From Dyella amyloliquefaciens (GTDB lineage: Bacteria > Pseudomonadota > Gammaproteobacteria > Xanthomonadales > Rhodanobacteraceae), in the NCBI RefSeq assembly GCF_004296575.1, contig NZ_SAYT01000001.1, forward strand, positions 838,856 through 902,855: a stretch of 64,000 nucleotides of DNA. Direction: 5' to 3'. The notes under the pieces are model-generated. The model was not told the origin of the DNA, did no database searches, and was given only the letters and a program-made list of their open reading frames with translations. Positions 1 to 64,000 of this stretch are shown piece after piece. Position 1 is the stretch's first letter; each line of letters opens with the position of its first letter. The translations under genes and the position numbers were made by a program.

Positions 1-1
1 C

Positions 2-1918
2 ATGCAAGCTTTGCGTGCCTCCTGGGATGCACGGCCCGCTGCCGAGGGCGGGCAGCGCTGGTTCAACCTCTACCCCGGCGAACACATCGATGCGCGCGAC
101 ACGCTGCACTGGACGCGCCTCAACCAGAACTGGAACTACATGTGCGCGGATTGCCATTCGACGAATGTGCAGCGCAACTACGATGTAGCCAGCGATACCT
201 TCAAGACCCGCTGGAGCGACATCAATGTCGCCTGCGAGGCCTGCCATGGCCCGGGTTCCCGTCACCTGGAATGGGCGAAGTGGAGCGATGCCCAGAAACA
301 GGCGGATGCCAGCAAGGGCCTGTCCATCGCGCTCGACGAGCGCAAGGGCATGCAGTGGATACCCAACGCCGCCACCGGCAACCCGGTGCGCAGCACGCCA
401 CTCGCGACGCATCGCGAAGTGGAAACCTGCGCGGTATGCCACTCGCGGCGCAACATCATCGCCAAGGACACGGCGCCGACCGGCCGGCTAATGGATACGC
501 ATGACCCGGTGCTGCTGGTGGCAGGCCGCTATCACGCGGATGGCCAGCAGCTTGACGAAGTCTATGTGTACGCCTCGTTCCTGCAGAGTCGCATGTACGC
601 CAAGGGCGTGACCTGCAGCGACTGCCACGATCCGCACACGGCCAAGGTGCGCGCGCAGGGCAACGCGCTGTGCGAAAGCTGCCACTCGCCCAAGGTTTAC
701 GACACCACCGCACACCACATGCATCAGGAAGGCAGCGCCGGCTCGCAATGCGTGGCCTGCCATATGCCCGCAAAGAACTACATGGTGATCAACGCGCGGC
801 CGGACCACTCGATCCGCGTGCCGCGGCCGGACCTCACCGTGAAGTACGGCGTGCCCAATGCCTGCGCCAACTGTCACGCGGACAAGGGCGCCCAGTGGGC
901 CGCCGATGCGATCGAGAAGGCGCATGGCCCCGAGCGCAAGGGCTTCCAGCACTTCGTCGAAGCGCTGGATGCGGGCCGCCACGGCAAGCCGAACGCGGCC
1001 AGCCTGCTCACGGATCTGGCGAATGACGCCAGCTCCCCGGTGATCGCGCGCGCCACGGCCGTGGGCGAACTGGAGCACTACGTCAGCCCCGCGGCCGTGC
1101 CCACCCTGCAGGCGGCGCTGGGCGATGCCGATCCGCTGATGCGCAAGGCGGCGCTGGAGGCGCTGACGGCATTCCCGACCCGCGTGCGCGGGCCGATGGC
1201 CGCGCCGCTCGCGGACGATCCCGTGCTGGATGTGCGCATCAAGGCGGGGCGCGTGCTCGCCGGAGTGCCCGACGCGGAGCTGGATGCGGGGCAACGCGCC
1301 GCGCGCGATCGCGCCTTTGCCGCCTTCGTCGCGTCGCAGGAGGCGATTGCCGAACGCCCCGAAGCGCATTACGACCTCGGTCTGGTTTACGCCGAACGCG
1401 GCGAGACGGCGAAGGCCGAGCAGGCATTTCGCCAAGCCCTGAAGCTGCAGCCCGATTTTGTGCCGGCTTACATCAATCTCGCCGACATGTATCGATCACT
1501 GGGGCGCGAGGACGACGCGGAAAAGGTCATCGACGAAGGCATCGCAGCGGTCCCGTCCAATGGCAGCCTGCTGCATGCAAAGGGACTCACGCTGGTGCGG
1601 CAGAACCGGCAGCAGGAAGCGCTGGGCTGGTTTGAACGCGCCCATCGGGCCGATCCGGCAAATCCGCGCTTTGCCTACGTGTATGCCGTCGCCCTGCACT
1701 CGGCGGGGAAGGAAGATCAGGCGCGGAAGGTGCTCGAGGATACGCTGCAGTCGGCGCCCTACGATCCTTCGCTGCTGCTTACCCTGGCCAGCCTGGAGCG
1801 TGATGCAGGCCATGCCGACAAGGCGCGTGACTACGCCCAGCGCGTACTGGCGGTAGCACCCCAGTCGAGCGAAGCCCAACAACTGATGCAGAGCCTGGGC
1901 GGGCCTGCGCCGAAGTAG
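2..1918 (+). CDS. Multiheme cytochrome c / HEAT / TPR protein, 5' end missing
   Basis: Probable periplasmic multiheme c-type cytochrome. Seven CxxCH haem-binding motifs are visible, starting near residues 48, 78, 143, 205, 224, 250 and 288 of the part present. A HEAT-like helical region follows (about 310-430), then tetratricopeptide repeats (about 440-620) with the usual motif (YDLGLVYAERGETAKAEQAF). The reading frame is open to the window edge. The first methionine (MQALRASWD) is very likely internal: proteins of this cytochrome/TPR family carry an N-terminal part with a signal peptide and at least one more CxxCH before this segment, so I treat the gene as truncated by the window. The function is unknown; electron transfer or a scaffold for respiratory partners fits the haems plus TPRs. 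It ends 12 bp from the convergent acr3 gene. The family is clear, the exact role is not. Confidence 0.85.
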   Translation: MQALRASWDARPAAEGGQRWFNLYPGEHIDARDTLHWTRLNQNWNYMCADCHSTNVQRNYDVASDTFKTRWSDINVACEACHGPGSRHLEWAKWSDAQKQADASKGLSIALDERKGMQWIPNAATGNPVRSTPLATHREVETCAVCHSRRNIIAKDTAPTGRLMDTHDPVLLVAGRYHADGQQLDEVYVYASFLQSRMYAKGVTCSDCHDPHTAKVRAQGNALCESCHSPKVYDTTAHHMHQEGSAGSQCVACHMPAKNYMVINARPDHSIRVPRPDLTVKYGVPNACANCHADKGAQWAADAIEKAHGPERKGFQHFVEALDAGRHGKPNAASLLTDLANDASSPVIARATAVGELEHYVSPAAVPTLQAALGDADPLMRKAALEALTAFPTRVRGPMAAPLADDPVLDVRIKAGRVLAGVPDAELDAGQRAARDRAFAAFVASQEAIAERPEAHYDLGLVYAERGETAKAEQAFRQALKLQPDFVPAYINLADMYRSLGREDDAEKVIDEGIAAVPSNGSLLHAKGLTLVRQNRQQEALGWFERAHRADPANPRFAYVYAVALHSAGKEDQARKVLEDTLQSAPYDPSLLLTLASLERDAGHADKARDYAQRVLAVAPQSSEAQQLMQSLGGPAPK

Positions 1919-1930
1919 CCGGGCTTGTCG

Positions 1931-3025
1931 TCAATCCGCTGCCTGCGGGCGCGCATCGTAGTCGCACGGCTGCGGTGCGTCGGCGAACCACGGTGCCGTA
2001 CGATTCACCAGTCGCACCACCGACAGCATCACCGGCACTTCCACCAGCACGCCGACCACGGTGGCGAGCGCCGCGCCCGAGCGGAGGCCGAACAGGCTGA
2101 TGGCTGCGGCAACGGCCAGTTCGAAGAAGTTGCTGGCGCCGATCAGGGCGGAAGGCCCCGCCACGCAATGCGGCACGCCGAGCCAGCGGCCCAGTCCATA
2201 GGCGATGCCTGCGTTGAGGTACACCTGGATCACGATGGGCACGGCGAGCAGTGCGATCACCAGCGGCTGGCGCGTGATCGTTTCACCCTGGAAGCCGAAC
2301 AGGAGCACCAGCGTGGCGAGCAGGGCGAGCATCGAGCAGGGTTCGAGGCGGGCAAGCATCGCGTGCAATGCCGCTTCTCCGCCCTTTCGCAGCAGCAGCG
2401 CCCGCCAGGCTTGCGCAAGCACCACCGGCAACACGATGTAGGCGAGCACGGAAAGCAGCAGCGTGCCCCAAGGCACGTGGATGGATGCCACGCCCAGCAG
2501 CAGTCCGACGATGGGCGCGAACGCCAGCACCATGATGGTGTCGTTGAGCGCCACCTGGGCCAGCGTGAAGCGTGGATCGCCGCCGCACAGACGCGACCAG
2601 ACGAACACCATCGCCGTGCACGGCGCGGCGGCGAGCAGCACCAACCCGGCGATATAGGCGTCGTGTTCGCCGGCGGGCAGCCAGGCCGCGAACACATGGC
2701 GCACGAACAACCATCCCAGCAGCGCCATGGAGAAAGGCTTGATCGCCCAGTTCACCACCAGGGTGACACCGACGCCGCGCCATTGCTCACGCACGCTGCC
2801 CAGCTGGCGCAGATCCACGCGCAGCAGCATGGGCACGATCATTACCCATACCAGCGCTGCGACAGGCAGGTTGATGTGCTGCAGTTCCGCCGATGAAAGC
2901 ATCGCGAATGCACCGGGAAGCAGGCGCCCCAGTGCGATGCCGACGATGATGCAGAGCGCGACCCACAGCGTGAGGTAACGCGCAAACAGCCCGATCGGCG
3001 CCGCGTGGACGGGTTCAGTGCGCAT
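1931..3025 (-). CDS. acr3: Arsenite efflux permease, ACR3 family
   Basis: Integral membrane arsenite exporter of the ACR3 type (BART superfamily), last gene of the ars operon. About ten hydrophobic segments are visible, starting with IGLFARYLTLWVALCIIVGI and including the conserved ACR3 stretches around AAPCTAMVFVWS and NDTIMVLAFAPIV. I chose the ATG at 3025 (MRTEPVHAAP). It overlaps the end of arsC by 11 bp, as expected of a translationally coupled operon; an earlier in-frame start at 3046 would add seven residues and lengthen the overlap. Family knowledge: ACR3 moves As(III) out using the proton motive force, completing detoxification after ArsC reduces arsenate. Length (364 aa) is normal for the family. 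Confidence 0.93.
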   Translation of the reverse strand: MRTEPVHAAPIGLFARYLTLWVALCIIVGIALGRLLPGAFAMLSSAELQHINLPVAALVWVMIVPMLLRVDLRQLGSVREQWRGVGVTLVVNWAIKPFSMALLGWLFVRHVFAAWLPAGEHDAYIAGLVLLAAAPCTAMVFVWSRLCGGDPRFTLAQVALNDTIMVLAFAPIVGLLLGVASIHVPWGTLLLSVLAYIVLPVVLAQAWRALLLRKGGEAALHAMLARLEPCSMLALLATLVLLFGFQGETITRQPLVIALLAVPIVIQVYLNAGIAYGLGRWLGVPHCVAGPSALIGASNFFELAVAAAISLFGLRSGAALATVVGVLVEVPVMLSVVRLVNRTAPWFADAPQPCDYDARPQAAD

Positions 3026-3506
3026 GACCGATAGCGCGCAGTTCACGTTGGAGTTCGGCCGTGCCGAGGCGATCGATCGGCAAGGCCAGCAATCGCTCGA
3101 CGCGCTGGCGCAGCAGTGCGCAAGCGGACTGGAATGCCTGGCGGCGATCTTCCTCGCTGCCTTCGGCGGCGACCGGATCGGGCACGCCCCAATGCGCAGT
3201 CACCGGATGACCGGGCCAGATGGGACAGACCTCGCCTGCGGCGTTGTCGCAGACGGTGATCACTGCATCGATCGGCACGGCATCCGCTTGCGCGAATTCG
3301 TCCCAGCTCTTGCTGCGCAGAGGGACCCGGTAGCCAAGGCCATGCGCGATCTCGGCTGCGATGGGTTGCACCATGCCACTGGGGAAGCTGCCGGCGCTGA
3401 ACGCTTCAAAACGCCCGTAACCGAGCACGTTGAGCAGGGCTTCGGCCATGATGCTGCGCGCGGAGTTGCCGGTGCACAGGAAAAGCACGCGATACACAGG
3501 GGACAT
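3015..3506 (-). CDS. arsC: Arsenate reductase, low-molecular-weight phosphatase fold
   Basis: Cytoplasmic arsenate reductase of the LMW-protein-tyrosine-phosphatase fold (163 aa). The N-terminus has the CX5R anion loop LFLCTGNSARS, with the nucleophilic cysteine in CTGNSARS. Later cysteines lie in ITVCDNAAGEVCP, the region that supplies the resolving cysteines in thioredoxin-coupled ArsC. The enzyme reduces As(V) to As(III), which the downstream acr3 product exports. It starts 6 bp after the arsI-like gene ends and overlaps acr3 by 11 bp. Protein tyrosine phosphatase activity is the alternative for the fold, but the ars context makes arsenate reduction much more likely. Confidence 0.93.
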   Translation of the reverse strand: MSPVYRVLFLCTGNSARSIMAEALLNVLGYGRFEAFSAGSFPSGMVQPIAAEIAHGLGYRVPLRSKSWDEFAQADAVPIDAVITVCDNAAGEVCPIWPGHPVTAHWGVPDPVAAEGSEEDRRQAFQSACALLRQRVERLLALPIDRLGTAELQRELRAIGHAH

Positions 3507-3512
3507 GGAGGC

Positions 3513-3974
3513 TCAGCAGCAAGGCGTAGTTGTGGGGACGCAGCAGGCGGTGGTGGCCTCCGAACGCACGGGGCCGCAGCAAGCATTCGCGGGACCCGGT
3601 GCGGTGTACGTGGTGGCTTCGCCGATCGTGTGGAAGGTTTCCCAGCGTATGCCCTGCGGGTCTTGTGCCCAGAACTTGTCCGAGCGCGCGTAGCAGCAAG
3701 TAGTGGCCTTTTCCACCAGCGCCACGGCGTCGGCATGAAGAAGGCGGTCGCCGATGGCGTTCAGCTCTTCGCTATCGTCTGCCTGAAGCCCGAGGTGATC
3801 GATCCCGGCTGCGCGGCCTCGCTGCGAAATCGCAAAGTTGACGCGTGGGTCGTCGAGCATCCACTTGGCGTAATCGTCCTTCACCACCGTCGGTTCTGCG
3901 CCGAACAGTGTCGTGTAGAAGCGGATGCTGGGACCGAGCTGGTCGACGTTCACATGCACGTGGAAGCGTTTCAT
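3513..3974 (-). CDS. arsI: ArsI/CadI-type VOC metalloenzyme with Cys-rich tail
   Basis: Vicinal-oxygen-chelate protein (153 aa) of the ArsI/CadI heavy-metal resistance family. In characterised ArsI proteins this is a non-haem iron dioxygenase that cleaves the carbon-arsenic bond of trivalent organoarsenicals. Visible features that fit are an N-terminal HVHVNV strand, His60 (IDHLGLQ), the vicinal pair Cys93-Cys94 (TTCCYARSDKFW) and Glu112 (IRWETF). The start at 3974 overlaps the arsR stop as ATGA; the frame is open further upstream, but that part lies inside arsR. The C-terminal 25 residues carry three more CC pairs, which could bind As or another soft metal. C-As lyase activity is inferred; a simple metalloid-binding role is the alternative. 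Confidence 0.82.
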   Translation of the reverse strand: MKRFHVHVNVDQLGPSIRFYTTLFGAEPTVVKDDYAKWMLDDPRVNFAISQRGRAAGIDHLGLQADDSEELNAIGDRLLHADAVALVEKATTCCYARSDKFWAQDPQGIRWETFHTIGEATTYTAPGPANACCGPVRSEATTACCVPTTTPCC

Positions 3975-4309
3975 CGCTTTCTCCTTGCGGGCTTGCAGCC
4001 GGACGGCGCGCAGCCGGCAGCAGGCGAGCCGGCGCAGCAGTTTTCGGTGAGGAAACCGAGCAGGGCGTCCATCTGCGCGTAATTGGCGCGGCACTGGATG
4101 ACGCGGCCACGTCGCTCGTCGGTCACCAGTTCGGCGCGGCGCAGGATGTGCAGGTGATTGGTGAGCGTCGCGCCGGCAAGGCCGGTGGCGTCCGCCAGTT
4201 CACCCACCGCCATGCCTTCGTCGCCGGCCTGTACGAGCAGGCGGAACAGCGTGAGCCGATGCTCGTGGGCAAGGGCACCGAGTGCGGTGAGGGCGTCTGT
4301 CGATTCCAT
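3971..4309 (-). CDS. arsR: ArsR/SmtB arsenic-responsive repressor
   Basis: Winged-helix repressor (112 aa) heading the ars operon. The recognition region reads MAVGELADATGLAGATLTNHLHILRRAELV. The classical E. coli sensor motif ELCVCDL is absent from helix 3. Instead the C-terminus carries Cys91, Cys92, Cys100 and Cys105 (ENCCAGSPAAGC), resembling the C-terminal As(III) site of the Acidithiobacillus ferrooxidans type. The ATG at 4309 lies inside a long inverted repeat and there is no good Shine-Dalgarno. A -10-like box ending at 4317 puts the transcript start close to the ATG, so the mRNA may be leaderless. The earlier in-frame start at 4426 is rejected because it lies within the upstream hydroxylase gene. 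The stop overlaps the arsI start (ATGA). Confidence 0.92.
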   Translation of the reverse strand: MESTDALTALGALAHEHRLTLFRLLVQAGDEGMAVGELADATGLAGATLTNHLHILRRAELVTDERRGRVIQCRANYAQMDALLGFLTENCCAGSPAAGCAPSGCKPARRKR

Positions 4310-4339
4310 ATTTCCATAATTATCGAAATATGGAATCGA
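4300..4339. promoter_or_regulatory. ArsR operator: 15-bp perfect inverted repeat
   Basis: Perfect inverted repeat with arms at 4300-4314 and 4325-4339 (left arm TCGATTCCATATTTC) and a 10-nt AT-rich spacer. It covers the first three codons of arsR and nearly all of the 31-bp gap to the preceding gene. On the minus strand a TTGACT box (4344-4339) and a TAATTA box (4322-4317), 16 bp apart, form a sigma70-like promoter inside the dyad. Repressor bound here would block both polymerase and the start codon. Confidence 0.8.
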
Positions 4340-4340
4340 G

Positions 4341-5192
4341 TCAATCGTCCAATCGTTCAAATCCGTCGGGAGGTCCGAACACTGCCAGCCATCGGGCGCG
4401 CCAGCCCCGGGCCTGCCGCATCGCATGCCAGAGCTTGATCCAGCCTTGCGTGGCGATGGTGAGCGGATTGTGGCTCAGCAAAGGGTGTACCAGTCCGTAC
4501 TGGCAAGGCTCTTCCGCACGCTCGGCCGCGAAGGTGCCGAACAGGCGATCGAACACGATCAGGATGCCGCCGTAGTTCCGGTCGATATAGGCAGGGTTGC
4601 TGGCATGGTGTACGCGGTGATGCGCGGGCGTATTGAAGATCCATTCGATCGCACCCAACCGCGGGATCAGTTCGGTGTGCAGCCAGAACTGGTAAAGCAG
4701 GTTGAGCGACAGGGCCGCCGCAATCGCAACGGGCGGGAAGCCGGCGAGCGCCAGCGGCGCAAAGAACATGGCGCCGCCGCTCAGCTTGCCCGTCCAGCCC
4801 AGCCGATAAGCGGCGGCCAGCGAGTACTGGTCGGGTGAGTGGTGCACGCTGTGCGTGGCCCAGAACCAGTGGATGCGGTGATCGGCACGATGCATCCAGT
4901 AGTAGAAGAAGTCCTGCAACACCAGCAACAGCGGCCACGACCACCAGCGGTTCATCGGTACGTCGGCGATGCGATGGCGATACGCCAGGGCGAGGACGAG
5001 ACCGGCCACGCTGGCTCCCACCAAGCGGTTGAGCGCGATGCGGCCGGCAAGGTCGCCGAGCGATGCAAAGTACGCACGCCAGTCGTAAGCCTGTGTACCT
5101 CGACGCCGCAGGTACCAGCCCTCCAATGCTGCCGCGAGCAGCAGGAATGGCAACGGCAACAGAAAGGCGCGCGGCAGGGCAGCGAGATCCAT
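4341..5192 (-). CDS. Sterol desaturase / fatty acid hydroxylase family membrane protein
   Basis: Integral membrane di-iron enzyme of the fatty acid hydroxylase superfamily (283 aa). The characteristic histidine clusters are present: HRADH, then HSVHHS about ten residues on, and HRVHHASNP in the C-terminal half. Hydrophobic segments at the N-terminus (FLLPLPFLLLAAALEG), around residues 55-75 and around 150-180 anchor it. Bacterial members hydroxylate or desaturate lipids such as sterols, carotenoids, alkylglycerols or fatty acids; the substrate cannot be told from sequence. It is probably a single gene, with a 212-bp gap from envZ upstream. Its stop codon sits inside the -35 region of the arsR promoter. 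The ATG at 5192 begins the hydrophobic N-terminus directly. Confidence 0.83.
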   Translation of the reverse strand: MDLAALPRAFLLPLPFLLLAAALEGWYLRRRGTQAYDWRAYFASLGDLAGRIALNRLVGASVAGLVLALAYRHRIADVPMNRWWSWPLLLVLQDFFYYWMHRADHRIHWFWATHSVHHSPDQYSLAAAYRLGWTGKLSGGAMFFAPLALAGFPPVAIAAALSLNLLYQFWLHTELIPRLGAIEWIFNTPAHHRVHHASNPAYIDRNYGGILIVFDRLFGTFAAERAEEPCQYGLVHPLLSHNPLTIATQGWIKLWHAMRQARGWRARWLAVFGPPDGFERLDD

Positions 5193-5404
5193 GGCGCGCC
5201 CTTTACGGTTCGCACTGCACGGCGAGGTGGCGACCTGTTTCCTTCATGGCCGCCATGCTCTCGTGGGTCGTGTGGTTCGTAGCATGGCCTTCGCGCCGCG
5301 GATCAGGGTGAGCGACACCCTAGTCCGCGCGACGCTTCAAGGTGTGTCGCGTTTGCCCGCAGTTGTAAGCGTTTGTAAACGGCGTGGGTGCGATGGCCTG
5401 CCGC

Positions 5405-6685
5405 TCACGTTGCCGAGGCGCGCAACGGCAATACCAGCGTGGCCTCGAAGCCGCCGAGGGGAAGATTGCGCAGCACCAGTCGCCCGCCATGCTGGGTTGC
5501 GATGCGTCGCGTGCTGGCCAGGCCAAGCCCGCTGCCTACGGCATCGCTGCGCGCCTCGTTGCCGCGCACGAAGGGCTCGCCCAAGCGTGACAGTTGCGAC
5601 TCGGGAACACCCGGGCCGGTATCCGCGATGCTGCAGCGGAGCTCGCCATGGATGTCGCGCAGCGTGGCCTGGAACGGCGGCTCGCCGTGATGCATGGCGT
5701 TGCGGATGAGGTTGTCCAGCGCACGGCGCAGGGCCAGCGGCTTGCCTTGCACGGCGGATTGCAAGGGTGCCTGCACCTGCCAGCGGTTGCCGGATGCATC
5801 GTTCAGTGCCACGAGATCACGCAGCAGGCCGCCGATGTCCACGGTGCCGCTCGCCTCTTCACTGCCATCGCGTACGAAGGCGATGAACTGTGCGCTCAAC
5901 GCATCGAGTGCTTCGATATCGGCCACCATGCCCTCGCGCAAGCTGGCATCGATCGACGTCGATGCCAGCTCCAGCCCCAGTCGCAGACGCGCCAGTGGCG
6001 TGCGCAGGTCGTGCGAGATGGCGGCGAGCATCACGTCGCGTTCGCGGGCATTGCGGCGGACGTCGGCGGCAGCCATCGCCAGCGCGGCGTTCAGCTCGAC
6101 CAGTTCGCGCACTGCACCGGAGGGAAGCTCCGGCGGCGGCGTGCCGGCGACCACGGTGGGTGCGGCATCGGCCAGCCGTTTGAGCGGATTGGTGAGGCTG
6201 CGCGCATAGGCGGCAGCGATCAGCAACACCAGCAAGGTGGAAAGGCCCACCGTAAGCACCGTGCTGCGCACCAGCGGCATGCGCAGATCGATGAAGGGGA
6301 TGCCGAGCCATCCATTCGCGGGCGTCGCCGCGCTCACCCACAACACGGGCTCGTGGCGGCCGGACACCATCACGCTGCGTCCCGGCAGCCTTGTCTGCAG
6401 ATCGGCGATTACATGGCGCAGCAGCGGTAGCGTGGGATCGGACGCGGGGGGCGGTGTCGCGCGATGGCTCACGCCGATGGCCGCAAGATCGCTGTCGCTA
6501 CGACCTTCTGCAACGAGCGTATCGGCGGCGGCCACCTGCATGGCGAGCACCCGCCCGCTGTAGTTCACCGCTTCGCCATTGGCCGTAAGGCGCAATGCAA
6601 ACAGGCCCACCAGCAGCACCAGGCAGATGGTGCCGACGAGCAGCCAGACCAGGCGCGAAAACAATCCGGAAGATCGCGTGCTCAT
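5405..6685 (-). CDS. envZ: Sensor histidine kinase, EnvZ type
   Basis: Inner-membrane histidine kinase (426 aa) paired with OmpR. There is one transmembrane helix near the N-terminus (LVWLLVGTICLVLLVGLF), a periplasmic domain of about 110 residues, a second helix (VLTVGLSTLLVLLIAAAYA), then HAMP. The HisKA phospho-acceptor is His225 in AAISHDLRTPLARLRL, close to the EnvZ H-box. The ATPase domain has the N-box (NLIRNAMHH), G1 (DTGPGVP) and G2 (GSGLGLA). The ATG at 6685 overlaps the ompR stop (ATGA), so the two are translationally coupled. Family knowledge suggests osmotic, pH or envelope sensing; which porin or envelope genes it controls here is unknown. Confidence 0.88.
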   Translation of the reverse strand: MSTRSSGLFSRLVWLLVGTICLVLLVGLFALRLTANGEAVNYSGRVLAMQVAAADTLVAEGRSDSDLAAIGVSHRATPPPASDPTLPLLRHVIADLQTRLPGRSVMVSGRHEPVLWVSAATPANGWLGIPFIDLRMPLVRSTVLTVGLSTLLVLLIAAAYARSLTNPLKRLADAAPTVVAGTPPPELPSGAVRELVELNAALAMAAADVRRNARERDVMLAAISHDLRTPLARLRLGLELASTSIDASLREGMVADIEALDALSAQFIAFVRDGSEEASGTVDIGGLLRDLVALNDASGNRWQVQAPLQSAVQGKPLALRRALDNLIRNAMHHGEPPFQATLRDIHGELRCSIADTGPGVPESQLSRLGEPFVRGNEARSDAVGSGLGLASTRRIATQHGGRLVLRNLPLGGFEATLVLPLRASAT

Positions 6686-7404
6686 AGCGGCTTGCCGTCC
6701 GGCACGAAGACATAGCCATGGCCCCACACGGTCTGCAGCCAGCGCGGCTGTCGCGGGTCGTCCTCGATCAGGCGGCGAAGGCGGCTGAGCATCACGTCCA
6801 TGCTGCGCTCAAACGCATCGTGCTCCCGCCCCCGCGCCAGGCTCATCAACTGATCCCGCGTGAGGGGCTGGCCGGGACGCCTGACCAGGGCCGAGAGCAC
6901 GGCGAATTCGCCGGTGGTCAGGCGCAGCGCTTCGCCATCGCGCAGCAACCGGCGCGTATCCAGTTCCAATACAAAAGCGCCGAAGCGGACCGCGCCACCT
7001 TCGGCCTGAGGCGCGCCTGGCGCAGGTCGCCCGCGGCGCAGCACGGCATGGATGCGTGCCACCAGTTCGCGGGGATTGCCGGGCTTGGGCAGGTAGTCAT
7101 CGGCGCCAATCTCCAGGCCCACGATGCGGTCGACGTCGTCACCCAGTGCGGTGAGCATGATGATCGGCGTCGTGCTGCCCTGGCCGCGCAGGCGGCGGCA
7201 GATCGACAGGCCATCTTCACCAGGCAGCATCAAGTCCAGCACGATCAGATCGATGTGCCGCCGCGCCAGTTCCCGGTCCAGTTCGCGGCCATCACCTGCC
7301 ACGCAGACCTCGAAACCTTGTTGCTCGAGATAGCGCTGCAGAAGGTCGCGCAGGCGGCGATCGTCGTCCACGATCAGGACGTGCGGGCTGGAGGTGGTGC
7401 TCAT
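6682..7404 (-). CDS. ompR: Response regulator OmpR
   Basis: OmpR-family response regulator (240 aa): receiver with phospho-acceptor Asp57 (IVLDLMLPGEDGLS), then a winged-helix DNA-binding domain ending QTVWGHGYVFVPDG. Similarity to E. coli OmpR is high along the length (LMLPGEDGLSICRRLR and GLEIGADDY are the same). In the conserved KPFNPREL signature the phenylalanine is replaced by glycine (KPGNPREL), next to the signalling face of the receiver. Of the possible starts I prefer the ATG at 7404 (MSTTSSPHVLIVDDD), which places the receiver right at the N-terminus. It is co-transcribed with envZ (overlapping stop and start). Confidence 0.9.
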   Translation of the reverse strand: MSTTSSPHVLIVDDDRRLRDLLQRYLEQQGFEVCVAGDGRELDRELARRHIDLIVLDLMLPGEDGLSICRRLRGQGSTTPIIMLTALGDDVDRIVGLEIGADDYLPKPGNPRELVARIHAVLRRGRPAPGAPQAEGGAVRFGAFVLELDTRRLLRDGEALRLTTGEFAVLSALVRRPGQPLTRDQLMSLARGREHDAFERSMDVMLSRLRRLIEDDPRQPRWLQTVWGHGYVFVPDGKPL

Positions 7405-7734
7405 GGGCCGATTCTGCCCTGTGGCGGGAAAACGGTTGTAACAGGATGTTTCCGAAACTCGTGATCGCAACATCCGTTTTCATTCCTTAGCGTTCGGGAT
7501 ACGCCCGCGGGGCCTCGGCGCGCCAGCATGCTGGCCGTCTGCCACCCACAACGCACCGAGGAGGAAAACGTGAACACTCCCTTCGCCAGCTGGTCCTTTC
7601 CCGATGGAGGCCCGGGGGTTGCCCTGCGCGCTGCCGCGGTCCGGCGATGGTGCCGTCGTGGGGCCGTGCATCCGGTTCCGTGCTTGAATGCGGCCGGGCA
7701 GGGCACGGACGTTCATGGCATACGTGGGGCTTGC
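7405..7734. other. Divergent intergenic region between ompR and the hydrolase gene
   Basis: 330 bp that should hold the ompR promoter and that of the divergent hydrolase. A short dyad GTTTCCGAAAC lies at 7448-7458. A good Shine-Dalgarno (GAGGAGGAAAAC) precedes an in-frame GTG at 7570, so the hydrolase could in principle start there with 55 extra residues. I prefer the ATG at 7735 because a signal peptide begins exactly there. I see no separate gene. Confidence 0.5.
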
Positions 7735-8559
7735 ATGGCGGGTTGGCGCTGGCTTTTGACCTTGGGGTGGCTGCTGGTCCCGGTGCCTCCCGCCAGTGCC
7801 GGGGAGGTGCTGCGCGATCTTGCCTATGGCCATGCGCCTGCACAGCGTCTGGACGTGTATCGGCCTGATCAGGCGCATGGCGCGCCCGTTATCGTGATGG
7901 TGCATGGCGGGGCATGGATCTTCGGCGACAAGGCCGCCACCGGCGTGGTGCAGCCGAAGGCAAGCCACTGGGAATCGGCAGGCTATGTCTTCGTATCCGT
8001 GAACAACCGGCTATGGCCCGATACCGGCCCGCTCGACCAGGCGAAAGATGTTGCGTCCGCGCTGGCCTATGTACAGCGGCACGCCAGCGAATGGGGCGGC
8101 GATCCCTCGCGTGTGGTGCTGATGGGGCATTCGGCTGGAGCGCACCTGGTGGCATTGCTGGACGCCTCGCCTGCATTGGCGGAAGCGCAGGGCGCAAGGC
8201 GATGGCTGGGGACGGTATCGCTCGATGCGGGCGCGATCGATGTGCCAGCGCTGATGGGAGCACCGCATGCACGGTTCTACGATCGGGTGTTCGGCAACGA
8301 TCCGGCGTACTGGCGCAGCGCTTCGCCGTTCGATCAGCTGACGCGCAATGCACCGCCCATGCTGCTGGTGTGCTCGTCCCGGCGCGCAGCTTCGTGTCCG
8401 CACAATCACGCCTTCGCGCAGCGGGCGAAGGAGCTTGGCGTACGTGCGAGCGTGCTCGAGATGCCGCTCAGCCACGGTGACATCAACGCCACGCTGGGTG
8501 CGCCCGGCGACTACACCGCGAGCGTCGATGCCTTTCTGCGCGGCCTTGGTCTGCCGTGA
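7735..8559 (+). CDS. Secreted alpha/beta hydrolase (esterase)
   Basis: Exported alpha/beta-hydrolase (274 aa). A signal peptide (MAGWRWLLTLGWLLVPVPPASA) starts at the ATG at 7735 and is cleaved after about residue 22. Esterase landmarks are the oxyanion-hole motif HGGAWIFGD, the nucleophile elbow GHSAGA and a late histidine in LSHGDINA. Members of this BD-FAE/lipase-like group cleave small carboxylic esters; the true substrate is unknown. It is transcribed divergently from ompR and followed by a convergent DoxX gene. A GTG at 7570 with a stronger ribosome site would give a non-secreted, arginine-rich extension, which I consider less likely. Confidence 0.8.
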   Translation: MAGWRWLLTLGWLLVPVPPASAGEVLRDLAYGHAPAQRLDVYRPDQAHGAPVIVMVHGGAWIFGDKAATGVVQPKASHWESAGYVFVSVNNRLWPDTGPLDQAKDVASALAYVQRHASEWGGDPSRVVLMGHSAGAHLVALLDASPALAEAQGARRWLGTVSLDAGAIDVPALMGAPHARFYDRVFGNDPAYWRSASPFDQLTRNAPPMLLVCSSRRAASCPHNHAFAQRAKELGVRASVLEMPLSHGDINATLGAPGDYTASVDAFLRGLGLP

Positions 8560-8602
8560 TCCTTCGCAACGGCGCGACCGCGCGGGGCGCCGTTGCCGAT
8601 GC

Positions 8603-9016
8603 TTATCTTCCGTCCAGTGAATAGCGGCCGGGGCCCACGATGCACAGCAACAGCAGGCCTCCGGAAATGCTTACGTTCTTGTAGAAATTGATCATCGCCT
8701 CGATGCGATCCGGATCGATCATGTGCCAGAACTGGTGTCCGATCACCGCGGCACCGAGCGTGTACAGCCCCAGCAACAAGGCGAGTGGTCGCGTGTAGAA
8801 GCCGATCACGATCGCCAGCCCGACGAACAACTCCATGATCACGGTAATGCCGGCAGTGAGGGTGGGCAGTGGCAGGCCCACGGAATCCATATACGTAACC
8901 GTGGCACTGAAGCCCAGCAACTTGCCCCAGCCGAAGATCACGAAGAGGACCATCAGCAGGATGCGTGCGAGGAGAATCATGCCGTCCCTGCTGCCTTCCA
9001 GTAACGTGTATCGCAT
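8603..9016 (-). CDS. DoxX family membrane protein
   Basis: Small membrane protein (137 aa) of the DoxX family, with four hydrophobic helices: LLARILLMVLFVIFGWGKLL, GITVIMELFVGLAIVIGF, LALLLGLYTLGAAVIGH and ISGGLLLLCIVG. The family signature glycine-lysine (FGWGKLLGF) and the NFYKNVSISGGLL stretch are present. DoxX proteins are linked to thiosulphate/quinone oxidoreduction in archaea and to redox stress in bacteria; no specific role is shown here. It stands alone, convergent with the hydrolase gene, and has its own promoter region of 147 bp shared with the end of the dehydrogenase gene. Confidence 0.85.
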   Translation of the reverse strand: MRYTLLEGSRDGMILLARILLMVLFVIFGWGKLLGFSATVTYMDSVGLPLPTLTAGITVIMELFVGLAIVIGFYTRPLALLLGLYTLGAAVIGHQFWHMIDPDRIEAMINFYKNVSISGGLLLLCIVGPGRYSLDGR

Positions 9017-9163
9017 GGTCTTTCTCCCATGTCTTTACTTGGCGCGTGCAGGCGTGCCGCCCGCATCGACCGTCGCCGCCGGGCGGCGGTCAATCACACT
9101 ATATGCCTCTGGGAGCGCTCCGGTGATACCGAATTGTGTAGACGGCCAAACGGCAAGGGCGAG

Positions 9164-9979
9164 TCAGGCGTCTTCGGGGATGTCGCTCTTGTAGCGGTCC
9201 GCCGCACGGCTGCGTGACAGCTCCGGCGCGAGTCGCCTGCGGGCTTCGTCGTAACGACGCCACTCATCACCATCGGGTAGCGACGGGATGGTGACCAGCT
9301 CGCCCATGTCGTAGCCCGCCAGCGCGGCGTCCACCATCTCGTCCACTTCCATGATCATGTGCTCGGGGAAGCTCCCGATGTCCTTGCCCGCATGCTCCCA
9401 GATCGCAGTGCGCGTGATGCCGGGCAGCACGGCCTGTACCTGGATGCCGCTGTCGCGGAGCTCCTTGTGCAGCGTCAGCGTATAGGTGAGCAGGTAGCTC
9501 TTGGTGGCGGCATACGCGCCAGCCGACAGTTCCGGTGCGATCGCCAGCGCCGACGCGATATTGACGATGCTGCCTCGGCGGCGCGCGAGCAGGCCGGGTA
9601 GCACGGCGCCGATCAGTCGCGTGGGTGCGACCACGTTGAGCTGGATCATCGATTCGATGTCGTCCAGGGCGACGTCGGCGAGTCCTCCGGGGACGGATGA
9701 GCCTGCATTGTTCACCAGCACGCCGATCGACTCGTCTTCACGTAGGCGTCGTTCCACCTTCGAACGCTGCTCCGGTGACGCGAGGTCGGCGGGAAGCACG
9801 TCGACTTTCACACGATGCTCACGCGACAGGCGTTCGGCCAGCGCTTCAAGCTTTTCCCTGTTCCGCGCCACCAATACCAATGGGTGGCCGCGTGCGGCGA
9901 AGCGATCGGCATAGACTGCGCCGATGCCGGTGGAGGCGCCGGTGACGAGTGCCGTGTCGAAGGATTCCTTGGGCAACAT
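9164..9979 (-). CDS. Short-chain dehydrogenase/reductase
   Basis: Classical SDR (271 aa). Near the N-terminus is the Rossmann cofactor motif TGASTGIG; then come NNAGSS and the catalytic serine (VNIASALAI) with YAATK supplying Tyr and Lys. An arginine after the second beta strand (LVARN) suggests NADP(H) preference. I chose the ATG at 9979 (MLPKESFDTALVTG) because AGGGAG lies nine bases upstream; the ATG at 9988 has that motif too close. The substrate is unknown; annotation as an acyl-ester or ketone reductase would be a guess. Its neighbours do not form an obvious pathway with it. Confidence 0.85.
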   Translation of the reverse strand: MLPKESFDTALVTGASTGIGAVYADRFAARGHPLVLVARNREKLEALAERLSREHRVKVDVLPADLASPEQRSKVERRLREDESIGVLVNNAGSSVPGGLADVALDDIESMIQLNVVAPTRLIGAVLPGLLARRRGSIVNIASALAIAPELSAGAYAATKSYLLTYTLTLHKELRDSGIQVQAVLPGITRTAIWEHAGKDIGSFPEHMIMEVDEMVDAALAGYDMGELVTIPSLPDGDEWRRYDEARRRLAPELSRSRAADRYKSDIPEDA

Positions 9980-10327
9980 GACGGACATCTCCCTGGGGAT
10001 GGAAAGATCGCGGGGTCTCAGCCTTGGGGCATCGCCCAGCCTAGCCCTCCGTGCCGCGACTGTCATGCCTTGATGCATCGGCCGGCAGTTGCGCGTATTC
10101 GGTAGAACTACCTAGCCGCGATGGGTGGTTTTACGCTCGTGGATGGCCGCGTACTGGCCGAACATGGACACCATCATGGGAGCGGCCACCGTCCTCGCCC
10201 AACCGAACTGTTGCCGGCGACGAAGCCCTGTACAGGGCCAATCCCGATGTCCGACGAAGGGTCGCCCGTCAAAGGGTGTTGCGGCTGTGCATTCGAACCA
10301 GTCGAGTCAACCAGGAGGAGGTGTGAA
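9980..10327. other. Divergent intergenic region, no gene seen
   Basis: 348 bp between the divergent dehydrogenase and the exported repeat protein. A 12-bp dyad GGTAGAACTACC lies at 10101-10112. The frame of the downstream gene stays open back to an ATG at 10121, but the strong AGGAGGAGG site just before 10328 and the signal peptide starting there show the real start. I see nothing else. Confidence 0.5.
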
Positions 10328-10951
10328 ATGAACCAACGGTATCAGTTCCGCAGGGTCGCCATGGGGGTTGCGCTCGCCATGGCGATGCCGGCGTATGCGC
10401 TTGCCCTGCCGCAGCAGGCTACCGAGGAGGCCGCCGTCAACAGCACGGCGCATGAACTCAATCGCGAACAGTCCACCTTGAACGCCACCGTGGTGAGCGT
10501 GGACCAGGAGACCCGCGAGGTGGTGCTGCGTGGCCCCAAGGGCAACGAAGAAACCATCAAGGCCGGTCCGGAGATCAAGAACCTTGACCAGTTGCACGCG
10601 GGCGACACGGTCACCGCCAAGTACGAGCGCGCCGTCGCGCTGGAACTGCTTCCGGCGGACAGCGCGGAAGCGGGCATGGAATACCAGAACGGCATGCAGA
10701 CCGCCGAGAAGGGCGCCAAGCCCGGTGGCGTTGCCGACCAGTCGGTGTCGGTGACATCGAAGCTAACCGCCGTGGACCTGAAGAACCACACCGTGACGCT
10801 GACCGGTGCCGACGGCAAGTCGCGCGTCCTGGAAGTGAAGGATCCCAAGCGTCAGGCGCAGATGAGCAAGCTGCAGGTGGGCCAGATGGTGCGCATCACC
10901 TACGTCGAAGCACTGGCCATCAGCGTCACCAAGGGCAAGGCCAAGAAGTGA
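10328..10951 (+). CDS. Exported protein with two copies of one domain, function unknown
   Basis: Periplasmic protein of 207 aa with a clear signal peptide (MNQRYQFRRVAMGVALAMAMPAYALA). The start is fixed by AGGAGGAGG eight bases upstream. The mature part contains two related segments of about 58 residues, near 51-110 and 143-200. Each has the pattern TVVSVDQETREVVLRGPKG ... LHAGDTVTAKYERAVALEL or KLTAVDLKNHTVTLTGADG ... LQVGQMVRITYVEALAISV. The alternating hydrophobic pattern suggests two small beta-barrel (OB-like) folds. I do not recognise a named family. It may be co-transcribed with the downstream beta-barrel gene 131 bp away. Confidence 0.75.
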   Translation: MNQRYQFRRVAMGVALAMAMPAYALALPQQATEEAAVNSTAHELNREQSTLNATVVSVDQETREVVLRGPKGNEETIKAGPEIKNLDQLHAGDTVTAKYERAVALELLPADSAEAGMEYQNGMQTAEKGAKPGGVADQSVSVTSKLTAVDLKNHTVTLTGADGKSRVLEVKDPKRQAQMSKLQVGQMVRITYVEALAISVTKGKAKK

Positions 10952-11082
10952 GCGCGGCGCCGGTCGCGGGGTCAGCCGCCTCGCGACCGGCCGCAGCCAG
11001 CCATGAGGAAGTCGTCTGCAGGGACGGCGGGAAGACAGCGACGAGCTGTGGCGACTGCCCCGACTGCTGAGGAAGGTGTTGC

Positions 11083-12039
11083 GTGATCGACGCAAGGCGT
11101 GTGTGTGTTGCGTTGGCTTGTTGCCTGTTTTCCATGTCGGTGCTGGCGCAGGACCGGCTGGTGCTGCAAGTCCTCAAGGGGCAATTGCAGCAGCGCGCCA
11201 ATGGTGTCTTGGCGCTCATGGGGTATTCGCAGACGCCCGATGTCACCTCGGGCGCGCTATCGGTCACGGATCGTTCCACCGGCGATCCTTCCTTCGACAA
11301 TACGTCCTTGGGTGGCGGCTTCACGATCAGTGACAGCGTGCCGATCTATCTCGAGGGCACCATCGGCTATGCGCGCTATGATCCCAAATTCGTGGGCAGT
11401 GACGGTACCGAGACTCGCGAGCTGCCCACGCGCTGGAACAGCGCGATTGCCACCGCAGGCGTGGGCTGGGACTTCCACCTGACCGACGACCTGGTGCTGC
11501 GGCCCATCGCCATGGGCAGCTATGGACGCGTCAAGAGCGACCTGTCGCTGGGGAGCCTGTACATCACCAATCACACAAGCGCAGACCTGGACTTCCTCGC
11601 GCACGGCCATCTCGATGCGGCGGGCGCGGGTGGGTCACTGATGCTCGACTACGAGCATTACGTGGAGGCCTACGAGGTGGACGTGGAGCTGCGCTACACG
11701 AACATCTACCTGCATAGCGTCAACACGCCCTACAAGGCGGTGCAGGGTGATTCGCGCAACGAAAACGCCAGCCTGTGGGCCCGCTATCGGGCGCCCACCG
11801 GCTGGCATGCCTTGAGCCGGCCCGTGCGTTACGTGCTGGAGTTTGCCCACACCTCGTATTTCGGTGCGGATGCCCAGGTGCTCAACTTCAACCACCTGAC
11901 CTCGCTCGGTGCGGGGTTGGAGCTGGATACCAGCAAGTACCACCCGCTGTGGATCACGCGAGCTCGCGCCGTGGTGCGCTACGTGTTCGGGCAGAACGTG
12001 CAGGGCGTGTCGCTGGGACTGGCGGTGACGTTCGATTGA
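11083..12039 (+). CDS. Outer-membrane beta-barrel protein (autotransporter-barrel-like)
   Basis: Exported protein of 318 aa beginning at a GTG (GAGGAAGG ribosome site about 10 nt upstream) with a signal peptide (CVALACCLFSMSVLAQ). The mature part is rich in alternating amphipathic beta strands with aromatic girdle residues, for example LEGTIGYARYDPKF, IATAGVGWDFHLTDDLVLRPI, AYEVDVELRYTNIYL and LGLAVTFD at the C-terminus, as in outer-membrane barrels of the autotransporter or OmpA/OmpW size class. No passenger domain is present. Role unknown; adhesion, solute transport or structural functions are all possible. Linkage to the upstream periplasmic protein suggests a shared envelope role. Confidence 0.65.
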   Translation: MIDARRVCVALACCLFSMSVLAQDRLVLQVLKGQLQQRANGVLALMGYSQTPDVTSGALSVTDRSTGDPSFDNTSLGGGFTISDSVPIYLEGTIGYARYDPKFVGSDGTETRELPTRWNSAIATAGVGWDFHLTDDLVLRPIAMGSYGRVKSDLSLGSLYITNHTSADLDFLAHGHLDAAGAGGSLMLDYEHYVEAYEVDVELRYTNIYLHSVNTPYKAVQGDSRNENASLWARYRAPTGWHALSRPVRYVLEFAHTSYFGADAQVLNFNHLTSLGAGLELDTSKYHPLWITRARAVVRYVFGQNVQGVSLGLAVTFD

Positions 12040-12072
12040 TCGTCACGCGGCGCCTTGAATGGCTGGAACGAC

Positions 12073-12098
12073 TGTGGGAGCGCACCTTGTGCGCGACG
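12073..12098. repeat. REP-like unit, single
   Basis: Single copy of the GGGAGCGCACCTTGTGCGCGA type, a variant of the paired units found elsewhere in the window. It has an internal dyad (GCGCAC...GTGCGC). Confidence 0.75.
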
Positions 12099-12178
12099 GC
12101 CGTCCGCAATTGCGTTTCCTATCCGTCACTCCTGCGAACGCAGGAGTCCAGCGACTTTTGCTCTTGATCTGGCGTCCC

Positions 12179-12345
12179 CTCCAGCTTGCCGCCTACGCGG
12201 CGGGCGTTTCGACTGCCTGCCTGCAGCCGAGTCACTTTTCTTTGCTTGCTCACGCATGCGCAGGAGCGCGCGCGAACGGCGAAGCCGGCCCGAAGAGCGG
12301 AGGGCAGGATGCCCGGAGTCAAGAAAAATAACCAAAAGTAAGAGC
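12179..12345 (+). repeat. Intergenic repeat family, copy 1 (degenerate)
   Basis: Begins CAGCTTGCCGCCTACGCGGC, continues through GGGCGTTTCGA and GAGTCACTTTTCTTTGCTTG, and ends near AAGAAAAATAACCAAAAGTA. The same order of blocks occurs at 31171-31270 and, inverted, at 31606-31735. This copy has extra sequence between the two A/T-rich arms. Confidence 0.7.
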
Positions 12346-12456
12346 ACCCCGCGTGGCGCTGGCCGAGCTGCGCCCGACCAGTCCGTGAGGGGAATATTCG
12401 AAGGCTCGTGCCATGGCACGGCACATCGCGTCGCCGAGCTATTAACGCGCTCTATC

Positions 12457-12539
12457 TGTAGGAGCGCACCCAGTGCGCGAAAAGCCTACGGAGCGGTGAC
12501 TCCGTGGCTCTGCGGTCGCGCACTGGGTGCGCTCCTACA
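12457..12539. repeat. REP-like inverted pair (BIME type)
   Basis: Two 24-nt units in perfect inverted orientation (12457-12480 and 12516-12539, core GGAGCGCACCCAGTGCGCGA) separated by 35 bp. Each unit is also self-complementary around GCGCACCCAGTGCGC. The pair lies just beyond the 3' end of the isomerase gene. Confidence 0.85.
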
Positions 12540-12547
12540 ACGAGGCA

Positions 12548-13756
12548 TCAGGGCTCGCCGCCGTCGCGGATCAGCGCGATGACTTCATAGCAGGCGCCCA
12601 TGGTGTGGTAGTCGACCTTGCCGGCCGGGCTCTTCTCGTCGTCGTACTTGCGGTTGTCGCGGGTGAGGATGCGATACCACGCGCCGTACTTGTGATCGAC
12701 GAAATGTTCCCACGAGTACGCCCACAGCTTCTCGTACCAGCTGTCGTACTCGGCCAGCCCCGTGCGCGCGTGCAGTAGTGCGGCGGCGGCCAGCGATTCG
12801 GCCTGCACCCAGAAATACTTGTCGTCGTCGCACACGCTGCCGTCCGGTGCGAAGCCGTAGGCAATGCCGCCGAACTCGTTGTCCCATGCACGCGCCAGCG
12901 CAGTATCGAACAGGTGCTTGGCGGTGGGCACCAGCCAGTCTTCCTCGCGGCCGCGTTCGAGCAGCAGCGGTTCCATGATCAGCAGCAGCTTGGACCATTC
13001 GGTCTGGTGGCCGGGCTGGAAGCCCCACGGGCGGAACAGGTGCTTGGGATTGTCGAGGTTGTACTTCCAGTCGACATTCCAGTTGATGTCGTAGTGCTCC
13101 CACACCAGGCCATCGGCCTTGGCGGCCTGGCGGCGCGTCATGTGGTCGGCGAGCTGCAGGGCACGCTCGAGATAACGCGGCTCGTCGCTGGCCTGGTACG
13201 CCGCGAGCATCGCTTCGCACATGTGCATGTTGGCGTTCTGGCCGCGATAGCCGGTGAACTGCCACTGGTCGTTCGCCTCGTCGCGATAGAGGCCGGCATC
13301 GGCGTCCCAGTAGTGCTTTTCGAGCAGCTCCCAGGTTTCGTCCATCCACGCCTCGGCCTCGTGCACGCCGGCCTTCTTGGCGGTGGAGTAGGCGAGCAGG
13401 ACGAAGGCGATGCCGTACGCGTGATACATGGTGTCTTCGGGCTTGCCGTCGCGGATGGTCCACGCGTAGCCGCCCGTGGCCGGGTTGCGGTGCACGTCGC
13501 GCAGGTAGCGCAGGCCGTGGTGCAAGGCATCGAGGTATTCGGGATTGCCGAACTCGATGTGCGCCATGGCGTAGTTGAAGACGAAGCGCGTGCTGCTCAC
13601 CAGGTGACGATGGCTGCGGTCGTAGATCGTGCCGTCGTCCTTGTAGTAGTGGAAGAAGCCGCCTTCGGGATCGATCGCGTGCGGGTGGTAGAACGCCATC
13701 GTCTGCGCGATGTGTTCGCGCAAAAATGCCTCGCTGCGGAAATCAGGCGTGGTCAT
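12548..13756 (-). CDS. AGE-family sugar isomerase, probable D-mannose isomerase
   Basis: (alpha/alpha)6-barrel protein of the N-acylglucosamine 2-epimerase family (402 aa). Its closest functional match by context and motifs is the YihS/mannose isomerase branch. The two catalytic histidines are in place: His250 (PGHQTEWSKLL) and His384 (DYHTMGACYE), nearly the same numbers as in YihS. RFVFNYAMA near residue 57 and HMCEAMLAAYQ are typical family segments. In this operon the likely reaction is mannose to fructose, feeding the adjacent PfkB kinase. The start overlaps the kinase stop (ATGA). Cellobiose or N-acylglucosamine epimerase activity is the alternative; the mannosidase neighbours argue for mannose. 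Confidence 0.85.
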   Translation of the reverse strand: MTTPDFRSEAFLREHIAQTMAFYHPHAIDPEGGFFHYYKDDGTIYDRSHRHLVSSTRFVFNYAMAHIEFGNPEYLDALHHGLRYLRDVHRNPATGGYAWTIRDGKPEDTMYHAYGIAFVLLAYSTAKKAGVHEAEAWMDETWELLEKHYWDADAGLYRDEANDQWQFTGYRGQNANMHMCEAMLAAYQASDEPRYLERALQLADHMTRRQAAKADGLVWEHYDINWNVDWKYNLDNPKHLFRPWGFQPGHQTEWSKLLLIMEPLLLERGREEDWLVPTAKHLFDTALARAWDNEFGGIAYGFAPDGSVCDDDKYFWVQAESLAAAALLHARTGLAEYDSWYEKLWAYSWEHFVDHKYGAWYRILTRDNRKYDDEKSPAGKVDYHTMGACYEVIALIRDGGEP

Positions 13757-14730
13757 GCGTAGTTCTCCATGAATGCCAGCACTTCAGCTTCGTCGGGCAT
13801 GGCGGTAAACGAACCCTGGCGGGTCACGGTGAGCGCGCCGCAGGCAGCGGCGAAACGCAGCGTGGCGTGCAGGCGGGGCAGCTCGGTGACGAGGTGATCG
13901 ATGCGGTCTTCCGAGGTTTCCAGCGTGGCCAGTCGATGCAGCAGGCCGCCGACGAACGCATCGCCCGCCGCCGTCGTGTCGACCGCGGGCACGGCATAGG
14001 CCGGCAGCTCGCCCTCCGCATCGGGATGGAACCAGCGCAGCGCGCCCGGGCCGTCGGTCACCACCAGCAGACGCGTGCGACCTTCCCACAGCTTCTCGAA
14101 CACGGCTTCCTCGCCATCCACGGCGAGCCAGGCGAGTTCTTCGGTGCTGAGCTTCACCACGTCGGCCAGATGCAGCGCTGGCCACACCAGCGGGCGTGGA
14201 TCGATATCGCGAGGCCACAAGGCAGGACGCAGGTTGAGATCGAAGCTCACCAGCGCGCCGGCCGCGCCTGCGCGACGCATGCCGTCGCGCGTGGTTTCGG
14301 CCAGCGCGGGGTCGGTCATGCTGTTGGAGCACACGTGGAACACCGCTGCGTTGTGCAGGCTCTCCTCGCGAAAATGCTCGGGTCGAAACAGCAGATCGGC
14401 CGAGGGCGGGCGATAGAAGGTGAAGCTGCGCTCGCCATGGGCGTCCAGCGACACGAAGGCGAGCGCGGTGTTCGCCTCGTCCGTGCGCGCGATGCCTGAG
14501 GTATCCACGCCGGCGCTGTGCAGGCTGTCGAGCAGGAAGTCGCCGAAGACGTCCTTGCCGAGCATGCCGGCGAACGCCGCCGCGCCACCGAGGCGCGCAA
14601 CGGCCACCGCCACGTTGGCGGGAGCGCCGCCGGCGAAGGGCACGAAGCTGCGCGGAAACCCGTGGGAGTCGTTGCCTTCGCTGTGGAAATCGATCAGGGC
14701 TTCACCAAAACAAAGAATAGAGCGGGACAT
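13753..14730 (-). CDS. PfkB-family sugar kinase, probable fructokinase
   Basis: Ribokinase/PfkB-fold kinase (325 aa). The N-terminal substrate motif (ILCFGEALIDFHSEG), the central GGAPANVAVAVARLGG and the C-terminal ATP/anion-hole signature DTTAAGDAFVGG, with the catalytic Asp in GDAF, are all present. It would phosphorylate fructose made by the isomerase to fructose-6-phosphate. The ATG at 14730 overlaps the transporter stop (TGATG); an in-frame TTG one codon earlier is less likely. PfkB kinases vary in substrate (fructose, 2-keto-3-deoxygluconate, tagatose), so fructose is an inference from context. Confidence 0.88.
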   Translation of the reverse strand: MSRSILCFGEALIDFHSEGNDSHGFPRSFVPFAGGAPANVAVAVARLGGAAAFAGMLGKDVFGDFLLDSLHSAGVDTSGIARTDEANTALAFVSLDAHGERSFTFYRPPSADLLFRPEHFREESLHNAAVFHVCSNSMTDPALAETTRDGMRRAGAAGALVSFDLNLRPALWPRDIDPRPLVWPALHLADVVKLSTEELAWLAVDGEEAVFEKLWEGRTRLLVVTDGPGALRWFHPDAEGELPAYAVPAVDTTAAGDAFVGGLLHRLATLETSEDRIDHLVTELPRLHATLRFAAACGALTVTRQGSFTAMPDEAEVLAFMENYA

Positions 14731-16448
14731 CAAGCGTTCTCAGCGGAGGCGGCGGGTACAGCCGGGTTGCGGATCAGCGAACCGCGCAGGCCATAGAAGA
14801 CGATGTAGCCGTAGCAAAGCATCGGCAGCACGAAGGCGTGCTGGATGCCCAGGTGATCGGCAAGCACACCTTGCGCCAGCGGCAGCAACGCGCCGCCGAC
14901 GATGGCCATGATCAGCAGGCTGGACGCCTTGCCGGTCAGCGGGCCCATGCGCTCGATGCCCAGCGAGAAGATCGTCGGGAACATGATCGAGTTGAACAGG
15001 CCGATGGCGATCACGCTCACCATGGCCGCCTGGCCGTGCGTGAGCATGGTGGTGAGCACCAGCAGGCCGGCAACAGCGGCGAAGACGGCCAGCAGCTTGC
15101 GCGGGTTGATCCACACCAGCAGGGCCGAGCCGGCGAGGCGTCCCACCATCGCGCCGCCCCAGTACAGCGAGACGTAGTGCGAGGCGTCCTGCTCGCTCAT
15201 GTGGCCGATCTCGGGCAGCGAGAGGTAGTTCACCAGGAAGCTGCCGATCGACACTTCGGCGCCGACGTAGAAGAAGATCGCCAGCACGCCGTAGAACACA
15301 TGGCTGTGGCGCAGCGCGTCCATCAGCGTGTGATGCACGGTATCGGCCTGCTCGGTGGTCTCGGTGAGCGGCGGCAGGCGGAACAGCCATACGCCCACGG
15401 CCAGCAGCAACAGCACCACGCCGAGGCCGAGGTAAGGCACCTGCACGAGCTCGGCCTGCTTCTGGCGGAAGGCCTGCAACTGCTGCGTCGTCTCCGGCAG
15501 CAGGCTGGCGCGAACCCTGGCGAGCTGTTCGGCCTGCGCAGCATCCAGGCGCGAAGCGGTGAGCTTGTCCAGCGCACCGGCCAGTCGATCGACGGGCAAT
15601 GCCGCGAGCTGCTGCGGCGACTGCGCGGTCAGCGTGGCAAGCAGCGATTCGCCGGGCAGTTTGTCGAGCACGTTGGTCAACTGCTCGGGCGACAGCGGCT
15701 TGAGGCTGGTGGCGACGGCATCGGCGGGCAGGCGATCGAGCGCGGTGGCGGCAGCGTCATTCAGCGCGGCGACCAGACGGTCAGCCGGTGCCTGCTGCAT
15801 GGCCTCGACGGCCTGTGCCGGTGCGCCATCGTTGAGCACCTGCACCAGTTGCGCTGTTTCCGGCGCCTTGCGCACGTCGTCGGGAATGCTGGTGACGGTG
15901 ACCGCGGAAAGGATCAGCAGGCCACCGAACCACGGGCCGAGCGTGGTGCCCAGCGAGTTCATCGCCTGCGCCAGCGTGAGTCGGCTGGAGCTGGTGCGTT
16001 CGGGACCGAGCAACGCCACATACGCGTTGGCCGCGACCTGCAGCACCGTGATGCCGGTGGCGAGCACGAACAGCGCGGCGAGGAAGGCGGCATACGAGTG
16101 CAGCGCGGCCGCCGGCCAGAAGCCGAATGCGCCGAGCGCTGCGATCGCGAGGCCCGCCACGATGCCTTTCTTGTAACCCAGTGCGGCCACCAGGCGGCCG
16201 GCCGGCAACGACATCAGGAAGTACGCGCCGAAGAAGGTGAACTGCACGAGCATCGCGCGTGCATAGTTCAACTCGAACACCGACTTCAGGTGCGGAATCA
16301 GGATGTCGTTGAGGACGGTGAGGAAGCCCCACATGAAGAAGATCGTGGTGGCCACCGACATGGCCATGGGGTAATCGGTGTAGCGCGTGCTGCCGGTAGC
16401 GGGCGCGGAGCTTGCCGTCGACCGCGGGGAAGGAGCTGCAAAGGCCAT
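14730..16448 (-). CDS. Sugar MFS transporter (FucP/GlcP type) with large periplasmic insert
   Basis: Twelve-helix sugar/proton symporter of the FHS group of MFS, probably importing mannose. Family segments are ATTIFFMWGFLTVLNDILIP (TM1), GAYFLMSLPAGRL (TM2) and NSLGTTLGPWFGG (TM5). At 572 aa it is about 140 residues longer than usual. The extra part is an Ala/Leu/Gln-rich, probably helical insert at residues 188-336, between TM5 and TM6, which faces the periplasm. It contains two tandem 24-residue units (237-260 and 261-284; pattern L-D-R/K-L-P-x7-L-x3-S-P-E/Q-Q-L). It starts 30 bp after the lacI stop and overlaps the kinase. Transport of mannose is inferred from the operon. Confidence 0.88.
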   Translation of the reverse strand: MAFAAPSPRSTASSAPATGSTRYTDYPMAMSVATTIFFMWGFLTVLNDILIPHLKSVFELNYARAMLVQFTFFGAYFLMSLPAGRLVAALGYKKGIVAGLAIAALGAFGFWPAAALHSYAAFLAALFVLATGITVLQVAANAYVALLGPERTSSSRLTLAQAMNSLGTTLGPWFGGLLILSAVTVTSIPDDVRKAPETAQLVQVLNDGAPAQAVEAMQQAPADRLVAALNDAAATALDRLPADAVATSLKPLSPEQLTNVLDKLPGESLLATLTAQSPQQLAALPVDRLAGALDKLTASRLDAAQAEQLARVRASLLPETTQQLQAFRQKQAELVQVPYLGLGVVLLLLAVGVWLFRLPPLTETTEQADTVHHTLMDALRHSHVFYGVLAIFFYVGAEVSIGSFLVNYLSLPEIGHMSEQDASHYVSLYWGGAMVGRLAGSALLVWINPRKLLAVFAAVAGLLVLTTMLTHGQAAMVSVIAIGLFNSIMFPTIFSLGIERMGPLTGKASSLLIMAIVGGALLPLAQGVLADHLGIQHAFVLPMLCYGYIVFYGLRGSLIRNPAVPAASAENA

Positions 16449-16478
16449 GCGAGATTCCGTGGTTAGAGGCGGCTCAAT

Positions 16479-17531
16479 TTAGGAAAGGGGACAGCTGCTT
16501 TCGCGCACGACCAGCTCCACCGGCGCGATCACGGTGCTCGCCGGCGCCTGCGGGTCACGCAGGCGGGCGAGAAGAAGTTCGGCAGCCTGGCGGCCGCGTG
16601 CTCTCGGTGCGGTGGAGAGCGTCGTCAGCGGCGGCACGCTCATGGCGGCCTCGGCGATATCGTCGAAGCCGGTGACGGCGAAATCGCGTCCGGCCTGCAG
16701 GCCGCGCTGGTGCAGGCCGAGGATCAGGCCCAGCGCCACCGCGTCGTTGTAGCAGACCGCCGCGGTCGGCATGCTGCCGCCTTCGAACAGCGCCGGCGTG
16801 GCGCGCACCGCATCGATGCGCGTGGGCGTGCTTTGCACGCGCCAGTGCGGTTCGATCGGAAGTCCGGCCGCCTTCATCGCCTGCACGTAACCGGCATGGC
16901 GTTCGCGCGTGGAGCTGGCGTCGTCATGGCCGCCGAAGAAGGCGATGCGCCGGTGACCACGCGAGATGAGGTGCTCCGTCACCATGCGCGCACCAGGCTG
17001 GTTGTCCAGCATCAGGCGATCCCAGTGCGCGTATTGCGGCAGGCGTCCGCCCAGTTCGCGGTTGAACAGCACCACCGGAAGATGCCCGCCGATGGCGCTG
17101 AGCACGTCACGCGCTTCGCTGCCTTCGGCCGGCGAAAGAATGATGCCGCCCGGACCATGTTCGATCAGCGAACCGAGCACGGCCTGTTCGCGCGTGACCG
17201 ATTCGCCGGTGCTGCCCAGCAAGGTGACGAAGCCCGCTTCGCCCAGGGTTTCGTCCACGCCTGCGGCGAATTCGGCGAAGAACGGATTGGACAGCTCGTT
17301 GACCACCAGCGCGATGCTGGACGACGTGCGTCGACGCAGGTTGGCGGCGGCCCGGTTGTAGACGTAACCCTGCTTGCGCAGCTCTTCTTCCACGCGGGCT
17401 CGCGTGTGCTTGTTCACCAGCGGGCTGCCGCGCAATACCAGCGACACCGTGGCACGCGACACACCGCAGCCGGCAGCGATGTCGCTGAGCGTGGTCTTGC
17501 GGTGGACGGGGGCGGAGCTTTCCGTGGCCAT
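16479..17531 (-). CDS. LacI-family repressor of the mannoside locus
   Basis: LacI/GalR regulator (350 aa). The N-terminal helix-turn-helix and hinge read TLSDIAAGCGVSRATVSLVLRG ... YVYNRAAANLRRRTSSSIALVV; the periplasmic-binding-protein-like effector domain follows. It lies between the mannosidase genes (divergent) and the transporter-kinase-isomerase genes (same strand), so it probably represses both arms and is released by mannose or a mannoside. I chose the ATG at 17531; the longer in-frame start at 17564 is a TTG. A LacI-type palindrome 17-33 bp upstream (17551-17564) suggests autoregulation. The C-terminus is complete. Confidence 0.9.
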   Translation of the reverse strand: MATESSAPVHRKTTLSDIAAGCGVSRATVSLVLRGSPLVNKHTRARVEEELRKQGYVYNRAAANLRRRTSSSIALVVNELSNPFFAEFAAGVDETLGEAGFVTLLGSTGESVTREQAVLGSLIEHGPGGIILSPAEGSEARDVLSAIGGHLPVVLFNRELGGRLPQYAHWDRLMLDNQPGARMVTEHLISRGHRRIAFFGGHDDASSTRERHAGYVQAMKAAGLPIEPHWRVQSTPTRIDAVRATPALFEGGSMPTAAVCYNDAVALGLILGLHQRGLQAGRDFAVTGFDDIAEAAMSVPPLTTLSTAPRARGRQAAELLLARLRDPQAPASTVIAPVELVVRESSCPLS

Positions 17532-17547
17532 GATGTCGGCTTTCCGT

Positions 17548-17567
17548 GAGTTGGAACGATCCAAATG
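17548..17567. promoter_or_regulatory. LacI-type operator before lacI
   Basis: Palindrome TTGGAACGATCCAA (17551-17564) with a central CG, the usual layout of LacI-family operators. Its right half, ATCCAAATG, matches the right half of the other two sites (ATCTAAATC) at 7 of 9 positions. Confidence 0.6.
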
Positions 17568-17640
17568 TAACCTAAATCCTGTGTCGTTTAGCCATATTGC
17601 AATGCGGCATGCATCGTGTCGCGACGAGATGCTACCGTGG

Positions 17641-17660
17641 AATATAAATCGATCTAAATC
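17641..17660. promoter_or_regulatory. LacI-type operator between the two arms
   Basis: AATATAAATCGATCTAAATC, centred on CG, with 6 of 9 positions symmetric. The right half CGATCTAAATC is identical to the site at 24646-24665. Confidence 0.6.
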
Positions 17661-17886
17661 GGGGGAAAACCGCGATCCGTGATTCTTGCCCGCGACGACC
17701 TGGGGCGCGCCGGCGGCTGTCCGGTGGCACCTGGCCGGATGGGCATGGCATGGCTCCGGATGACACCCGTCGGTGAGACGCCCGGGTGGCGTAGGTCCAC
17801 CCGGTTGTCAGTAGGTTCTACAGCGTTATTGGACCGGTTCCTGGCGTGGTAGCCATGAATCCTGCAGCTGTGAGACAGGTATCCAG

Positions 17887-20643
17887 ATGATCGTACCGAA
17901 GCACGCAGGCGAGACACGCAGCAAAGGGAAGTGCAGGCGCCGAACGCGCACGGGGCGATCGGGCTTCTTCACGAGGGCATGCCTGCTCCTGGCACTGATC
18001 CCCGCGCTGGCCTGGTCGGCGCCGCTCACCACGCTCACGCTCGACCAGGGCTGGCAATTCCGCCTTGCGCCGGGTGATGGCGCCGCGGCAACCCATCCCG
18101 AGGTCACCAAGTGGCTGCCGGCCAGCGTGCCGGGCACGGTGCAGACCGACCTGCTGGCCGCCCGCCAGGCGGCCGATCCGTTCTACCGCGACAACGAAGC
18201 GAAGATCCAATGGGTCGGCCTGGCGGATTGGCAGTACCGCACCACCTTCGAGGTCGATGCGGCCACGCTGGCGCGCGAGCACGTGGAACTGGTGCTGGAC
18301 GGCCTGGATACCTATGCGGACGTCTTGTTGAACGGCAACAAGCTGGTCGCGGCCGACAACATGTTCCGCCGATGGCGCGTACCGGTGAAGAACGTGCTGC
18401 GCAAGGGCGAGAACAAGCTGGACGTGCGGCTGTACTCGCCGATCAAGCGCCTGCAGCCGTGGCTGCTCAAGCAGCCCTACGCGTTGCCCGGCGAGTTCGA
18501 CTCGGCCTTTGGCGACGAACCCAAGGGCAAGCAGACGGCCAATTACGTGCGCAAGGCCAATTACCAGTACGGCTGGGATTGGGGCCCGCGCATCGTCACC
18601 GAGGGCATCTGGCAGGACGTGCACCTGGACAGCTGGGATGCGCTGCGCATCGCCGACTTCCACGTGGAGCAGAGCCAGGTCGATCGGGATGCGGCGCATG
18701 TCAGCGCCATGATCGACGTGGATGTCGATGCGAGCCAGCCGCTGACGGTCAACCTGGATGTGCTGGGACCCGACGGCGAAGCCGTGGCCCATCTCGCGCG
18801 GGAAGTGACGGTGGATCCCGGCAATCATCCGATCAGCCTGCCGCTGCGCATCGCCGATCCGCGGCTGTGGTATCCGACGGGTTACGGCGCGCAGGACATG
18901 TACACCTTCAAGGTCACCCTGCGTGACAGCGATGGCGTGCTGCATGGCGCCGAACGGTCGGTGGGCCTGCGTAGCGTCGAACTGCGCAGGCAGCCGGATC
19001 GCTGGGGCAGGAGCTTCGAGTTCGTCGTCAACGGCATCCCCGTGTTCGCCAAGGGCGCGAACCTGATCCCGTTCGACAGCTTTCCATCGCGTGACGCCGC
19101 GTTGCGCATGCACGACATAGTGGCGTCCGCCCGCGATGCCAACATGAACATGCTGCGCGTGTGGGGCGGCGGCTATTACCTGCCGGATCGCTTCTACGAG
19201 CTGGCCGACCGCTTCGGCATCATGGTCTGGCAGGACTTCATGTTCGGCGGCGCGATCCCGCCCAACGACACCGCCTACGTAGAGAACTCGCGCCAGGAAG
19301 CGATCGAACAGGTCAAGCGCTTGCGCAACCATCCCAGCATCGTGCTGTTGTGTGGCAACAACGAGGTGCAGACCGGTTGGGAGTCATGGCCGGATCGCGA
19401 TGCGTTCGCCAAATCGCTGACCGGCAAGGAGCGCGACCTCATCGTCACCGGCATGGTGAACCTGTTCGGCAACGTGCTGCGCGACGTGGTGGCGCGTTAC
19501 GACCACGACGTACCGTACTGGGCAAGCACGCCCAGTACCGACTACGAAGGCCCGGCGAACGTGCCCGACAATGGCGACATGCATTACTGGGACGTGTGGT
19601 CAGGGCAGGCGAAGCCGCTGACGGAGTACCTCAACGTCACGCCGCGCTTCCAGTCGGAATATGGCCTGCAGTCGTTCCCGGTGATGCGAACCATCCGCGC
19701 GTTCGCCGCGCCGGAGGACATGCAGGCCGAGTCGCCGGTCATGCGCGCCCACCAGAAGTACGACAACGGCAATGGCAATAAGCGCCTGCTGCTCTACATC
19801 GAGCGTAGCTACGGCACGCCGCGGGATTTCCCGTCCTTCGTCTACCTCAGCCAGGTGATGCAGGCGCAAGGCATCGAGTTGGCCGCCGAGCACCTGCGTG
19901 CATCGCGGCCTCAGTCGATGGGTTCGCTGTACTGGCAGATCAACGATGTCTGGCCCGGTGCGTCCTGGTCCAGCATCGACTACTACGGTCGCTGGAAGGC
20001 CCTGCAGTTCCATGCGCGGCGCTTCTATGCCCCCTTGCTGGTCGCTGCGCTGAGGCATGACGGCAATACCGCGGTGTCCGTGGTCTCCGATCAGCTGGCG
20101 TCGTTCAGTGGCCACCTGCGCGTGCAGCTGATGGATTTCAGCGGCAAGGTGCTCGATGAGCACAAGCGTGCGGTGAGCGTGCCTTCCCTGAGCAGCGTCC
20201 AGTCGGGCAACTACACGGATGCGCAATTGCTGCATGGCGCCGATCCGCTCGCGGCCTTCGCCGTGTTCGAGCTGACCGATGGCAACGGCGTCGCATCGCG
20301 CAGCCTGGTGTTCTTCGATGAGGCGAAGAACCTCAAGCTGCCGTCGCCGCATATCCGCACGAAGCTGGAGCCGTCGGTGGACGGCTACAAGCTCACCCTT
20401 TCCACCGATGCGCTGGCGCGCGACGTGTGGGTATCGTTCGGCGATATCGACACCGAGATGGACGACAACGCCTTCGACATCCTGCCGGGGCAGAGCGTCA
20501 CGGTCGGCATCAAGAGCAAGGCCTCGCTCGACGACATGCTCCATGGGCTGCAGGTCCAGAACCTCGCAGGCGTGATGCAGGGAGACGCCGTGGTGGGCTC
20601 ATCCATGGAACAACACGGAGCAAGACATGCCATCACGCCGTGA
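17887..20643 (+). CDS. GH2 beta-mannosidase, exported
   Basis: Glycoside hydrolase family 2 beta-mannosidase (918 aa). A hydrophobic signal segment at about residues 30-46 (CLLLALIPALAWSA) follows a basic N-terminus. The order is sugar-binding jelly roll, immunoglobulin-like domain, then TIM barrel. The catalytic acid/base is Glu493 (LLCGNNEVQTGW) and the nucleophile Glu591 (FQSEYGLQSFP). WGGGYYLPDRFYELADRFGIMVWQDFMF is typical of GH2 mannosidases, here shown only as family motif blocks WGGGYY and WQDFMF. It removes the beta-mannose linked to chitobiose in N-glycans or to mannan oligosaccharides. It is first of four mannosidase genes and overlaps the GH125 gene by 17 bp. Other GH2 activities are unlikely given the neighbours. 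Confidence 0.92.
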   Translation: MIVPKHAGETRSKGKCRRRTRTGRSGFFTRACLLLALIPALAWSAPLTTLTLDQGWQFRLAPGDGAAATHPEVTKWLPASVPGTVQTDLLAARQAADPFYRDNEAKIQWVGLADWQYRTTFEVDAATLAREHVELVLDGLDTYADVLLNGNKLVAADNMFRRWRVPVKNVLRKGENKLDVRLYSPIKRLQPWLLKQPYALPGEFDSAFGDEPKGKQTANYVRKANYQYGWDWGPRIVTEGIWQDVHLDSWDALRIADFHVEQSQVDRDAAHVSAMIDVDVDASQPLTVNLDVLGPDGEAVAHLAREVTVDPGNHPISLPLRIADPRLWYPTGYGAQDMYTFKVTLRDSDGVLHGAERSVGLRSVELRRQPDRWGRSFEFVVNGIPVFAKGANLIPFDSFPSRDAALRMHDIVASARDANMNMLRVWGGGYYLPDRFYELADRFGIMVWQDFMFGGAIPPNDTAYVENSRQEAIEQVKRLRNHPSIVLLCGNNEVQTGWESWPDRDAFAKSLTGKERDLIVTGMVNLFGNVLRDVVARYDHDVPYWASTPSTDYEGPANVPDNGDMHYWDVWSGQAKPLTEYLNVTPRFQSEYGLQSFPVMRTIRAFAAPEDMQAESPVMRAHQKYDNGNGNKRLLLYIERSYGTPRDFPSFVYLSQVMQAQGIELAAEHLRASRPQSMGSLYWQINDVWPGASWSSIDYYGRWKALQFHARRFYAPLLVAALRHDGNTAVSVVSDQLASFSGHLRVQLMDFSGKVLDEHKRAVSVPSLSSVQSGNYTDAQLLHGADPLAAFAVFELTDGNGVASRSLVFFDEAKNLKLPSPHIRTKLEPSVDGYKLTLSTDALARDVWVSFGDIDTEMDDNAFDILPGQSVTVGIKSKASLDDMLHGLQVQNLAGVMQGDAVVGSSMEQHGARHAITP

Positions 20644-22066
20644 TGTATTGAAATGGTTTGGCGCTGCCGCCGTCTCGGCGGCGACGCTGGACATCACGCC
20701 AGCACGCGCGTTGGCGGGCGGAACGTCGCCCTATGCGAGCCAGCGTCCGCCCGTGGGCAAGCGCAAGTTCGTCAGTCGCGCCGTCGAGCAGCAGCTGGCC
20801 GCGGTGAAGGCCGGCATCGCCGATCCCAAGCTCGCCTGGATGTTCGAGAACTGCTATCCGAACACGCTCGACACCACGGTGGAGCTGGGCACGCTCGACG
20901 GCAAGCCCGATACCTTCGTGATCACCGGTGACATCAACGCCATGTGGCTGCGCGATTCGTCGGCGCAGGTGTCGCCGTACCTGTCGCTGGCAAAGCAGGA
21001 TCCCGCGCTGCAACGTTTGTTCCGTGGCCTGATCCGGCGGCAAGCGCGTTGCATCCGTATCGATCCTTATGCGAATGCGTTCATGCCCGACCCTCAAGCG
21101 CAGCCGCTGTCGTGGTCACTGCACGACGACACGGACATGAAACCCGGCGTGGGCGAGCGCAAGTGGGAAATCGACTCGCTGTGCTATCCGATCCGCCTCG
21201 CGCATGGTTACTGGCAGGCGACAGGGGACACCGAGCCGTTCGACGACGACTGGCGCGACGCGATGGCGCGCGTGCTCAAGACCTTCCGCGAGCAGCAGCG
21301 CAAGGACGGTCACGGGCCGTATCATTTCCAGCGTCCGTCCAAGATCCCCACCGATACCCTGATGCTGGACGGCTACGGCAATCCGGCGCGGCCGAACGGG
21401 ATGATCCATTCCATGTTCCGGCCGTCCGACGACGCCTGCCTGTACCCGTTGTTCGTGCCCGCGAACCTGTTCGCCGTCACCAGCCTGCGCCAGCTGGCGC
21501 AGATGATCCGAGCGATCCATCGCGATGAATCGTTCGCCGCCGAGTGCACGGCGCTGGCCGACGAGGTGGAGCAGGCGGTGCATCGCGATGGCCGCATGCG
21601 CGACGAGAACGGCCAGGAACACTGGGCCTACGAGATCGACGGTTACGGCAATCGGGTCTTCATGGATGACGCCAACGCACCCAGCCTGCTGAGCCTGGCC
21701 TACCTGGGCTGCTGCGATCGCAAGGACCCCTTGTACCAGCGCACGCGCGAGCGCGTGTGGAGCACGCACAACCCCTACTTCTTCAAGGGTAGTGCCGCCG
21801 AAGGCATCGGCGGCCCGCATGAGGGCTTGCGCATGATCTGGCCGATGTCCCTGATGATGTACGCGCAGACCAGCGACGATCCCGCCCGCATCCGCCAGTG
21901 CCTGCGCTGGTTGCGCGACACCGATGCGAACACCGGCTTCATGCACGAAACCTTCGACCAGGATGATCCGACGCATTTCACGCGCGCCTGGTTCGCCTGG
22001 GCCAATACCTTGTTCGGCGAGCTGATCGTCGATCTTCATCGGACGCAACCGGCGCTGCTGCGCTGA
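20627..22066 (+). CDS. GH125 exo-alpha-1,6-mannosidase, Tat-exported
   Basis: Family GH125 metal-independent exo-alpha-mannosidase (479 aa). A twin-arginine signal is visible at the start (SRRDVLKWFGAAAVSAATL). Family landmarks are DINAMWLRDSSAQV, DPYANAFMPD, WEIDSLCYPIRLA, DACLYPLFVPANL and the late ANTLFGELIVDL. GH125 enzymes act on alpha-1,6-mannosides exposed after GH92 enzymes have trimmed the branches. The gene overlaps the GH2 gene by 17 bp, so the two are coupled. Export by the Tat route implies folding before export; the same holds for the next gene. Confidence 0.92.
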   Translation: MPSRRDVLKWFGAAAVSAATLDITPARALAGGTSPYASQRPPVGKRKFVSRAVEQQLAAVKAGIADPKLAWMFENCYPNTLDTTVELGTLDGKPDTFVITGDINAMWLRDSSAQVSPYLSLAKQDPALQRLFRGLIRRQARCIRIDPYANAFMPDPQAQPLSWSLHDDTDMKPGVGERKWEIDSLCYPIRLAHGYWQATGDTEPFDDDWRDAMARVLKTFREQQRKDGHGPYHFQRPSKIPTDTLMLDGYGNPARPNGMIHSMFRPSDDACLYPLFVPANLFAVTSLRQLAQMIRAIHRDESFAAECTALADEVEQAVHRDGRMRDENGQEHWAYEIDGYGNRVFMDDANAPSLLSLAYLGCCDRKDPLYQRTRERVWSTHNPYFFKGSAAEGIGGPHEGLRMIWPMSLMMYAQTSDDPARIRQCLRWLRDTDANTGFMHETFDQDDPTHFTRAWFAWANTLFGELIVDLHRTQPALLR

Positions 22067-22111
22067 CCTGCTCTTCCATCGGCAACGTCAATTCCAGGAG
22101 TACCGTTCCAC

Positions 22112-24556
22112 ATGGTTTCCCGTCGACAATTCCTCCAAGGCGTGGGTGCGCTTGCGGTGCTCGGCAGCCCGCTGTCGTCGCTCGCGACGAGCGTGGCCAG
22201 CGCGGTCGCCGCGCAAAAGACGGCCGCAGGCGCTGGCGTCTTGGGTGCCCAGGGTGTTTCGTCCTATGTCGACGTGTTCGTCGGCACCGGTGGACACGGC
22301 CATACCTATCCCGGTGCGACGGTGCCTTACGGCATGGTGCAGCTGAGCCCGGATACCAACGATGCGGGCTGGGACGCGAGCTCGGGCTATCACCAGGGCG
22401 ATGGCTCGATCATGGGCTTTTCGCATACGCATCTCAGCGGCACCGGTGCCAGCGACATGCTCGACGTGCTGGTCATGCCGGCACAGGGACCGGTGATGTT
22501 GCAGCCCGGTGAGCGCGGCCTGCCGGATGAGAATTACCAGTCGCGATTCGACGGCGTGACGGCGTCGCAGCGCCTGCCGGCGGACAGCAAGGGCGTGCCG
22601 GGCAAGGGCTATCGCTCACGCTACGACCAGGCGTCGGAACAGGCGCAGCCGGGCTACTACCGCGTGCATCTCACCGACCACAACATCCTGGCCGAGCTCA
22701 CGGCGACCCCGCGCGTGGGCGTGCATCGTTACACCTTCCACGGCAAGGGCGACGGACACCTGCTGGTCGACCTCGCCCACGGATTCCACGACGGCGCGAC
22801 GGTTCCGTGTGCGGTGACGGATGCGCAGCTGCGCGTGGTCGGCAACGACACCCTGGTAGGCGCGCGTCGCGTGCACCAATGGGCGAACGGCCGTTACCTG
22901 TACTTCGCGATGAAGCTGTCGCGTCCGTTCTCGAAAGCAACGCTCTACTCCGAAGACGTGGCGCTGGCGGAAGGCTCGAAGGAGGCCGATGGCACGCACC
23001 TGAAGGCCGCGTTGCACATCAAGCGCGCGTCGCACGCGCCGCTGCTGGTCAAGGTAGGCATCTCGGCGGTCGACATCGACGGTGCGCTGAAGAACCTCGA
23101 GGCGGAAGTGCCCGCATGGGACTTCGAGCTTGCGCAGCGCACCGCCGCCGAAGCATGGGAGCACGAGCTCAGCCGCATCCGTATCGAGTCCTCCTCGCAG
23201 CCGGTGCTGCGCGCGTTCTACAGCTCGCTGTACCACACCATGCTGGCGCCCACGCTGTTCGGCGACGTGGATGGCCGCTATCGCGGCATGGACCTCGCGG
23301 TTCATCAGTTGCCGAGCGGCCAGAACAACTACAGCACCTATTCGCTGTGGGACACCTACCGTGCGTTGCATCCCTTGCTCACGTTGTTCCAGCCCGATCG
23401 CGTACCCGACCTGGTCAACGGCCTGGTGCGCATGGCGGCGGAGAGCCCGCAGGGCCCGCCGGTATGGCCGCTGCAGGGCGTGGAGACCGGCTGCATGATC
23501 GGTTATCACTCTGCCGTGGTGCTCGCCGAAGCACAGGCGAAGGGCTTCAAGGGCATCGACTTCGAGCGCGCCTGGCCGATCTTCCGCCGTCGTGCGATGG
23601 AGGACGATTACCGTGGCCTGCCGTTCTACCGGCATCTTGGCTACATCCCCAGCGACAAGGAACCCGAGGCGGTCAGCAAGACGCTCGAATACGCCTACGA
23701 CGACTGGGCGATGGCGCAGCTGGCCGAGGGTGCTGGCGCGAAGGGGGATGCCGCGGCGCTTCGCCAGCGATCGCGCAACTATCGCAACGTGTTCGACAAG
23801 AAGCTCAATTTCGTGCGTCCGCGCGACAGCGAAGGGCAGTGGCTGGAACCGTTCGATCCGCGCGGCATGGGTCACTCGAGCCAGTGGCGCGACTTTACCG
23901 AGTCCAACGCGTGGCAGGCGACCTTCCTCAACCAGCACGACCTGTACGCCTACATGGAGATGTTCGGCGGACAGCAGGTGTTCGAACGCAAGCTGGACGA
24001 GCTGTTCACCACGAGCTCGGACCTGCCCGCCGACGCGCCGCCGGATATCGCCGGCATGGTGGGCCAGTACGCGCATGGCAACGAGCCCAGCCATCACGTG
24101 GCCTACCTGTACGCGTACACCGGTTCGCACCACAAGACGCAGGCGCGCGTGCGCATGTTGCTGGAAACCATGTATCCGGCCGAACCCGATGGCCTCGCCG
24201 GCAACGAGGACTGCGGCCAGATGAGCGCGTGGTACGTGATGGGTGCGCTGGGCCTGTATGCCGTCGATCCGGTGAGCACCAACTACGTGTTCGGCAGTCC
24301 GCTGCTGGATCGCGCGGAGATCGCGCTGTCCGGTGATCGCAAGCTGGTGATCCAGGCCCATGGGAATGGACCGGGCCAGGCGTACATCCAGTCCGTGCAG
24401 TGGAACGGCAAGCCGTGGACGCGCAGCTGGATCAGCCATGCCGAACTCGCCGCCGGCGGCACGCTGGAGTTCCAGATGGGGGCCACGCCGAATACCAAGT
24501 TTGGTGCGGCCGCCGCCGACCGCCCGCCGGCGTTCGGCAAGCCGGCGACCGCCTAG
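22112..24556 (+). CDS. GH92 alpha-mannosidase, Tat-exported (paralogue 1)
   Basis: Calcium-dependent exo-alpha-mannosidase of family GH92 (814 aa). It has a textbook twin-arginine signal (VSRRQFLQGVGALAVLG). GH92 landmarks are FVGTGGHGHTYPGATVPYGM, GFSHTHLSGTGASD, SLWDTYRALHPL, HGNEPSHH and the late block GLAGNEDCGQMSAWYV, which carries the probable acidic catalytic/calcium-site residues. It begins 45 bp after the GH125 gene. Compared with paralogue 2 it has GNED rather than GNDD in that block and uses Tat rather than Sec, so the two probably cleave different alpha linkages (1,2 versus 1,3 or 1,4). The specificity split is inference. Confidence 0.92.
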   Translation: MVSRRQFLQGVGALAVLGSPLSSLATSVASAVAAQKTAAGAGVLGAQGVSSYVDVFVGTGGHGHTYPGATVPYGMVQLSPDTNDAGWDASSGYHQGDGSIMGFSHTHLSGTGASDMLDVLVMPAQGPVMLQPGERGLPDENYQSRFDGVTASQRLPADSKGVPGKGYRSRYDQASEQAQPGYYRVHLTDHNILAELTATPRVGVHRYTFHGKGDGHLLVDLAHGFHDGATVPCAVTDAQLRVVGNDTLVGARRVHQWANGRYLYFAMKLSRPFSKATLYSEDVALAEGSKEADGTHLKAALHIKRASHAPLLVKVGISAVDIDGALKNLEAEVPAWDFELAQRTAAEAWEHELSRIRIESSSQPVLRAFYSSLYHTMLAPTLFGDVDGRYRGMDLAVHQLPSGQNNYSTYSLWDTYRALHPLLTLFQPDRVPDLVNGLVRMAAESPQGPPVWPLQGVETGCMIGYHSAVVLAEAQAKGFKGIDFERAWPIFRRRAMEDDYRGLPFYRHLGYIPSDKEPEAVSKTLEYAYDDWAMAQLAEGAGAKGDAAALRQRSRNYRNVFDKKLNFVRPRDSEGQWLEPFDPRGMGHSSQWRDFTESNAWQATFLNQHDLYAYMEMFGGQQVFERKLDELFTTSSDLPADAPPDIAGMVGQYAHGNEPSHHVAYLYAYTGSHHKTQARVRMLLETMYPAEPDGLAGNEDCGQMSAWYVMGALGLYAVDPVSTNYVFGSPLLDRAEIALSGDRKLVIQAHGNGPGQAYIQSVQWNGKPWTRSWISHAELAAGGTLEFQMGATPNTKFGAAAADRPPAFGKPATA

Positions 24557-24645
24557 GCCACCCAGGCCGAGGGTGTCAGGATGCGGCGAGGCCATGCCTC
24601 GCCGCAGAATGCGTTGCAGCGTGCACGGCGTCGTGGACGCTGCTA

Positions 24646-24665
24646 GATTTCAAACGATCTAAATC
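24646..24665. promoter_or_regulatory. LacI-type operator before the second GH92 gene
   Basis: GATTTCAAACGATCTAAATC: perfect GATTT/AAATC arms and a central CG. It lies 17 bp before the ATG and shares CGATCTAAATC with the site at 17641-17660. This suggests the last gene has its own regulated promoter in the 126-bp gap. Confidence 0.65.
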
Positions 24666-24682
24666 TGGTGCAGGGGTATCCG

Positions 24683-27031
24683 ATGGCTCGTCTCCCATCC
24701 CGTTCGTGGCTTGCGACCATGCTCGCCTTGTCCCTGTTGCCGGGCCTCGGCGTCGCCGCGACAGCGGGCCATTCGGCCGAGGTCGACCCGCGCATCGGCA
24801 CAGGTGGCGATGGCCACACGTTCCCTGGCGCCACGGTGCCGTTCGGCATGATCCAGCTGTCGCCCGACACGGCGATGCCGGACTTCAAGCATGCCTACAA
24901 GTGGGCCGCCGGCTACCAGTACGGCGACAGCAGCCTGCTGGGCTTCTCGCACACCCACTTCTCCGGTTCCGGCCATTCGGACCTGGGTGACGTGCTGGTG
25001 ATGCCGATCGCCGGCGACGTGAAGCTGGAGCAGGGTGATCCGGCCCAGCCGGGCAGCGGGTACCGCTCGCGCTTCAGCCACAACACCGAGGTGGTGCAGG
25101 CCGGCTATTACGCGGTCACGCTCAGCGATTACGGCGTGCGCGCCGAGCTCACCGCCGGGCGCCGCATCGGCTGGCATCGCTACACCTTCCCGGCGGGCAA
25201 GCCGGCGCACCTCCTGCTCGACCTGCGTCCCAGCATCTACGACTACGCGGGCAAGGTGCTGTGGTCCAGCCTGCGCGTGCACGAGGACGGCACCGTCACC
25301 GGTTGCCGCACGACGCGCGGCTGGGCGCCGGGTCGCGAGCTGTGCTTCGCCATGCGCTTCTCGCAGCCGATGGCCTCGCGTGAGCTGTACAACCGCGAAG
25401 CCGACATCCTCTACAAGGGTTTCCCGGGCCCCGGCAACCAGCCGCTGGACCACGATGCGCAGAACGGGCGCGCCCTGGTCGGCGTGTTCGACTTCGGCCA
25501 GCTCAAGCAGCCGCTGGGCGTGAAGGTGGCGATCTCTTCGGTGAGCGAAGCCAACGCCGTCGCCAACCTCGATGCCGACGGGCAGGGCTGGGACTTCGAT
25601 GCCCGTCGCGCCGAAGCGCGCGCCGACTGGGACAAGGCGCTGTCGGTGATCGACGTGGACGCGGACAAGGACCAGCGCGTCGGCTTCTACACCTCGCTCT
25701 ACCACGCACTGTTGTCGCCGACGCTGAGCATGGACGTGAACGGCCAGTTCCGCGGTCCCGATGGCGCGGTGCATGAGGCCGTCGACAAGAACGGCAAATT
25801 CGAGTTCCACTCCACCTGGTCGCTGTGGGACGTGTATCGCGCGCAGCAGCCGCTGATGGTCCTGCTGATGCCCGAGCGCAGCACGGATTTCATCCGCTCG
25901 TTGATCGCCTCCCGCGAGACGAGCCCGTTCGGCATCCTGCCGGTGTGGGCGTACCAGGGCCTGGAGACGTGGTGCATGATCGGCTACCACGCGGTGCCGG
26001 TGATCGCCGATGCGTACGTCAAGGGCGTGCGCGGCTTCGATGCCGAGGCCGGGCTCAAGGCCATGGTGGCCAGCGCCACCTACGCCCCCTACGGTGACCT
26101 GGGCGACTACATGAAGCTCGGCTACGTGCCGATCGACAAGGAGCAGGAGGGCGCCTCCAAGACGCTCGAATACGCCTACGACGACTGGTCGCTGGCCCAG
26201 ATGGCCAAGGCCATGGGCAAGCAGGACATCGCGGCCACCTTCGACAAGCGCGCCGGCAACTGGCGCAATGCCTACGACTCCAAGACGGGCTTCATGCGCG
26301 CGCGCAAGACCGACGGCACGTTCCGCGAGCCGTTCGATCCGGATGCCGCCGGCTATGGCACCGACTACACCGAAGGCAACGCCTGGCAGTACTCCTGGTA
26401 CGTGCCGCAGGACGTGGCGGCCCTGGTGAAGGCGATGGGCGGCGACCAGCCCTTCGTCACCAAGCTGGACAGCGTGTTCGATGCCAAGGTGGACCCGGCC
26501 CGCTTCGCGCATGTCGAGGACATCACCGGCCTGATCGGCTGGTATGCCCACGGCAACGAACCCAGCCACCACCTGGCCTACCTGTACGACTACGCGGGTG
26601 CGCCCTGGCAGACCCAGAAGCGCCTCAAGCAGATCATGGACAGCCAGTACGCCACGCGACCGGACGGCCTGGCGGGCAACGACGACCTGGGCCAGATGTC
26701 GGCCTGGTACATCTTCAGCGCCCTGGGCTTCTACCCGGTGACGCCGGCCAGCGACGAGTACGCCATCGGCCGCCCGTTCGTGAAGCGGGCCACGCTGCAC
26801 CTCACCAACGGCAAGACCTTCACGGTCAGTGCCTCGCCGCTGGACAACGCACATCCCTATGTCGGCAGCGTGACTCTCAACGGCAAGCCGCTGGACCGCG
26901 TGTTCCTCCGTCATGGCGAGATCCTGGCGGGCGGCGAGCTGCACTTCACCATGCAGGCCGAGCCGAACCACTCGTGGGGAACCCAGCCGGAAGCGAGGCC
27001 TTCGTCGATGAGCACGGCGGCGCCTCGCTAA
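24683..27031 (+). CDS. GH92 alpha-mannosidase, Sec-exported (paralogue 2)
   Basis: Second GH92 alpha-mannosidase (782 aa). It has a Sec-type signal (SWLATMLALSLLPGLGVAATA) and landmarks DPRIGTGGDGHTFPGATVPFGM, GFSHTHFSGSGHSDLGD, HGNEPSHH and GLAGNDDLGQMSAWYIFSALG. The late acidic block reads GNDD, the form common in alpha-1,2-mannosidases. I chose the ATG at 24683 (CAGGGG ribosome site); an in-frame GTG at 24668 would add five residues and collide with the operator-like site. It would cooperate with the GH92, GH125 and GH2 enzymes in stepwise removal of mannose. The linkage assignment is inferred. Confidence 0.92.
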   Translation: MARLPSRSWLATMLALSLLPGLGVAATAGHSAEVDPRIGTGGDGHTFPGATVPFGMIQLSPDTAMPDFKHAYKWAAGYQYGDSSLLGFSHTHFSGSGHSDLGDVLVMPIAGDVKLEQGDPAQPGSGYRSRFSHNTEVVQAGYYAVTLSDYGVRAELTAGRRIGWHRYTFPAGKPAHLLLDLRPSIYDYAGKVLWSSLRVHEDGTVTGCRTTRGWAPGRELCFAMRFSQPMASRELYNREADILYKGFPGPGNQPLDHDAQNGRALVGVFDFGQLKQPLGVKVAISSVSEANAVANLDADGQGWDFDARRAEARADWDKALSVIDVDADKDQRVGFYTSLYHALLSPTLSMDVNGQFRGPDGAVHEAVDKNGKFEFHSTWSLWDVYRAQQPLMVLLMPERSTDFIRSLIASRETSPFGILPVWAYQGLETWCMIGYHAVPVIADAYVKGVRGFDAEAGLKAMVASATYAPYGDLGDYMKLGYVPIDKEQEGASKTLEYAYDDWSLAQMAKAMGKQDIAATFDKRAGNWRNAYDSKTGFMRARKTDGTFREPFDPDAAGYGTDYTEGNAWQYSWYVPQDVAALVKAMGGDQPFVTKLDSVFDAKVDPARFAHVEDITGLIGWYAHGNEPSHHLAYLYDYAGAPWQTQKRLKQIMDSQYATRPDGLAGNDDLGQMSAWYIFSALGFYPVTPASDEYAIGRPFVKRATLHLTNGKTFTVSASPLDNAHPYVGSVTLNGKPLDRVFLRHGEILAGGELHFTMQAEPNHSWGTQPEARPSSMSTAAPR

Positions 27032-27104
27032 AAGGTGTCCCCTACTAAAGGCGGAGCAAAAAGCTTGCGGAGATGGTGGCAATCGTCCGGGTGATTCTGC
27101 AAAC

Positions 27105-28955
27105 ATGCCCCACATGTTGCGCTCATCCTGGAAACTGGCGTCGACACTCCGCCCGGCCCTGAAGGACCGCATGGCGCTGCGCTGGCGCCTTGGCGGTCTG
27201 CTGGCCGCGGTGCTGGTGATCGTGGCCTTGCCCTACATGGTCACCCGCAGCGGTTCCAGCGAAGCCATCGAGGCCAACGAGCGCGTCACCCATTCGTCCG
27301 AGGTGAAATCGCTGACCTACCGGATCGCGTATGTGACACGCGACGGCGAGGCCTCGATCTACCGCCTGCTCCACGGTGACGTCGACCCGCAGGTTCGCCT
27401 GCGCGCCGAGCGCGCCAGCCACGAGGTGCCGGGCCTGCTGGCCCAGCTGCGCGAGATGACGCGCGACAGCCCCGACCAGCAGGCGCTGATCGGCTCGCTC
27501 AGTTCGGTGGTCAACGGCCGCATGGCGCTCACCGGTCAGGCGATCCTGCGCCACGAGCGCGGTGACGACACCGGCGCTGCCGAGGCCATGCGTGACTCCG
27601 GCACGCTGTTCAAGATGGACGATCTCATCGACGGGATCGTGCGCAACGAGAACAACACCCTGCTCGAGCGACGCGAGGAAGCACAGCGCGAATCGTTCAA
27701 CAGCAGCCTGGCCCTGAGCATCACGGCGATCGCGCAGGTCCTGCTGCTGGCCATCGTGGTGATCGTCTCCGAACGACAGATCAGTCGTCGCCTGCGCGCC
27801 GAAGAGCGCGAAGGGCAGGCGGTGCAGCGCTCGCAACTCATCGTGCAGGCGGTACGCGAACCGATCGCGTTGCTCGATACCAGCCTGGGCACGCTGCTGG
27901 TGAATGCCGCGTTCGGCGAGCTGTACGGTCTGCCGCCCGACTTCCGCCAGACCATGCCGTTGACCGAGATTGGCGACGGCGCCTGGACCGACAGCGCACT
28001 GCTGCAGCGACTCAACGACGTGCTGCTGCTGGACCGCGAACTGTGGGACTACGAACTGATCCAGCGCACCGTGGACGGCGTGGATCGCCACGTGGTGATC
28101 AATGCGCGCCGCCTGGAGCAGGACGACAGCGGCGATCCGGTACTGCTGCTGACCCTGAGCGACGTCACCGCGCGTGCACTGGTCGAGCAGCAGGTGAAGG
28201 AGCTCAATCGCCAGCTCGAGGGCAAGATCGAGCAGGTCTCGGACGTCAACCGCGAGCTGGAGGCCTTCAGTTATTCGGTGTCGCACGACCTGCGCGCGCC
28301 ACTGCGTCACATCAGCGGCTTCGCCGGCAAGCTGCAGCAGCATCTGGGCGAAGCGGCGGACGAACGCACGCGTCACTACATCGAAGTGATCAACGACGCC
28401 GCGCGCCGCATGGCGTTGCTGATCGAAGACCTGCTGGTGTTCTCGCGCCTGGGTCGCGGCGCCCTGCGCCTGCAGCCGGTGGACATGCAATCGCTGGCGG
28501 ACGAGGCGCGTGCACTGGCGGAGACCGATGCGCACGGCCGCCACATCGTGTGGTCGATCGCGCCGCTGCCGATCGTCATCGGCGACGAGAACATGCTGCG
28601 CACGGTATGGCAGAACCTGCTGGGCAATGCGGTGAAGTACACCGGCAAGCGCGAAGTGGCGCGTATCGATGTGGACGTGCAGCGCAATCGCGACGGCAGC
28701 TACGAGTTCACCGTCAGCGATAACGGCGCAGGTTTCGACATGCAGTATGCTGGCAAACTGTTCGGCGTGTTCCAGCGACTGCATCGTGCCTCGGAGTTCC
28801 CCGGCAACGGCATCGGCCTGGCCAACGTACGACGCATCGTGACGCGCCACGCCGGGCGCGTGTGGGCTGACGCGCAACCTGGCGTGGGGGCCCGTTTCCA
28901 CTTCACTCTGCCTTCGTCCGACCTGGCAGAGAGCTTTGCGCAGAGGCGGCTATGA
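27105..28955 (+). CDS. Membrane histidine kinase with CHASE3-like and PAS domains
   Basis: Sensor histidine kinase (616 aa). A first membrane helix lies at about 27-45 (LGGLLAAVLVIVALPYMV), then a helical periplasmic domain of about 150 residues resembling CHASE3, and a second helix at about 203-222 (AIAQVLLLAIVVIV). After a short coiled coil comes a PAS domain (about 240-360), then HisKA with His394 (SVSHDLRAPLRHISGF) and an ATPase domain with NLLGNAVKY, DNGAGFDM and GNGIGLANV. The H-box and ATPase resemble phytochrome-type kinases, whose partners are often single-domain receivers like the next gene, which overlaps the end of this one by 4 bp. The signal is unknown. Confidence 0.88.
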   Translation: MPHMLRSSWKLASTLRPALKDRMALRWRLGGLLAAVLVIVALPYMVTRSGSSEAIEANERVTHSSEVKSLTYRIAYVTRDGEASIYRLLHGDVDPQVRLRAERASHEVPGLLAQLREMTRDSPDQQALIGSLSSVVNGRMALTGQAILRHERGDDTGAAEAMRDSGTLFKMDDLIDGIVRNENNTLLERREEAQRESFNSSLALSITAIAQVLLLAIVVIVSERQISRRLRAEEREGQAVQRSQLIVQAVREPIALLDTSLGTLLVNAAFGELYGLPPDFRQTMPLTEIGDGAWTDSALLQRLNDVLLLDRELWDYELIQRTVDGVDRHVVINARRLEQDDSGDPVLLLTLSDVTARALVEQQVKELNRQLEGKIEQVSDVNRELEAFSYSVSHDLRAPLRHISGFAGKLQQHLGEAADERTRHYIEVINDAARRMALLIEDLLVFSRLGRGALRLQPVDMQSLADEARALAETDAHGRHIVWSIAPLPIVIGDENMLRTVWQNLLGNAVKYTGKREVARIDVDVQRNRDGSYEFTVSDNGAGFDMQYAGKLFGVFQRLHRASEFPGNGIGLANVRRIVTRHAGRVWADAQPGVGARFHFTLPSSDLAESFAQRRL

Positions 28956-29398
28956 ACCAGCGCGACATACGCACCATCCTGCTCGTCGAGGACAGTCTCG
29001 CGGACGCTGAAATGGCCATGGACGCCCTGGCGGGCGCGAACCTCGCCAATCCTGTGGTGCACCTCGAAGACGGGGTGGATTGCCTGGACTATCTTTACTG
29101 CCGTGGCGAATGGGCCGGTCGCGATCCGGTGGATCCCGCGGTGGTGCTGCTGGACATCAAGATGCCGCGCATGGGTGGCCTGGAAGTGCTCACGCAGCTG
29201 CGCTCCGATGAGCATTTCCGGCGCGTGCCTGTGGTGATCCTGTCGTCGTCGCGCGAGGAAAGCGACCTGGCGCGCAGCTGGGACATCGGCGCGAACGCGT
29301 ATGTGATCAAGCCCGTCGACGTCGACCAGTTCTTCGACGCGGTGCGTACGCTGGGCCAGTTCTGGGCCGTGCTCAACCAGTCACCCGAGGCGTCCTGA
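28952..29398 (+). CDS. Single-domain response regulator (Rcp1-like)
   Basis: Stand-alone receiver domain (148 aa) with acidic residues Glu13-Asp14, phospho-acceptor Asp68 (VVLLDIKMPRMGG) and the conserved Lys in VIKPVDVDQF. It has the long loop before the phosphorylation site (YCRGEWAGRDPVDPAV) seen in Rcp1-type regulators that pair with phytochrome-like kinases. There is no output domain, so it probably passes phosphate on or acts by protein contact, possibly with the downstream hybrid kinase. It overlaps the upstream kinase gene (ATGA) and precedes the hybrid kinase by 35 bp. Confidence 0.9.
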   Translation: MNQRDIRTILLVEDSLADAEMAMDALAGANLANPVVHLEDGVDCLDYLYCRGEWAGRDPVDPAVVLLDIKMPRMGGLEVLTQLRSDEHFRRVPVVILSSSREESDLARSWDIGANAYVIKPVDVDQFFDAVRTLGQFWAVLNQSPEAS

Positions 29399-29433
29399 AC
29401 AGACGCGGAGAGCAAGGCCCGACGGAGTCGCAC

Positions 29434-31011
29434 ATGGTGGAGAGGCAACACTGGGGCCTACCCAGAATCCGGATCCTGCAGATCGAGGACAGCCAGCTCG
29501 ATGCCGAACTGGTGCTGTCGGAGCTGGATGCCGATGCGATCGATTACGACGTGCACCTCGTGGACGAGGAACGCGCCTATGTCGAGGCACTGGACGACTT
29601 CCATCCGCACATCGTGCTGTCCGACCTCAGCATGCCCGGTTTCTCCGGGCAGCGCGCGCTGGATATCCTGCGCGAGCGCGACCAGGATCTCCCCTTCATC
29701 TTCGTCTCGGCCACGCTGGGCGAGGAAGCCGCCATCGAGGCACTGCGCAACGGCGCCACCGACTACATCCTCAAGCAGAACCCGGCGCGCCTTGCCTCGG
29801 CAGTGCGCCGCGCGCTGCGCGAGGCCGAGGCGCAGCGAGCGCGTCGCCGCGCCGAAACCGAGCTGATCCGCGCGCAGCGTTTCGAGAGCCTGGCCATGCT
29901 GGCGGGCGGCCTCAGCCACGACCTGCGCAACCTGCTGCAACCCCTGCTGCTGGCCGGCGACAGCCTGCAGGATTACCAGGAAGACCCGCGCCTTGCGCGC
30001 CTGGGACGCCTCGTGCGCGATTGCGGCAAGCGTGGTTTGGACATGGTGCAGTCCATGCTGTCCTTCGCGCGCGGTGCACGGCGCGCAGAACAGGTGCGCG
30101 TGGGCGCACTGCTGGATGCGCTCAACTTGCTGCTCCAGGGCAGCGTGCCCCGTGGTGTCATGCTGGGGATGGGGGCGGACGATCCCGACCTCACCTTCGA
30201 CGGCAACCACACCGAACTGCAGCAGTGCCTGCTCAACCTGAGCTTGAACGCCATCCAGGCGATGCCGTCCGGCGGCAACCTGGATATACGTACGGGGGTG
30301 GTCACCTTGCCCTCGGCATTTTTCGTTGCGGACGAAGATGCGCGCGAAGGCAACTACCTGTGCCTGACCGTGGCCGATACGGGCACGGGCATGGATGAAG
30401 AAGCCATGCAGCACATGTTCGAACCGTTCTACACCACCAAGGAAAGCGGCACCGGCCTGGGCCTGATTTCCTGTCGCCGCATCGTCACCGCGCACGGCGG
30501 CGTGATGCGCGTTGAGAGCCGGCCGGGGCAGGGCACCTCTTTCCATCTCTACATCCCGCTGGTGGAACTGCCGTTGGAGCTCGAGCTGGAGGAAGAGGCG
30601 GACCTGCAGGGCGAGGCCGAACGCGTGCTGGTGGTGGTGGAAGAGGCCGGCCAGCTGTCGCTGCTGGTCGATACGCTCGACTCGTGGGGTTACCAGGCGC
30701 ACGCCAGCCAGAGCGGTACCGCCGCGCTGCAGTGGATCGAGGCGCAGGGTGTGCCGGATCTGGTGGTGCTGGACGCCGACATGAATCTGTTTACCGGCGT
30801 GCGAACCTTGGCCGCCTTGTTCGAGCATGGCTATCGCGGCGCGGTGATCCTGTTGGCGCGGCCCGATGCGCCGCCGGACATGGACGAGCTGCCTGTGATG
30901 GAACACCTGTTTCTGGTCGACAAGCCGATCTCGACGCAGAAGCTGTTGCGTACCGTGCGGGAGGCGCTGGAGGCCAGCGCCTCCGTACTCCCCGAAGGCC
31001 CGCCGTTGTAG
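29434..31011 (+). CDS. Hybrid kinase: receiver - histidine kinase - receiver
   Basis: Cytoplasmic protein (525 aa) with three modules. The N-terminal receiver (Asp64 in IVLSDLSMPGFSG; Lys in YILKQNP) leads through a coiled coil to a kinase core with His162 (GGLSHDLRNLLQPL), NLSLNAIQAM, DTGTGMD and GTGLGL. A C-terminal receiver-like domain (about 395-515) has LVVLDADMN at the phosphorylation site and a Lys in VDKPIS. There are no membrane helices, so input must come through the first receiver or by protein contact; the preceding single receiver and kinase are the obvious partners. The stop is followed by a REP-like remnant. Confidence 0.87.
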   Translation: MVERQHWGLPRIRILQIEDSQLDAELVLSELDADAIDYDVHLVDEERAYVEALDDFHPHIVLSDLSMPGFSGQRALDILRERDQDLPFIFVSATLGEEAAIEALRNGATDYILKQNPARLASAVRRALREAEAQRARRRAETELIRAQRFESLAMLAGGLSHDLRNLLQPLLLAGDSLQDYQEDPRLARLGRLVRDCGKRGLDMVQSMLSFARGARRAEQVRVGALLDALNLLLQGSVPRGVMLGMGADDPDLTFDGNHTELQQCLLNLSLNAIQAMPSGGNLDIRTGVVTLPSAFFVADEDAREGNYLCLTVADTGTGMDEEAMQHMFEPFYTTKESGTGLGLISCRRIVTAHGGVMRVESRPGQGTSFHLYIPLVELPLELELEEEADLQGEAERVLVVVEEAGQLSLLVDTLDSWGYQAHASQSGTAALQWIEAQGVPDLVVLDADMNLFTGVRTLAALFEHGYRGAVILLARPDAPPDMDELPVMEHLFLVDKPISTQKLLRTVREALEASASVLPEGPPL

Positions 31012-31034
31012 GGGAGCACACTTCGTGCGTGACG
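31007..31034. repeat. REP-like unit, degenerate
   Basis: GTAGGGGAGCACACTTCGTG followed by CGTGACGG: a diverged form of the GTAGGAGCGCACCCAGTGCG unit, overlapping the last codons of the hybrid kinase gene. Confidence 0.55.
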
Positions 31035-31070
31035 GGCCCCAGGCTCCGGCTATGGTTGTGCGAGCTTTAG

Positions 31071-31110
31071 CTCCCTCTCCCTTCGGGAGAGGGTTGGGGT
31101 GAGGGTGCGG
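31071..31110. repeat. CCCTCTCCC hairpin repeat, copy 1
   Basis: CTCCCTCTCCCTTCGGGAGA followed by GGGTTGGGGTGAGGGT. The arms CCCTCTCCC and GGGAGAGGG form a tight hairpin. A second copy lies about 335 bp downstream. Confidence 0.7.
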
Positions 31111-31170
31111 GTCTCGCCCCAGGCCGGCAACGTAGTAGGGGTAGAACCTCGGCTTCTGGTTGATGCCATA

Positions 31171-31270
31171 CCGCCAGCTTGCCGCTAACGCAGCGGGCGT
31201 TTCGATCTCCTGCCGGAGCTCGAGTCACTTTTCTTTTGCTGGTCCAAAAGAAAAGTAACCCAAAGAAAAT
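31171..31270 (+). repeat. Intergenic repeat family, copy 2
   Basis: CAGCTTGCCGCTAACGCAGC, GGGCGTTTCGAT, GAGTCACTTTTCTTTTGCTG, then CAAAAGAAAAGTAACCCAAA. The CTTTTCTTTTG and CAAAAGAAAAG parts form a hairpin. Confidence 0.75.
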
Positions 31271-31404
31271 GACCTGAAGAGCTGGCAGCGGAATGCAGGA
31301 AAAGGCCTTAAAGGGTTCGGAGCCCTGATTGCGACCGCCTCCGCCGCTAGCAAGCGGCTACACCGCCACGCGCCGTGGCGCTGAGGACTTAAAGCCGCGC
31401 CCGC

Positions 31405-31444
31405 TCCGCTCCCTCTCCCCTCCGGGGAGAGGGCTGGGGTGAGG
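31405..31444. repeat. CCCTCTCCC hairpin repeat, copy 2
   Basis: GCTCCCTCTCCCCTCCGGGG followed by AGAGGGCTGGGGTGAGGGG; same layout as the copy at 31071-31110. Confidence 0.7.
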
Positions 31445-31605
31445 GGACAATCTCGCGAGAGACTTCCAAGGTCGCCCCACACAGGCTTTAGCCCCTCAGC
31501 ACTTCGGCGCGCGGCGGTGTAGCCGTTCCCTACGAGGTAGCACGTCTCTGATTCGACTTGCCCCGGTCACCCGACGCTCCTATCCCGCATGTCGCTCAGA
31601 GCTCT

Positions 31606-31735
31606 TGAGGCCATTTTCTTTGGGTTACTTTTCTATTGGGCCAACAAAAGAAAAGTGACTCGGCGGCCGGCAGGACATCGAAACGCCCGCCGCGTCCCAC
31701 AGGGACTAGCTTTGCGTCGTAGGCGGCACCCTGGC
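31606..31735 (-). repeat. Intergenic repeat family, copy 3 (inverted)
   Basis: Reverse orientation of the copy at 31171-31270: GTTACTTTTCTATTGGGCCA, then CAAAAGAAAAGTGACTCGGC, CGAAACGCCCGCCGCG and GTAGGCGGC. Together with copy 2 it brackets a 0.3-kb segment. Confidence 0.75.
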
Positions 31736-31860
31736 AGAAACACGGCAACCGAAGGCCAAAGTCGCTAGATGACTCGCTACGCTCGCCCCTTCGGGGCCGC
31801 CCTACGCGCTTGTCCTGACTTCGCGGGAATGACGAATAGGAAAGACCGAGGCGAAAGGCC

Positions 31861-31884
31861 TCGCGCACAGGGTGCGCTCCTACA
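31861..31884. repeat. REP-like unit, single inverted
   Basis: TCGCGCACAGGGTGCGCTCC then TACA: an exact unit of the REP-like family in inverted orientation, just before the pilR terminator. Confidence 0.8.
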
Positions 31885-31913
31885 ACGGATTCGGTTGAGC
31901 CTTGCCCAGATAC

Positions 31914-31941
31914 AAAAAAGGCCGGATCCAATCCGGCCTTT
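31914..31941 (-). terminator. Rho-independent terminator of pilR
   Basis: Stem AAAGGCCGGAT (31917-31927) / ATCCGGCCTTT (31931-31941) with a 3-nt loop. On the minus strand it is followed by a T tract (31919-31914). It lies 5 bp beyond the pilR stop. Confidence 0.9.
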
Positions 31942-31946
31942 CCTGT

Positions 31947-33347
31947 TCAGTCGATACCCAATTTCTTGAGCTTGTACCGCAACGCGCGGAACGTAATGCC
32001 CAGCTTCTTGGCCGCCGCGGTCTTGTTGTAGCGCGACTCTTCCAGCGCCTTGATGATGGCCGTGCGCTCGAGGTTGCTGATGTAGTCGTCGAGCCCGCCA
32101 TTGGCGGAAGGTGCCGCGGCCGGTATGGGGGCAGGCGCTGATGCCATGGCGCCGGTCATCGGCGCCACTGCTTCCTGCGCGCGCGGCGTGCGTTGGGGCA
32201 GCATCAGGTCGGTCACGTCGATCTGGTCGCCATCGCACATGGCCATGGCGCGCTCGAGGATGTTCTCCAGCTCGCGCACGTTGCCCGGGAAGTCGTATGC
32301 CTCCAGTGCCTGCTGGGCGGCAGGAAGCAAGCGACCCGGCGCGCCGCCGCTCTTGTTGGCGAGCTGGCGCAGCACGAAGTTGGCGAGCAACGGCACGTCA
32401 CCGCGGCGCTCGCGCAGTGGCGGCACGCGCAGTTCGATCACGTTGATGCGGTAGAACAGGTCCTGGCGGAACTGACCCTGGTCCACCAATCCGGCGAGAT
32501 CCTTGTGGGTGGCCGAGAGGATGCGCACGTCCACCGGCACTTCCTCGCGGGCGCCGATCGGGCGCACGGCCTTTTCCTGGATCGCGCGCAGCAGCTTCAC
32601 CTGCATGTGCAGGGGCAGCTCGGCCACTTCGTCGAGGAACAGCGTGCCGCCATGGGCGGCCTGGAACAGGCCTTCCTTGTCGCCCACCGCGCCGGTGAAG
32701 CTGCCCTTGCGGTGACCGAAGAACTCGCTTTCCATCAGCTCGGACGGGATCGCGCCGCAGTTCACCGGCACGAACGGACCGCTGGCTCGCGGGCCCTGCT
32801 CGTGGATGAGGCGGGCCACCAGTTCCTTGCCCACGCCGGATTCGCCGGCGATATACACCGGCGCCTGGTTGCGGGCGAGCTTGGTGATGGTGCCGCGCAC
32901 CTGCTGCATGGCGGTCGATTCGCCGATCAGGCGCTCGTTGCCGTTTGGCTTGGCGGCGGCCTGGCCGTTGCGCTTTTCCTCGGCCAGTCGCAGCGCGGTG
33001 CGCACCAGGCGGCGCAGCATCTGGATGTCGACGGGTTTGGAAACGAAGTCGAAGGCGCCGGCTTTCAGCGCGCTCACCGCGGCATCGACGTTGCCGTAGG
33101 CGGTGATCATGGCGACCGGCGTGTCCGGGTGGTCGGCGGCGATCACCTCGACCACTTCATGGCCGGTGCCATCGGGCAGGCGCATGTCCGTGAAGCACAG
33201 ATCGTAGTGCCGTTCGGCGAGGGCGCGTCGCGCCTCCGTGACCGTGCCTACGGCATCGACCAAGAGGTCCATGCGCCCGAGCGTGATGGTAAGGAGTTCG
33301 CGGATGTCGCGTTCGTCATCGACGACCAATACGGTCTGTTGGCTCAT
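31947..33347 (-). CDS. pilR: Sigma-54-dependent response regulator PilR
   Basis: NtrC-type activator (466 aa). Receiver with Asp54 ([10 protein letters not shown]) and Lys in SKPVDIQ; AAA+ domain with Walker A GESGVGKE, sigma54-contact loop GSFTGA (the PilR form of GAFTGA) and Walker [10 protein letters not shown]; Fis-type helix-turn-helix at the C-terminus ([20 protein letters not shown], characteristic of PilR). With RpoN it switches on type IV pilin (pilA). Its kinase PilS is normally adjacent; here pilS lies about 14 kb away at 47,132. The pilR start is 79 bp downstream of an esterase gene on the same strand, so read-through from the sugar operon is possible. Start chosen as [12 protein letters not shown]. 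Confidence 0.93.
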
Positions 33348-33426
33348 GTCGTCTCGATGGATTGATACCGGGCGTAGGATACCCGCCCACCCTCTCGTGG
33401 GGCAAAGGTTGACCTGTCGCAGCGGC

Positions 33427-34500
33427 TTATTTCTGGCCCAGGTACCGGTCGAAGAATTTCACGATGACCTCGTAGGCCTCCCTGGACTCCGGGATCTCCG
33501 GGTCGGAGAAGAACGAGTGCCACATGCCGTCCCAGACGTGCAGCTCGGTCTGGACGCCGGCCCGGACCAGCAGGGTCTGGCTCTGGACCACCGAACTCAT
33601 GGCCATGTCGCGGGTGCCGGTGATCAGCAGGGTGGGCGGGAACTGGGCCAGCAGGGCCGGCGACTGGCCCGGGAACACCATCGGGTCCGTGAGGCTGGCG
33701 CCCTTGAAGTAGGGCAGGTCGTTCAGTCGCAGCGGGTGCTCGGGCACGGCTTGGCCGTTGAGCAGCGGAGCGACGTAGACCGAGTCGCCCTCCATATTCA
33801 CCAGCGAGCCACAGAACGTGCCGATGGCGCCGGGCACGGGCAGCTTGCGGTCGATCAGCCGGGCCACCGCCTCGCCGGTCAGCACGCCGCCGGCAGAGCA
33901 GCCGTAGATGCCGATGTTGGCGGGCTTGTACTGCTTCAGCAGGGCTCGGTAGACCGCCTCCACGTCCTCGCTGGCGGCGGGGAACACCCGTTCCGGACCT
34001 TGGCGGTAGTCGACGCTGATCACCTTGATGTGGCCCAGGCTGGCGATCGGGATCGATTCCACCAGGCCCCCGCTGTGCGCGCCCCACAGGAAGGCGCCGC
34101 CGTGCAGGTTGATCAGCACGCGGTCGCGGTTCTGCGCCGAGATGCCGTCGGCCGGTTCGACCACGTCGGTGCCGACGCCGCCGATGGATGCCTTGTGCGT
34201 CTTCACCGCATAGAGCTTTTCCATACGGGCGGCGCGATCGCTGTTCATGCGGTCGTAGAACGCGCGGCTCTGCTCGATCGGGCCGGTGATGGGCGGCGCC
34301 TTGCTGCCGGCGGCGAGCATCTTCGGGAAAAAGGCACGCGCCTCTGGAGACGCAAAGCCGGAATAGGGCACCGCGATGCTGCCAGCGTGGATGCCGGCAT
34401 CCGCGCCCACCGTCGGCTGGTCCGGCTGCTGCGCCAGGGCGGCCAGTGGAAGCGTGAGGCACAGCGCCATGCAGGGCTTCAGCCAACGGGACCGCTTCAT
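33427..34500 (-). CDS. Exported alpha/beta hydrolase, HSL-type esterase
   Basis: Secreted esterase of the hormone-sensitive-lipase family (357 aa). A signal peptide ([19 protein letters not shown]) begins at the ATG at 34500, which overlaps the stop of the trehalase-family gene (ATGA). Landmarks are oxyanion motif LHGGAFLWG, nucleophile elbow GCSAGG, Asp near ITGTRDMAM and His in DGMWHSFF. As last gene of the sugar operon it may remove acyl groups from an acylated glycoside before the glycosidases act; this is inference. The longer open frame back to 34827 lies inside the neighbouring gene and is rejected as a start. Confidence 0.85.
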
Positions 34501-36236
34501 GGCAGCTTCTCCGGTGGTGCTGTCTCGGCAGGCTTGTTGACGGGCTGCGTAGCCGCGCCGCTGATCACCTGCTGCATCATCAGGTACACGCCATTGGTCC
34601 AGCCAAAGCCAACCACGTTCTCGCTGTAGCCGGCACTCACTTTCACGTCGGCGTTGCCGAGCACCATGTTGTATTTCTCGCGGATGGTGCCGTCGTCGGC
34701 CAGGCCCTGGTCCACGGTGGTGGTGAACTTGCCGGCGATGCGTTTGGCATCGTCGTGGAAGCCATAGGCGTCGAGGCCCGCCACGGCCAGCCAGTTGGTC
34801 GGCGCCCAGCCGAACGGGGCGCCCCACTGCACACCCTCCGCGCGGTTATCCATGCTCAGGCCGCCCTTGCGCTCGAAGATCGACAGCTTGCCGCGCACCT
34901 CGGCAGCCTGCTGCGCCGTGGCCGTGCCCGCCCACAGTGGGTAGAACGTGGTGACGTAGGGGTAAGGCGAAGGCTTGCCGGCCACGAAGTCGTAGTCGCG
35001 ATACATGCCGGCATCCTCGCGCCACAGATAGCGGTCCATCGCCTCGCGGCGTGCCTCGGCGGCCCGTGCCCAGCGGTCGGCATCGCCGGCCTTGCCCAGT
35101 TGCAGGGCGAGGGCGCGCAGGTCGAGCTCGTAGCGGTAGAGCAGGCTGTTGAGGCTGACATCGGCGTAGTGATGGGTCGAGCCACCGAACGGTCCGAAAT
35201 GCGCGTTGGTGTCGAAGCCCGATTCGCGCATGGCGCGATCGCCGTGGTAGTAGTCGGCGGTGAGGCGATAGCCGTCCACCCACGCGCCTTCACAGACCTT
35301 CGAGGCGCGCACGTCGCAGCTGCTGTCCTTGAGCCTGGCGGCTTCGGCGTCGTCAGGATGCTCGGAAGCCTTGAGCAGGTAACCGGGATCCTGCGACGAA
35401 TGAGCACGCAGCCAGCGGATCACGCCCTTGTAGTACTCGCTGTCCTTCGCCTCCAGCACGGGGCCGCTGCCGAGGTCGTAATAGCGCGCGAGACCGGTAT
35501 CGCCGGCGCGATGCTCCGGGCGCGTCCATATCTCGTAGTTGCGCACGGCCAGCGGGTAGGCCTGTGTCAGCCATTGCAGCCGCGCATCGGCATTCGGGAA
35601 TGCTTTGGGATCACCGAGTACGGCGACCATCATCTGGGTGAGGAACGGCGGCTGCGAGCGACTGAGGTAATAGGTGCGATTGGCATTGAGTACGCCGCCG
35701 TAGTGCTCCACCTCGAACAGGGCGTTGTCGACCATGTTCTTCGCCATGTCGATGCGATGGTCGGCCACCAGGCCCAGCAGGATGAAGTAACTGTCCCAGC
35801 CGTACATCTCGTTGAAGAAGCCGCCTGGCACCACGTACGGATGGGGCAGGTAGAGCAGGCCTTGCTGGGGCAGCGCGTTGGTGTCGATGTCGCCGAGCTG
35901 TTGCACCTTGTGCGGCAGCGGGCGCACGTCCACGCCGCAGCGCTTGCCTACTTCCGCCACCTCCGATGGCACCGGCATGTCGGCAGGCACGTACAGCACC
36001 GGATGACTGTCGACCTTGGTGTCAGTGAGTGCCGCGCAGTCCTCCTGCGAGCGTGTCAGCGTGGTCCAGGCGTGGTCGATGTAGGCACGCGTCCTGGCCG
36101 GGTCGGGCGTGGCCGCCATCGACGCCACCGCAAAGGTGCTGGCAAGGGCGAGCGCGACGACACGAAGCCCGATACGGCAAGAATGCTGCGGCGCCAACGT
36201 GTCTGGGCGAAGGGACGAGCTGTGTGGGCCGGTCAT
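34497..36236 (-). CDS. GH37 trehalase-family glycosidase, exported
   Basis: Glycoside hydrolase family 37 (579 aa) with a signal peptide (VVALALASTFAVASMA). Family signature 1 is well kept (PGGFFNEMYGWDSYF), as is the catalytic Asp context ESGFD. Signature 2, normally QWDxPxGWAP, reads QWGAPFGWAP, with Asp replaced by Gly. The usual reaction is hydrolysis of trehalose to two glucoses in the periplasm. The substitution and the GH65 neighbours leave room for another alpha-glucoside. The start at 36236 overlaps the stop of the GH65 hydrolase (ATGA), so this sits in a tightly coupled operon. Length is normal for periplasmic trehalases. Confidence 0.85.
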   Translation of the reverse strand: MTGPHSSSLRPDTLAPQHSCRIGLRVVALALASTFAVASMAATPDPARTRAYIDHAWTTLTRSQEDCAALTDTKVDSHPVLYVPADMPVPSEVAEVGKRCGVDVRPLPHKVQQLGDIDTNALPQQGLLYLPHPYVVPGGFFNEMYGWDSYFILLGLVADHRIDMAKNMVDNALFEVEHYGGVLNANRTYYLSRSQPPFLTQMMVAVLGDPKAFPNADARLQWLTQAYPLAVRNYEIWTRPEHRAGDTGLARYYDLGSGPVLEAKDSEYYKGVIRWLRAHSSQDPGYLLKASEHPDDAEAARLKDSSCDVRASKVCEGAWVDGYRLTADYYHGDRAMRESGFDTNAHFGPFGGSTHHYADVSLNSLLYRYELDLRALALQLGKAGDADRWARAAEARREAMDRYLWREDAGMYRDYDFVAGKPSPYPYVTTFYPLWAGTATAQQAAEVRGKLSIFERKGGLSMDNRAEGVQWGAPFGWAPTNWLAVAGLDAYGFHDDAKRIAGKFTTTVDQGLADDGTIREKYNMVLGNADVKVSAGYSENVVGFGWTNGVYLMMQQVISGAATQPVNKPAETAPPEKLP

Positions 36237-38545
36237 GGCTGCTCCCTGGTCGTGGCGTGAGGATCGGAAGTCGGTGTATCGGCGCTGCGACGGATCAGGC
36301 GCGGCTGCCCCTGACCGTCCCGGTCCACCGTGATGTCGCGTCGCTGCCCCCGGAACATGATGTGCTTCAACGTCATCGAGCGCCAATGATCGGGCAGCAT
36401 TGGTGCATAAGCCGTCACCAGGCCCTCGTCGCGGATGCGCAGGCCGCTGAAGCCGTAGAGGATGTTCTGCAGCAGGCCGCCGCTGGCGGTCATGAAGTAG
36501 CCGGTGTTGTTGGTGGCCGTTTCGGTGCGCACGTTGAACGGCGGCTTGAGCACGTTGGCAGTGATGTTGCGCGTATACCAGTCACTGGCCGCCGCGGCGT
36601 CGCCGGCCGTGGCCGCGGCGATCGATAGCGGCATCAGGCCCATGCTGTTGGGGTCGCGGCTGGAGCGGGTGATAGGCGCGATCGAATAGTCGTAGTTGCG
36701 TCGCCGCGTCTGCGCATCCATCGGCAGGTCCAGCGACGGGTTGCTCAGCATCGGCAGCGAACTGCCGCCCCACGAGTCGATGTCGTGTGGCACCGAGGCG
36801 TCGAAGTCGAGGTGATGGCCCTCCTTCTCGTCGAACGGCAGCACCAGTCCATCGGCCACCTTGGCCCACTGGGGATCGGGCGTTTCGCCCATCAGGCTCG
36901 CCGCCTGCGTAGCGATGCGCAGCACCTTCTGTGCGGCGGCGTTGGTGAAGGTGTCGTTCGGGACGTCGGCGTAGTCCTCATCCACCGACGTGACGTGCTG
37001 GATCTCGTAATGCTGCGTGGCTTGCACGTAGGTGGCGCGGCTGGCCCAGAAATCGGCGACGGCGCGGATCACCGGCCAGCCGTGCTGCTTCAGCCAGCCG
37101 CGATCCTGCGTGGCCAGGTAGTACTGCCATTGCGCGATGGCGACATCGGCGTTGACGTGGATCTCGCGTTCGTCCAGCACCCAGGCGAAATGTGGCGTCT
37201 GCGAGCTGCCATTGTCGGGGTCGGCCTCCCACGGGTACATCGCGCCGCGCAGGCCGCGTCCCTTCGCGCGCTTCTGAGCGGCGGGCAATGTCTCGCTGCG
37301 GAACATCACCAGCGACTTCGCGCGTTCGGGATGAAGCAACAGCAGTGCGGGAAACACCCAGGTATCGCTGTCCCAGAACACATGGCCGGTGTAGCCGGGC
37401 GTCATGCCGCAGGCGCCGATCGGCCACGCGGTATCCGGCGCGGCGTTGGACAGCAGGTAGTAAAGATCCGAGTGGACGATCTGCTGCGACTTGGGGTCGC
37501 CATCGATCACGATGTCGGACTTCCACAACGCATGCCACGCATCGCGATGTTGTTGGAGCATCGCATCGAAGCCGGCCTTGCGTGCGTCGATGGCCAGCGC
37601 CAGGTCCTGCTTCGCATCGCCGCCCCAGCGTTCACGCGAGGCGGCGACGAACTTGGTGAAGGCGTAAGTCTTGCCCTTCTTCACCATCGCGCGCAGCTCA
37701 AGCGAGAGTTTGTAGTCGGTGTGGTGAAGCTTCACGTCGCTCGGCTGCATGCCCGCCGGCAGCGCGATCGCCACGGCCTCGGCCATGGCGTGGCCTTGCT
37801 CAGCCCTGCCGTCCAGCCACAACGTCAGCGCCCTGGTGTCGCCATCGGCCGCCAGTACATGCGTATCCCCGTGATACCAGAGCGGCGCACGGTCCGGCAC
37901 ATCGGGAGGTATCGCCTTGAGCTTCAGGTTATGCGCGGCGACGGTTTCCTGCATCTGCGGCCCGTCGATCTCGCCGAGGGCGAAGCGCGGCTGATGCGGC
38001 GCCCACAGGTCTAGCGCGAAGGAGAGCTGCGCCTCGCCATCGAAGTCCGGCGTGATGGTGAACCGGCTGGCGGCCAGGTGCGGCGATGCCTGGCTGACCA
38101 GAGACACCACCTCGATGTCCGTGCTCTTGCGACCGTCGACATAGCGATAGCGGGTGGTGAGCGTGCCATCGTGCATGTCCAGCACTTGGCGGTAGTCGCG
38201 AAAGCGAGCGCCGTCCATGTCCACCTGGTTAAGCCAGAACTGGCCGGCGTGGGACGGGCCCGTGCTGTAGTCGATGCCGGTCCAGCCAGGAATCGCGGCG
38301 GGACGCGACACGTCGCCCTTTGCGTAGTCCATGAAACCGATCATGTACGACAGGTTGCCTTCGGTCCCGCGCGGAGAGGTGAGCGTGGAAAAGAAACCAT
38401 TGCCGAGCTGGCCGGGAAAGTAGTTGGCGAGATCCTTCTCCGTCGCAGTGAGCAGAAAGCTCGCGTCGGTGGCGTGGCATCCGCCGGCCATCAGAAGTCC
38501 GCCGATGAGGGCGGTCACGAAGCTTGGCAGATGGCGTCGATGCAT
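36233..38545 (-). CDS. GH65 family glycoside hydrolase, exported
   Basis: Family GH65 protein (770 aa) with an N-terminal export signal (FVTALIGGLLMAGGCHA; the Cys could make it a lipoprotein). Clear GH65 parts are the beta-sandwich N-domain (YFPGQLGNGFFSTLTSPRG), GHVFWDSDTWVFPALLLLHP, the acid region SVDEDYADVPND (Glu in the place of the GPDEY motif of phosphorylases) and NNTGYFMTASGGLLQNILYGFSGL. The HDSxLS phosphate-binding motif of GH65 phosphorylases is not seen. An upstream Glu (NVRTETATNN) may serve as base, so I read it as a hydrolase, akin to kojibiose hydrolases or acid trehalases. The substrate is uncertain. It lies 134 bp downstream of the MFS gene. Confidence 0.83.
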   Translation of the reverse strand: MHRRHLPSFVTALIGGLLMAGGCHATDASFLLTATEKDLANYFPGQLGNGFFSTLTSPRGTEGNLSYMIGFMDYAKGDVSRPAAIPGWTGIDYSTGPSHAGQFWLNQVDMDGARFRDYRQVLDMHDGTLTTRYRYVDGRKSTDIEVVSLVSQASPHLAASRFTITPDFDGEAQLSFALDLWAPHQPRFALGEIDGPQMQETVAAHNLKLKAIPPDVPDRAPLWYHGDTHVLAADGDTRALTLWLDGRAEQGHAMAEAVAIALPAGMQPSDVKLHHTDYKLSLELRAMVKKGKTYAFTKFVAASRERWGGDAKQDLALAIDARKAGFDAMLQQHRDAWHALWKSDIVIDGDPKSQQIVHSDLYYLLSNAAPDTAWPIGACGMTPGYTGHVFWDSDTWVFPALLLLHPERAKSLVMFRSETLPAAQKRAKGRGLRGAMYPWEADPDNGSSQTPHFAWVLDEREIHVNADVAIAQWQYYLATQDRGWLKQHGWPVIRAVADFWASRATYVQATQHYEIQHVTSVDEDYADVPNDTFTNAAAQKVLRIATQAASLMGETPDPQWAKVADGLVLPFDEKEGHHLDFDASVPHDIDSWGGSSLPMLSNPSLDLPMDAQTRRRNYDYSIAPITRSSRDPNSMGLMPLSIAAATAGDAAAASDWYTRNITANVLKPPFNVRTETATNNTGYFMTASGGLLQNILYGFSGLRIRDEGLVTAYAPMLPDHWRSMTLKHIMFRGQRRDITVDRDGQGQPRLIRRSADTPTSDPHATTREQP

Positions 38546-38679
38546 CGTTGGCTATCCTGGGTTAGGAGGCAGAAACATGGATCTTCCGCCGCGACGAACC
38601 ACGGTGAGCTGCGGTCAGGTTCGCCTCATCGCCATTGCCGCGCCGCGTGGCGAGGCCGGGCGCTGAGGCAGGGCTAAGC

Positions 38680-39939
38680 TCATGCAGCGCCTTCAGGCGC
38701 CAGTGGTGCCGGTATGGCGCGATCGGTTTCGCGCTTGAAGAAGAACAGCGTCACCAGGATCAGCGTCATCGGCAGCAGCGAGAAATAGAACGCGTGGATG
38801 CCACCGAAGCTGGAGAACACCAGTGCGGTGATGCGCGAGCCCAGCGTGCCGCCCAGCGCGGAGAAGATCACGATCAGGCCGGTCATCGACGCGTGGGAAG
38901 GCTTGGGCAGCGAGCTCAGCGCCACCGAATTGATTACGGGATAAATCGGCGCCATCAGCAGGCCGATCAAGGGAATGAGATAAGCCGCGAGCGGTGCGTT
39001 GAACCAGCCGGTATCGGCCGACACGGTGGCCTCGCGTGCAAGCGGCAGCACCAGCACAATCAGCGCCGCCATGCCGACCACGCACAGGTTGAGCAGCACG
39101 TGCCAGGGCATGCGACGCAGCAGTTGCCCGGCGAGGATGCGGCCCAGCGCGGTGGCGCCGGCGAGGATGCTCGCCATCTGGATACTCATCGCATTGGGCA
39201 GCTTGAGGATCTCGTTGTTGAACGTCGGCAGCCAGGTGCTGAAGCTCTGTTCGATCAGCACGTAGAGGAAGGCCGAGAGCAGGAATACGTAGACCAGCGT
39301 GCGCATCAGCAGTCGATACATCTGCCGGAACGCCTGGCCCATCGACGATGCCGTGCCGCCATGCGCCGCCGACTCGTCGAGATTCGCGCCCCACAGCAGC
39401 ACTACGGTGCCGAAGCACATCGCCGACAGCACCCAGTACACGTTGAACCACGACGGGTTTTCAGGGTGGGCGTGGTCGATGAATGCGCTGAACAGCCAGC
39501 CGCTCGCCAGCACGCCCAGCATGAATAGGCCTTCGATGGTGTTGGTGAGACGACCGTGCTCCACCTTGTCGTTCGTGAGCAGGCCGATCGAGGAATACAC
39601 GGAGACCTTCGCCAGCGCGAACGACACGCCGACGCAGGTGAACAGCAATTCGGTGGTGTGGAAACTTGGATAGAGCGGCATCAGCGCGCACGCGCTACCT
39701 ACGATCACCAGCGCGAGGATCATGGCGCGGCGATAGCCCAGCTTGGGCAGGAAGGACGCCACCAGGAACGAGGTGACGGCAATCGGAAGGTCCTTGAACA
39801 GTTCGAGCAGGCTGGCCTGCGGCTTGTCGATGCCGAAAGTCTGGATGGACTGCAGGATGACGGTGCCCACGCTGTTCAGCAGGATCGCGAAGACCATGTA
39901 AATCGTCGCCAGCGCGGCGATCATGCGGTACCGGTTCAT
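38680..39939 (-). CDS. MFS sugar transporter
   Basis: Major facilitator transporter (419 aa) with twelve predicted helices, e.g. MIAALATIYMVFAILLNSVG, MILALVIVGSACALMPLY and YLIPLIGLLMAPIYPVINSV. The last segment, with its PxYPxxxS pattern, resembles sugar-transporting FHS-type members. I chose the ATG at 39939 (MNRYRMIAAL) with GAGGTGGGG just upstream; the longer frame to 39984 lies towards the TonB gene terminator. It probably brings the sugar released in the periplasm across the inner membrane, to the cytoplasmic GH65 phosphorylase. The substrate is inferred from neighbours only. Confidence 0.85.
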   Translation of the reverse strand: MNRYRMIAALATIYMVFAILLNSVGTVILQSIQTFGIDKPQASLLELFKDLPIAVTSFLVASFLPKLGYRRAMILALVIVGSACALMPLYPSFHTTELLFTCVGVSFALAKVSVYSSIGLLTNDKVEHGRLTNTIEGLFMLGVLASGWLFSAFIDHAHPENPSWFNVYWVLSAMCFGTVVLLWGANLDESAAHGGTASSMGQAFRQMYRLLMRTLVYVFLLSAFLYVLIEQSFSTWLPTFNNEILKLPNAMSIQMASILAGATALGRILAGQLLRRMPWHVLLNLCVVGMAALIVLVLPLAREATVSADTGWFNAPLAAYLIPLIGLLMAPIYPVINSVALSSLPKPSHASMTGLIVIFSALGGTLGSRITALVFSSFGGIHAFYFSLLPMTLILVTLFFFKRETDRAIPAPLAPEGAA

Positions 39940-39962
39940 CCCCACCTCGTTTGACCAGGCCC

Positions 39963-40004
39963 AAAAAGGTTCCGGGGCCGACACGGTGTCGGTGGCCCCG
40001 GAAC
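39963..40004 (-). terminator. Hairpin after the TonB receptor gene
   Basis: Arms GTTCCGGGGCC (39969-39979) and GGCCCCGGAAC (39994-40004) enclose a second small stem GACAC/GTGTC. On the minus strand a CTTTTTGG run follows. It could attenuate transcription between the receptor gene and the transporter gene rather than stop it completely. Confidence 0.7.
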
Positions 40005-40023
40005 AGTCGAGGGAAGTGCTCTC

Positions 40024-42546
40024 TTAGAACTTGTACTTCACGGACACATTCACCTCACGACCTTCCAGCGGTCGGGCCAGGATCACGCCATCGGAACCTG
40101 CCGCCGAACCGAAGATACGCGAGTTGCTCTCGGTGAGGCCCAGCTGGTTCGTCATGTTGGTGCCCTGCAGGCGCAGTTCCCAGTTCTGCTGGATGTTGGC
40201 CACGATACCGAAGTCGAGCGTGTAGTAGGTGCCGAGCTGCTGCAGGCCGGACTGATCCTGCGTATGCGGACCCACATAGGTGTAGGTCACGAAGGCCAGC
40301 ACATCGCCCCACGAGAACGGCATGTCGTAGCTCGGGGTGAACATGTAGCGGTGCTTCGGCTGGCGCTGCAGCTGCACGCCGTCGATGTAGGCGCAGCCGT
40401 TGCCGGCCACCTGGTTCACGTACGGGATACAGGCCGAGTAGTGCGAGTAATGGCCGTCGAGGTAGTTGGCCACCAGCTGCAGCTTCAGGTGATCGATCGG
40501 CGTGACCGCACCCACCAGGTTGACGCCCTTCGAGTCCGAACCGTACAGCAGCGGCTGGCCGACCGGCACGCCTTCGCCGTTGGTCGGCTGGTAGGGCAGG
40601 CCGTTGAACTGGCGGTGGTAGGCGCTGATGTCCGCGTAGACGTACTTGTTCTGGAACTTGAAGCCGCCTTCGAAGTTCTGGACCTTCTGCAGCGGCGGCG
40701 TGTTGCCGGTGGTGTTGCCGCGCAGCGCGTTGTCGAAGTCACCAAAGTGCGCACCCTTGTTGGCGCGGACGTACACCGACATCTGGTCGGTGATCTCGTA
40801 GTTCACGCCGAACGTCCACGAGGTGTGGGTCTTGTCGTAGTTGGTGGTGGCGAAGGTGCCGTTGCAGACCGGCACGGCATTGTCGTAATCGGTGAGCGGA
40901 TTGCCGTCGAGATCCCTGTTGGTGGTGTTGCACACGTGCAGGGTGGAATCCTGGTTCTCCACGCGAGCGCCCACGTCGATCAGCCACTTGTCGATGCGCC
41001 AGGAGTCGGTGAGGTAGAACGCCTTGTTGGTCGACTGGCCGTGCTCGGTGATGTTGTAGGAGCCGTAGTCGAGCAGGCCCTGGTAATCGGTGAGCTGGTG
41101 GGTCAGGCCGTCCTTGCCGACATAGCTGACCTGGATGGGTCGCGCGTTCGGCGTATTGGTCATCAGCATCTGGTTGCCGAGGTTCCACTCATCGTTGTCG
41201 GTGTAGTGGGCCAGGTACAGGCCGGCAGTAAGCGTATTGCCTTCGAAGATTTCCTTGCTGATGTGGAAATCGTTGTTGACGTTCTTCAGGTGCTTGTGGA
41301 TGAACCACCAGCCCTGGTGGATCACGCTCTGGTTCGGATCGACCGTGCCGCCGCCGTTGACGTAGGTGGCCTTGGCCGAGCCGGCCGGCAACGCAAAGCC
41401 GCCGAAGTCGGTGCTGAGGTTGTACAGCTCGTCATCGAGGCTGGCCGGGTTGGTGCCCGAGAAAAGCGCATTGGTGTCGACGTCGCCGCCATCGATGAGG
41501 AACTTGTCCGAGATGTTCCAGCCGTCGCCCAGGTCGTAGTCGAAATTCATGCCGATGAAGCTGAACTTCGCGCCGCGGCCGTTGGCCAGGTTCGCGCTGG
41601 TGCCGCCACCGGGGTAGCCCGGCAGGTTCACATGCTGGATGTACTTGCTGTTGTACGTGTCGGTGAGCGGATCAAAGCCCGGGTAGGCGCTGAAGTTGTC
41701 GGTGCCGGTCTGGATCAGCGGGATCGGCGTGATGAACTGGTTGCGGTCGTTGAGCTGGCGGGCGTAGAACACCAGCGAGCCGTTGTCCATGTCATGCGAG
41801 ATCGTGGCGGTGAACTGGCCACCCTTGTCGGCCGGATAGCCCGGGCTGCGCACACCGTCCGAATCGCGGTAGAAGCCGCCGATGCTGCCGTACCACTTGT
41901 TTCCCAGCGGGAAGCCGAGGAAGCCATCCGTGCGCCACAGGCCTTCGTTGCCGTAGGTCATGCCGATGCTGCCGCTCGGCACATCGGTACCCTGCTTGAG
42001 GATGAAGTTGGCGGTGGCGCCCATCTGGCCATCGCCGTACATCACCGACGGACCACCCTGCAGGATTTCCGCGCGCTCGACGGTGTCGTCGAGGCGGAAG
42101 ATCGAGGTGGTTTCGAAGAACGAGAGCGTGGGCATGCCGTACAGCGGCGAACCCATCATCTGCGTGGTGAAGAACGGTGCGTCGCCGCCGCCCGGGAAGC
42201 CGGCGATTTCGATGTTCGCGCCGGTCTGGCCGCCGGTGGATTCAGGCCACATGCCCGGCGACACCTTCAACAGGTCGGCCGTGCTCTTGGGGTTGGCTTC
42301 CTTGATCTGCTCGGCGCTGACGCTGACCACCGAGTAGCTGGCGTCGATCTTCTTCAGGCCGCCTGCCGCGGACGTACCCGTGACCACCACCTGGTCGAGC
42401 GTCTTGGCGCTTTTGGCGTCCGTGGGAGCGGCAGGCGCCGGCCCCTGATTCTGCGGTGTTGCGTCCTGAGCGTGCGTTGCGCCTACCGCCAAGGCGGTGA
42501 AGATCGCGGCTGCGAGTAACTGTCGGGTGATGCCTTGCGTGTTCAT
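40024..42546 (-). CDS. TonB-dependent outer-membrane receptor
   Basis: TonB-dependent transporter (840 aa). Signal peptide (LLAAAIFTALAVGATHAQ), TonB-box-like segment (DQVVVTGT), plug domain (SAEQIKEANPKSTADLLKVSPGMW split as SAEQIKEANPKS and ADLLKVSPGM) and a 22-strand barrel ending in the aromatic terminus VSVKYKF. It belongs to the Xanthomonas-type receptors found beside glycoside hydrolases and should import an oligosaccharide or modified alpha-glucoside. The ATG at 42546 begins the signal peptide; the upstream in-frame extension is arginine-rich and not plausible. It follows the GH65-mutase fusion by 31 bp. Confidence 0.92.
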   Translation of the reverse strand: MNTQGITRQLLAAAIFTALAVGATHAQDATPQNQGPAPAAPTDAKSAKTLDQVVVTGTSAAGGLKKIDASYSVVSVSAEQIKEANPKSTADLLKVSPGMWPESTGGQTGANIEIAGFPGGGDAPFFTTQMMGSPLYGMPTLSFFETTSIFRLDDTVERAEILQGGPSVMYGDGQMGATANFILKQGTDVPSGSIGMTYGNEGLWRTDGFLGFPLGNKWYGSIGGFYRDSDGVRSPGYPADKGGQFTATISHDMDNGSLVFYARQLNDRNQFITPIPLIQTGTDNFSAYPGFDPLTDTYNSKYIQHVNLPGYPGGGTSANLANGRGAKFSFIGMNFDYDLGDGWNISDKFLIDGGDVDTNALFSGTNPASLDDELYNLSTDFGGFALPAGSAKATYVNGGGTVDPNQSVIHQGWWFIHKHLKNVNNDFHISKEIFEGNTLTAGLYLAHYTDNDEWNLGNQMLMTNTPNARPIQVSYVGKDGLTHQLTDYQGLLDYGSYNITEHGQSTNKAFYLTDSWRIDKWLIDVGARVENQDSTLHVCNTTNRDLDGNPLTDYDNAVPVCNGTFATTNYDKTHTSWTFGVNYEITDQMSVYVRANKGAHFGDFDNALRGNTTGNTPPLQKVQNFEGGFKFQNKYVYADISAYHRQFNGLPYQPTNGEGVPVGQPLLYGSDSKGVNLVGAVTPIDHLKLQLVANYLDGHYSHYSACIPYVNQVAGNGCAYIDGVQLQRQPKHRYMFTPSYDMPFSWGDVLAFVTYTYVGPHTQDQSGLQQLGTYYTLDFGIVANIQQNWELRLQGTNMTNQLGLTESNSRIFGSAAGSDGVILARPLEGREVNVSVKYKF

Positions 42547-42577
42547 GGTCGTGCCTCCCCGCCCAAATCGGGCCACT

Positions 42578-45500
42578 TTACGTGTTGATATGCGACGCTT
42601 CGGCACACTCCGCCGTTGCGCGGTTCTTGTCTTCAACGAACTCCACGATGCGGAACTCGGTCAGGCCCGGCAGCACGACATCTGCCTCCCCAAGGGCCTC
42701 GCGATGGCCTATACCTACGGCGACCATGCCCGCAGCACGGATACTGGCAATGCCCGCGGCGGCGTCTTCCACGCCCAGGCAAGCGCCCGGCGCGACGCCC
42801 AATCCAGCAGCGGCGGCCAGGAAAATTTCAGGGTCAGGCTTGGAGCGCTCGATTTTCGAAGCGTCCACGATGTAGTCGAACAGATCGGCGATGCCGAGCC
42901 GCTCCAGCAACAGCGGCGCGTTGCGGCTCGCCGAAGCGAGCCCGACACGCAGGCCGGCGTTACGCGCCGCCTCGACAGCGCTGCGCGCACCCGGCAGCAG
43001 GTTGTCGGGGCCGAAGCTGCCGATCTGTTCGCGGTAATAGCGGTTTTTCCGTTCGCTGAGTTCGTCCTTCTCTGCTTCGGCATATGAACGCGGTGCGCGT
43101 TCGAGGAGGATCTCCAGCGAGCCGCGGCGATCCACGCCCTTCATGCGTTCGGCAAGCACTTCATCGAACGGCGCGTCGATTTCCCGAGCAAGCTGTTCCC
43201 ATGCCGCGCGATGCACCACGGCGGTATCGGCGATCACGCCATCAAGATCGAAGATCACCGCGCGCAAGGCTTGCTGCGCACCGGCAACGCAGTGCGGCAA
43301 CGACAACGCCTCGCCCTGGCGCAGATGCACCAGCTCGCCTTCATGGCGGAAACTCGCTTCGTCGCCGCGGGTGAGCGAGTAGCGCACCCCGGACTGGCTG
43401 ACCTCCACGCGCAGATGCGAGCCGCGCCACTGCAGGCCAAAACGGTAGCCGCGCCATGCGTCCGGCAACTGCGGGGACAGCGACAGCTCACCGTGATGGA
43501 TGCGCACGCCGCCGTAACCCCAGCACAGCGCCAGCCAGCTCCCGGCCATCGCGGCCATGTGCACACCGTGCGCGGCGTTGCCGTGCAGGTCGTCCAGGTC
43601 CACGCGCAAGGTGTCCTGGAAATAGCGCCAGGCCTTGTCTGCTTCGCCCACTTCCGCGGCGATCACGCTGAAGGTCGACGCCGAAAGCGTCGAATCATGC
43701 ACCGTGACGCCTTCGTAGTAATCGAAGTTGCGGCGTTTCGCATCGCGCGACACGTCATCGCCTGCGAGCACCAGCGAAAGCAGCGTGTCCGCCTGCTTGC
43801 AGACCTGGTGCCGGTAGATGCTGAGCGGATGCAGCTGGAGCAGCAGCGGGCGCTTGGCCGTGCCGTGTGCCGGCGCGGGCATGCGCGGCTTGTCGAGGAA
43901 GGTGTCGTCCTGGGGGAAGATGCCGAGCTCGGCGTCCTCGCGCAGGTACATGGCATCGGCCGCACGCAGCCACTGCATCACCTCGAACGACTCCAGGCCG
44001 ATGCGGCGAGAGAGTTCACCGAAGAAGCGCGGGTCGTATTCCTCCAGCCAGTGCGCGACCTGCGCCGCATCGCGCAGATGACGCTGCGCCATGCGATTGG
44101 TGTAGTGGTTGTTGTCCACCAGTGCGGTGTATTCGTCCGGACCGGTGACGCCGTGGATGCAGAAAGCGCCACCGCGTCGTGCATTGAAGTGCCCGATGTC
44201 CAGCCAGATGCGCGCCGTCTCGAACAGGATCTCCGCGCCGTGGTCGCGCAGGAATCCAAGGTCGCCGCTCACGTCCACGTACTGGCGGATCGCCCAGGCG
44301 ACGGCGGCATTGATGTGGTACTGCGCCGAGCCGCTGGGGAAGTACGCCGAACACTCGTCGCCATTGATGGTGCGCCACGCATACAGCGCGCCGCGCGCAT
44401 GATTGAGTTCGCGCGCGTGATGGCGTGCGCGCTCGAGCGTGCGGTAACGATAGGTGAGCATGCCGCGCGCCAGTTCCGGCGCGAGCGTCACCATCGCGGG
44501 CAGCATGAACGCCTCGGCGTCCCAGAAATAATGGCCTTCGTAGCCTTCGCCGGTCAGGCCCTTGGCCGCGGTGCTGCTGTGCCCGTCGCGGCTGCTCGAC
44601 TGGAACACGTGGAAGAGGTTGAAGCGCAGCGCCTGCTCGGTATGCGGATCGCCGTCGACGGCGAGGTCGGCATGGCGCCACAGCATGTCGAACATCACGG
44701 CCTGGCGTGCCAGCAGTGCGTCGTAACCGGTTTCCTGCGCCTTCAGCAGGCTGGCGTCGGCCTGATCGAGCAGCGTCGTATCGGCATCGTCGCCGTGCGG
44801 CGCGGTCCAGGCGTAAGACACGTATTTCTCGAGAACGACCGACTCACCGGGAATCAGCTCGCCTTCGTAGACCTGCATGACGCCATGGGGCGCGAGGTTG
44901 GCGAGGCGGAATCCGAGCTGGCTGGCGTCGTAGGCGTGGCGCTGCATGCAGGCGACGCGAATCCCGCTGTGTGCCGTGTGCTGGAGCACGTAGGCCTGGT
45001 CTTCCTCGGCGCGGGCATCGTAGGTGGAAAAGCCACCGTCCAGGCGCGTGCCGATGCGCGGATCGTCGCCTTGTTCGACGGCATCGCGTGCCGTGCTGAG
45101 GGAGGACTCCAGCGTGATCGGCCCGTGGTAGTCGACCGAGCGCACGCGATAGCGGATGGCGAGCAGGGCGGGCGCGTCCAGGCAGACGATGCGCTCGGCT
45201 TCGATCTCCAGCGTGGCGCCATCCGGCGACCGCCAGCGCAGGCGACGTCGGTAGCAGCCAGTGCGCAGGTCGAGGGCGCGCTCGAAGTGGAGCCATTCGC
45301 CTTCGCTCAGTCGCACCGGCGTGTCGCCCAGGCGCAGATGGATACGCGTGCCGTCGGTGACCGGCACTCGGGTATCGGTGTGTGCCGCAAAGCCGGGGAA
45401 GCGTTCGTGGTATTCGATGGGCGCACGTTCCCACGCCCCGGCGAGGAAGCAGCCCTGGCTCGGGCTGTCATCCTCCTCGAGGCCGCCGCGGACGCCCAGA

Positions 45501-45637
45501 CTGCCGTTCGAGAGGGCAAACAGGCTTTCGTCCTGGGCGAAAGCGGCGGGGTTCGTCTGGCAGCGGGTCAGCAGCCAGGGGTCGCAAGGCCTGCTATGCG
45601 CAGGCGGCATGACCGACGCCGTTTCATGGTGATCCAC
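42578..45637 (-). CDS. Fusion of GH65 glycoside phosphorylase and beta-phosphoglucomutase
   Basis: Two enzymes in one chain (1019 aa). Residues about 20-775 are a GH65 disaccharide phosphorylase: catalytic acid Glu502 in HGVTGPDEYT and phosphate-binding motif VHDSTLSAST. Residues about 790-1019 are a HAD-type beta-phosphoglucomutase: Asp797/Asp799 in VIFDLDGVIAD, ASASRNAP, Lys in ERSKPDPEIF and GVEDAAAGI. Inverting phosphorolysis of an alpha-glucoside (trehalose, maltose, kojibiose or nigerose) gives beta-glucose-1-phosphate, which the mutase turns into glucose-6-phosphate without loss to the medium. There is no signal peptide, so it is cytoplasmic. The GTG at 45637 has AGGGAG five bases upstream; longer frames would run into the operators. 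First gene of the operon. Confidence 0.9.
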   Translation of the reverse strand: MDHHETASVMPPAHSRPCDPWLLTRCQTNPAAFAQDESLFALSNGSLGVRGGLEEDDSPSQGCFLAGAWERAPIEYHERFPGFAAHTDTRVPVTDGTRIHLRLGDTPVRLSEGEWLHFERALDLRTGCYRRRLRWRSPDGATLEIEAERIVCLDAPALLAIRYRVRSVDYHGPITLESSLSTARDAVEQGDDPRIGTRLDGGFSTYDARAEEDQAYVLQHTAHSGIRVACMQRHAYDASQLGFRLANLAPHGVMQVYEGELIPGESVVLEKYVSYAWTAPHGDDADTTLLDQADASLLKAQETGYDALLARQAVMFDMLWRHADLAVDGDPHTEQALRFNLFHVFQSSSRDGHSSTAAKGLTGEGYEGHYFWDAEAFMLPAMVTLAPELARGMLTYRYRTLERARHHARELNHARGALYAWRTINGDECSAYFPSGSAQYHINAAVAWAIRQYVDVSGDLGFLRDHGAEILFETARIWLDIGHFNARRGGAFCIHGVTGPDEYTALVDNNHYTNRMAQRHLRDAAQVAHWLEEYDPRFFGELSRRIGLESFEVMQWLRAADAMYLREDAELGIFPQDDTFLDKPRMPAPAHGTAKRPLLLQLHPLSIYRHQVCKQADTLLSLVLAGDDVSRDAKRRNFDYYEGVTVHDSTLSASTFSVIAAEVGEADKAWRYFQDTLRVDLDDLHGNAAHGVHMAAMAGSWLALCWGYGGVRIHHGELSLSPQLPDAWRGYRFGLQWRGSHLRVEVSQSGVRYSLTRGDEASFRHEGELVHLRQGEALSLPHCVAGAQQALRAVIFDLDGVIADTAVVHRAAWEQLAREIDAPFDEVLAERMKGVDRRGSLEILLERAPRSYAEAEKDELSERKNRYYREQIGSFGPDNLLPGARSAVEAARNAGLRVGLASASRNAPLLLERLGIADLFDYIVDASKIERSKPDPEIFLAAAAGLGVAPGACLGVEDAAAGIASIRAAGMVAVGIGHREALGEADVVLPGLTEFRIVEFVEDKNRATAECAEASHINT

Positions 45638-45720
45638 GCTCTCTCCCTGGCACGTTGTCGGCTTTGTGGGCGGCCGGCTCATGCGAGGGCAGCCCTGCTC
45701 TTGAAGTGGGCCGGAGCTTA

Positions 45721-45762
45721 CAGCAATTGATATCGATATCAAGATATCGATATCAATTGCTG
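45721..45762. promoter_or_regulatory. 42-bp double operator palindrome
   Basis: Two 20-nt arms (CAGCAATTGATATCGATATC and its reverse complement) around a central AA. Each arm contains the 12-bp palindrome GATATCGATATC, at 45729-45740 and 45743-45754, with centres 14 bp apart. The central CG and flanking AA/TT fit a LacI-family operator. Confidence 0.85.
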
Positions 45763-45781
45763 TATCGCAGCATCATTCGGA

Positions 45782-45800
45782 GTGATATCGATATCAATTG
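45782..45800. promoter_or_regulatory. Third operator copy
   Basis: GTGATATCGATATCAATTG. The 12-bp core GATATCGATATC lies at 45784-45795, 41 bp (about four helical turns) from the middle copy, closer to the lacI gene. Confidence 0.8.
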
Positions 45801-45922
45801 CGAAGAGGAGAGTGTGCTAGAAAGTGGGCGCACAGAGAGTGCCTTGTCCCCGGACTGCCCCCCAAGCCAGTGTTGGACGCGTCGGTCACAAACCGGGACA
45901 CTTGCTGCTGCCACGGTCGGCG

Positions 45923-46987
45923 ATGGCGCGGACTCCCGCGACATCATTCACAAGACATTGGGGCCAGGTCTTGAGTCGTAACCATAAGAAAGAAGAGGGT
46001 GTTTCGTCGCTTCCTGCCAGCCTCACCATGGCCGATCTGGCCAAGGTGGCCGGTGTATCCAAGATCACCGTGTCGAGGGCCTTGAGCGATAGTCCGCTGG
46101 TCAATCGCGAAACCCGGGAGCGCCTGCAGGCGCTCGCCCAGAACCTTGGCTACAAGCTGAACGTCAGCGCCCGCAACCTGCGTTTGCGGCGGAGCCACAC
46201 GGTCGCGGTGATCGTGGAAATGAAGCCCTCGCATGACCGCACGATGCTCGATCCGTACCCGCTGATCCTGCTGGGCGGCATTTCCCAGGAACTGACGGCC
46301 CATGGTTACAGCGTGCTGCTGACCACCCGCCAGGGCGCAACGGCCGCCGCCGTGCAGGCGGCCGATGGACTGATCCTGCTGGGCCAGGGTTCTCGCCAGG
46401 ACGCGGTGCGCCGCTTCGACAAGCTGGGCCTGCCCATGGTGGTGTGGGGCGCGCCGGGCGAGGGCGACGAGCACGTGGTGGTGGGCAGCGACAACCGCCA
46501 GGGCGGCAGCGTGGTCGCGGACCATTTCATGGCGCTGGGGCGCCGCAACCCGGTGTTTGTGGGCAACCCCAATCACCCTGAAATTTTCGATCGCCTCAAC
46601 GGCTTCGTCGATGCACTCGCGGCGCACGGCATCAAGCCGCTGCTGATCCGACGCGATGAGTTCACCCTCAACTCGGGCATGGATGCGATGTATTCGCTGA
46701 CCGAGCGCAAGGTGCCGTTCGATGCGGTGTTCGCCTGCAGCGACCTGCTCGCGATGGGCGCCATCCGCGCACTCAACAAGCTGGGCCGCAGCGTGCCCGG
46801 CGATGTATCGGTGGTGGGCTACGACGACATGCCGATCGCGTCCAGTTCCCTTCCGCCGCTGAGCTCGGTGCGACAGGACTGGCAGGAAGGCGGCACGCTG
46901 TTGGCGCGCAAGGTGCTCGCCATGATCAGCGACAAGGCCGTGCACTCCGAGGTGCTGCCGGTGGAGCTGATCGTTCGCGAGACGTGA
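45923..46987 (+). CDS. LacI-family repressor of the alpha-glucoside locus
   Basis: LacI/GalR repressor. The helix-turn-helix reads TMADLAKVAGVSKITVSRAL and the hinge region is YKLNVSARNLRLRRSHTVAV; the effector domain follows to VVGYDDMPIAS and the usual C-terminus. It is divergent from the GH65-mutase operon and faces three operator copies, so it very likely represses that operon and itself. The start is uncertain: the frame is open from a GTG at 45824; ATGs at 45923 and 46028 and a TTG at 45971 (SRNHKKEEG) are possible. I list the ATG at 45923. The inducer would be trehalose-like or a derived sugar. Confidence 0.88.
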   Translation: MARTPATSFTRHWGQVLSRNHKKEEGVSSLPASLTMADLAKVAGVSKITVSRALSDSPLVNRETRERLQALAQNLGYKLNVSARNLRLRRSHTVAVIVEMKPSHDRTMLDPYPLILLGGISQELTAHGYSVLLTTRQGATAAAVQAADGLILLGQGSRQDAVRRFDKLGLPMVVWGAPGEGDEHVVVGSDNRQGGSVVADHFMALGRRNPVFVGNPNHPEIFDRLNGFVDALAAHGIKPLLIRRDEFTLNSGMDAMYSLTERKVPFDAVFACSDLLAMGAIRALNKLGRSVPGDVSVVGYDDMPIASSSLPPLSSVRQDWQEGGTLLARKVLAMISDKAVHSEVLPVELIVRET

Positions 46988-47010
46988 GTCGGCGAAGTGC
47001 GGCCTCTCGC

Positions 47011-47111
47011 TGTGGGAGCGCACCCTGTGCGCGACGATCTGCAACGCAACCGGAAAACAGCCACAGAGATACATCGCGACGCCGCGGTCGCGCACAGGGT
47101 GCGCTCCCACA
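47011..47111. repeat. REP-like inverted pair (BIME type)
   Basis: Two 25-nt units in perfect inverted orientation (47011-47035 and 47087-47111; core GGGAGCGCACCCTGTGCGCG), 51 bp apart, between the convergent ends of lacI and pilS. This is the CCTG variant of the unit. Confidence 0.85.
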
Positions 47112-47131
47112 GGAAGAGGCCGGCTAAACCA

Positions 47132-48862
47132 TCAGCTCGCCGCTGCGGCATCCCCGGTAGCGCGTCCCATGCGTGCAGGCGTCAGCACCAGACGGAAACA
47201 GCTGCCGCCGCCGGCCACGCGCACGTACTCCAGCGACGCCTGGTTCGCCTCGCTCATCTGGCGTGCCAGATAGAGACCGAGCCCCGTGCCGTATTCGTGC
47301 GTGGTGTAGAACGGCTCGAAGATCTGCGCGGCCACCTTGGGCGCAATGCCGGGACCGCGATCGATCACTTCGAGGATGGGCACGCCGTGTTCGCCGTGTC
47401 GCGCCACCACCATCACGCGCGCCGGCTCGCCCGGCATGCGGCCGTAGCGCAGCGCGTTCTGCACCAGGTTCCACACCACCTGCTGCAGCTGCTGCGGGTC
47501 GGCGACGGCGGCGACCGGCGTGCTGGCCTGGATCACGCGCAGCGAATCCTCGCCGATGTCGTTGCCCTGGCGGTATTCCTCGACGAACTGATTGGCCCAC
47601 ATGCCGAGGTCCAGCGTCTCCGGGCGCGAACGCTCGCGCCGCGACAGCTGCAGGATGTTCTCGATGATCTCGTTCAACCGCACGCAGTGGTTGTTGATGA
47701 TCTCCACCATGCGCTGGTCGGTGGGAGGCAGGTCGTGCGATTCGGCGAGCAATTGCGCCGAGTAGCGGATCGCCGCCAGCGGGTTGCGGATCTCGTGCGC
47801 GATCGAGGCCGACAAGCGGCCCAGCGAGCTCAGCGTCAGCTCCTCCGCACGGCGCGACACCAGCGACGTGTCGTCGAGGAAGATCAGCACGTGGGAGTCA
47901 TCGTTGGGCGCCAGGCGGCTGAAGCGCGGCACCACTTCGGGCACGCCGTCGGCCAGCTGGGTGGCCGATTCGTCCAGCTTGCCCGAGGTCATCCAGTGGT
48001 ACAGACGGCGCGACAGCTCCGGCGCCACGCGGCCGAGGTCGCGCTGGTCTGCCGCTGGGTTGCCCAGCAGCATCCAGGCCGACTCGTTCATCTGGTGGAT
48101 GCGGTTGGCGTCATCGACCAGCAGCACGCCGGTCTTCATGCGGCGGATGATGAGTTCGTTGACCTGCGCCAGGTTCGCCAGGTCCACGCCGCGCTGCTCG
48201 GCCAGCGCCTCGCTGGCGCGGATCTGCCGGCTCAGCACGTAACACAGCACGGTGATGGCGAAATAGGCCAGGCCGAACAGGCTGGACTCCAGCAGTTCGC
48301 GGTCCATGCCGCTATCGCCGTGCTGGAGCTCGAATACCGAATGGCCCAGTACACCAAGGGTGGCCACGGCGGCGAAGAAACAGGACAGGCGCAGCGGCAG
48401 GATCAGCGCGCCCGCAGCCAGGTTCACCGCCAGCATCATGGCGATGCCGATGCGGGCATCGTGCATGGTGGCGATGGCCAGCACGGCCGCGATGATGTCG
48501 ACGATCAGGGCGGCCGAGACCGTCCAGCGGATATAGGGCGTGGAGCGTCGGGTCAGCGAGAGCATGCCCAGCGCGAACAGCAGGAACAGCACCGCCATGC
48601 CGCGGGCCAGGCCCACGTCCGCCAGCTTGGGCCAGCCCAGGGCGTGTGGGCTCAGCGCCAGGCCGACATAGACCAGGGCCTGCGCCAGGCGGAAGCAATT
48701 GAGGAACAGCAGCTCGTGGCGTGCCGCTTCGGGGGCAACGCGGGCGTTCGGGTACGCGGGCTGGACGGTGTCGGACACCTGGATGGGTACTCTCGTCTGG
48801 GCCGGAAGACGGTTCCGACCAGTATAGACATGGTCTTCACGGGCGCCAGTGGGGGCCGGCAC
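47132..48862 (-). CDS. pilS: Sensor histidine kinase PilS
   Basis: Type IV pilus kinase (576 aa as listed). About six membrane helices (residues ~55-215, e.g. GMAVLFLLFALGMLSL and LFGLAYFAITVLCYVL), then a PAS domain (ELIIRRMKTGVLLVDDANRI), HisKA with His356 (SASIAHEIRNPLAAIRYSAQ) and an ATPase domain with NLVQNALRYG, DRGPGIAP and GTGLGLYLA. PilS senses pilin in the membrane and phosphorylates PilR. The start is uncertain: GTG at 48862 (GGGAG seven bases upstream) is listed; a GTG at 48778 (VSDTVQPAYP) would drop 28 poorly conserved-looking residues and is equally possible. It is divergent from sucC. Confidence 0.9.
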   Translation of the reverse strand: MPAPTGAREDHVYTGRNRLPAQTRVPIQVSDTVQPAYPNARVAPEAARHELLFLNCFRLAQALVYVGLALSPHALGWPKLADVGLARGMAVLFLLFALGMLSLTRRSTPYIRWTVSAALIVDIIAAVLAIATMHDARIGIAMMLAVNLAAGALILPLRLSCFFAAVATLGVLGHSVFELQHGDSGMDRELLESSLFGLAYFAITVLCYVLSRQIRASEALAEQRGVDLANLAQVNELIIRRMKTGVLLVDDANRIHQMNESAWMLLGNPAADQRDLGRVAPELSRRLYHWMTSGKLDESATQLADGVPEVVPRFSRLAPNDDSHVLIFLDDTSLVSRRAEELTLSSLGRLSASIAHEIRNPLAAIRYSAQLLAESHDLPPTDQRMVEIINNHCVRLNEIIENILQLSRRERSRPETLDLGMWANQFVEEYRQGNDIGEDSLRVIQASTPVAAVADPQQLQQVVWNLVQNALRYGRMPGEPARVMVVARHGEHGVPILEVIDRGPGIAPKVAAQIFEPFYTTHEYGTGLGLYLARQMSEANQASLEYVRVAGGGSCFRLVLTPARMGRATGDAAAAS

Positions 48863-49066
48863 AAGAGGGCTCCCGGGCGATGCCCCTTTCCATCGGGGGC
48901 CTCTTCCGCGAAAATAGGCGGCCGTATTGCGCGGTTTTCGTCATGTCGACAGGCAGGCGGCGGCGCACTGCATCCGGCAGCGCTTGTACCGCCGTCGTTC
49001 CCCTGACCGCCCCGGGCCCCACATCCCGTCGCGGCCGCCATGTTCTCCCGTACTCTCGAGGTATCC

Positions 49067-50230
49067 ATGAATTTCCACGAGTACCAGGCCAAAGAATTGT
49101 TCGCGAAGTACGGCATTGCCGTGCCCCCGGGCAAGGTCGCCAACTCTCCCGATGCCGCTGTCGACGCCGCCAAGCACCTTGGTGGTTCGCAGTGGATGGT
49201 CAAGGCTCAGATCCACGCAGGCGGCCGCGGCAAGGCCGGCGGCGTCAAGTTCTGCAAGAGCCTCGACGACGTGCGCGCAGCTGCCAAGGGCATGCTGGGC
49301 ACCAACATGGAAACCTACCAGTCGGCTGGCCGCGCGCTGCCGGTGAACCTGGTGCTGGTCACCGACGCCACGGATATCGCCAAGGAACTCTACCTGTCGA
49401 TCCTGACGGACCGTGACAGCAAGTCGGTCTCGTTCATCGCCTCCAAGCACGGCGGCGTGGACATCGAACAGGTCGCCAAGGACACCCCGGAAGACATCCA
49501 CACCATCGTGGTGGACTTCGTGGAAGGCCTGCAGCCGTACCAGTGTCGCCAGCTCGGCTTCGCCATGGACCTCAATGCGAAGCAGGTCGGCCAGCTGACC
49601 AAGATCATGCTGGGCCTGTACAAGCTGTTCAACGAGAAGGACCTGGCCCTGGTCGAGCTGAATCCGCTCGCCATCCTCGCCGACGGCAACCTCGCCGCCC
49701 TCGACGGCAAGGTCAACTCCGACGACAACGCCGAGTTCCGTCACCCGGACCTGGCCGCCATGCGCGACCTGACCCAGGAAGACCAGGCTGAAGCGGCTGC
49801 CGTGCAGCACAACCTCAACTACGTGACCATGGACGGCTCCATCGGCTGCATGGTCAACGGCGCAGGCCTGGCCATGGCCACCATGGACGTGATCCAGCTG
49901 GCAGGCGGCGAGCCGGCCAACTTCCTTGACGTCGGCGGCGGCGCCACCAAGGAGCGCGTGACCGAGGCGTTCAAGCTGATCCTGTCCTCCGACAAGGTGA
50001 AGGCCATCCTGGTCAACATCTTCGGCGGCATCGTGCGTTGCGACCTGATCGCCGAAGGCATCATCGCGGCCGTGAAGGAAGTGGGTCTGAAGATCCCCGT
50101 CGTGGTGCGCCTGCAGGGCACCAATGTGGAGCTGGGCCGCGAACTGCTGGCCAACTCCGGCCTGGCGATCACGCCGGCCGACGATCTCAACGATGCGGCG
50201 CAGAAAGCCGTGGCTGCGGCCAAGGCCTGA
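49067..50230 (+). CDS. sucC: Succinyl-CoA synthetase (ADP-forming) beta subunit
   Basis: TCA-cycle enzyme subunit (387 aa) with ATP-grasp domain. It starts [20 protein letters not shown], with [16 protein letters not shown] (here [15 protein letters not shown]), NPLAIL for metal binding and [18 protein letters not shown] and [13 protein letters not shown] in the C-terminal CoA-ligase domain. With SucD it makes succinate, ATP (or GTP) and CoA from succinyl-CoA. The ATG at 49067 is the family start; the frame is open 27 bp further up. sucD follows after 14 bp. Confidence 0.97.
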
Positions 50231-50244
50231 GGAGCAACTGAACC

Positions 50245-51120
<876 letters not shown>

Positions 51121-51146
51121 GTCATTCGGGTCTCATCGACCGAAGC

Positions 51147-51177
51147 AAAAAGGGCCGCAGCGATGCGGCCCTTTTTT
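51147..51177 (+). terminator. Rho-independent terminator of sucCD
   Basis: Stem AAAAAGGGCCGC (51147-51158) / GCGGCCCTTTTT (51165-51176), 6-nt loop, T run to 51177; 26 bp after the sucD stop. Confidence 0.93.
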
Positions 51178-51202
51178 ATGCCTCTCCGCAGCGGCCGCCG
51201 TC

Positions 51203-51351
51203 TGTAGGAGCGCACCCAGTGCGCGATCGGCGAAGAACGAGGCGATGAAACACGCGAATACCGGCCCCTGGCTGTGCCCAAGGAAATAAGGGCTGCCTGC
51301 GGAATCTTTCATCCGGCGACCGGGTGATCGCGCACTGGGTGCGCTCCTACA
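51203..51351. repeat. REP-like inverted pair (BIME type)
   Basis: Two 26-nt units in perfect inverted orientation (51203-51228 and 51326-51351; core GGAGCGCACCCAGTGCGCGA), 97 bp apart, between the sucD terminator and the convergent argP-type gene. Confidence 0.85.
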
Positions 51352-51367
51352 GAAAACCCATCGTCGT

Positions 51368-52258
51368 TTAGCGCAACCGCTGTTTGGCGGCCTGCAGCAG
51401 CGCGGTGGTCACCCGCGCAAGCGTCTCGGAATGAATCGCCCAATGCTGCCAGTACAGCGGCACGTCCAGCCATCGCTTCGGCGCAATGGGCTGCAGCGCG
51501 GCTTCGGCGAAAGGCTTCTCGAGCATCGATTCCGGTGCCATGGCCCAGCCGAGGCCCAGCGCGGCACCTTCAACAAAGGCGGTGGAGGAGGGCAGGTAGT
51601 GCATGGGCGGTGCGAGGCGCGCTCGCGTCACGCTGTGGATGAATCGCCACTGCAGCTCATCCTTGCGATTGAACACGAGCATGGGTGCCTTCGCCAGCGA
51701 GGCGGCGTCGACGCCACGCGGGAAATACCGTTTCACGAAGGCGGGCGATGCCACCGGGAGGTAACGCATCACGCCCAGCTTCTTCACCACGCATCCCTGC
51801 ACCGGTTGCGCTATAGCGGTGATGGCGCCTAGCACTGAACCATCCCGCAGGAAGTCGGTGGAATGGTCCTGGTCCTCGACGCGCACATCGAACAGCAACT
51901 GGTGCCGCTCATGCAGCTCCGCCAATGCGGACAGGAACCAGGTGGCCAGGGAGTCCGCGTTGACGGCGATCGCGGCCGACACTGGGCCTTCGTCACCGGA
52001 CGCCACGTGGAATGCTTCCAGCGTCTCCGCTTCCAGCAGGCGCAGTTGCTGCACACTCCTGAGCAGGCGCTTGCCAGCGGCTGTCGCCTCGCAGGGCGTG
52101 CGGCGGAGGATCAAGACCTGACCAAGACGATCTTCGAGTGCCTTGATGCGTTGGGACACAGCTGACGGTGTCAGTGACAGACGCTGTGCTGCCGCATCGA
52201 AGCTGCCCTCGTCCAGGACTGCAGCGAATGCCGTGAGTTGGGGGTTGAGCAGGCTCAT
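51368..52258 (-). CDS. argP: LysR-family regulator, ArgP/LysG type
   Basis: LysR regulator (296 aa). The N-terminal helix-turn-helix reads FDAAAQRLSLTPSAVSQRIK, followed by an effector domain. Size and the adjacent divergent LysE/ArgO exporter match the ArgP/LysG arrangement, in which the regulator senses lysine or arginine and activates the exporter. A dyad in the shared promoter supports this. Starts MSLLNPQLTAFAAV. Other LysR proteins can look alike, so the name rests mainly on the neighbour. Confidence 0.85.
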   Translation of the reverse strand: MSLLNPQLTAFAAVLDEGSFDAAAQRLSLTPSAVSQRIKALEDRLGQVLILRRTPCEATAAGKRLLRSVQQLRLLEAETLEAFHVASGDEGPVSAAIAVNADSLATWFLSALAELHERHQLLFDVRVEDQDHSTDFLRDGSVLGAITAIAQPVQGCVVKKLGVMRYLPVASPAFVKRYFPRGVDAASLAKAPMLVFNRKDELQWRFIHSVTRARLAPPMHYLPSSTAFVEGAALGLGWAMAPESMLEKPFAEAALQPIAPKRWLDVPLYWQHWAIHSETLARVTTALLQAAKQRLR

Positions 52259-52385
52259 CCGATGACCTCCATGCTATGCCCGCGGGAGGACGACGCCCGG
52301 CGCGATGGCAGCGCCAGAGCCATTGGCGACGGGCAACGATCACTCATTGCAGGCGTCCCGCGGAGATTAGTAAATCTTAACCGTC

Positions 52386-52409
52386 TTCAGTAAGTTTAGT
52401 TTTACTGAA
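52386..52409. promoter_or_regulatory. Candidate LysR-type binding dyad for the exporter promoter
   Basis: TTCAGTAA-N8-TTACTGAA, a perfect 8-bp inverted repeat in an A/T-rich stretch between the regulator and exporter genes, 45 bp before the exporter start. The spacing fits a LysR T-N11-A box. Confidence 0.6.
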
Positions 52410-52454
52410 TCAGGGTATTGCGCCAAAGTGGCGGCCTGTCCTGAAGGTCTCCCT

Positions 52455-53072
52455 ATGTCTCCGACTGCTTACCTTGCCGGTCTTGCCGCTGGCGCGGGCC
52501 TGATCATCGCGATCGGCGCGCAGAATGCCTTTGTCCTGCGGCAGGGCTTGCAGCGCGCCCACGTCGGTTCGGTGGTGCTGGTCTGCATCGTGGCCGACAT
52601 CAGCCTGATCCTGCTCGGTGTCGCGGGCATGGGGTTGGCGGTGCAGCAGCATCCGGGCCTGCTGCAATGGCTGCGTTACGTGGGTGCCGCCTTCCTCGCT
52701 GCGTACGGGTTGTTTGCCTTGAGGCGTGCCTGGCGTGGTGAAAGCGGCCTGCAGCCGGCGGGTGATGGCGTGGGCAATCGGGGTCGCATCGTGCTCGCCT
52801 GCCTGGGCTTCACGCTGCTCAACCCGCATGTCTATCTCGATACCGTGGTGTTGCTCGGCAGCCTGTCGACGCATTACGACGGTGGTGGGCGCTGGGCGTT
52901 CGCCGCGGGCGCCTCCACCGCAAGCGTGGTGTGGTTTGTGTCGCTGGGCTATGGCGCGCGTGCGTTGTTGCCGATCTTCCGCAGTCCGATCGCCTGGCGT
53001 GTATTCGATGTAGCGGTTGCCGCTTTCATGCTGACCCTGGCCGCGGTGCTCCTGTTTCAGCCGGTGACCTGA
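52455..53072 (+). CDS. argO: LysE/ArgO-family amino acid exporter
   Basis: Inner-membrane exporter of lysine/arginine (205 aa) with about six helices. The family signature GAQNAFVLRQGLQR follows helix 1, and NPHVYLDTVVLLGS lies in the second half. Excess basic amino acids or toxic analogues such as canavanine are typical substrates. The ATG at 52455 has GAAGG seven bases upstream. It is divergent from the argP-type regulator and convergent with a diguanylate cyclase gene. Confidence 0.9.
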   Translation: MSPTAYLAGLAAGAGLIIAIGAQNAFVLRQGLQRAHVGSVVLVCIVADISLILLGVAGMGLAVQQHPGLLQWLRYVGAAFLAAYGLFALRRAWRGESGLQPAGDGVGNRGRIVLACLGFTLLNPHVYLDTVVLLGSLSTHYDGGGRWAFAAGASTASVVWFVSLGYGARALLPIFRSPIAWRVFDVAVAAFMLTLAAVLLFQPVT

Positions 53073-53098
53073 GCTCCGCGTGCGGTCAGGGCGGCACG

Positions 53099-54916
53099 CT
53101 AAGGTTCGCTGCGTATCTCGCGATCGCCCGGCGTCGGCGACTCCGGCCGTTCCGCCTCGCTGGGCGGAGTACGACGCCGCGCCTTGTGCTCGTACATCAT
53201 GCGATCGGCCTGGCGCACGAGGGCCGTGAATTCCGCCGCGCCAGGCGCGCTGCCGCTCGGCGCGCGACATACGCCGAAGCTGAGCCCCGCGCTGGAAAAT
53301 CCCTGTCGCGAGAGTTTTTCGTCGAGCCGGACGAGGGCGCGCGTAAGGCGATGCATCGCCAGCTCGTCGCCGAAGGCGATCACCGCGAATTCGTCTCCAC
53401 CGAGCCGGAATGCGCGTCCATCGCAGGGCAGGGCCGCCAGGCCGTTGGCGGCGGCTTGCAGCAAGGCGTCGCCACGCGCGTGGCCTTCGCTGTCGTTGAT
53501 CTGCTTGAGGCCGTCCAGGTCGATCACCGCAACCTGCCAGCTGCCCGGCGTAGCGATGTCACCCGCCTGCCCGACGATCTCTTCGATGCGCATATTGAAG
53601 GCCAGTCGATTGCCCAGGCCCGTCAACGGATCGGTAGAGGCACGCGCGACGGCATCGAGCATGCCCTGGCGGAAACGCTCGCGCGCCGCCTGCACCAGCT
53701 TCACGTGATCGGCGAGTGCGAAGGCCAGCAACATGGCCTCGCAACTGTTGCCGATCAACGTGAGCAGGTCGGCGTTGTCCACCGGGCTGGCCATCAGGCC
53801 GAAATTCACCGGCAGGATGACGGCGCCCGGCACGAGCACGCAGACATAGGCGAGCGCAAAGAAGCGCGCCTGGCGTATGCCGTTGAGCATTGCCCACAGA
53901 CCGCAGCTGGCGGAGAACAGCACCACGGAGGTGATCGCGATGGTGGCAATGAGGAAGGCAAGCGACGGCAGCGCCAGCGACACCGGCAGGGCCACCAGGC
54001 TGGCGATCACGATGCCGTAGCCGATACGCGTGGCGCGCGGCGCGTGCCGGGCCAGTTCCAGGAAGCGGATGGTGAACGGTGCGTGCACCACCGGTACGAG
54101 GATGAACCAGAGCGTGAAATTGAAGCGACCGTCCCTGAGGCCCAGCCAGTCCTCGGGCAGCCCGAAGAACGACGCCCAACCGGCCATGAGGATCAGCGAC
54201 TGGCAGCCGTACAGCGTGTAGCTGGCGTTGCGCGTCCACAGGCCCACGAACAGGATGAATACACCCAGCCCGCACAGCACTCCGAGCGAAAGCAGCATGA
54301 GTGCCGATTCGCTTGTCAGCCGTCGCCGGTATTGCTCGCGCGTCTGCAGGTCGACGCGCGGCGGCGCCGTGAAGAAAGGCGTGGTGACGCGGATGACGAC
54401 GGCGTAGCGATGTCCCGGTTGCAGGTTCACCGGCGCGAGGCCGCGCAGCATGAAGTTGGTGTCGATGCCCCGCCCGGCATCGAATGATTGCCGCGTGCCG
54501 TCGTCGCCAAGCACGTGCAGGCTGGCCTGGCGGTAGTAGGTGTTGCTGAAGGTGACGACCCAGTCCCGATCCAGGAAGGTGGGCGGGAGGCTGGCCACCA
54601 GCCAGTAGTCGCCGCCGTACATGCTTATTCGTGGAATGGCCTGCCGGGAGGCCCGCCAGGCGGACAGCGTGCGAAAGTCCTGCGGCGGCTGCTCGCCGGG
54701 AAGCGCGCGGTAGGTAGCCACGGCGGGTTCCATCGGCGCCGGTCCGAACAACGGATAAGGCGTACCGGCGTGCGCCCATGGCGCAACGAGGAACAGCAGC
54801 AACAGCCATGCGCCGCGCCACCAGGTGCCTGGCGATACGGGTGAAGCAGTCGTTCCGATGGCCCCGCGATGACGCAACGCTGCCCCCTGTCCGTCTGCGT
54901 CAGGGGATCGTAGCAC
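53099..54916 (-). CDS. Diguanylate cyclase with 7TMR-DISM sensor
   Basis: Membrane-bound GGDEF protein (605 aa). A signal-anchor (WLLLLFLVAPWAHA), a periplasmic jelly-roll (7TMR-DISM extracellular, about 55-195), seven membrane helices (about 205-400) and a C-terminal GGDEF domain with the intact motif RLGGDEFAVI follow in order. It should make cyclic-di-GMP in response to an external ligand, often a carbohydrate in this family. The inhibitory RxxD I-site that precedes GGDEF in many cyclases is absent (CDGRAFRL in that place), so product feedback is probably lacking. GTG start with GGAAG upstream; shares a 113-bp divergent region with nadE. Confidence 0.88.
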   Translation of the reverse strand: MLRSPDADGQGAALRHRGAIGTTASPVSPGTWWRGAWLLLLFLVAPWAHAGTPYPLFGPAPMEPAVATYRALPGEQPPQDFRTLSAWRASRQAIPRISMYGGDYWLVASLPPTFLDRDWVVTFSNTYYRQASLHVLGDDGTRQSFDAGRGIDTNFMLRGLAPVNLQPGHRYAVVIRVTTPFFTAPPRVDLQTREQYRRRLTSESALMLLSLGVLCGLGVFILFVGLWTRNASYTLYGCQSLILMAGWASFFGLPEDWLGLRDGRFNFTLWFILVPVVHAPFTIRFLELARHAPRATRIGYGIVIASLVALPVSLALPSLAFLIATIAITSVVLFSASCGLWAMLNGIRQARFFALAYVCVLVPGAVILPVNFGLMASPVDNADLLTLIGNSCEAMLLAFALADHVKLVQAARERFRQGMLDAVARASTDPLTGLGNRLAFNMRIEEIVGQAGDIATPGSWQVAVIDLDGLKQINDSEGHARGDALLQAAANGLAALPCDGRAFRLGGDEFAVIAFGDELAMHRLTRALVRLDEKLSRQGFSSAGLSFGVCRAPSGSAPGAAEFTALVRQADRMMYEHKARRRTPPSEAERPESPTPGDREIRSEP

Positions 54917-55029
54917 CCGCTTCCAGGGCTCGAGTGAAGGCTCGTGAGGGACCGGCTGGCCTGAATTTCGCGGGCTTCGCGGCAGGGCTCGGGTATCATT
55001 TCAGGCCCCAGAGCCAGGTCCCCCACGGC

Positions 55030-56661
55030 ATGTCATCCCTACGTTTCGCGCTAGCGCAGTTTGATTTCCCGGTCGGTGCAGTGGCGGCCAACGCCGCCAA
55101 GGTGGGGGACCTGATAGCGCAGGCGCGTGAGGGCGGGGCGTCGCTGGTGGCATTTCCCGAGCTCACCCTGAGCGGCTATCCGCCGGAAGACCTGCTGTTG
55201 CGTCCGAGTTTTCTGGTCGCCTGCCAGTGCGAACTCAATGCCCTGGCCGGTGCGACCAACGGCGTGGCCGCGCTGGTCGGCCACCCGCATAGCGAAGGCG
55301 AGGTCTACAACGCCGCCAGTCTGCTGCGTGGCGGGCGCATCGAACTCACCACGCACAAGCAGGCACTGCCGAACTACGGCGTGTTCGACGACAAGCGCTA
55401 TTTCCGCCCTGGCAATGAAAGCGCCGTGGCGTCGATCGATGGCGTGCCCGTCGGCATGCTGATCTGCGAGGACATCTGGGAGCCGGAAGCGGCAGCCCAG
55501 GCCGCGGCAGCGGGTGCCGAGCTCATCGTGGTGATCAACGCTTCGCCTTGGGATGACGCCAAGCAGCCCGATCGCGAGCGCGTGCTGACGGCGCGCGCGC
55601 AGGAAACCGGCTGCGCGATCGCCTATCTCAACCTGATCGGTGGCCAGGACGAAGTCGTGTACGACGGCGGCTCGCTACTGGTGAATGGCGACGGCACCGT
55701 GGCCGCGCGTGCACCGAACTTCGTTGATGCCATGCTGTGGGTGGATTTCGACAGCGAAACACGCACGCTGCGCCCGGACGGCTGGCCGAATGCGGGCGAT
55801 GTTTCGTCGGAGGCGACGCTCTACGCGGCGCTGGTACGTGGCATTCGCGATTACATCGAAAAGAACGGTTTCCCGGGCGTGCTGCTGGGCCTTTCCGGAG
55901 GCATCGATTCCGCGCTGACGCTGGCGCTGGCGGTGGATGCCCTGGGCGCCGAGCGCGTGACGGCGGTGATGATGCCGACGCGCTACACCTCGCAGCTTTC
56001 GCTGGACGGCGCACGCGCCCAGGCCGAGCAGCTGGGCGTGGAGTACCACATCATCAACATCGAGCCGATGGTGGATGCCTTCCTCGGCGCGCTCACCCCG
56101 GCGTTCGCCGGCAAGCAGGCGGACACCACCGAGGAGAATCTGCAGTCGCGCACGCGTGGCGTGACGCTGATGGCCCTCTCCAACAAGCACGGCCGCCTGT
56201 TGCTCGCCACCGGCAACAAGAGCGAAATGGCCGTCGGCTATGCGACGCTGTATGGCGACATGTGCGGCGCCTATGCGCCGCTCAAGGATGTCTACAAGAC
56301 CGCGGTCTATCGCCTGTCGCGCTGGCGCAATGCGCACGCGGTGCAACGCGGCGAAGCGGAGGCGATTCCCTCCGCGGTCATCGATCGCCCGCCGTCGGCC
56401 GAATTGCGCGACAACCAGACCGACCAGGATTCGCTGCCACCTTACGACGAGCTGGACGCCATCCTCGCGCGCTTCATCGAGGGCGAAGAATCGCAGGCGG
56501 AAATCGCAGCCCATGGGTTCCATGCCGATACCGTACGCCGCGTGGTGCGCTTGGTACTGCTCAACGAGTTCAAGCGTCGCCAATCGGCACCGGGCCCGCG
56601 CGTGACCACGCGGGCGTTCGGGCGCGAGCGGCGGTATCCGATTACCTCAGGCTGGAAATAA
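55030..56661 (+). CDS. nadE: Glutamine-dependent NAD+ synthetase
   Basis: Last step of NAD biosynthesis (543 aa): N-terminal nitrilase-type glutaminase and C-terminal ammonia-dependent synthetase. Glutaminase triad residues are Glu in FPELTLSGYP, Lys in HKQALPNYGVFDD and Cys in LICEDIWEP. The synthetase P-loop is LGLSGGIDSALTL. The ATG at 55030 (MSSLRFALAQFDFP) matches the family start; the frame is open back to 54778 but runs through the divergent promoter region. It is monocistronic, followed by a REP-like pair and a terminator. Confidence 0.95.
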   Translation: MSSLRFALAQFDFPVGAVAANAAKVGDLIAQAREGGASLVAFPELTLSGYPPEDLLLRPSFLVACQCELNALAGATNGVAALVGHPHSEGEVYNAASLLRGGRIELTTHKQALPNYGVFDDKRYFRPGNESAVASIDGVPVGMLICEDIWEPEAAAQAAAAGAELIVVINASPWDDAKQPDRERVLTARAQETGCAIAYLNLIGGQDEVVYDGGSLLVNGDGTVAARAPNFVDAMLWVDFDSETRTLRPDGWPNAGDVSSEATLYAALVRGIRDYIEKNGFPGVLLGLSGGIDSALTLALAVDALGAERVTAVMMPTRYTSQLSLDGARAQAEQLGVEYHIINIEPMVDAFLGALTPAFAGKQADTTEENLQSRTRGVTLMALSNKHGRLLLATGNKSEMAVGYATLYGDMCGAYAPLKDVYKTAVYRLSRWRNAHAVQRGEAEAIPSAVIDRPPSAELRDNQTDQDSLPPYDELDAILARFIEGEESQAEIAAHGFHADTVRRVVRLVLLNEFKRRQSAPGPRVTTRAFGRERRYPITSGWK

Positions 56662-56676
56662 GCAGAACCCCGCCCT

Positions 56677-56801
56677 TGTAGGAGCGCACCCAGTGCGCGA
56701 TCGGCGTGCGTCACGGTGAATTTTCTCCAGTGCCGCTCAGGGTGCGTGCGTTGCGGCTTCTAAGCTTCGTAGGCTTTTCGCGCACTGGGTGCGCTCCTAC
56801 A
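56677..56801. repeat. REP-like inverted pair (BIME type)
   Basis: Two 24-nt units in perfect inverted orientation (56677-56700 and 56778-56801; core GGAGCGCACCCAGTGCGCGA), 77 bp apart, between the convergent nadE and bamD genes. Confidence 0.85.
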
Positions 56802-56821
56802 GAGGTAAATGGAGCCCAAAG

Positions 56822-56854
56822 AAAAAGGCCGGTGGTTTCCCACCGGCCTTTTTT
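56822..56854. terminator. Bidirectional terminator between nadE and bamD
   Basis: Stem AAAAAGGCCGGTGG (56822-56835) / CCACCGGCCTTTTT (56840-56853), 4-nt loop, A and T runs on both sides, so it serves both convergent genes. Confidence 0.93.
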
Positions 56855-56882
56855 CATGCTTTCCGGAAACCCAGGGGGTCGA

Positions 56883-57722
56883 TCAATGGTGCCCCGAGAA
56901 CGGAATCATCTTGCGGATCAGCGACGGCGAGTGCGGCCACTTCGGGTCGGTCAGGTACGGATGGTTCGGGTAGTTCGCGGCCAGCACCTGGCGGGTCTGG
57001 TCGGCCAGGCCCTTCTGGTCCATCGACAGGTAGCTGCGGGTCAGGATGGCCAGCGCGTCGCCGGTCTGCGGCGCCTGCTGGTAGTGCTCGATCACGTACT
57101 GGGCGCGGTTCGCGGAGGCCACGTAGGCCTTGTTGCGCAGGTAGTACTCGGCGACGTTGATTTCGAACTGGGCCAGCAGGTTGCGCAGGTAGATCATGCG
57201 CTGGCGGGCATCGGCCGTGTAGGCGCTGTCCGGGAAGCGGCGCGACAGCTCCGAGAAGTCGTCGAACGACTTCAGGTTGAAGCCCTGGTCACGACGGGTC
57301 TGCGGCTCGCCCGACTGCAGCATGCGCTCCATGGCGCCGCCGGTGCGATCAAAATTGATCAGACCGCGCAGGTAATAGGCATAATCCACATGCTTGTGGG
57401 TCGGATACGTCTTGATGAAGCGGTTGACCGTGGAATAGGCGTCATCCGGCTGGTTGTCTTTGTATTGGGAGTAGGCCAGGTCAAGCTGGGCCTGCTCGTT
57501 GTAGTCACCGGAAGGGAAGCGCGCGATCAGTCGCTGGTACGCTTTACTCGCTGCCGAATAGTCGGCGTGCTGCAGTGACTCACTGGCTTTGGCGTAAAGC
57601 TTGTCCACCGGGAGGGTGTCGTTGGTGTCCTTCTTGTGGCCGAACATCGAGCAAGCGCTCATCGACAGGGCGATGGCGAGCACGACAAAGACTTTGAAAG
57701 CCGGCAGCTTGGTTACGCGCAT
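56883..57722 (-). CDS. bamD: Outer-membrane assembly lipoprotein BamD (ComL)
   Basis: Essential lipoprotein of the BAM complex (279 aa), which folds beta-barrel proteins into the outer membrane. The signal peptide ends in lipobox LSMSAC; five TPR-like repeats follow (ASESLQHADYSAASKAYQRL, then YNEQAQLDLAYSQYKDNQ and so on). The stretch YAYYLRGLINFDR is typical of the family. The ATG at 57722 (MRVTKLPAFK) begins the signal peptide; a longer in-frame start at 57803 lies in the divergent rluD gene. Confidence 0.95.
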   Translation of the reverse strand: MRVTKLPAFKVFVVLAIALSMSACSMFGHKKDTNDTLPVDKLYAKASESLQHADYSAASKAYQRLIARFPSGDYNEQAQLDLAYSQYKDNQPDDAYSTVNRFIKTYPTHKHVDYAYYLRGLINFDRTGGAMERMLQSGEPQTRRDQGFNLKSFDDFSELSRRFPDSAYTADARQRMIYLRNLLAQFEINVAEYYLRNKAYVASANRAQYVIEHYQQAPQTGDALAILTRSYLSMDQKGLADQTRQVLAANYPNHPYLTDPKWPHSPSLIRKMIPFSGHH

Positions 57723-57792
57723 GGATAAGGGTTCAGATGTTTGATCGAAAAGGGATGATAGCCGAAACCACCGGTTGCCCGGGCGGAAGGCC

Positions 57793-58770
57793 ATGACGAC
57801 CATCCGTCACGAGGCCACCGTGCCGTTGTCGGCCGCAGGTCGGAGGTTCGACCAGGCTTTGGCCGAGATGTTCCCGGACTACTCAAGGTCCCGCCTCACG
57901 GCGTGGATCAAGGCCGGGGCCGTCACACTGGATGGCGTCCAGGCGCCGCCGCGCCAGCTGTTGCGGGGCGGGGAGAAGGTCCGGCTCGAGGCCGAGCTGG
58001 AGACCGAGGTGGAGCTGGCCCCCGAGGCCATCGCGCTGGACATCGTCCACGAGGACGAGCACGTGCTGGTGGTGAACAAGCCGGCCGGCCTGGTCGTGCA
58101 CCCGGGCGCGGGAAACAGCGCCGGCACGATGCTGAATGCCTTGCTGCACCACGATCCTGTGCTGGCCCACCTGCCGCGTGGCGGCATCGTGCACCGGCTG
58201 GACAAGGACACCTCGGGCCTGATGGTGGTGGCCAAGACGCTGCCGGCGCACACGGCGCTGGTGGACATGCTGTCCCGTCACGACGTGGAGCGGCAGTACG
58301 AGGCCGTGGTGCTGGGCACCCTGGTGGCTGGCGGCACGGTGGATGCCCCGATCGGCCGCCACATGGGCGATCGCCTGCGCCAGGCGGTTCGCGATGAGGA
58401 GGACGGCAAGCGTGCCGTCACCCATTACCGCCTGCGCGAGCGCTTCCGGGCCCACAGCCTGCTCCAGTGCAGCCTGGAAACCGGCCGCACGCACCAGATC
58501 CGCGTGCATATGGCGCATATCAACCATCCCCTGGTCGGTGACCCCTTGTACGGCGGCGGCCTGAGGCTGCCCAAGGGCGCGACGCCCGAGCTGGTGGCGG
58601 CCCTGCGCGGCTTCCGCCGACAGGCGCTGCATGCCGAACGGCTGGCTTTCGAGCACCCGGTGACCGGAGAGCCGATGTCCTTCAGTGCCGAGCGCCCTGC
58701 CGACCAGCAGGGGCTGATCGACGCCCTGCGCGCCGACACCGCCCAGGCTGGGTTGGACGAGTGGCAGTAA
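57793..58770 (+). CDS. rluD: 23S rRNA pseudouridine synthase RluD
   Basis: Makes pseudouridine in helix 69 of 23S rRNA (325 aa). An N-terminal S4 RNA-binding domain ([20 protein letters not shown]) precedes the catalytic domain, whose nucleophilic Asp is in [28 protein letters not shown] follows. The ATG at 57793 has GGAAGG just upstream. It is divergent from bamD, a common arrangement in gammaproteobacteria, and is followed 4 bp later by pgeF. Confidence 0.95.
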
Positions 58771-58774
58771 GCCC

Positions 58775-59527
58775 GTGACGTTGTCCGAGGCATGGGTCAT
58801 CCCCGACTGGCCGGCCCCGCCACGCGTGCGCGCCGCCGTCAGTACCCGGCAGGGGCCGGGGGTGTCCGCCGGGCTTTATGGCCGGCTGAACCTAGGGGCC
58901 CGGGCCGGCGATGCTGCCGAAGCGGTCGAAAGCAACCGCCGCGCCGTGCAGCGGGCGCTCGAGCTGCCCAGGGCGCCGCACTGGCTGCAACAGGTCCACG
59001 GGATCGAGGTGGCAGACATCGACGGGGAAACGCCCGAGGGCGAGCCGCGGGCCGATGCCGCCGTCACCTGCCAGGCCGGCGAGCCGCTGGCCATCCTGAC
59101 CGCCGACTGCCTGCCTGTGCTGTTCTGCACGCAGGACGGCAGCGGAGTCGCCGCCGCCCACGCGGGCTGGCGCGGGCTGGCCGGGGGCGTGCTGGAGGCG
59201 GCCCTGGTGTCGCTGCCGTCGCCGCCCGGACAGGTCATGGCGTGGCTGGGGCCGTGCATCGGCGCGCCCAGCTACGAAGTGGGGGAAGAGGTCCGCGAGG
59301 CCTTCATCGGGACAGATCCCGGCGCCGCGGCCTGCTTCACGCCCACGCACCCCGGCCATTGGCTGTGCGATCTCGCCGGGCTGGCCGATCGCCGCCTGCG
59401 GGCGGCCGGCATAGGGAGCGTCCATGGCGGTGGCTTCGATACCCGGATCGACGACCGCTTCTATTCCTACCGACGGGACGGGGCCCAGAGTGGCCGCTTC
59501 GCCAGCCTGATCTGGCTGGCGCCCTAG
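58775..59527 (+). CDS. pgeF: Peptidoglycan editing factor PgeF (YfiH)
   Basis: Laccase-fold protein of the YfiH/PgeF family (250 aa), which in E. coli removes wrongly incorporated residues (L-Ser for L-Ala) from peptidoglycan precursors. Metal-site residues lie in LQQVHG, TADCLPVLF and AAAHAGWRGLAGG. The GTG at 58775 is 4 bp after the rluD stop, so the two are co-transcribed, the usual order. Older annotations call it polyphenol oxidase. Confidence 0.92.
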   Translation: MTLSEAWVIPDWPAPPRVRAAVSTRQGPGVSAGLYGRLNLGARAGDAAEAVESNRRAVQRALELPRAPHWLQQVHGIEVADIDGETPEGEPRADAAVTCQAGEPLAILTADCLPVLFCTQDGSGVAAAHAGWRGLAGGVLEAALVSLPSPPGQVMAWLGPCIGAPSYEVGEEVREAFIGTDPGAAACFTPTHPGHWLCDLAGLADRRLRAAGIGSVHGGGFDTRIDDRFYSYRRDGAQSGRFASLIWLAP

Positions 59528-59661
59528 ACGGCGGAGCCGGTCCTGCGGCTGGAAAGTTGACGCAAGGCTCGTGAAGGGAGCAGATTGGCGCAGTCGTGCC
59601 GCAGGAAGGGGCGGAGGACGGCATCCGCAGCCCGCATCAATACGCATTCCAGGGAGGTCAC

Positions 59662-60222
59662 ATGAAGCGCAGTCATGTTGTCGCGTTTGTCGGTGCATTG
59701 TCGGTCATGGGAGGCGCCGCGATGGCGTCCACCTCGTCCGGTTCGTTGAACCCATTTCCGCAGCGCGTGCTGCCGGTACTCGTACAGGTCAACTCGGACG
59801 GCAAGGTGACCTCGGCATCGCCTGCCATCACGCTCGAGCCGCAGATGAGCCGGCTGCTTTCCAAGAATGTGAGCGAGATGGTCACCAGGCCGGCCGAGGC
59901 GCACGGGCGCCCGATCGCCAGCCAGTTCATCCTCAACCTGCAGCTCGAGGCAGAGAAGCGGCCGGACGGCAACTATGACGCCCACTTTGTGTCGGTCTCC
60001 ACCCAGCCCGTGCCCGCGGGCAACTGGCACTGGGTGGACGTCGAAGGGCGGATGTGGGCGTTGGCGGGGCCTGATGGCCATATGCCGTTCCAGCGCGACA
60101 CACTGAGGGAGCCGGTGCATCGGGACAGCAGCAACTCGTACAGCCCCGCCAGCACTTCGGCCCCACCGTCGTCCGGCGCCAATGCGCCAGCCGCGGCACA
60201 GGGTGCAGGACACGGCCCCTGA
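59662..60222 (+). CDS. Small exported protein, function unknown
   Basis: Protein of 186 aa with a signal peptide ([18 protein letters not shown]) and the ribosome site AGGGAGG five bases before the ATG at 59662. The mature part has a region of alternating beta pattern ([44 protein letters not shown]) and a low-complexity Ser/Pro/Ala tail of about 40 residues. I recognise no family. It stands alone after a 134-bp gap and ends in a strong terminator. Confidence 0.75.
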
Positions 60223-60245
60223 GCAAGGGTTGCCACCCACGAACG

Positions 60246-60273
60246 AAAAGCCCGCCGATCTGGCGGGCTTTTT
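60246..60273. terminator. Bidirectional terminator
   Basis: Stem AAAAGCCCGCC (60246-60256) / GGCGGGCTTTT (60262-60272), 5-nt loop, T run. It ends the small exported gene and, on the other strand, otsA. Confidence 0.92.
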
Positions 60274-60286
60274 CTTTGCCGGCAGG

Positions 60287-61672
60287 CTATGGGGCCAGGT
60301 GTTGCAGGAACGCATTCCGCCACGCCGTCACATCCTGCTTCTCCAGCACCTCCATCATGCGCCGCCAGCGGTTGCGTCGTTCGTGCAGCGGCATGGTGAG
60401 CGCAATGCCCAGCGCTTCGGCCACCTCTTCGGTATCCGACGGATTCACCAGCAGTGCCTCGGTCAACTCCTGCGCCGCGCCGGCGAAACGCGAGAGCACC
60501 AGTACGCCGGGATTGCGAGGGTCCTGGCTGGCGACGTACTCCTTCGCCACCAGGTTCATGCCATCGCGCAGTGGCGTGACCAGGCCCACGCGTGCCGTGC
60601 GGTAATAGCCGGTGAGCAGGTCATGCGAGAACGAGTTGTTGACGTAGCGGATCGGCACCCAGTCGGGCGCGGCGTACATGCCGTTGATGTGGCCTGCGCT
60701 GCGTTCCAGTTCGCGGCGGATCTGCCGGTATTCCGGCACGCCGCCACGCGATGGCGGGGCGATCTGCAGGAAGGTCACCTTGCGATGCAGCTGCGGCGAG
60801 CGTTCGAGAAGGCGCGCATAGGCCTGGAAGCGTTCGGGAAGGCCCTTGGAATAGTCGAGCCGGTCGACGCCAATGATCAGCGCGCGTCCTTCGAGGCTCT
60901 GCCGAAGCTGGTGGATCTCCTCGTGCTCGTCGGCATGGCTGGCGCTCTCCGCTACCTCGTGCGTATCGATGCCGATGGGAAACGCCTCGGCGCGAAACAT
61001 GCGTCCGCTGGGTGTCTGCAGGCGTCCGTCGCGGCGCATGGTTGCGCCGACTTCGTGCAGGAAATACTCCTCCAGCGCGCGACGATCGCGAGGCGTATGC
61101 AAGCCCACCAGGTCATAGCTCGCCAGCGTTTCGAGCAGCTCCCGATGGCGCGGGAGGGTGATCAGCAGGCCGGCTGCCGGCAGCGGGGTATGCAGGAAGA
61201 AGCCGATGCGATTGCGGATGCCGCGTCCGCGCAGCATCGCCGCAAGCGGGATCAGGTGATAGTCATTGATCCACACCAGGTCCTGCGGTCCGATCAACGA
61301 CATCAGTTGTTCGGCGAACAGGTTGTTGACGCGCAGATAGCCGGCGAGGTGCTTGCGGTCGTAGTCGACCAGGTCGGGCCGATAGTGCAGCAACGGCCAA
61401 AGCGTGCGATTGGCGAAGCCGTCGTAGAAGTCGTCGTGGTCGCTGCGAGAGAGGTCGATGGTCGCGTATTCCACGACCCCGTCCTTCTGGCGATGCACGT
61501 CGCCACCGGTCTGGCGCGCCACCTTGCCGCTCCAGCCGAACCATAAGCCGCCACGTTCCTGCAGTGCCGCGCGCATCGCGGACGCCAGTCCCCCCGTCGC
61601 CGTCTGATCCGGCAATGCCACGCGATTCGAAACCACGACCAACCGTCCCTGGCCGCTGTTGCGTCCCAACAT
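60287..61672 (-). CDS. otsA: Trehalose-6-phosphate synthase
   Basis: GT20 retaining glycosyltransferase (461 aa) making trehalose-6-phosphate from UDP-glucose and glucose-6-phosphate. N-terminal [12 protein letters not shown] and the family blocks [39 protein letters not shown] and [14 protein letters not shown] are all there. The ATG at 61672 overlaps the stop of the upstream GH15 gene (TGATG); a GTG one codon earlier is possible. It is last in the otsB-GH15-otsA operon. Trehalose is a likely osmo- and desiccation protectant here. Confidence 0.95.
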
Positions 61673-63483
61673 CACAGTGCGTCCTCCCAGCGCCTCGACA
61701 GGCGCATGGCAGCCTGGATCAGGCCCACCATCGAATAGGTCTGCGGAAAATTGCCCCAGTGCTCGCCGCTGCGTGGCGCAATGTCTTCCGACAGGAGGCC
61801 AAGCGGATTTCGTTGCGACAGCATGTGCTCGAACATCGCGCGTGCGCGCTCTTTGCGGCCGGTCGCAGCCAGCGCGTCGATGTACCAGAAGGTGCAGATG
61901 TTGAAGCTGGTTTCCGGCGCGCCGAAGTCGTCGGGCGAGATGTATCGGAACAGGTAGTCGCCACGTCCCAGCGTTTCGCCTATCGCATCCACGGTGGCGA
62001 CAAAGCGCGGGTCCATCGCGTTGATGAAGCCGATGTCGGCCAGCAGCAACAGGCTCGCATCGAGGTGCTCGCCGTCATAAGCGTCTACGAACGTCCCTAG
62101 CTTTTCGTTCCATGCGCGCTTTTCAATGCGTTCGTGCAACGCCACGGCCTCGTCGTGCCAATGCCGCGCGCGCTCGTCCAGGCCAAGCTCGGTGGCGATG
62201 TGGGCGAGGCGGTCGCAGGCTGCCCAGCACATCGCGGCGGAATAGGTGTGCACCGCGGCGCGCCCACGAAATTCCCACAGGCCCGCATCGGGTTCTTCAG
62301 CCATGCGCAGGGCCATGTCGCCCATGCGTTCGAGTCGACGGTAGGTGAGTTCGTCGCCGGGATGTTCCAGTCGCCGGTCGAAGAAGGTCTGCGCCGACGC
62401 GAGCACCACCGAACCGTAGACGTCGTTCTGCCGCTGACGCCACGCGTCGTTGCCCACGCGTACCGGTCCCATGCCGCGGTAGCCGGCGAGGCTGTCCACC
62501 TGGGTCTCGGTGAGTTCGTGTTCGAAGGTGATGCCGAATACCGGGCCGATCTCGTGCTCGCCGTCGGCGGCCACCAGGTTGAATACGTAGCGGATGTACT
62601 CCTCCATGCTGCGCGTGGCTCCCAGCCGGTTGAGGGCGCGCACGGTGAAGGCGGCGTCGCGTAGCCAGCAGAAGCGATAGTCCCAGTTGCGTTGCGAATC
62701 CGCAGATTCAGGGATGGACGTGGTGAGCGCCGCCACGATGGCACCGGTGGCTTCGTACTGGCACAGCTTGAGCGTGATCGCGGCACGTATCACCGGCTCC
62801 TGCCACTCGTAAGGCACTGAGAGGTTGCGCACCCATTCGCGCCAGTAGGCGAGCGTGCGCTCCAGCGTGTGGTGGATGAAGTCGGCGGGGCTGTGCGTCA
62901 ACGTTTCATCCGGGCCGAGCACGAAATGCGCGGGCTTTTCCAGGATGAAGGGCAGGGCACGTTCGATCATCGGCGAGGCGACGTCGCTGGTGAGTCGCTG
63001 GACCACGCCGGTCAACAGGAAGCGGATGTGATTGCTGCCCGAGGTGGTGTGCGGTTCGCTGGCGCCGTATTCGCACAAGGGTCGCAGCAGGACCCGTATG
63101 CGTGGCGACCCGCCGATGGGGCGAACGCGTCGTGCGATCAGGACAGGGTGGTAGACGCGGCCGCGCGAGCGGAAGCGCGGCATGTAGTCGACTATCTCGA
63201 CACCGCCGCCGTGCTTGTCGTACAGGCGGGTGACGAGTACCGCCGTGTTGGCCATGTAATGCTGCTCGGCGCGCTCGAAATCTTCGAGATGGATGGCCCA
63301 GTCGCCACCTTCACGTTGGGGCGACAACAGCGCGCAGAAGCTCGCGTCTCCATCGAAGCGGGGCAGGCAACACCAGACGATGCGGCCTCGCCCATCGATC
63401 AATGCGGCAACACTGCCGTTGCCGATGACACCCAATGCCAGGCTTGGCTGGGTGTCAGGCGCTTCCTCCTGAGGAATGGGCAT
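61672..63483 (-). CDS. GH15 glucoamylase/trehalase-family protein
   Basis: Family GH15 protein (603 aa): an N-terminal beta-sandwich (GVIGNGSVAALIDGRGRIVW, CLPRFDGDASF) and an (alpha/alpha)6 barrel with NWDYRFCWLRDAAFTVRAL, GYRGMGPVRVGN, the probable acid Glu in DAGLWEFRG and a later Glu in RSGEHWGNFPQTYSMVGL. Members in ots operons are widespread but seldom tested; relatives in mycobacteria are trehalases and others are glucoamylases. It may hydrolyse trehalose or control its pool. No signal peptide, so cytoplasmic. I chose the ATG at 63483 (GGAG nine bases upstream); 63498 is possible. It overlaps otsB by 29 bp. Confidence 0.88.
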   Translation of the reverse strand: MPIPQEEAPDTQPSLALGVIGNGSVAALIDGRGRIVWCCLPRFDGDASFCALLSPQREGGDWAIHLEDFERAEQHYMANTAVLVTRLYDKHGGGVEIVDYMPRFRSRGRVYHPVLIARRVRPIGGSPRIRVLLRPLCEYGASEPHTTSGSNHIRFLLTGVVQRLTSDVASPMIERALPFILEKPAHFVLGPDETLTHSPADFIHHTLERTLAYWREWVRNLSVPYEWQEPVIRAAITLKLCQYEATGAIVAALTTSIPESADSQRNWDYRFCWLRDAAFTVRALNRLGATRSMEEYIRYVFNLVAADGEHEIGPVFGITFEHELTETQVDSLAGYRGMGPVRVGNDAWRQRQNDVYGSVVLASAQTFFDRRLEHPGDELTYRRLERMGDMALRMAEEPDAGLWEFRGRAAVHTYSAAMCWAACDRLAHIATELGLDERARHWHDEAVALHERIEKRAWNEKLGTFVDAYDGEHLDASLLLLADIGFINAMDPRFVATVDAIGETLGRGDYLFRYISPDDFGAPETSFNICTFWYIDALAATGRKERARAMFEHMLSQRNPLGLLSEDIAPRSGEHWGNFPQTYSMVGLIQAAMRLSRRWEDAL

Positions 63484-64000
63484 GTGAGAGGGCTCCATGC
63501 TTGAGCGCGTGCAAGACGCGGAACAGCCAGGCCCGCGCAGCGGCGGGGTCGGGCAACGCATAGCGGGCAAGGCTGGGCTCGCGGCAACCCACGCGCACGC
63601 TCAATCCGCTTTCGAGATTGGCCATGGCGAAGCCGTGTTCGTCGGTGAGGTCGTCACCCACGTAGACCGGCTGGCGGCCGTGGAACGGCCACGTGCCGAG
63701 CAAGGTCGCCACCGCCTTGCCCTTGTCCATGCCTTCCGGCTTGAGTTCGATCACCTGGTTGCCGGGCTGGATTTCGTAACCCGCCAGTTTCGGCATCACG
63801 GCTTCCACGCTTTCGCGCAAGGCGTCGAATTGCCACGGCGCGGTCCGGCAATGCAAGGCGAACGCCATGCCCTTGTCTTCCAGCGTCACGCCCGGAAAGC
63901 GCGTGGCAATGGAGTCGGCGATTTCACGCACCAGGGTGCGGCGCGCCGAGCCGATATGCACGCCGCGATAGCGGCCGTCGGCACCACGCAGCTCGAGGCC
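63455..64000 (-). CDS. otsB: Trehalose-6-phosphate phosphatase, N-terminus beyond window
   Basis: C-terminal part of a HAD-type phosphatase that removes phosphate from trehalose-6-phosphate. Visible blocks are LEDKGMAFALHCR, NQVIELKPEGMDKGKAV (with the conserved Lys) and YVGDDLTDEHGF, the HAD motif with its metal-binding aspartates. The frame is open to the window edge; the first motif (DxDGT) lies outside. The methionine at 63961 is internal to the family domain and not a start. It is first in the operon with GH15 and otsA. Confidence 0.92.
   Translation of the reverse strand, partial: GLELRGADGRYRGVHIGSARRTLVREIADSIATRFPGVTLEDKGMAFALHCRTAPWQFDALRESVEAVMPKLAGYEIQPGNQVIELKPEGMDKGKAVATLLGTWPFHGRQPVYVGDDLTDEHGFAMANLESGLSVRVGCREPSLARYALPDPAAARAWLFRVLHALKHGALSHAHSSGGSA

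Follow-up and report, generated by a model that had tools for sequence, protein, structure and literature searches.

Between a sugar phosphorylase gene and a divergently encoded regulator gene of the LacI family, the genome of Dyella amyloliquefaciens carries a long inverted repeat which holds two copies of an operator-like motif, is broken only by a central AA and is followed by a third copy nearby. The locus raises the question of what two operators fused in this manner would do, and why an otherwise perfect symmetry is interrupted at its center. In order to answer it, the window, that is, the whole stretch of 64,000 nucleotides that was analyzed, was compared at this locus with named relatives, with 233 genomes (26 genera) of its own family, and with other families of the same order. 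Direct reading of these genomes gives the sites and the distances between them, shows that they occur together with the regulator and with the phosphorylase gene, and reveals the conserved promoter-like hexamers. The fused pair is very probably a double operator of the divergently encoded LacI-family repressor, placed over the promoter of the phosphorylase–phosphoglucomutase gene.

Operator Sites and Palindrome

The 12-bp motif GATATCGATATC occurs in exact copies starting at positions 45729 (A), 45743 (B), and 45784 (C) of the window; the three copies and the distances between their centers, 14 and 41 bp, are as claimed in the preliminary description of this DNA. In detail, the core of operator A (45729–45740) is proximal to the GH65 phosphorylase gene and belongs to a 16-bp form, TTGATATCGATATCAA, at 45727–45742. 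The core of operator B occupies 45743–45754, with its center 14 bp from that of A, and the core of operator C occupies 45784–45795, with its center 41 bp from that of B. All three are even palindromes with a central CG (two GATATC halves), which is the form of LacI-family motifs according to the available text of a survey of this family (PMC4052901). The centers of A and B lie 97 and 111 bp, respectively, before the start codon of the GH65 gene, and the same text gives 30–140 bp as the usual distance of a LacI-family site before its gene (PMC4052901).

Operators A and B are contained in a palindrome at 45719–45764 (like the cores, assigned to neither strand), which consists of perfect 22-bp arms around the AA at 45741–45742. 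The AA is indeed its only interruption, as first described, but its length is 46 bp and not 42 bp. Dinucleotide shuffling of the window, repeated 25 times, gave maximal perfect arms of 9–11 bp when gaps of up to 4 were allowed, and thus the palindrome is not a product of chance. The second-best inverted repeat of the real window, located at 56822–56853 with 14-bp arms and a 4-bp gap, also exceeds the range of the shuffles and could be a terminator.

Flanking Genes and Regulator

To the left of the palindrome, the minus strand carries the gene of a GH65 phosphorylase fused to a beta-phosphoglucomutase (42578–45637), whose GTG start at 45637 is proposed on the basis of conservation and of an AGGGAG preceding it. 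The Pfam domains PF03632, PF03636, and PF03633 are all found in this gene and identify it as a GH65 phosphorylase, the beta-phosphoglucomutase part scores above the cut-off of TIGR01990, and the best solved relatives of the GH65 part are a kojibiose phosphorylase (3wiq) and a maltose phosphorylase (1h54). Behind GH65, on the same strand, follow the open frames of a TonB-dependent receptor (40024–42636) and of an MFS transporter (38680–39984), both given as frame limits with putative starts. These two genes are presumably expressed from the same promoter as GH65.

To the right, the gene of the LacI-family regulator is located on the plus strand (45971–46987), with a TTG start proposed from conservation. 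At 45971–46027, the LacI orthologs share this likely TTG start and a partly basic extension of ~20 residues ahead of the usual first residues of the helix-turn-helix (HTH). The orthologs of the closest named relatives, also Dyella, show identities of 95% (L021) and 91% (L020), and all six orthologs that were aligned have the same recognition helix, SKIT-V/I-SRAL, and the same hinge, ARNLRLR. A candidate promoter of lacI, TTGGAC-N18-GACACT, is found at 45873–45902 on the plus strand, outside the three operators; it is conserved in the window's genus and similar in most of the 12 sequences of a second genus.

The alignment of the regulator to LacI of Escherichia coli covers residues 4–328 of 360, and the protein ends with ...LIVRET. 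The C-terminal tetramerization helix is absent from this alignment, and the regulator is therefore expected to be a dimer, which makes a loop of the lac type unlikely. The short repression loop initially suggested for these sites is consequently unsupported.

Distribution of the Fused Pair

The search with the LacI protein retrieved 22 named loci, 20 of which are distinct at the operator, with the window counted in. The pair is found at 14 bp with its central AA in all 22. In these relatives it is flanked by GH65 and lacI, with the exceptions of L035 and L039, where lacI is ~2.8 kb from the pair. At L035 (3356–5614), transposase-like and membrane-protein-like frames, labeled so by reading, are situated between the operator pair and lacI and may explain the separation there.

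The pair was then sought as a 26-bp composite with up to three mismatches. Among the 233 genomes of the family, 83 genomes from 15 of the 26 genera carry it, in one place per genome, and the reversed pattern used as a control gave no match in the same 233 genomes. Order-wide, matches were found in 47 of 398 genomes, all of them in the window's family, and in none of the 273 genomes of 11 other families. In all 83 composites, GH65 is on the left and on the minus strand, and in 78 of them lacI is on the right and on the plus strand; in the other five, lacI is adjacent but reversed (two cases) or 2.8–4.3 kb away (three cases).

An ortholog of the regulator (E value up to 1e-95) is encoded by 109 of the 233 genomes. 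The upstream regions of the 26 ortholog genomes left were scored with a matrix which was built from the 83 composites and favors AA, and 18 of them carry the composite at 4–5 mismatches, raising the total to 101 of 109. The spacing of the pair is 14 bp in each of the 101 composites and in 101 of the 103 GH65-linked loci, the exceptions being L156 and L169 (the named loci overlap the family genomes, so that the two sets are not independent, and kinship inflates all of these counts).

Eight of the 109 ortholog genomes are without the composite. In two of them (L155 and L178), the upstream region is cut by contig ends. In L169, GH65 and lacI are adjacent, and residues 1–80 of lacI are missing together with the operator stretch, through a deletion or an assembly error. 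L156 (1137–1214) has kept site A and has no site B; a second site is found 66 bp nearer to GH65, possibly as a replacement architecture. The last four loci (L163, L164, L167, and L168) have an MFS gene in place of GH65 and no 14-bp pair. In L163, L167, and L168, the sites are 19 bp apart, B being weak in L167, and the half of A which reads TTGATA toward the MFS gene is kept in all three. In L164, the MFS gene is at the left and one site is seen.

A Predicted Promoter within the Double Operator

The central AA is present in all 101 composites and has the same direction relative to GH65 in all 83 that were checked. A fused site with AT at its center would be a perfect palindrome, and since this change costs a single mismatch, the search would have detected it in a copy that is otherwise close. 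On the minus strand, the join of the two sites reads TTGATA in 97 composites, TTGTTA in three, and TTGACA, which is the sigma-70 consensus of the −35 hexamer, in one. Downstream of it, a hexamer with A in the second and T in the sixth position (e.g., TATGCT, CAAGCT, and TAAGCT) is found in 101 of 101 composites, behind a spacer of 17 bp (91 cases), 18 bp (six), or 16 bp (four); this rule was derived from the named relatives, a set that overlaps with the 101, and the genomes are related, so the counts are not independent. In control placements further downstream, such a hexamer occurs in 65 of 1212 (5%), and at any other single offset from 8 to 45 in at most six of the 83 composites. By this rule, conserved −35 and −10 hexamers 16–18 bp apart, as expected of a sigma-70 promoter, are found in the entire set. 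In the window, conservation points to TTGATA at 45737–45742 on the minus strand as the predicted −35 hexamer, overlapping the inner half of A and the central AA, and to TAAGCT at 45715–45720, on the same strand, as the predicted −10 hexamer, with a spacer of 16 bp.

The −10 hexamers are weak: at spacer 17, they agree with TATAAT at 2.72 of 6 positions on average, and values of 2.45 and 2.46 are obtained at offsets 9 and 14, which fall inside operator A, although the pair of A and T is absent there. The generic sigma-70 scan of the window, at a stricter threshold, returned no promoter site, and the promoter is therefore weak at best. Most likely, the GH65 promoter is built into the double operator, in such a way that the greater part of the spacer, together with the inner portion of the −35 hexamer, would lie within A, and B would be placed just upstream of this hexamer. 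The AA would then be kept because the join doubles as the −35 hexamer toward GH65. The preliminary description missed this predicted promoter within the palindrome, and with it an explanation of the central AA.

The AA may also have been kept in order to weaken site B. Of all four half-sites, the inner one of B varies most: it is GATATC in 52 of the 83 composites, compared with 70 for its counterpart in A and with 61 and 56 for the two outer half-sites. However, a −35 hexamer in the join better accounts for the orientation of the AA and for the one composite with TTGACA. A symmetric bidirectional promoter, with the TTGCTG at both ends of the palindrome as −35 boxes, was also considered and was rejected, since the outer symmetry is short outside a few genera.

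With the promoter in the join, a repressor dimer on A, or on both A and B, would block RNA polymerase, and B would add affinity or a second dimer. The ligand that releases the repressor would be a sugar, probably an alpha-glucoside resembling kojibiose, maltose, or trehalose, or a product thereof. We infer the binding, the repression, the inducer, and the extent of the operon from the sequence.

Half-Sites, Symmetry, and Binding Mode

For the comparison of half-sites, the 101 composites were sorted into 47 genus-by-type combinations, with shared ancestry left in. Between A and B, identical outer halves are seen in 37 of the 47, where 17.2 are expected and none of 5000 shuffles is as high, and matching inner halves are seen in 18, where 17.8 are expected by shuffling. 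In our reading, the inner halves seem to be tied to the −35 hexamer and the outer halves seem free to follow the preference of the repressor. In two nontrivial types (four genomes), A and B are repeated head to tail and are not mirrored. The mirror symmetry continues unbroken past the core for a median of at most 4 bp in 10 of the 15 genera and for 9–10 bp in four genera, including that of the window. The window, L020, and L021 differ pairwise in both arms simultaneously.

The invariant spacing of 14 bp leans toward an occupation in which A and B would be filled together rather than in turn, and cooperative binding at the sites is possible. We tentatively consider that two dimers could sit side by side at 14 bp with their inner half-sites on opposite faces of the DNA, while RNA polymerase would read the join as a −35 hexamer; the AA would then represent a compromise between the symmetry of the repressor and the direction of the promoter. 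To our knowledge, side-by-side dimers at 14 bp are a binding mode without a known structure.

It may also be that A and B are alternative and mutually exclusive sites, a possibility to be taken seriously, in which a single dimer would hop from one to the other and occupancy would rise without a second dimer. According to the available text of the survey, dimers ~13 bp apart cannot interact and tetramer binding is hard to square with structures, and its authors allow for a special binding mode with partial unwinding (PMC4052901). L156, moreover, manages without B. Exclusive sites, on the other hand, need no exact spacing, yet the GH65-linked loci keep 14 bp with the two exceptions given above; at any shorter distance, the two contact zones would overlap, if each measures 7 bp as in the available survey text (PMC4052901). 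The half-site variants, the locus without the second site, and the sister loci with 19 bp make the question of one dimer or two directly testable.

The symmetry might be maintained by template-switch repair of an imperfect palindrome and not by selection on two protein sites, which we regard as improbable. The agreement of the outer halves and the simultaneous changes in both arms of the window, L020, and L021 are in favor of such repair; it should, however, have made the inner halves alike and removed the asymmetry of the central AA as well, and neither is seen. Outer halves that follow the preferred half-site of the repressor and inner halves tied to the −35 hexamer are the simpler explanation.

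The Probable Cognate Regulator and Other Copies of the Motif

All 83 genomes with the composite at up to three mismatches encode the LacI ortholog, and the composite is present in none of the 124 genomes without it (Fisher P = 2e-40, the relatedness of the genomes being ignored). This co-occurrence indicates that the product of the neighboring lacI gene is the likely ligand, and bears out the partnership of the flanking lacI with these LacI-type operators that had been proposed at the outset. That a different regulator binds the sites is very unlikely. Ten LacI-family genes are found in the genome, the flanking one included, and lacI is at a distance from the pair in L035 and L039; nevertheless, the ortholog is still nearby in both of these loci, and the composite, at up to three mismatches, occurs solely in ortholog genomes. 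Among the nine other LacI-family genes, the recognition helix could be read by pattern in three, and all three differ from the flanking LacI. A second HTH of the LacI family is encoded in the window at 17361–17492 on the minus strand (G000:C1:856216–856347).

The 17 contigs of the genome (4.83 Mb) contain the 12-mer GATATCGATATC in four places, namely A, B, C, and C10:131088, the last inside an open frame of 903 codons. The 16-bp form TTGATATCGATATCAA with up to three mismatches matches 21 places, and its reversed control pattern matches three. Operator A has no mismatch, C has one, B and C11:169333 have two each, and the other 17 places have three. Twelve of the 18 places other than A, B, and C were inspected (L008–L019). 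All 12 fall within open frames that run from stop to stop over 114 codons or more, and for 10 of them the frame has at least 356 codons, which suggests that they are coding in this G+C-rich DNA. The genome scan called for in the preliminary description therefore yields no other convincing copy among the inspected places (12 of 18) and, to that extent, supports a local regulon.

The palindrome could hardly act as RNA, either as a hairpin in the GH65 leader or as a terminator: judged from the sequence alone, 46 bp with a 2-nt center could form a strong hairpin and the outer halves do co-vary, but the palindrome is upstream of the predicted GH65 transcription start (about 45708), a scan found no terminator-like site in 45600–46000, the inner halves do not co-vary, two types are arranged head to tail, and the mirror symmetry beyond the core is short in most genera.

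Comparison with Known Systems

The lac operator of E. coli, with AATTG as its outer half, is likewise an even palindrome with an outer half similar to that found here, and the two repressors share their fold. Unlike E. coli LacI, the regulator of the present locus ends at LacI residue 328 and is without the tetramerization helix, and no distant operator is recognized here.

In the 2014 survey, as far as its available text goes, overlapping LacI-family sites ~13 bp apart precede 110 operons without a structural explanation, GntR at gntKU of E. coli being an example (PMC4052901). The present locus resembles these pairs in having two LacI-family sites ~1 1/3 turns apart before a sugar operon. It differs from them, to the extent that this text describes them, in its distance of 14 bp, in the fusion of both sites into one long palindrome, and in the −35 hexamer at the join (PMC4052901). 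Its spacing is also constant, at this one locus, in 101 genomes of a single family. Similarly to the regulator described here, CytR of E. coli is a LacI-family protein with unusual site layouts; in the available text, its inverted repeats were 10–13 bp apart in selection experiments, and it acts together with CRP at a variable spacing (PMC3454398), whereas the spacing is fixed here.

Operators of the LacI family are known, as are tandem sites and, from the available survey text, overlapping sites at ~13 bp (PMC4052901). In the literature searched, no description was found of a single invariant spacing of 14 bp across a family or of a −35 hexamer in the join. This literature, with few subscription papers within reach, contained no description of the operator and nothing on Dyella and kojibiose, and the letters of the 12-mer appeared in it in unrelated contexts (cancer cells, plants, and parasites), as judged by titles and the beginnings of abstracts. 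As a switch, the locus is of a common type, but its form is unusually rigid. With its fixed spacing in 15 genera, it provides a single-target case of an acknowledged puzzle, and it makes available a short, strongly conserved promoter, predicted to be regulated, for the bacterial family of the window.

The Third Site

In the window's genus, each of the 15 genomes with the composite also has operator C, 41 bp from B in 14 cases and 39 bp in one, and a site at this distance is found in none of the 68 composites outside the genus; this screen covered the 83 composites and not the 18 added later. The five members of the genus without the composite are also without the LacI ortholog. Among the named relatives, a third site with up to two mismatches is found in 10 of 22 (L020–L028 and L030). 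The third site is therefore peculiar to one genus and the fused pair is family-wide, a distinction that the preliminary description missed.

Operator C is located at about −82 from the predicted GH65 transcription start and well upstream of the promoter-like pair of lacI, and overlaps neither predicted promoter. It lies on nearly the same face of the DNA as B (41/10.5 = 3.9 turns), and is probably an auxiliary operator.

The same screen of the 83 composites shows one weak candidate for a third site, with three mismatches, on the GH65 side in L114. In two of the 68 composites outside the genus (L098 and L107), an extra site is placed 13 bp from B, forming three sites in a row at distances of 14 and 13 bp.
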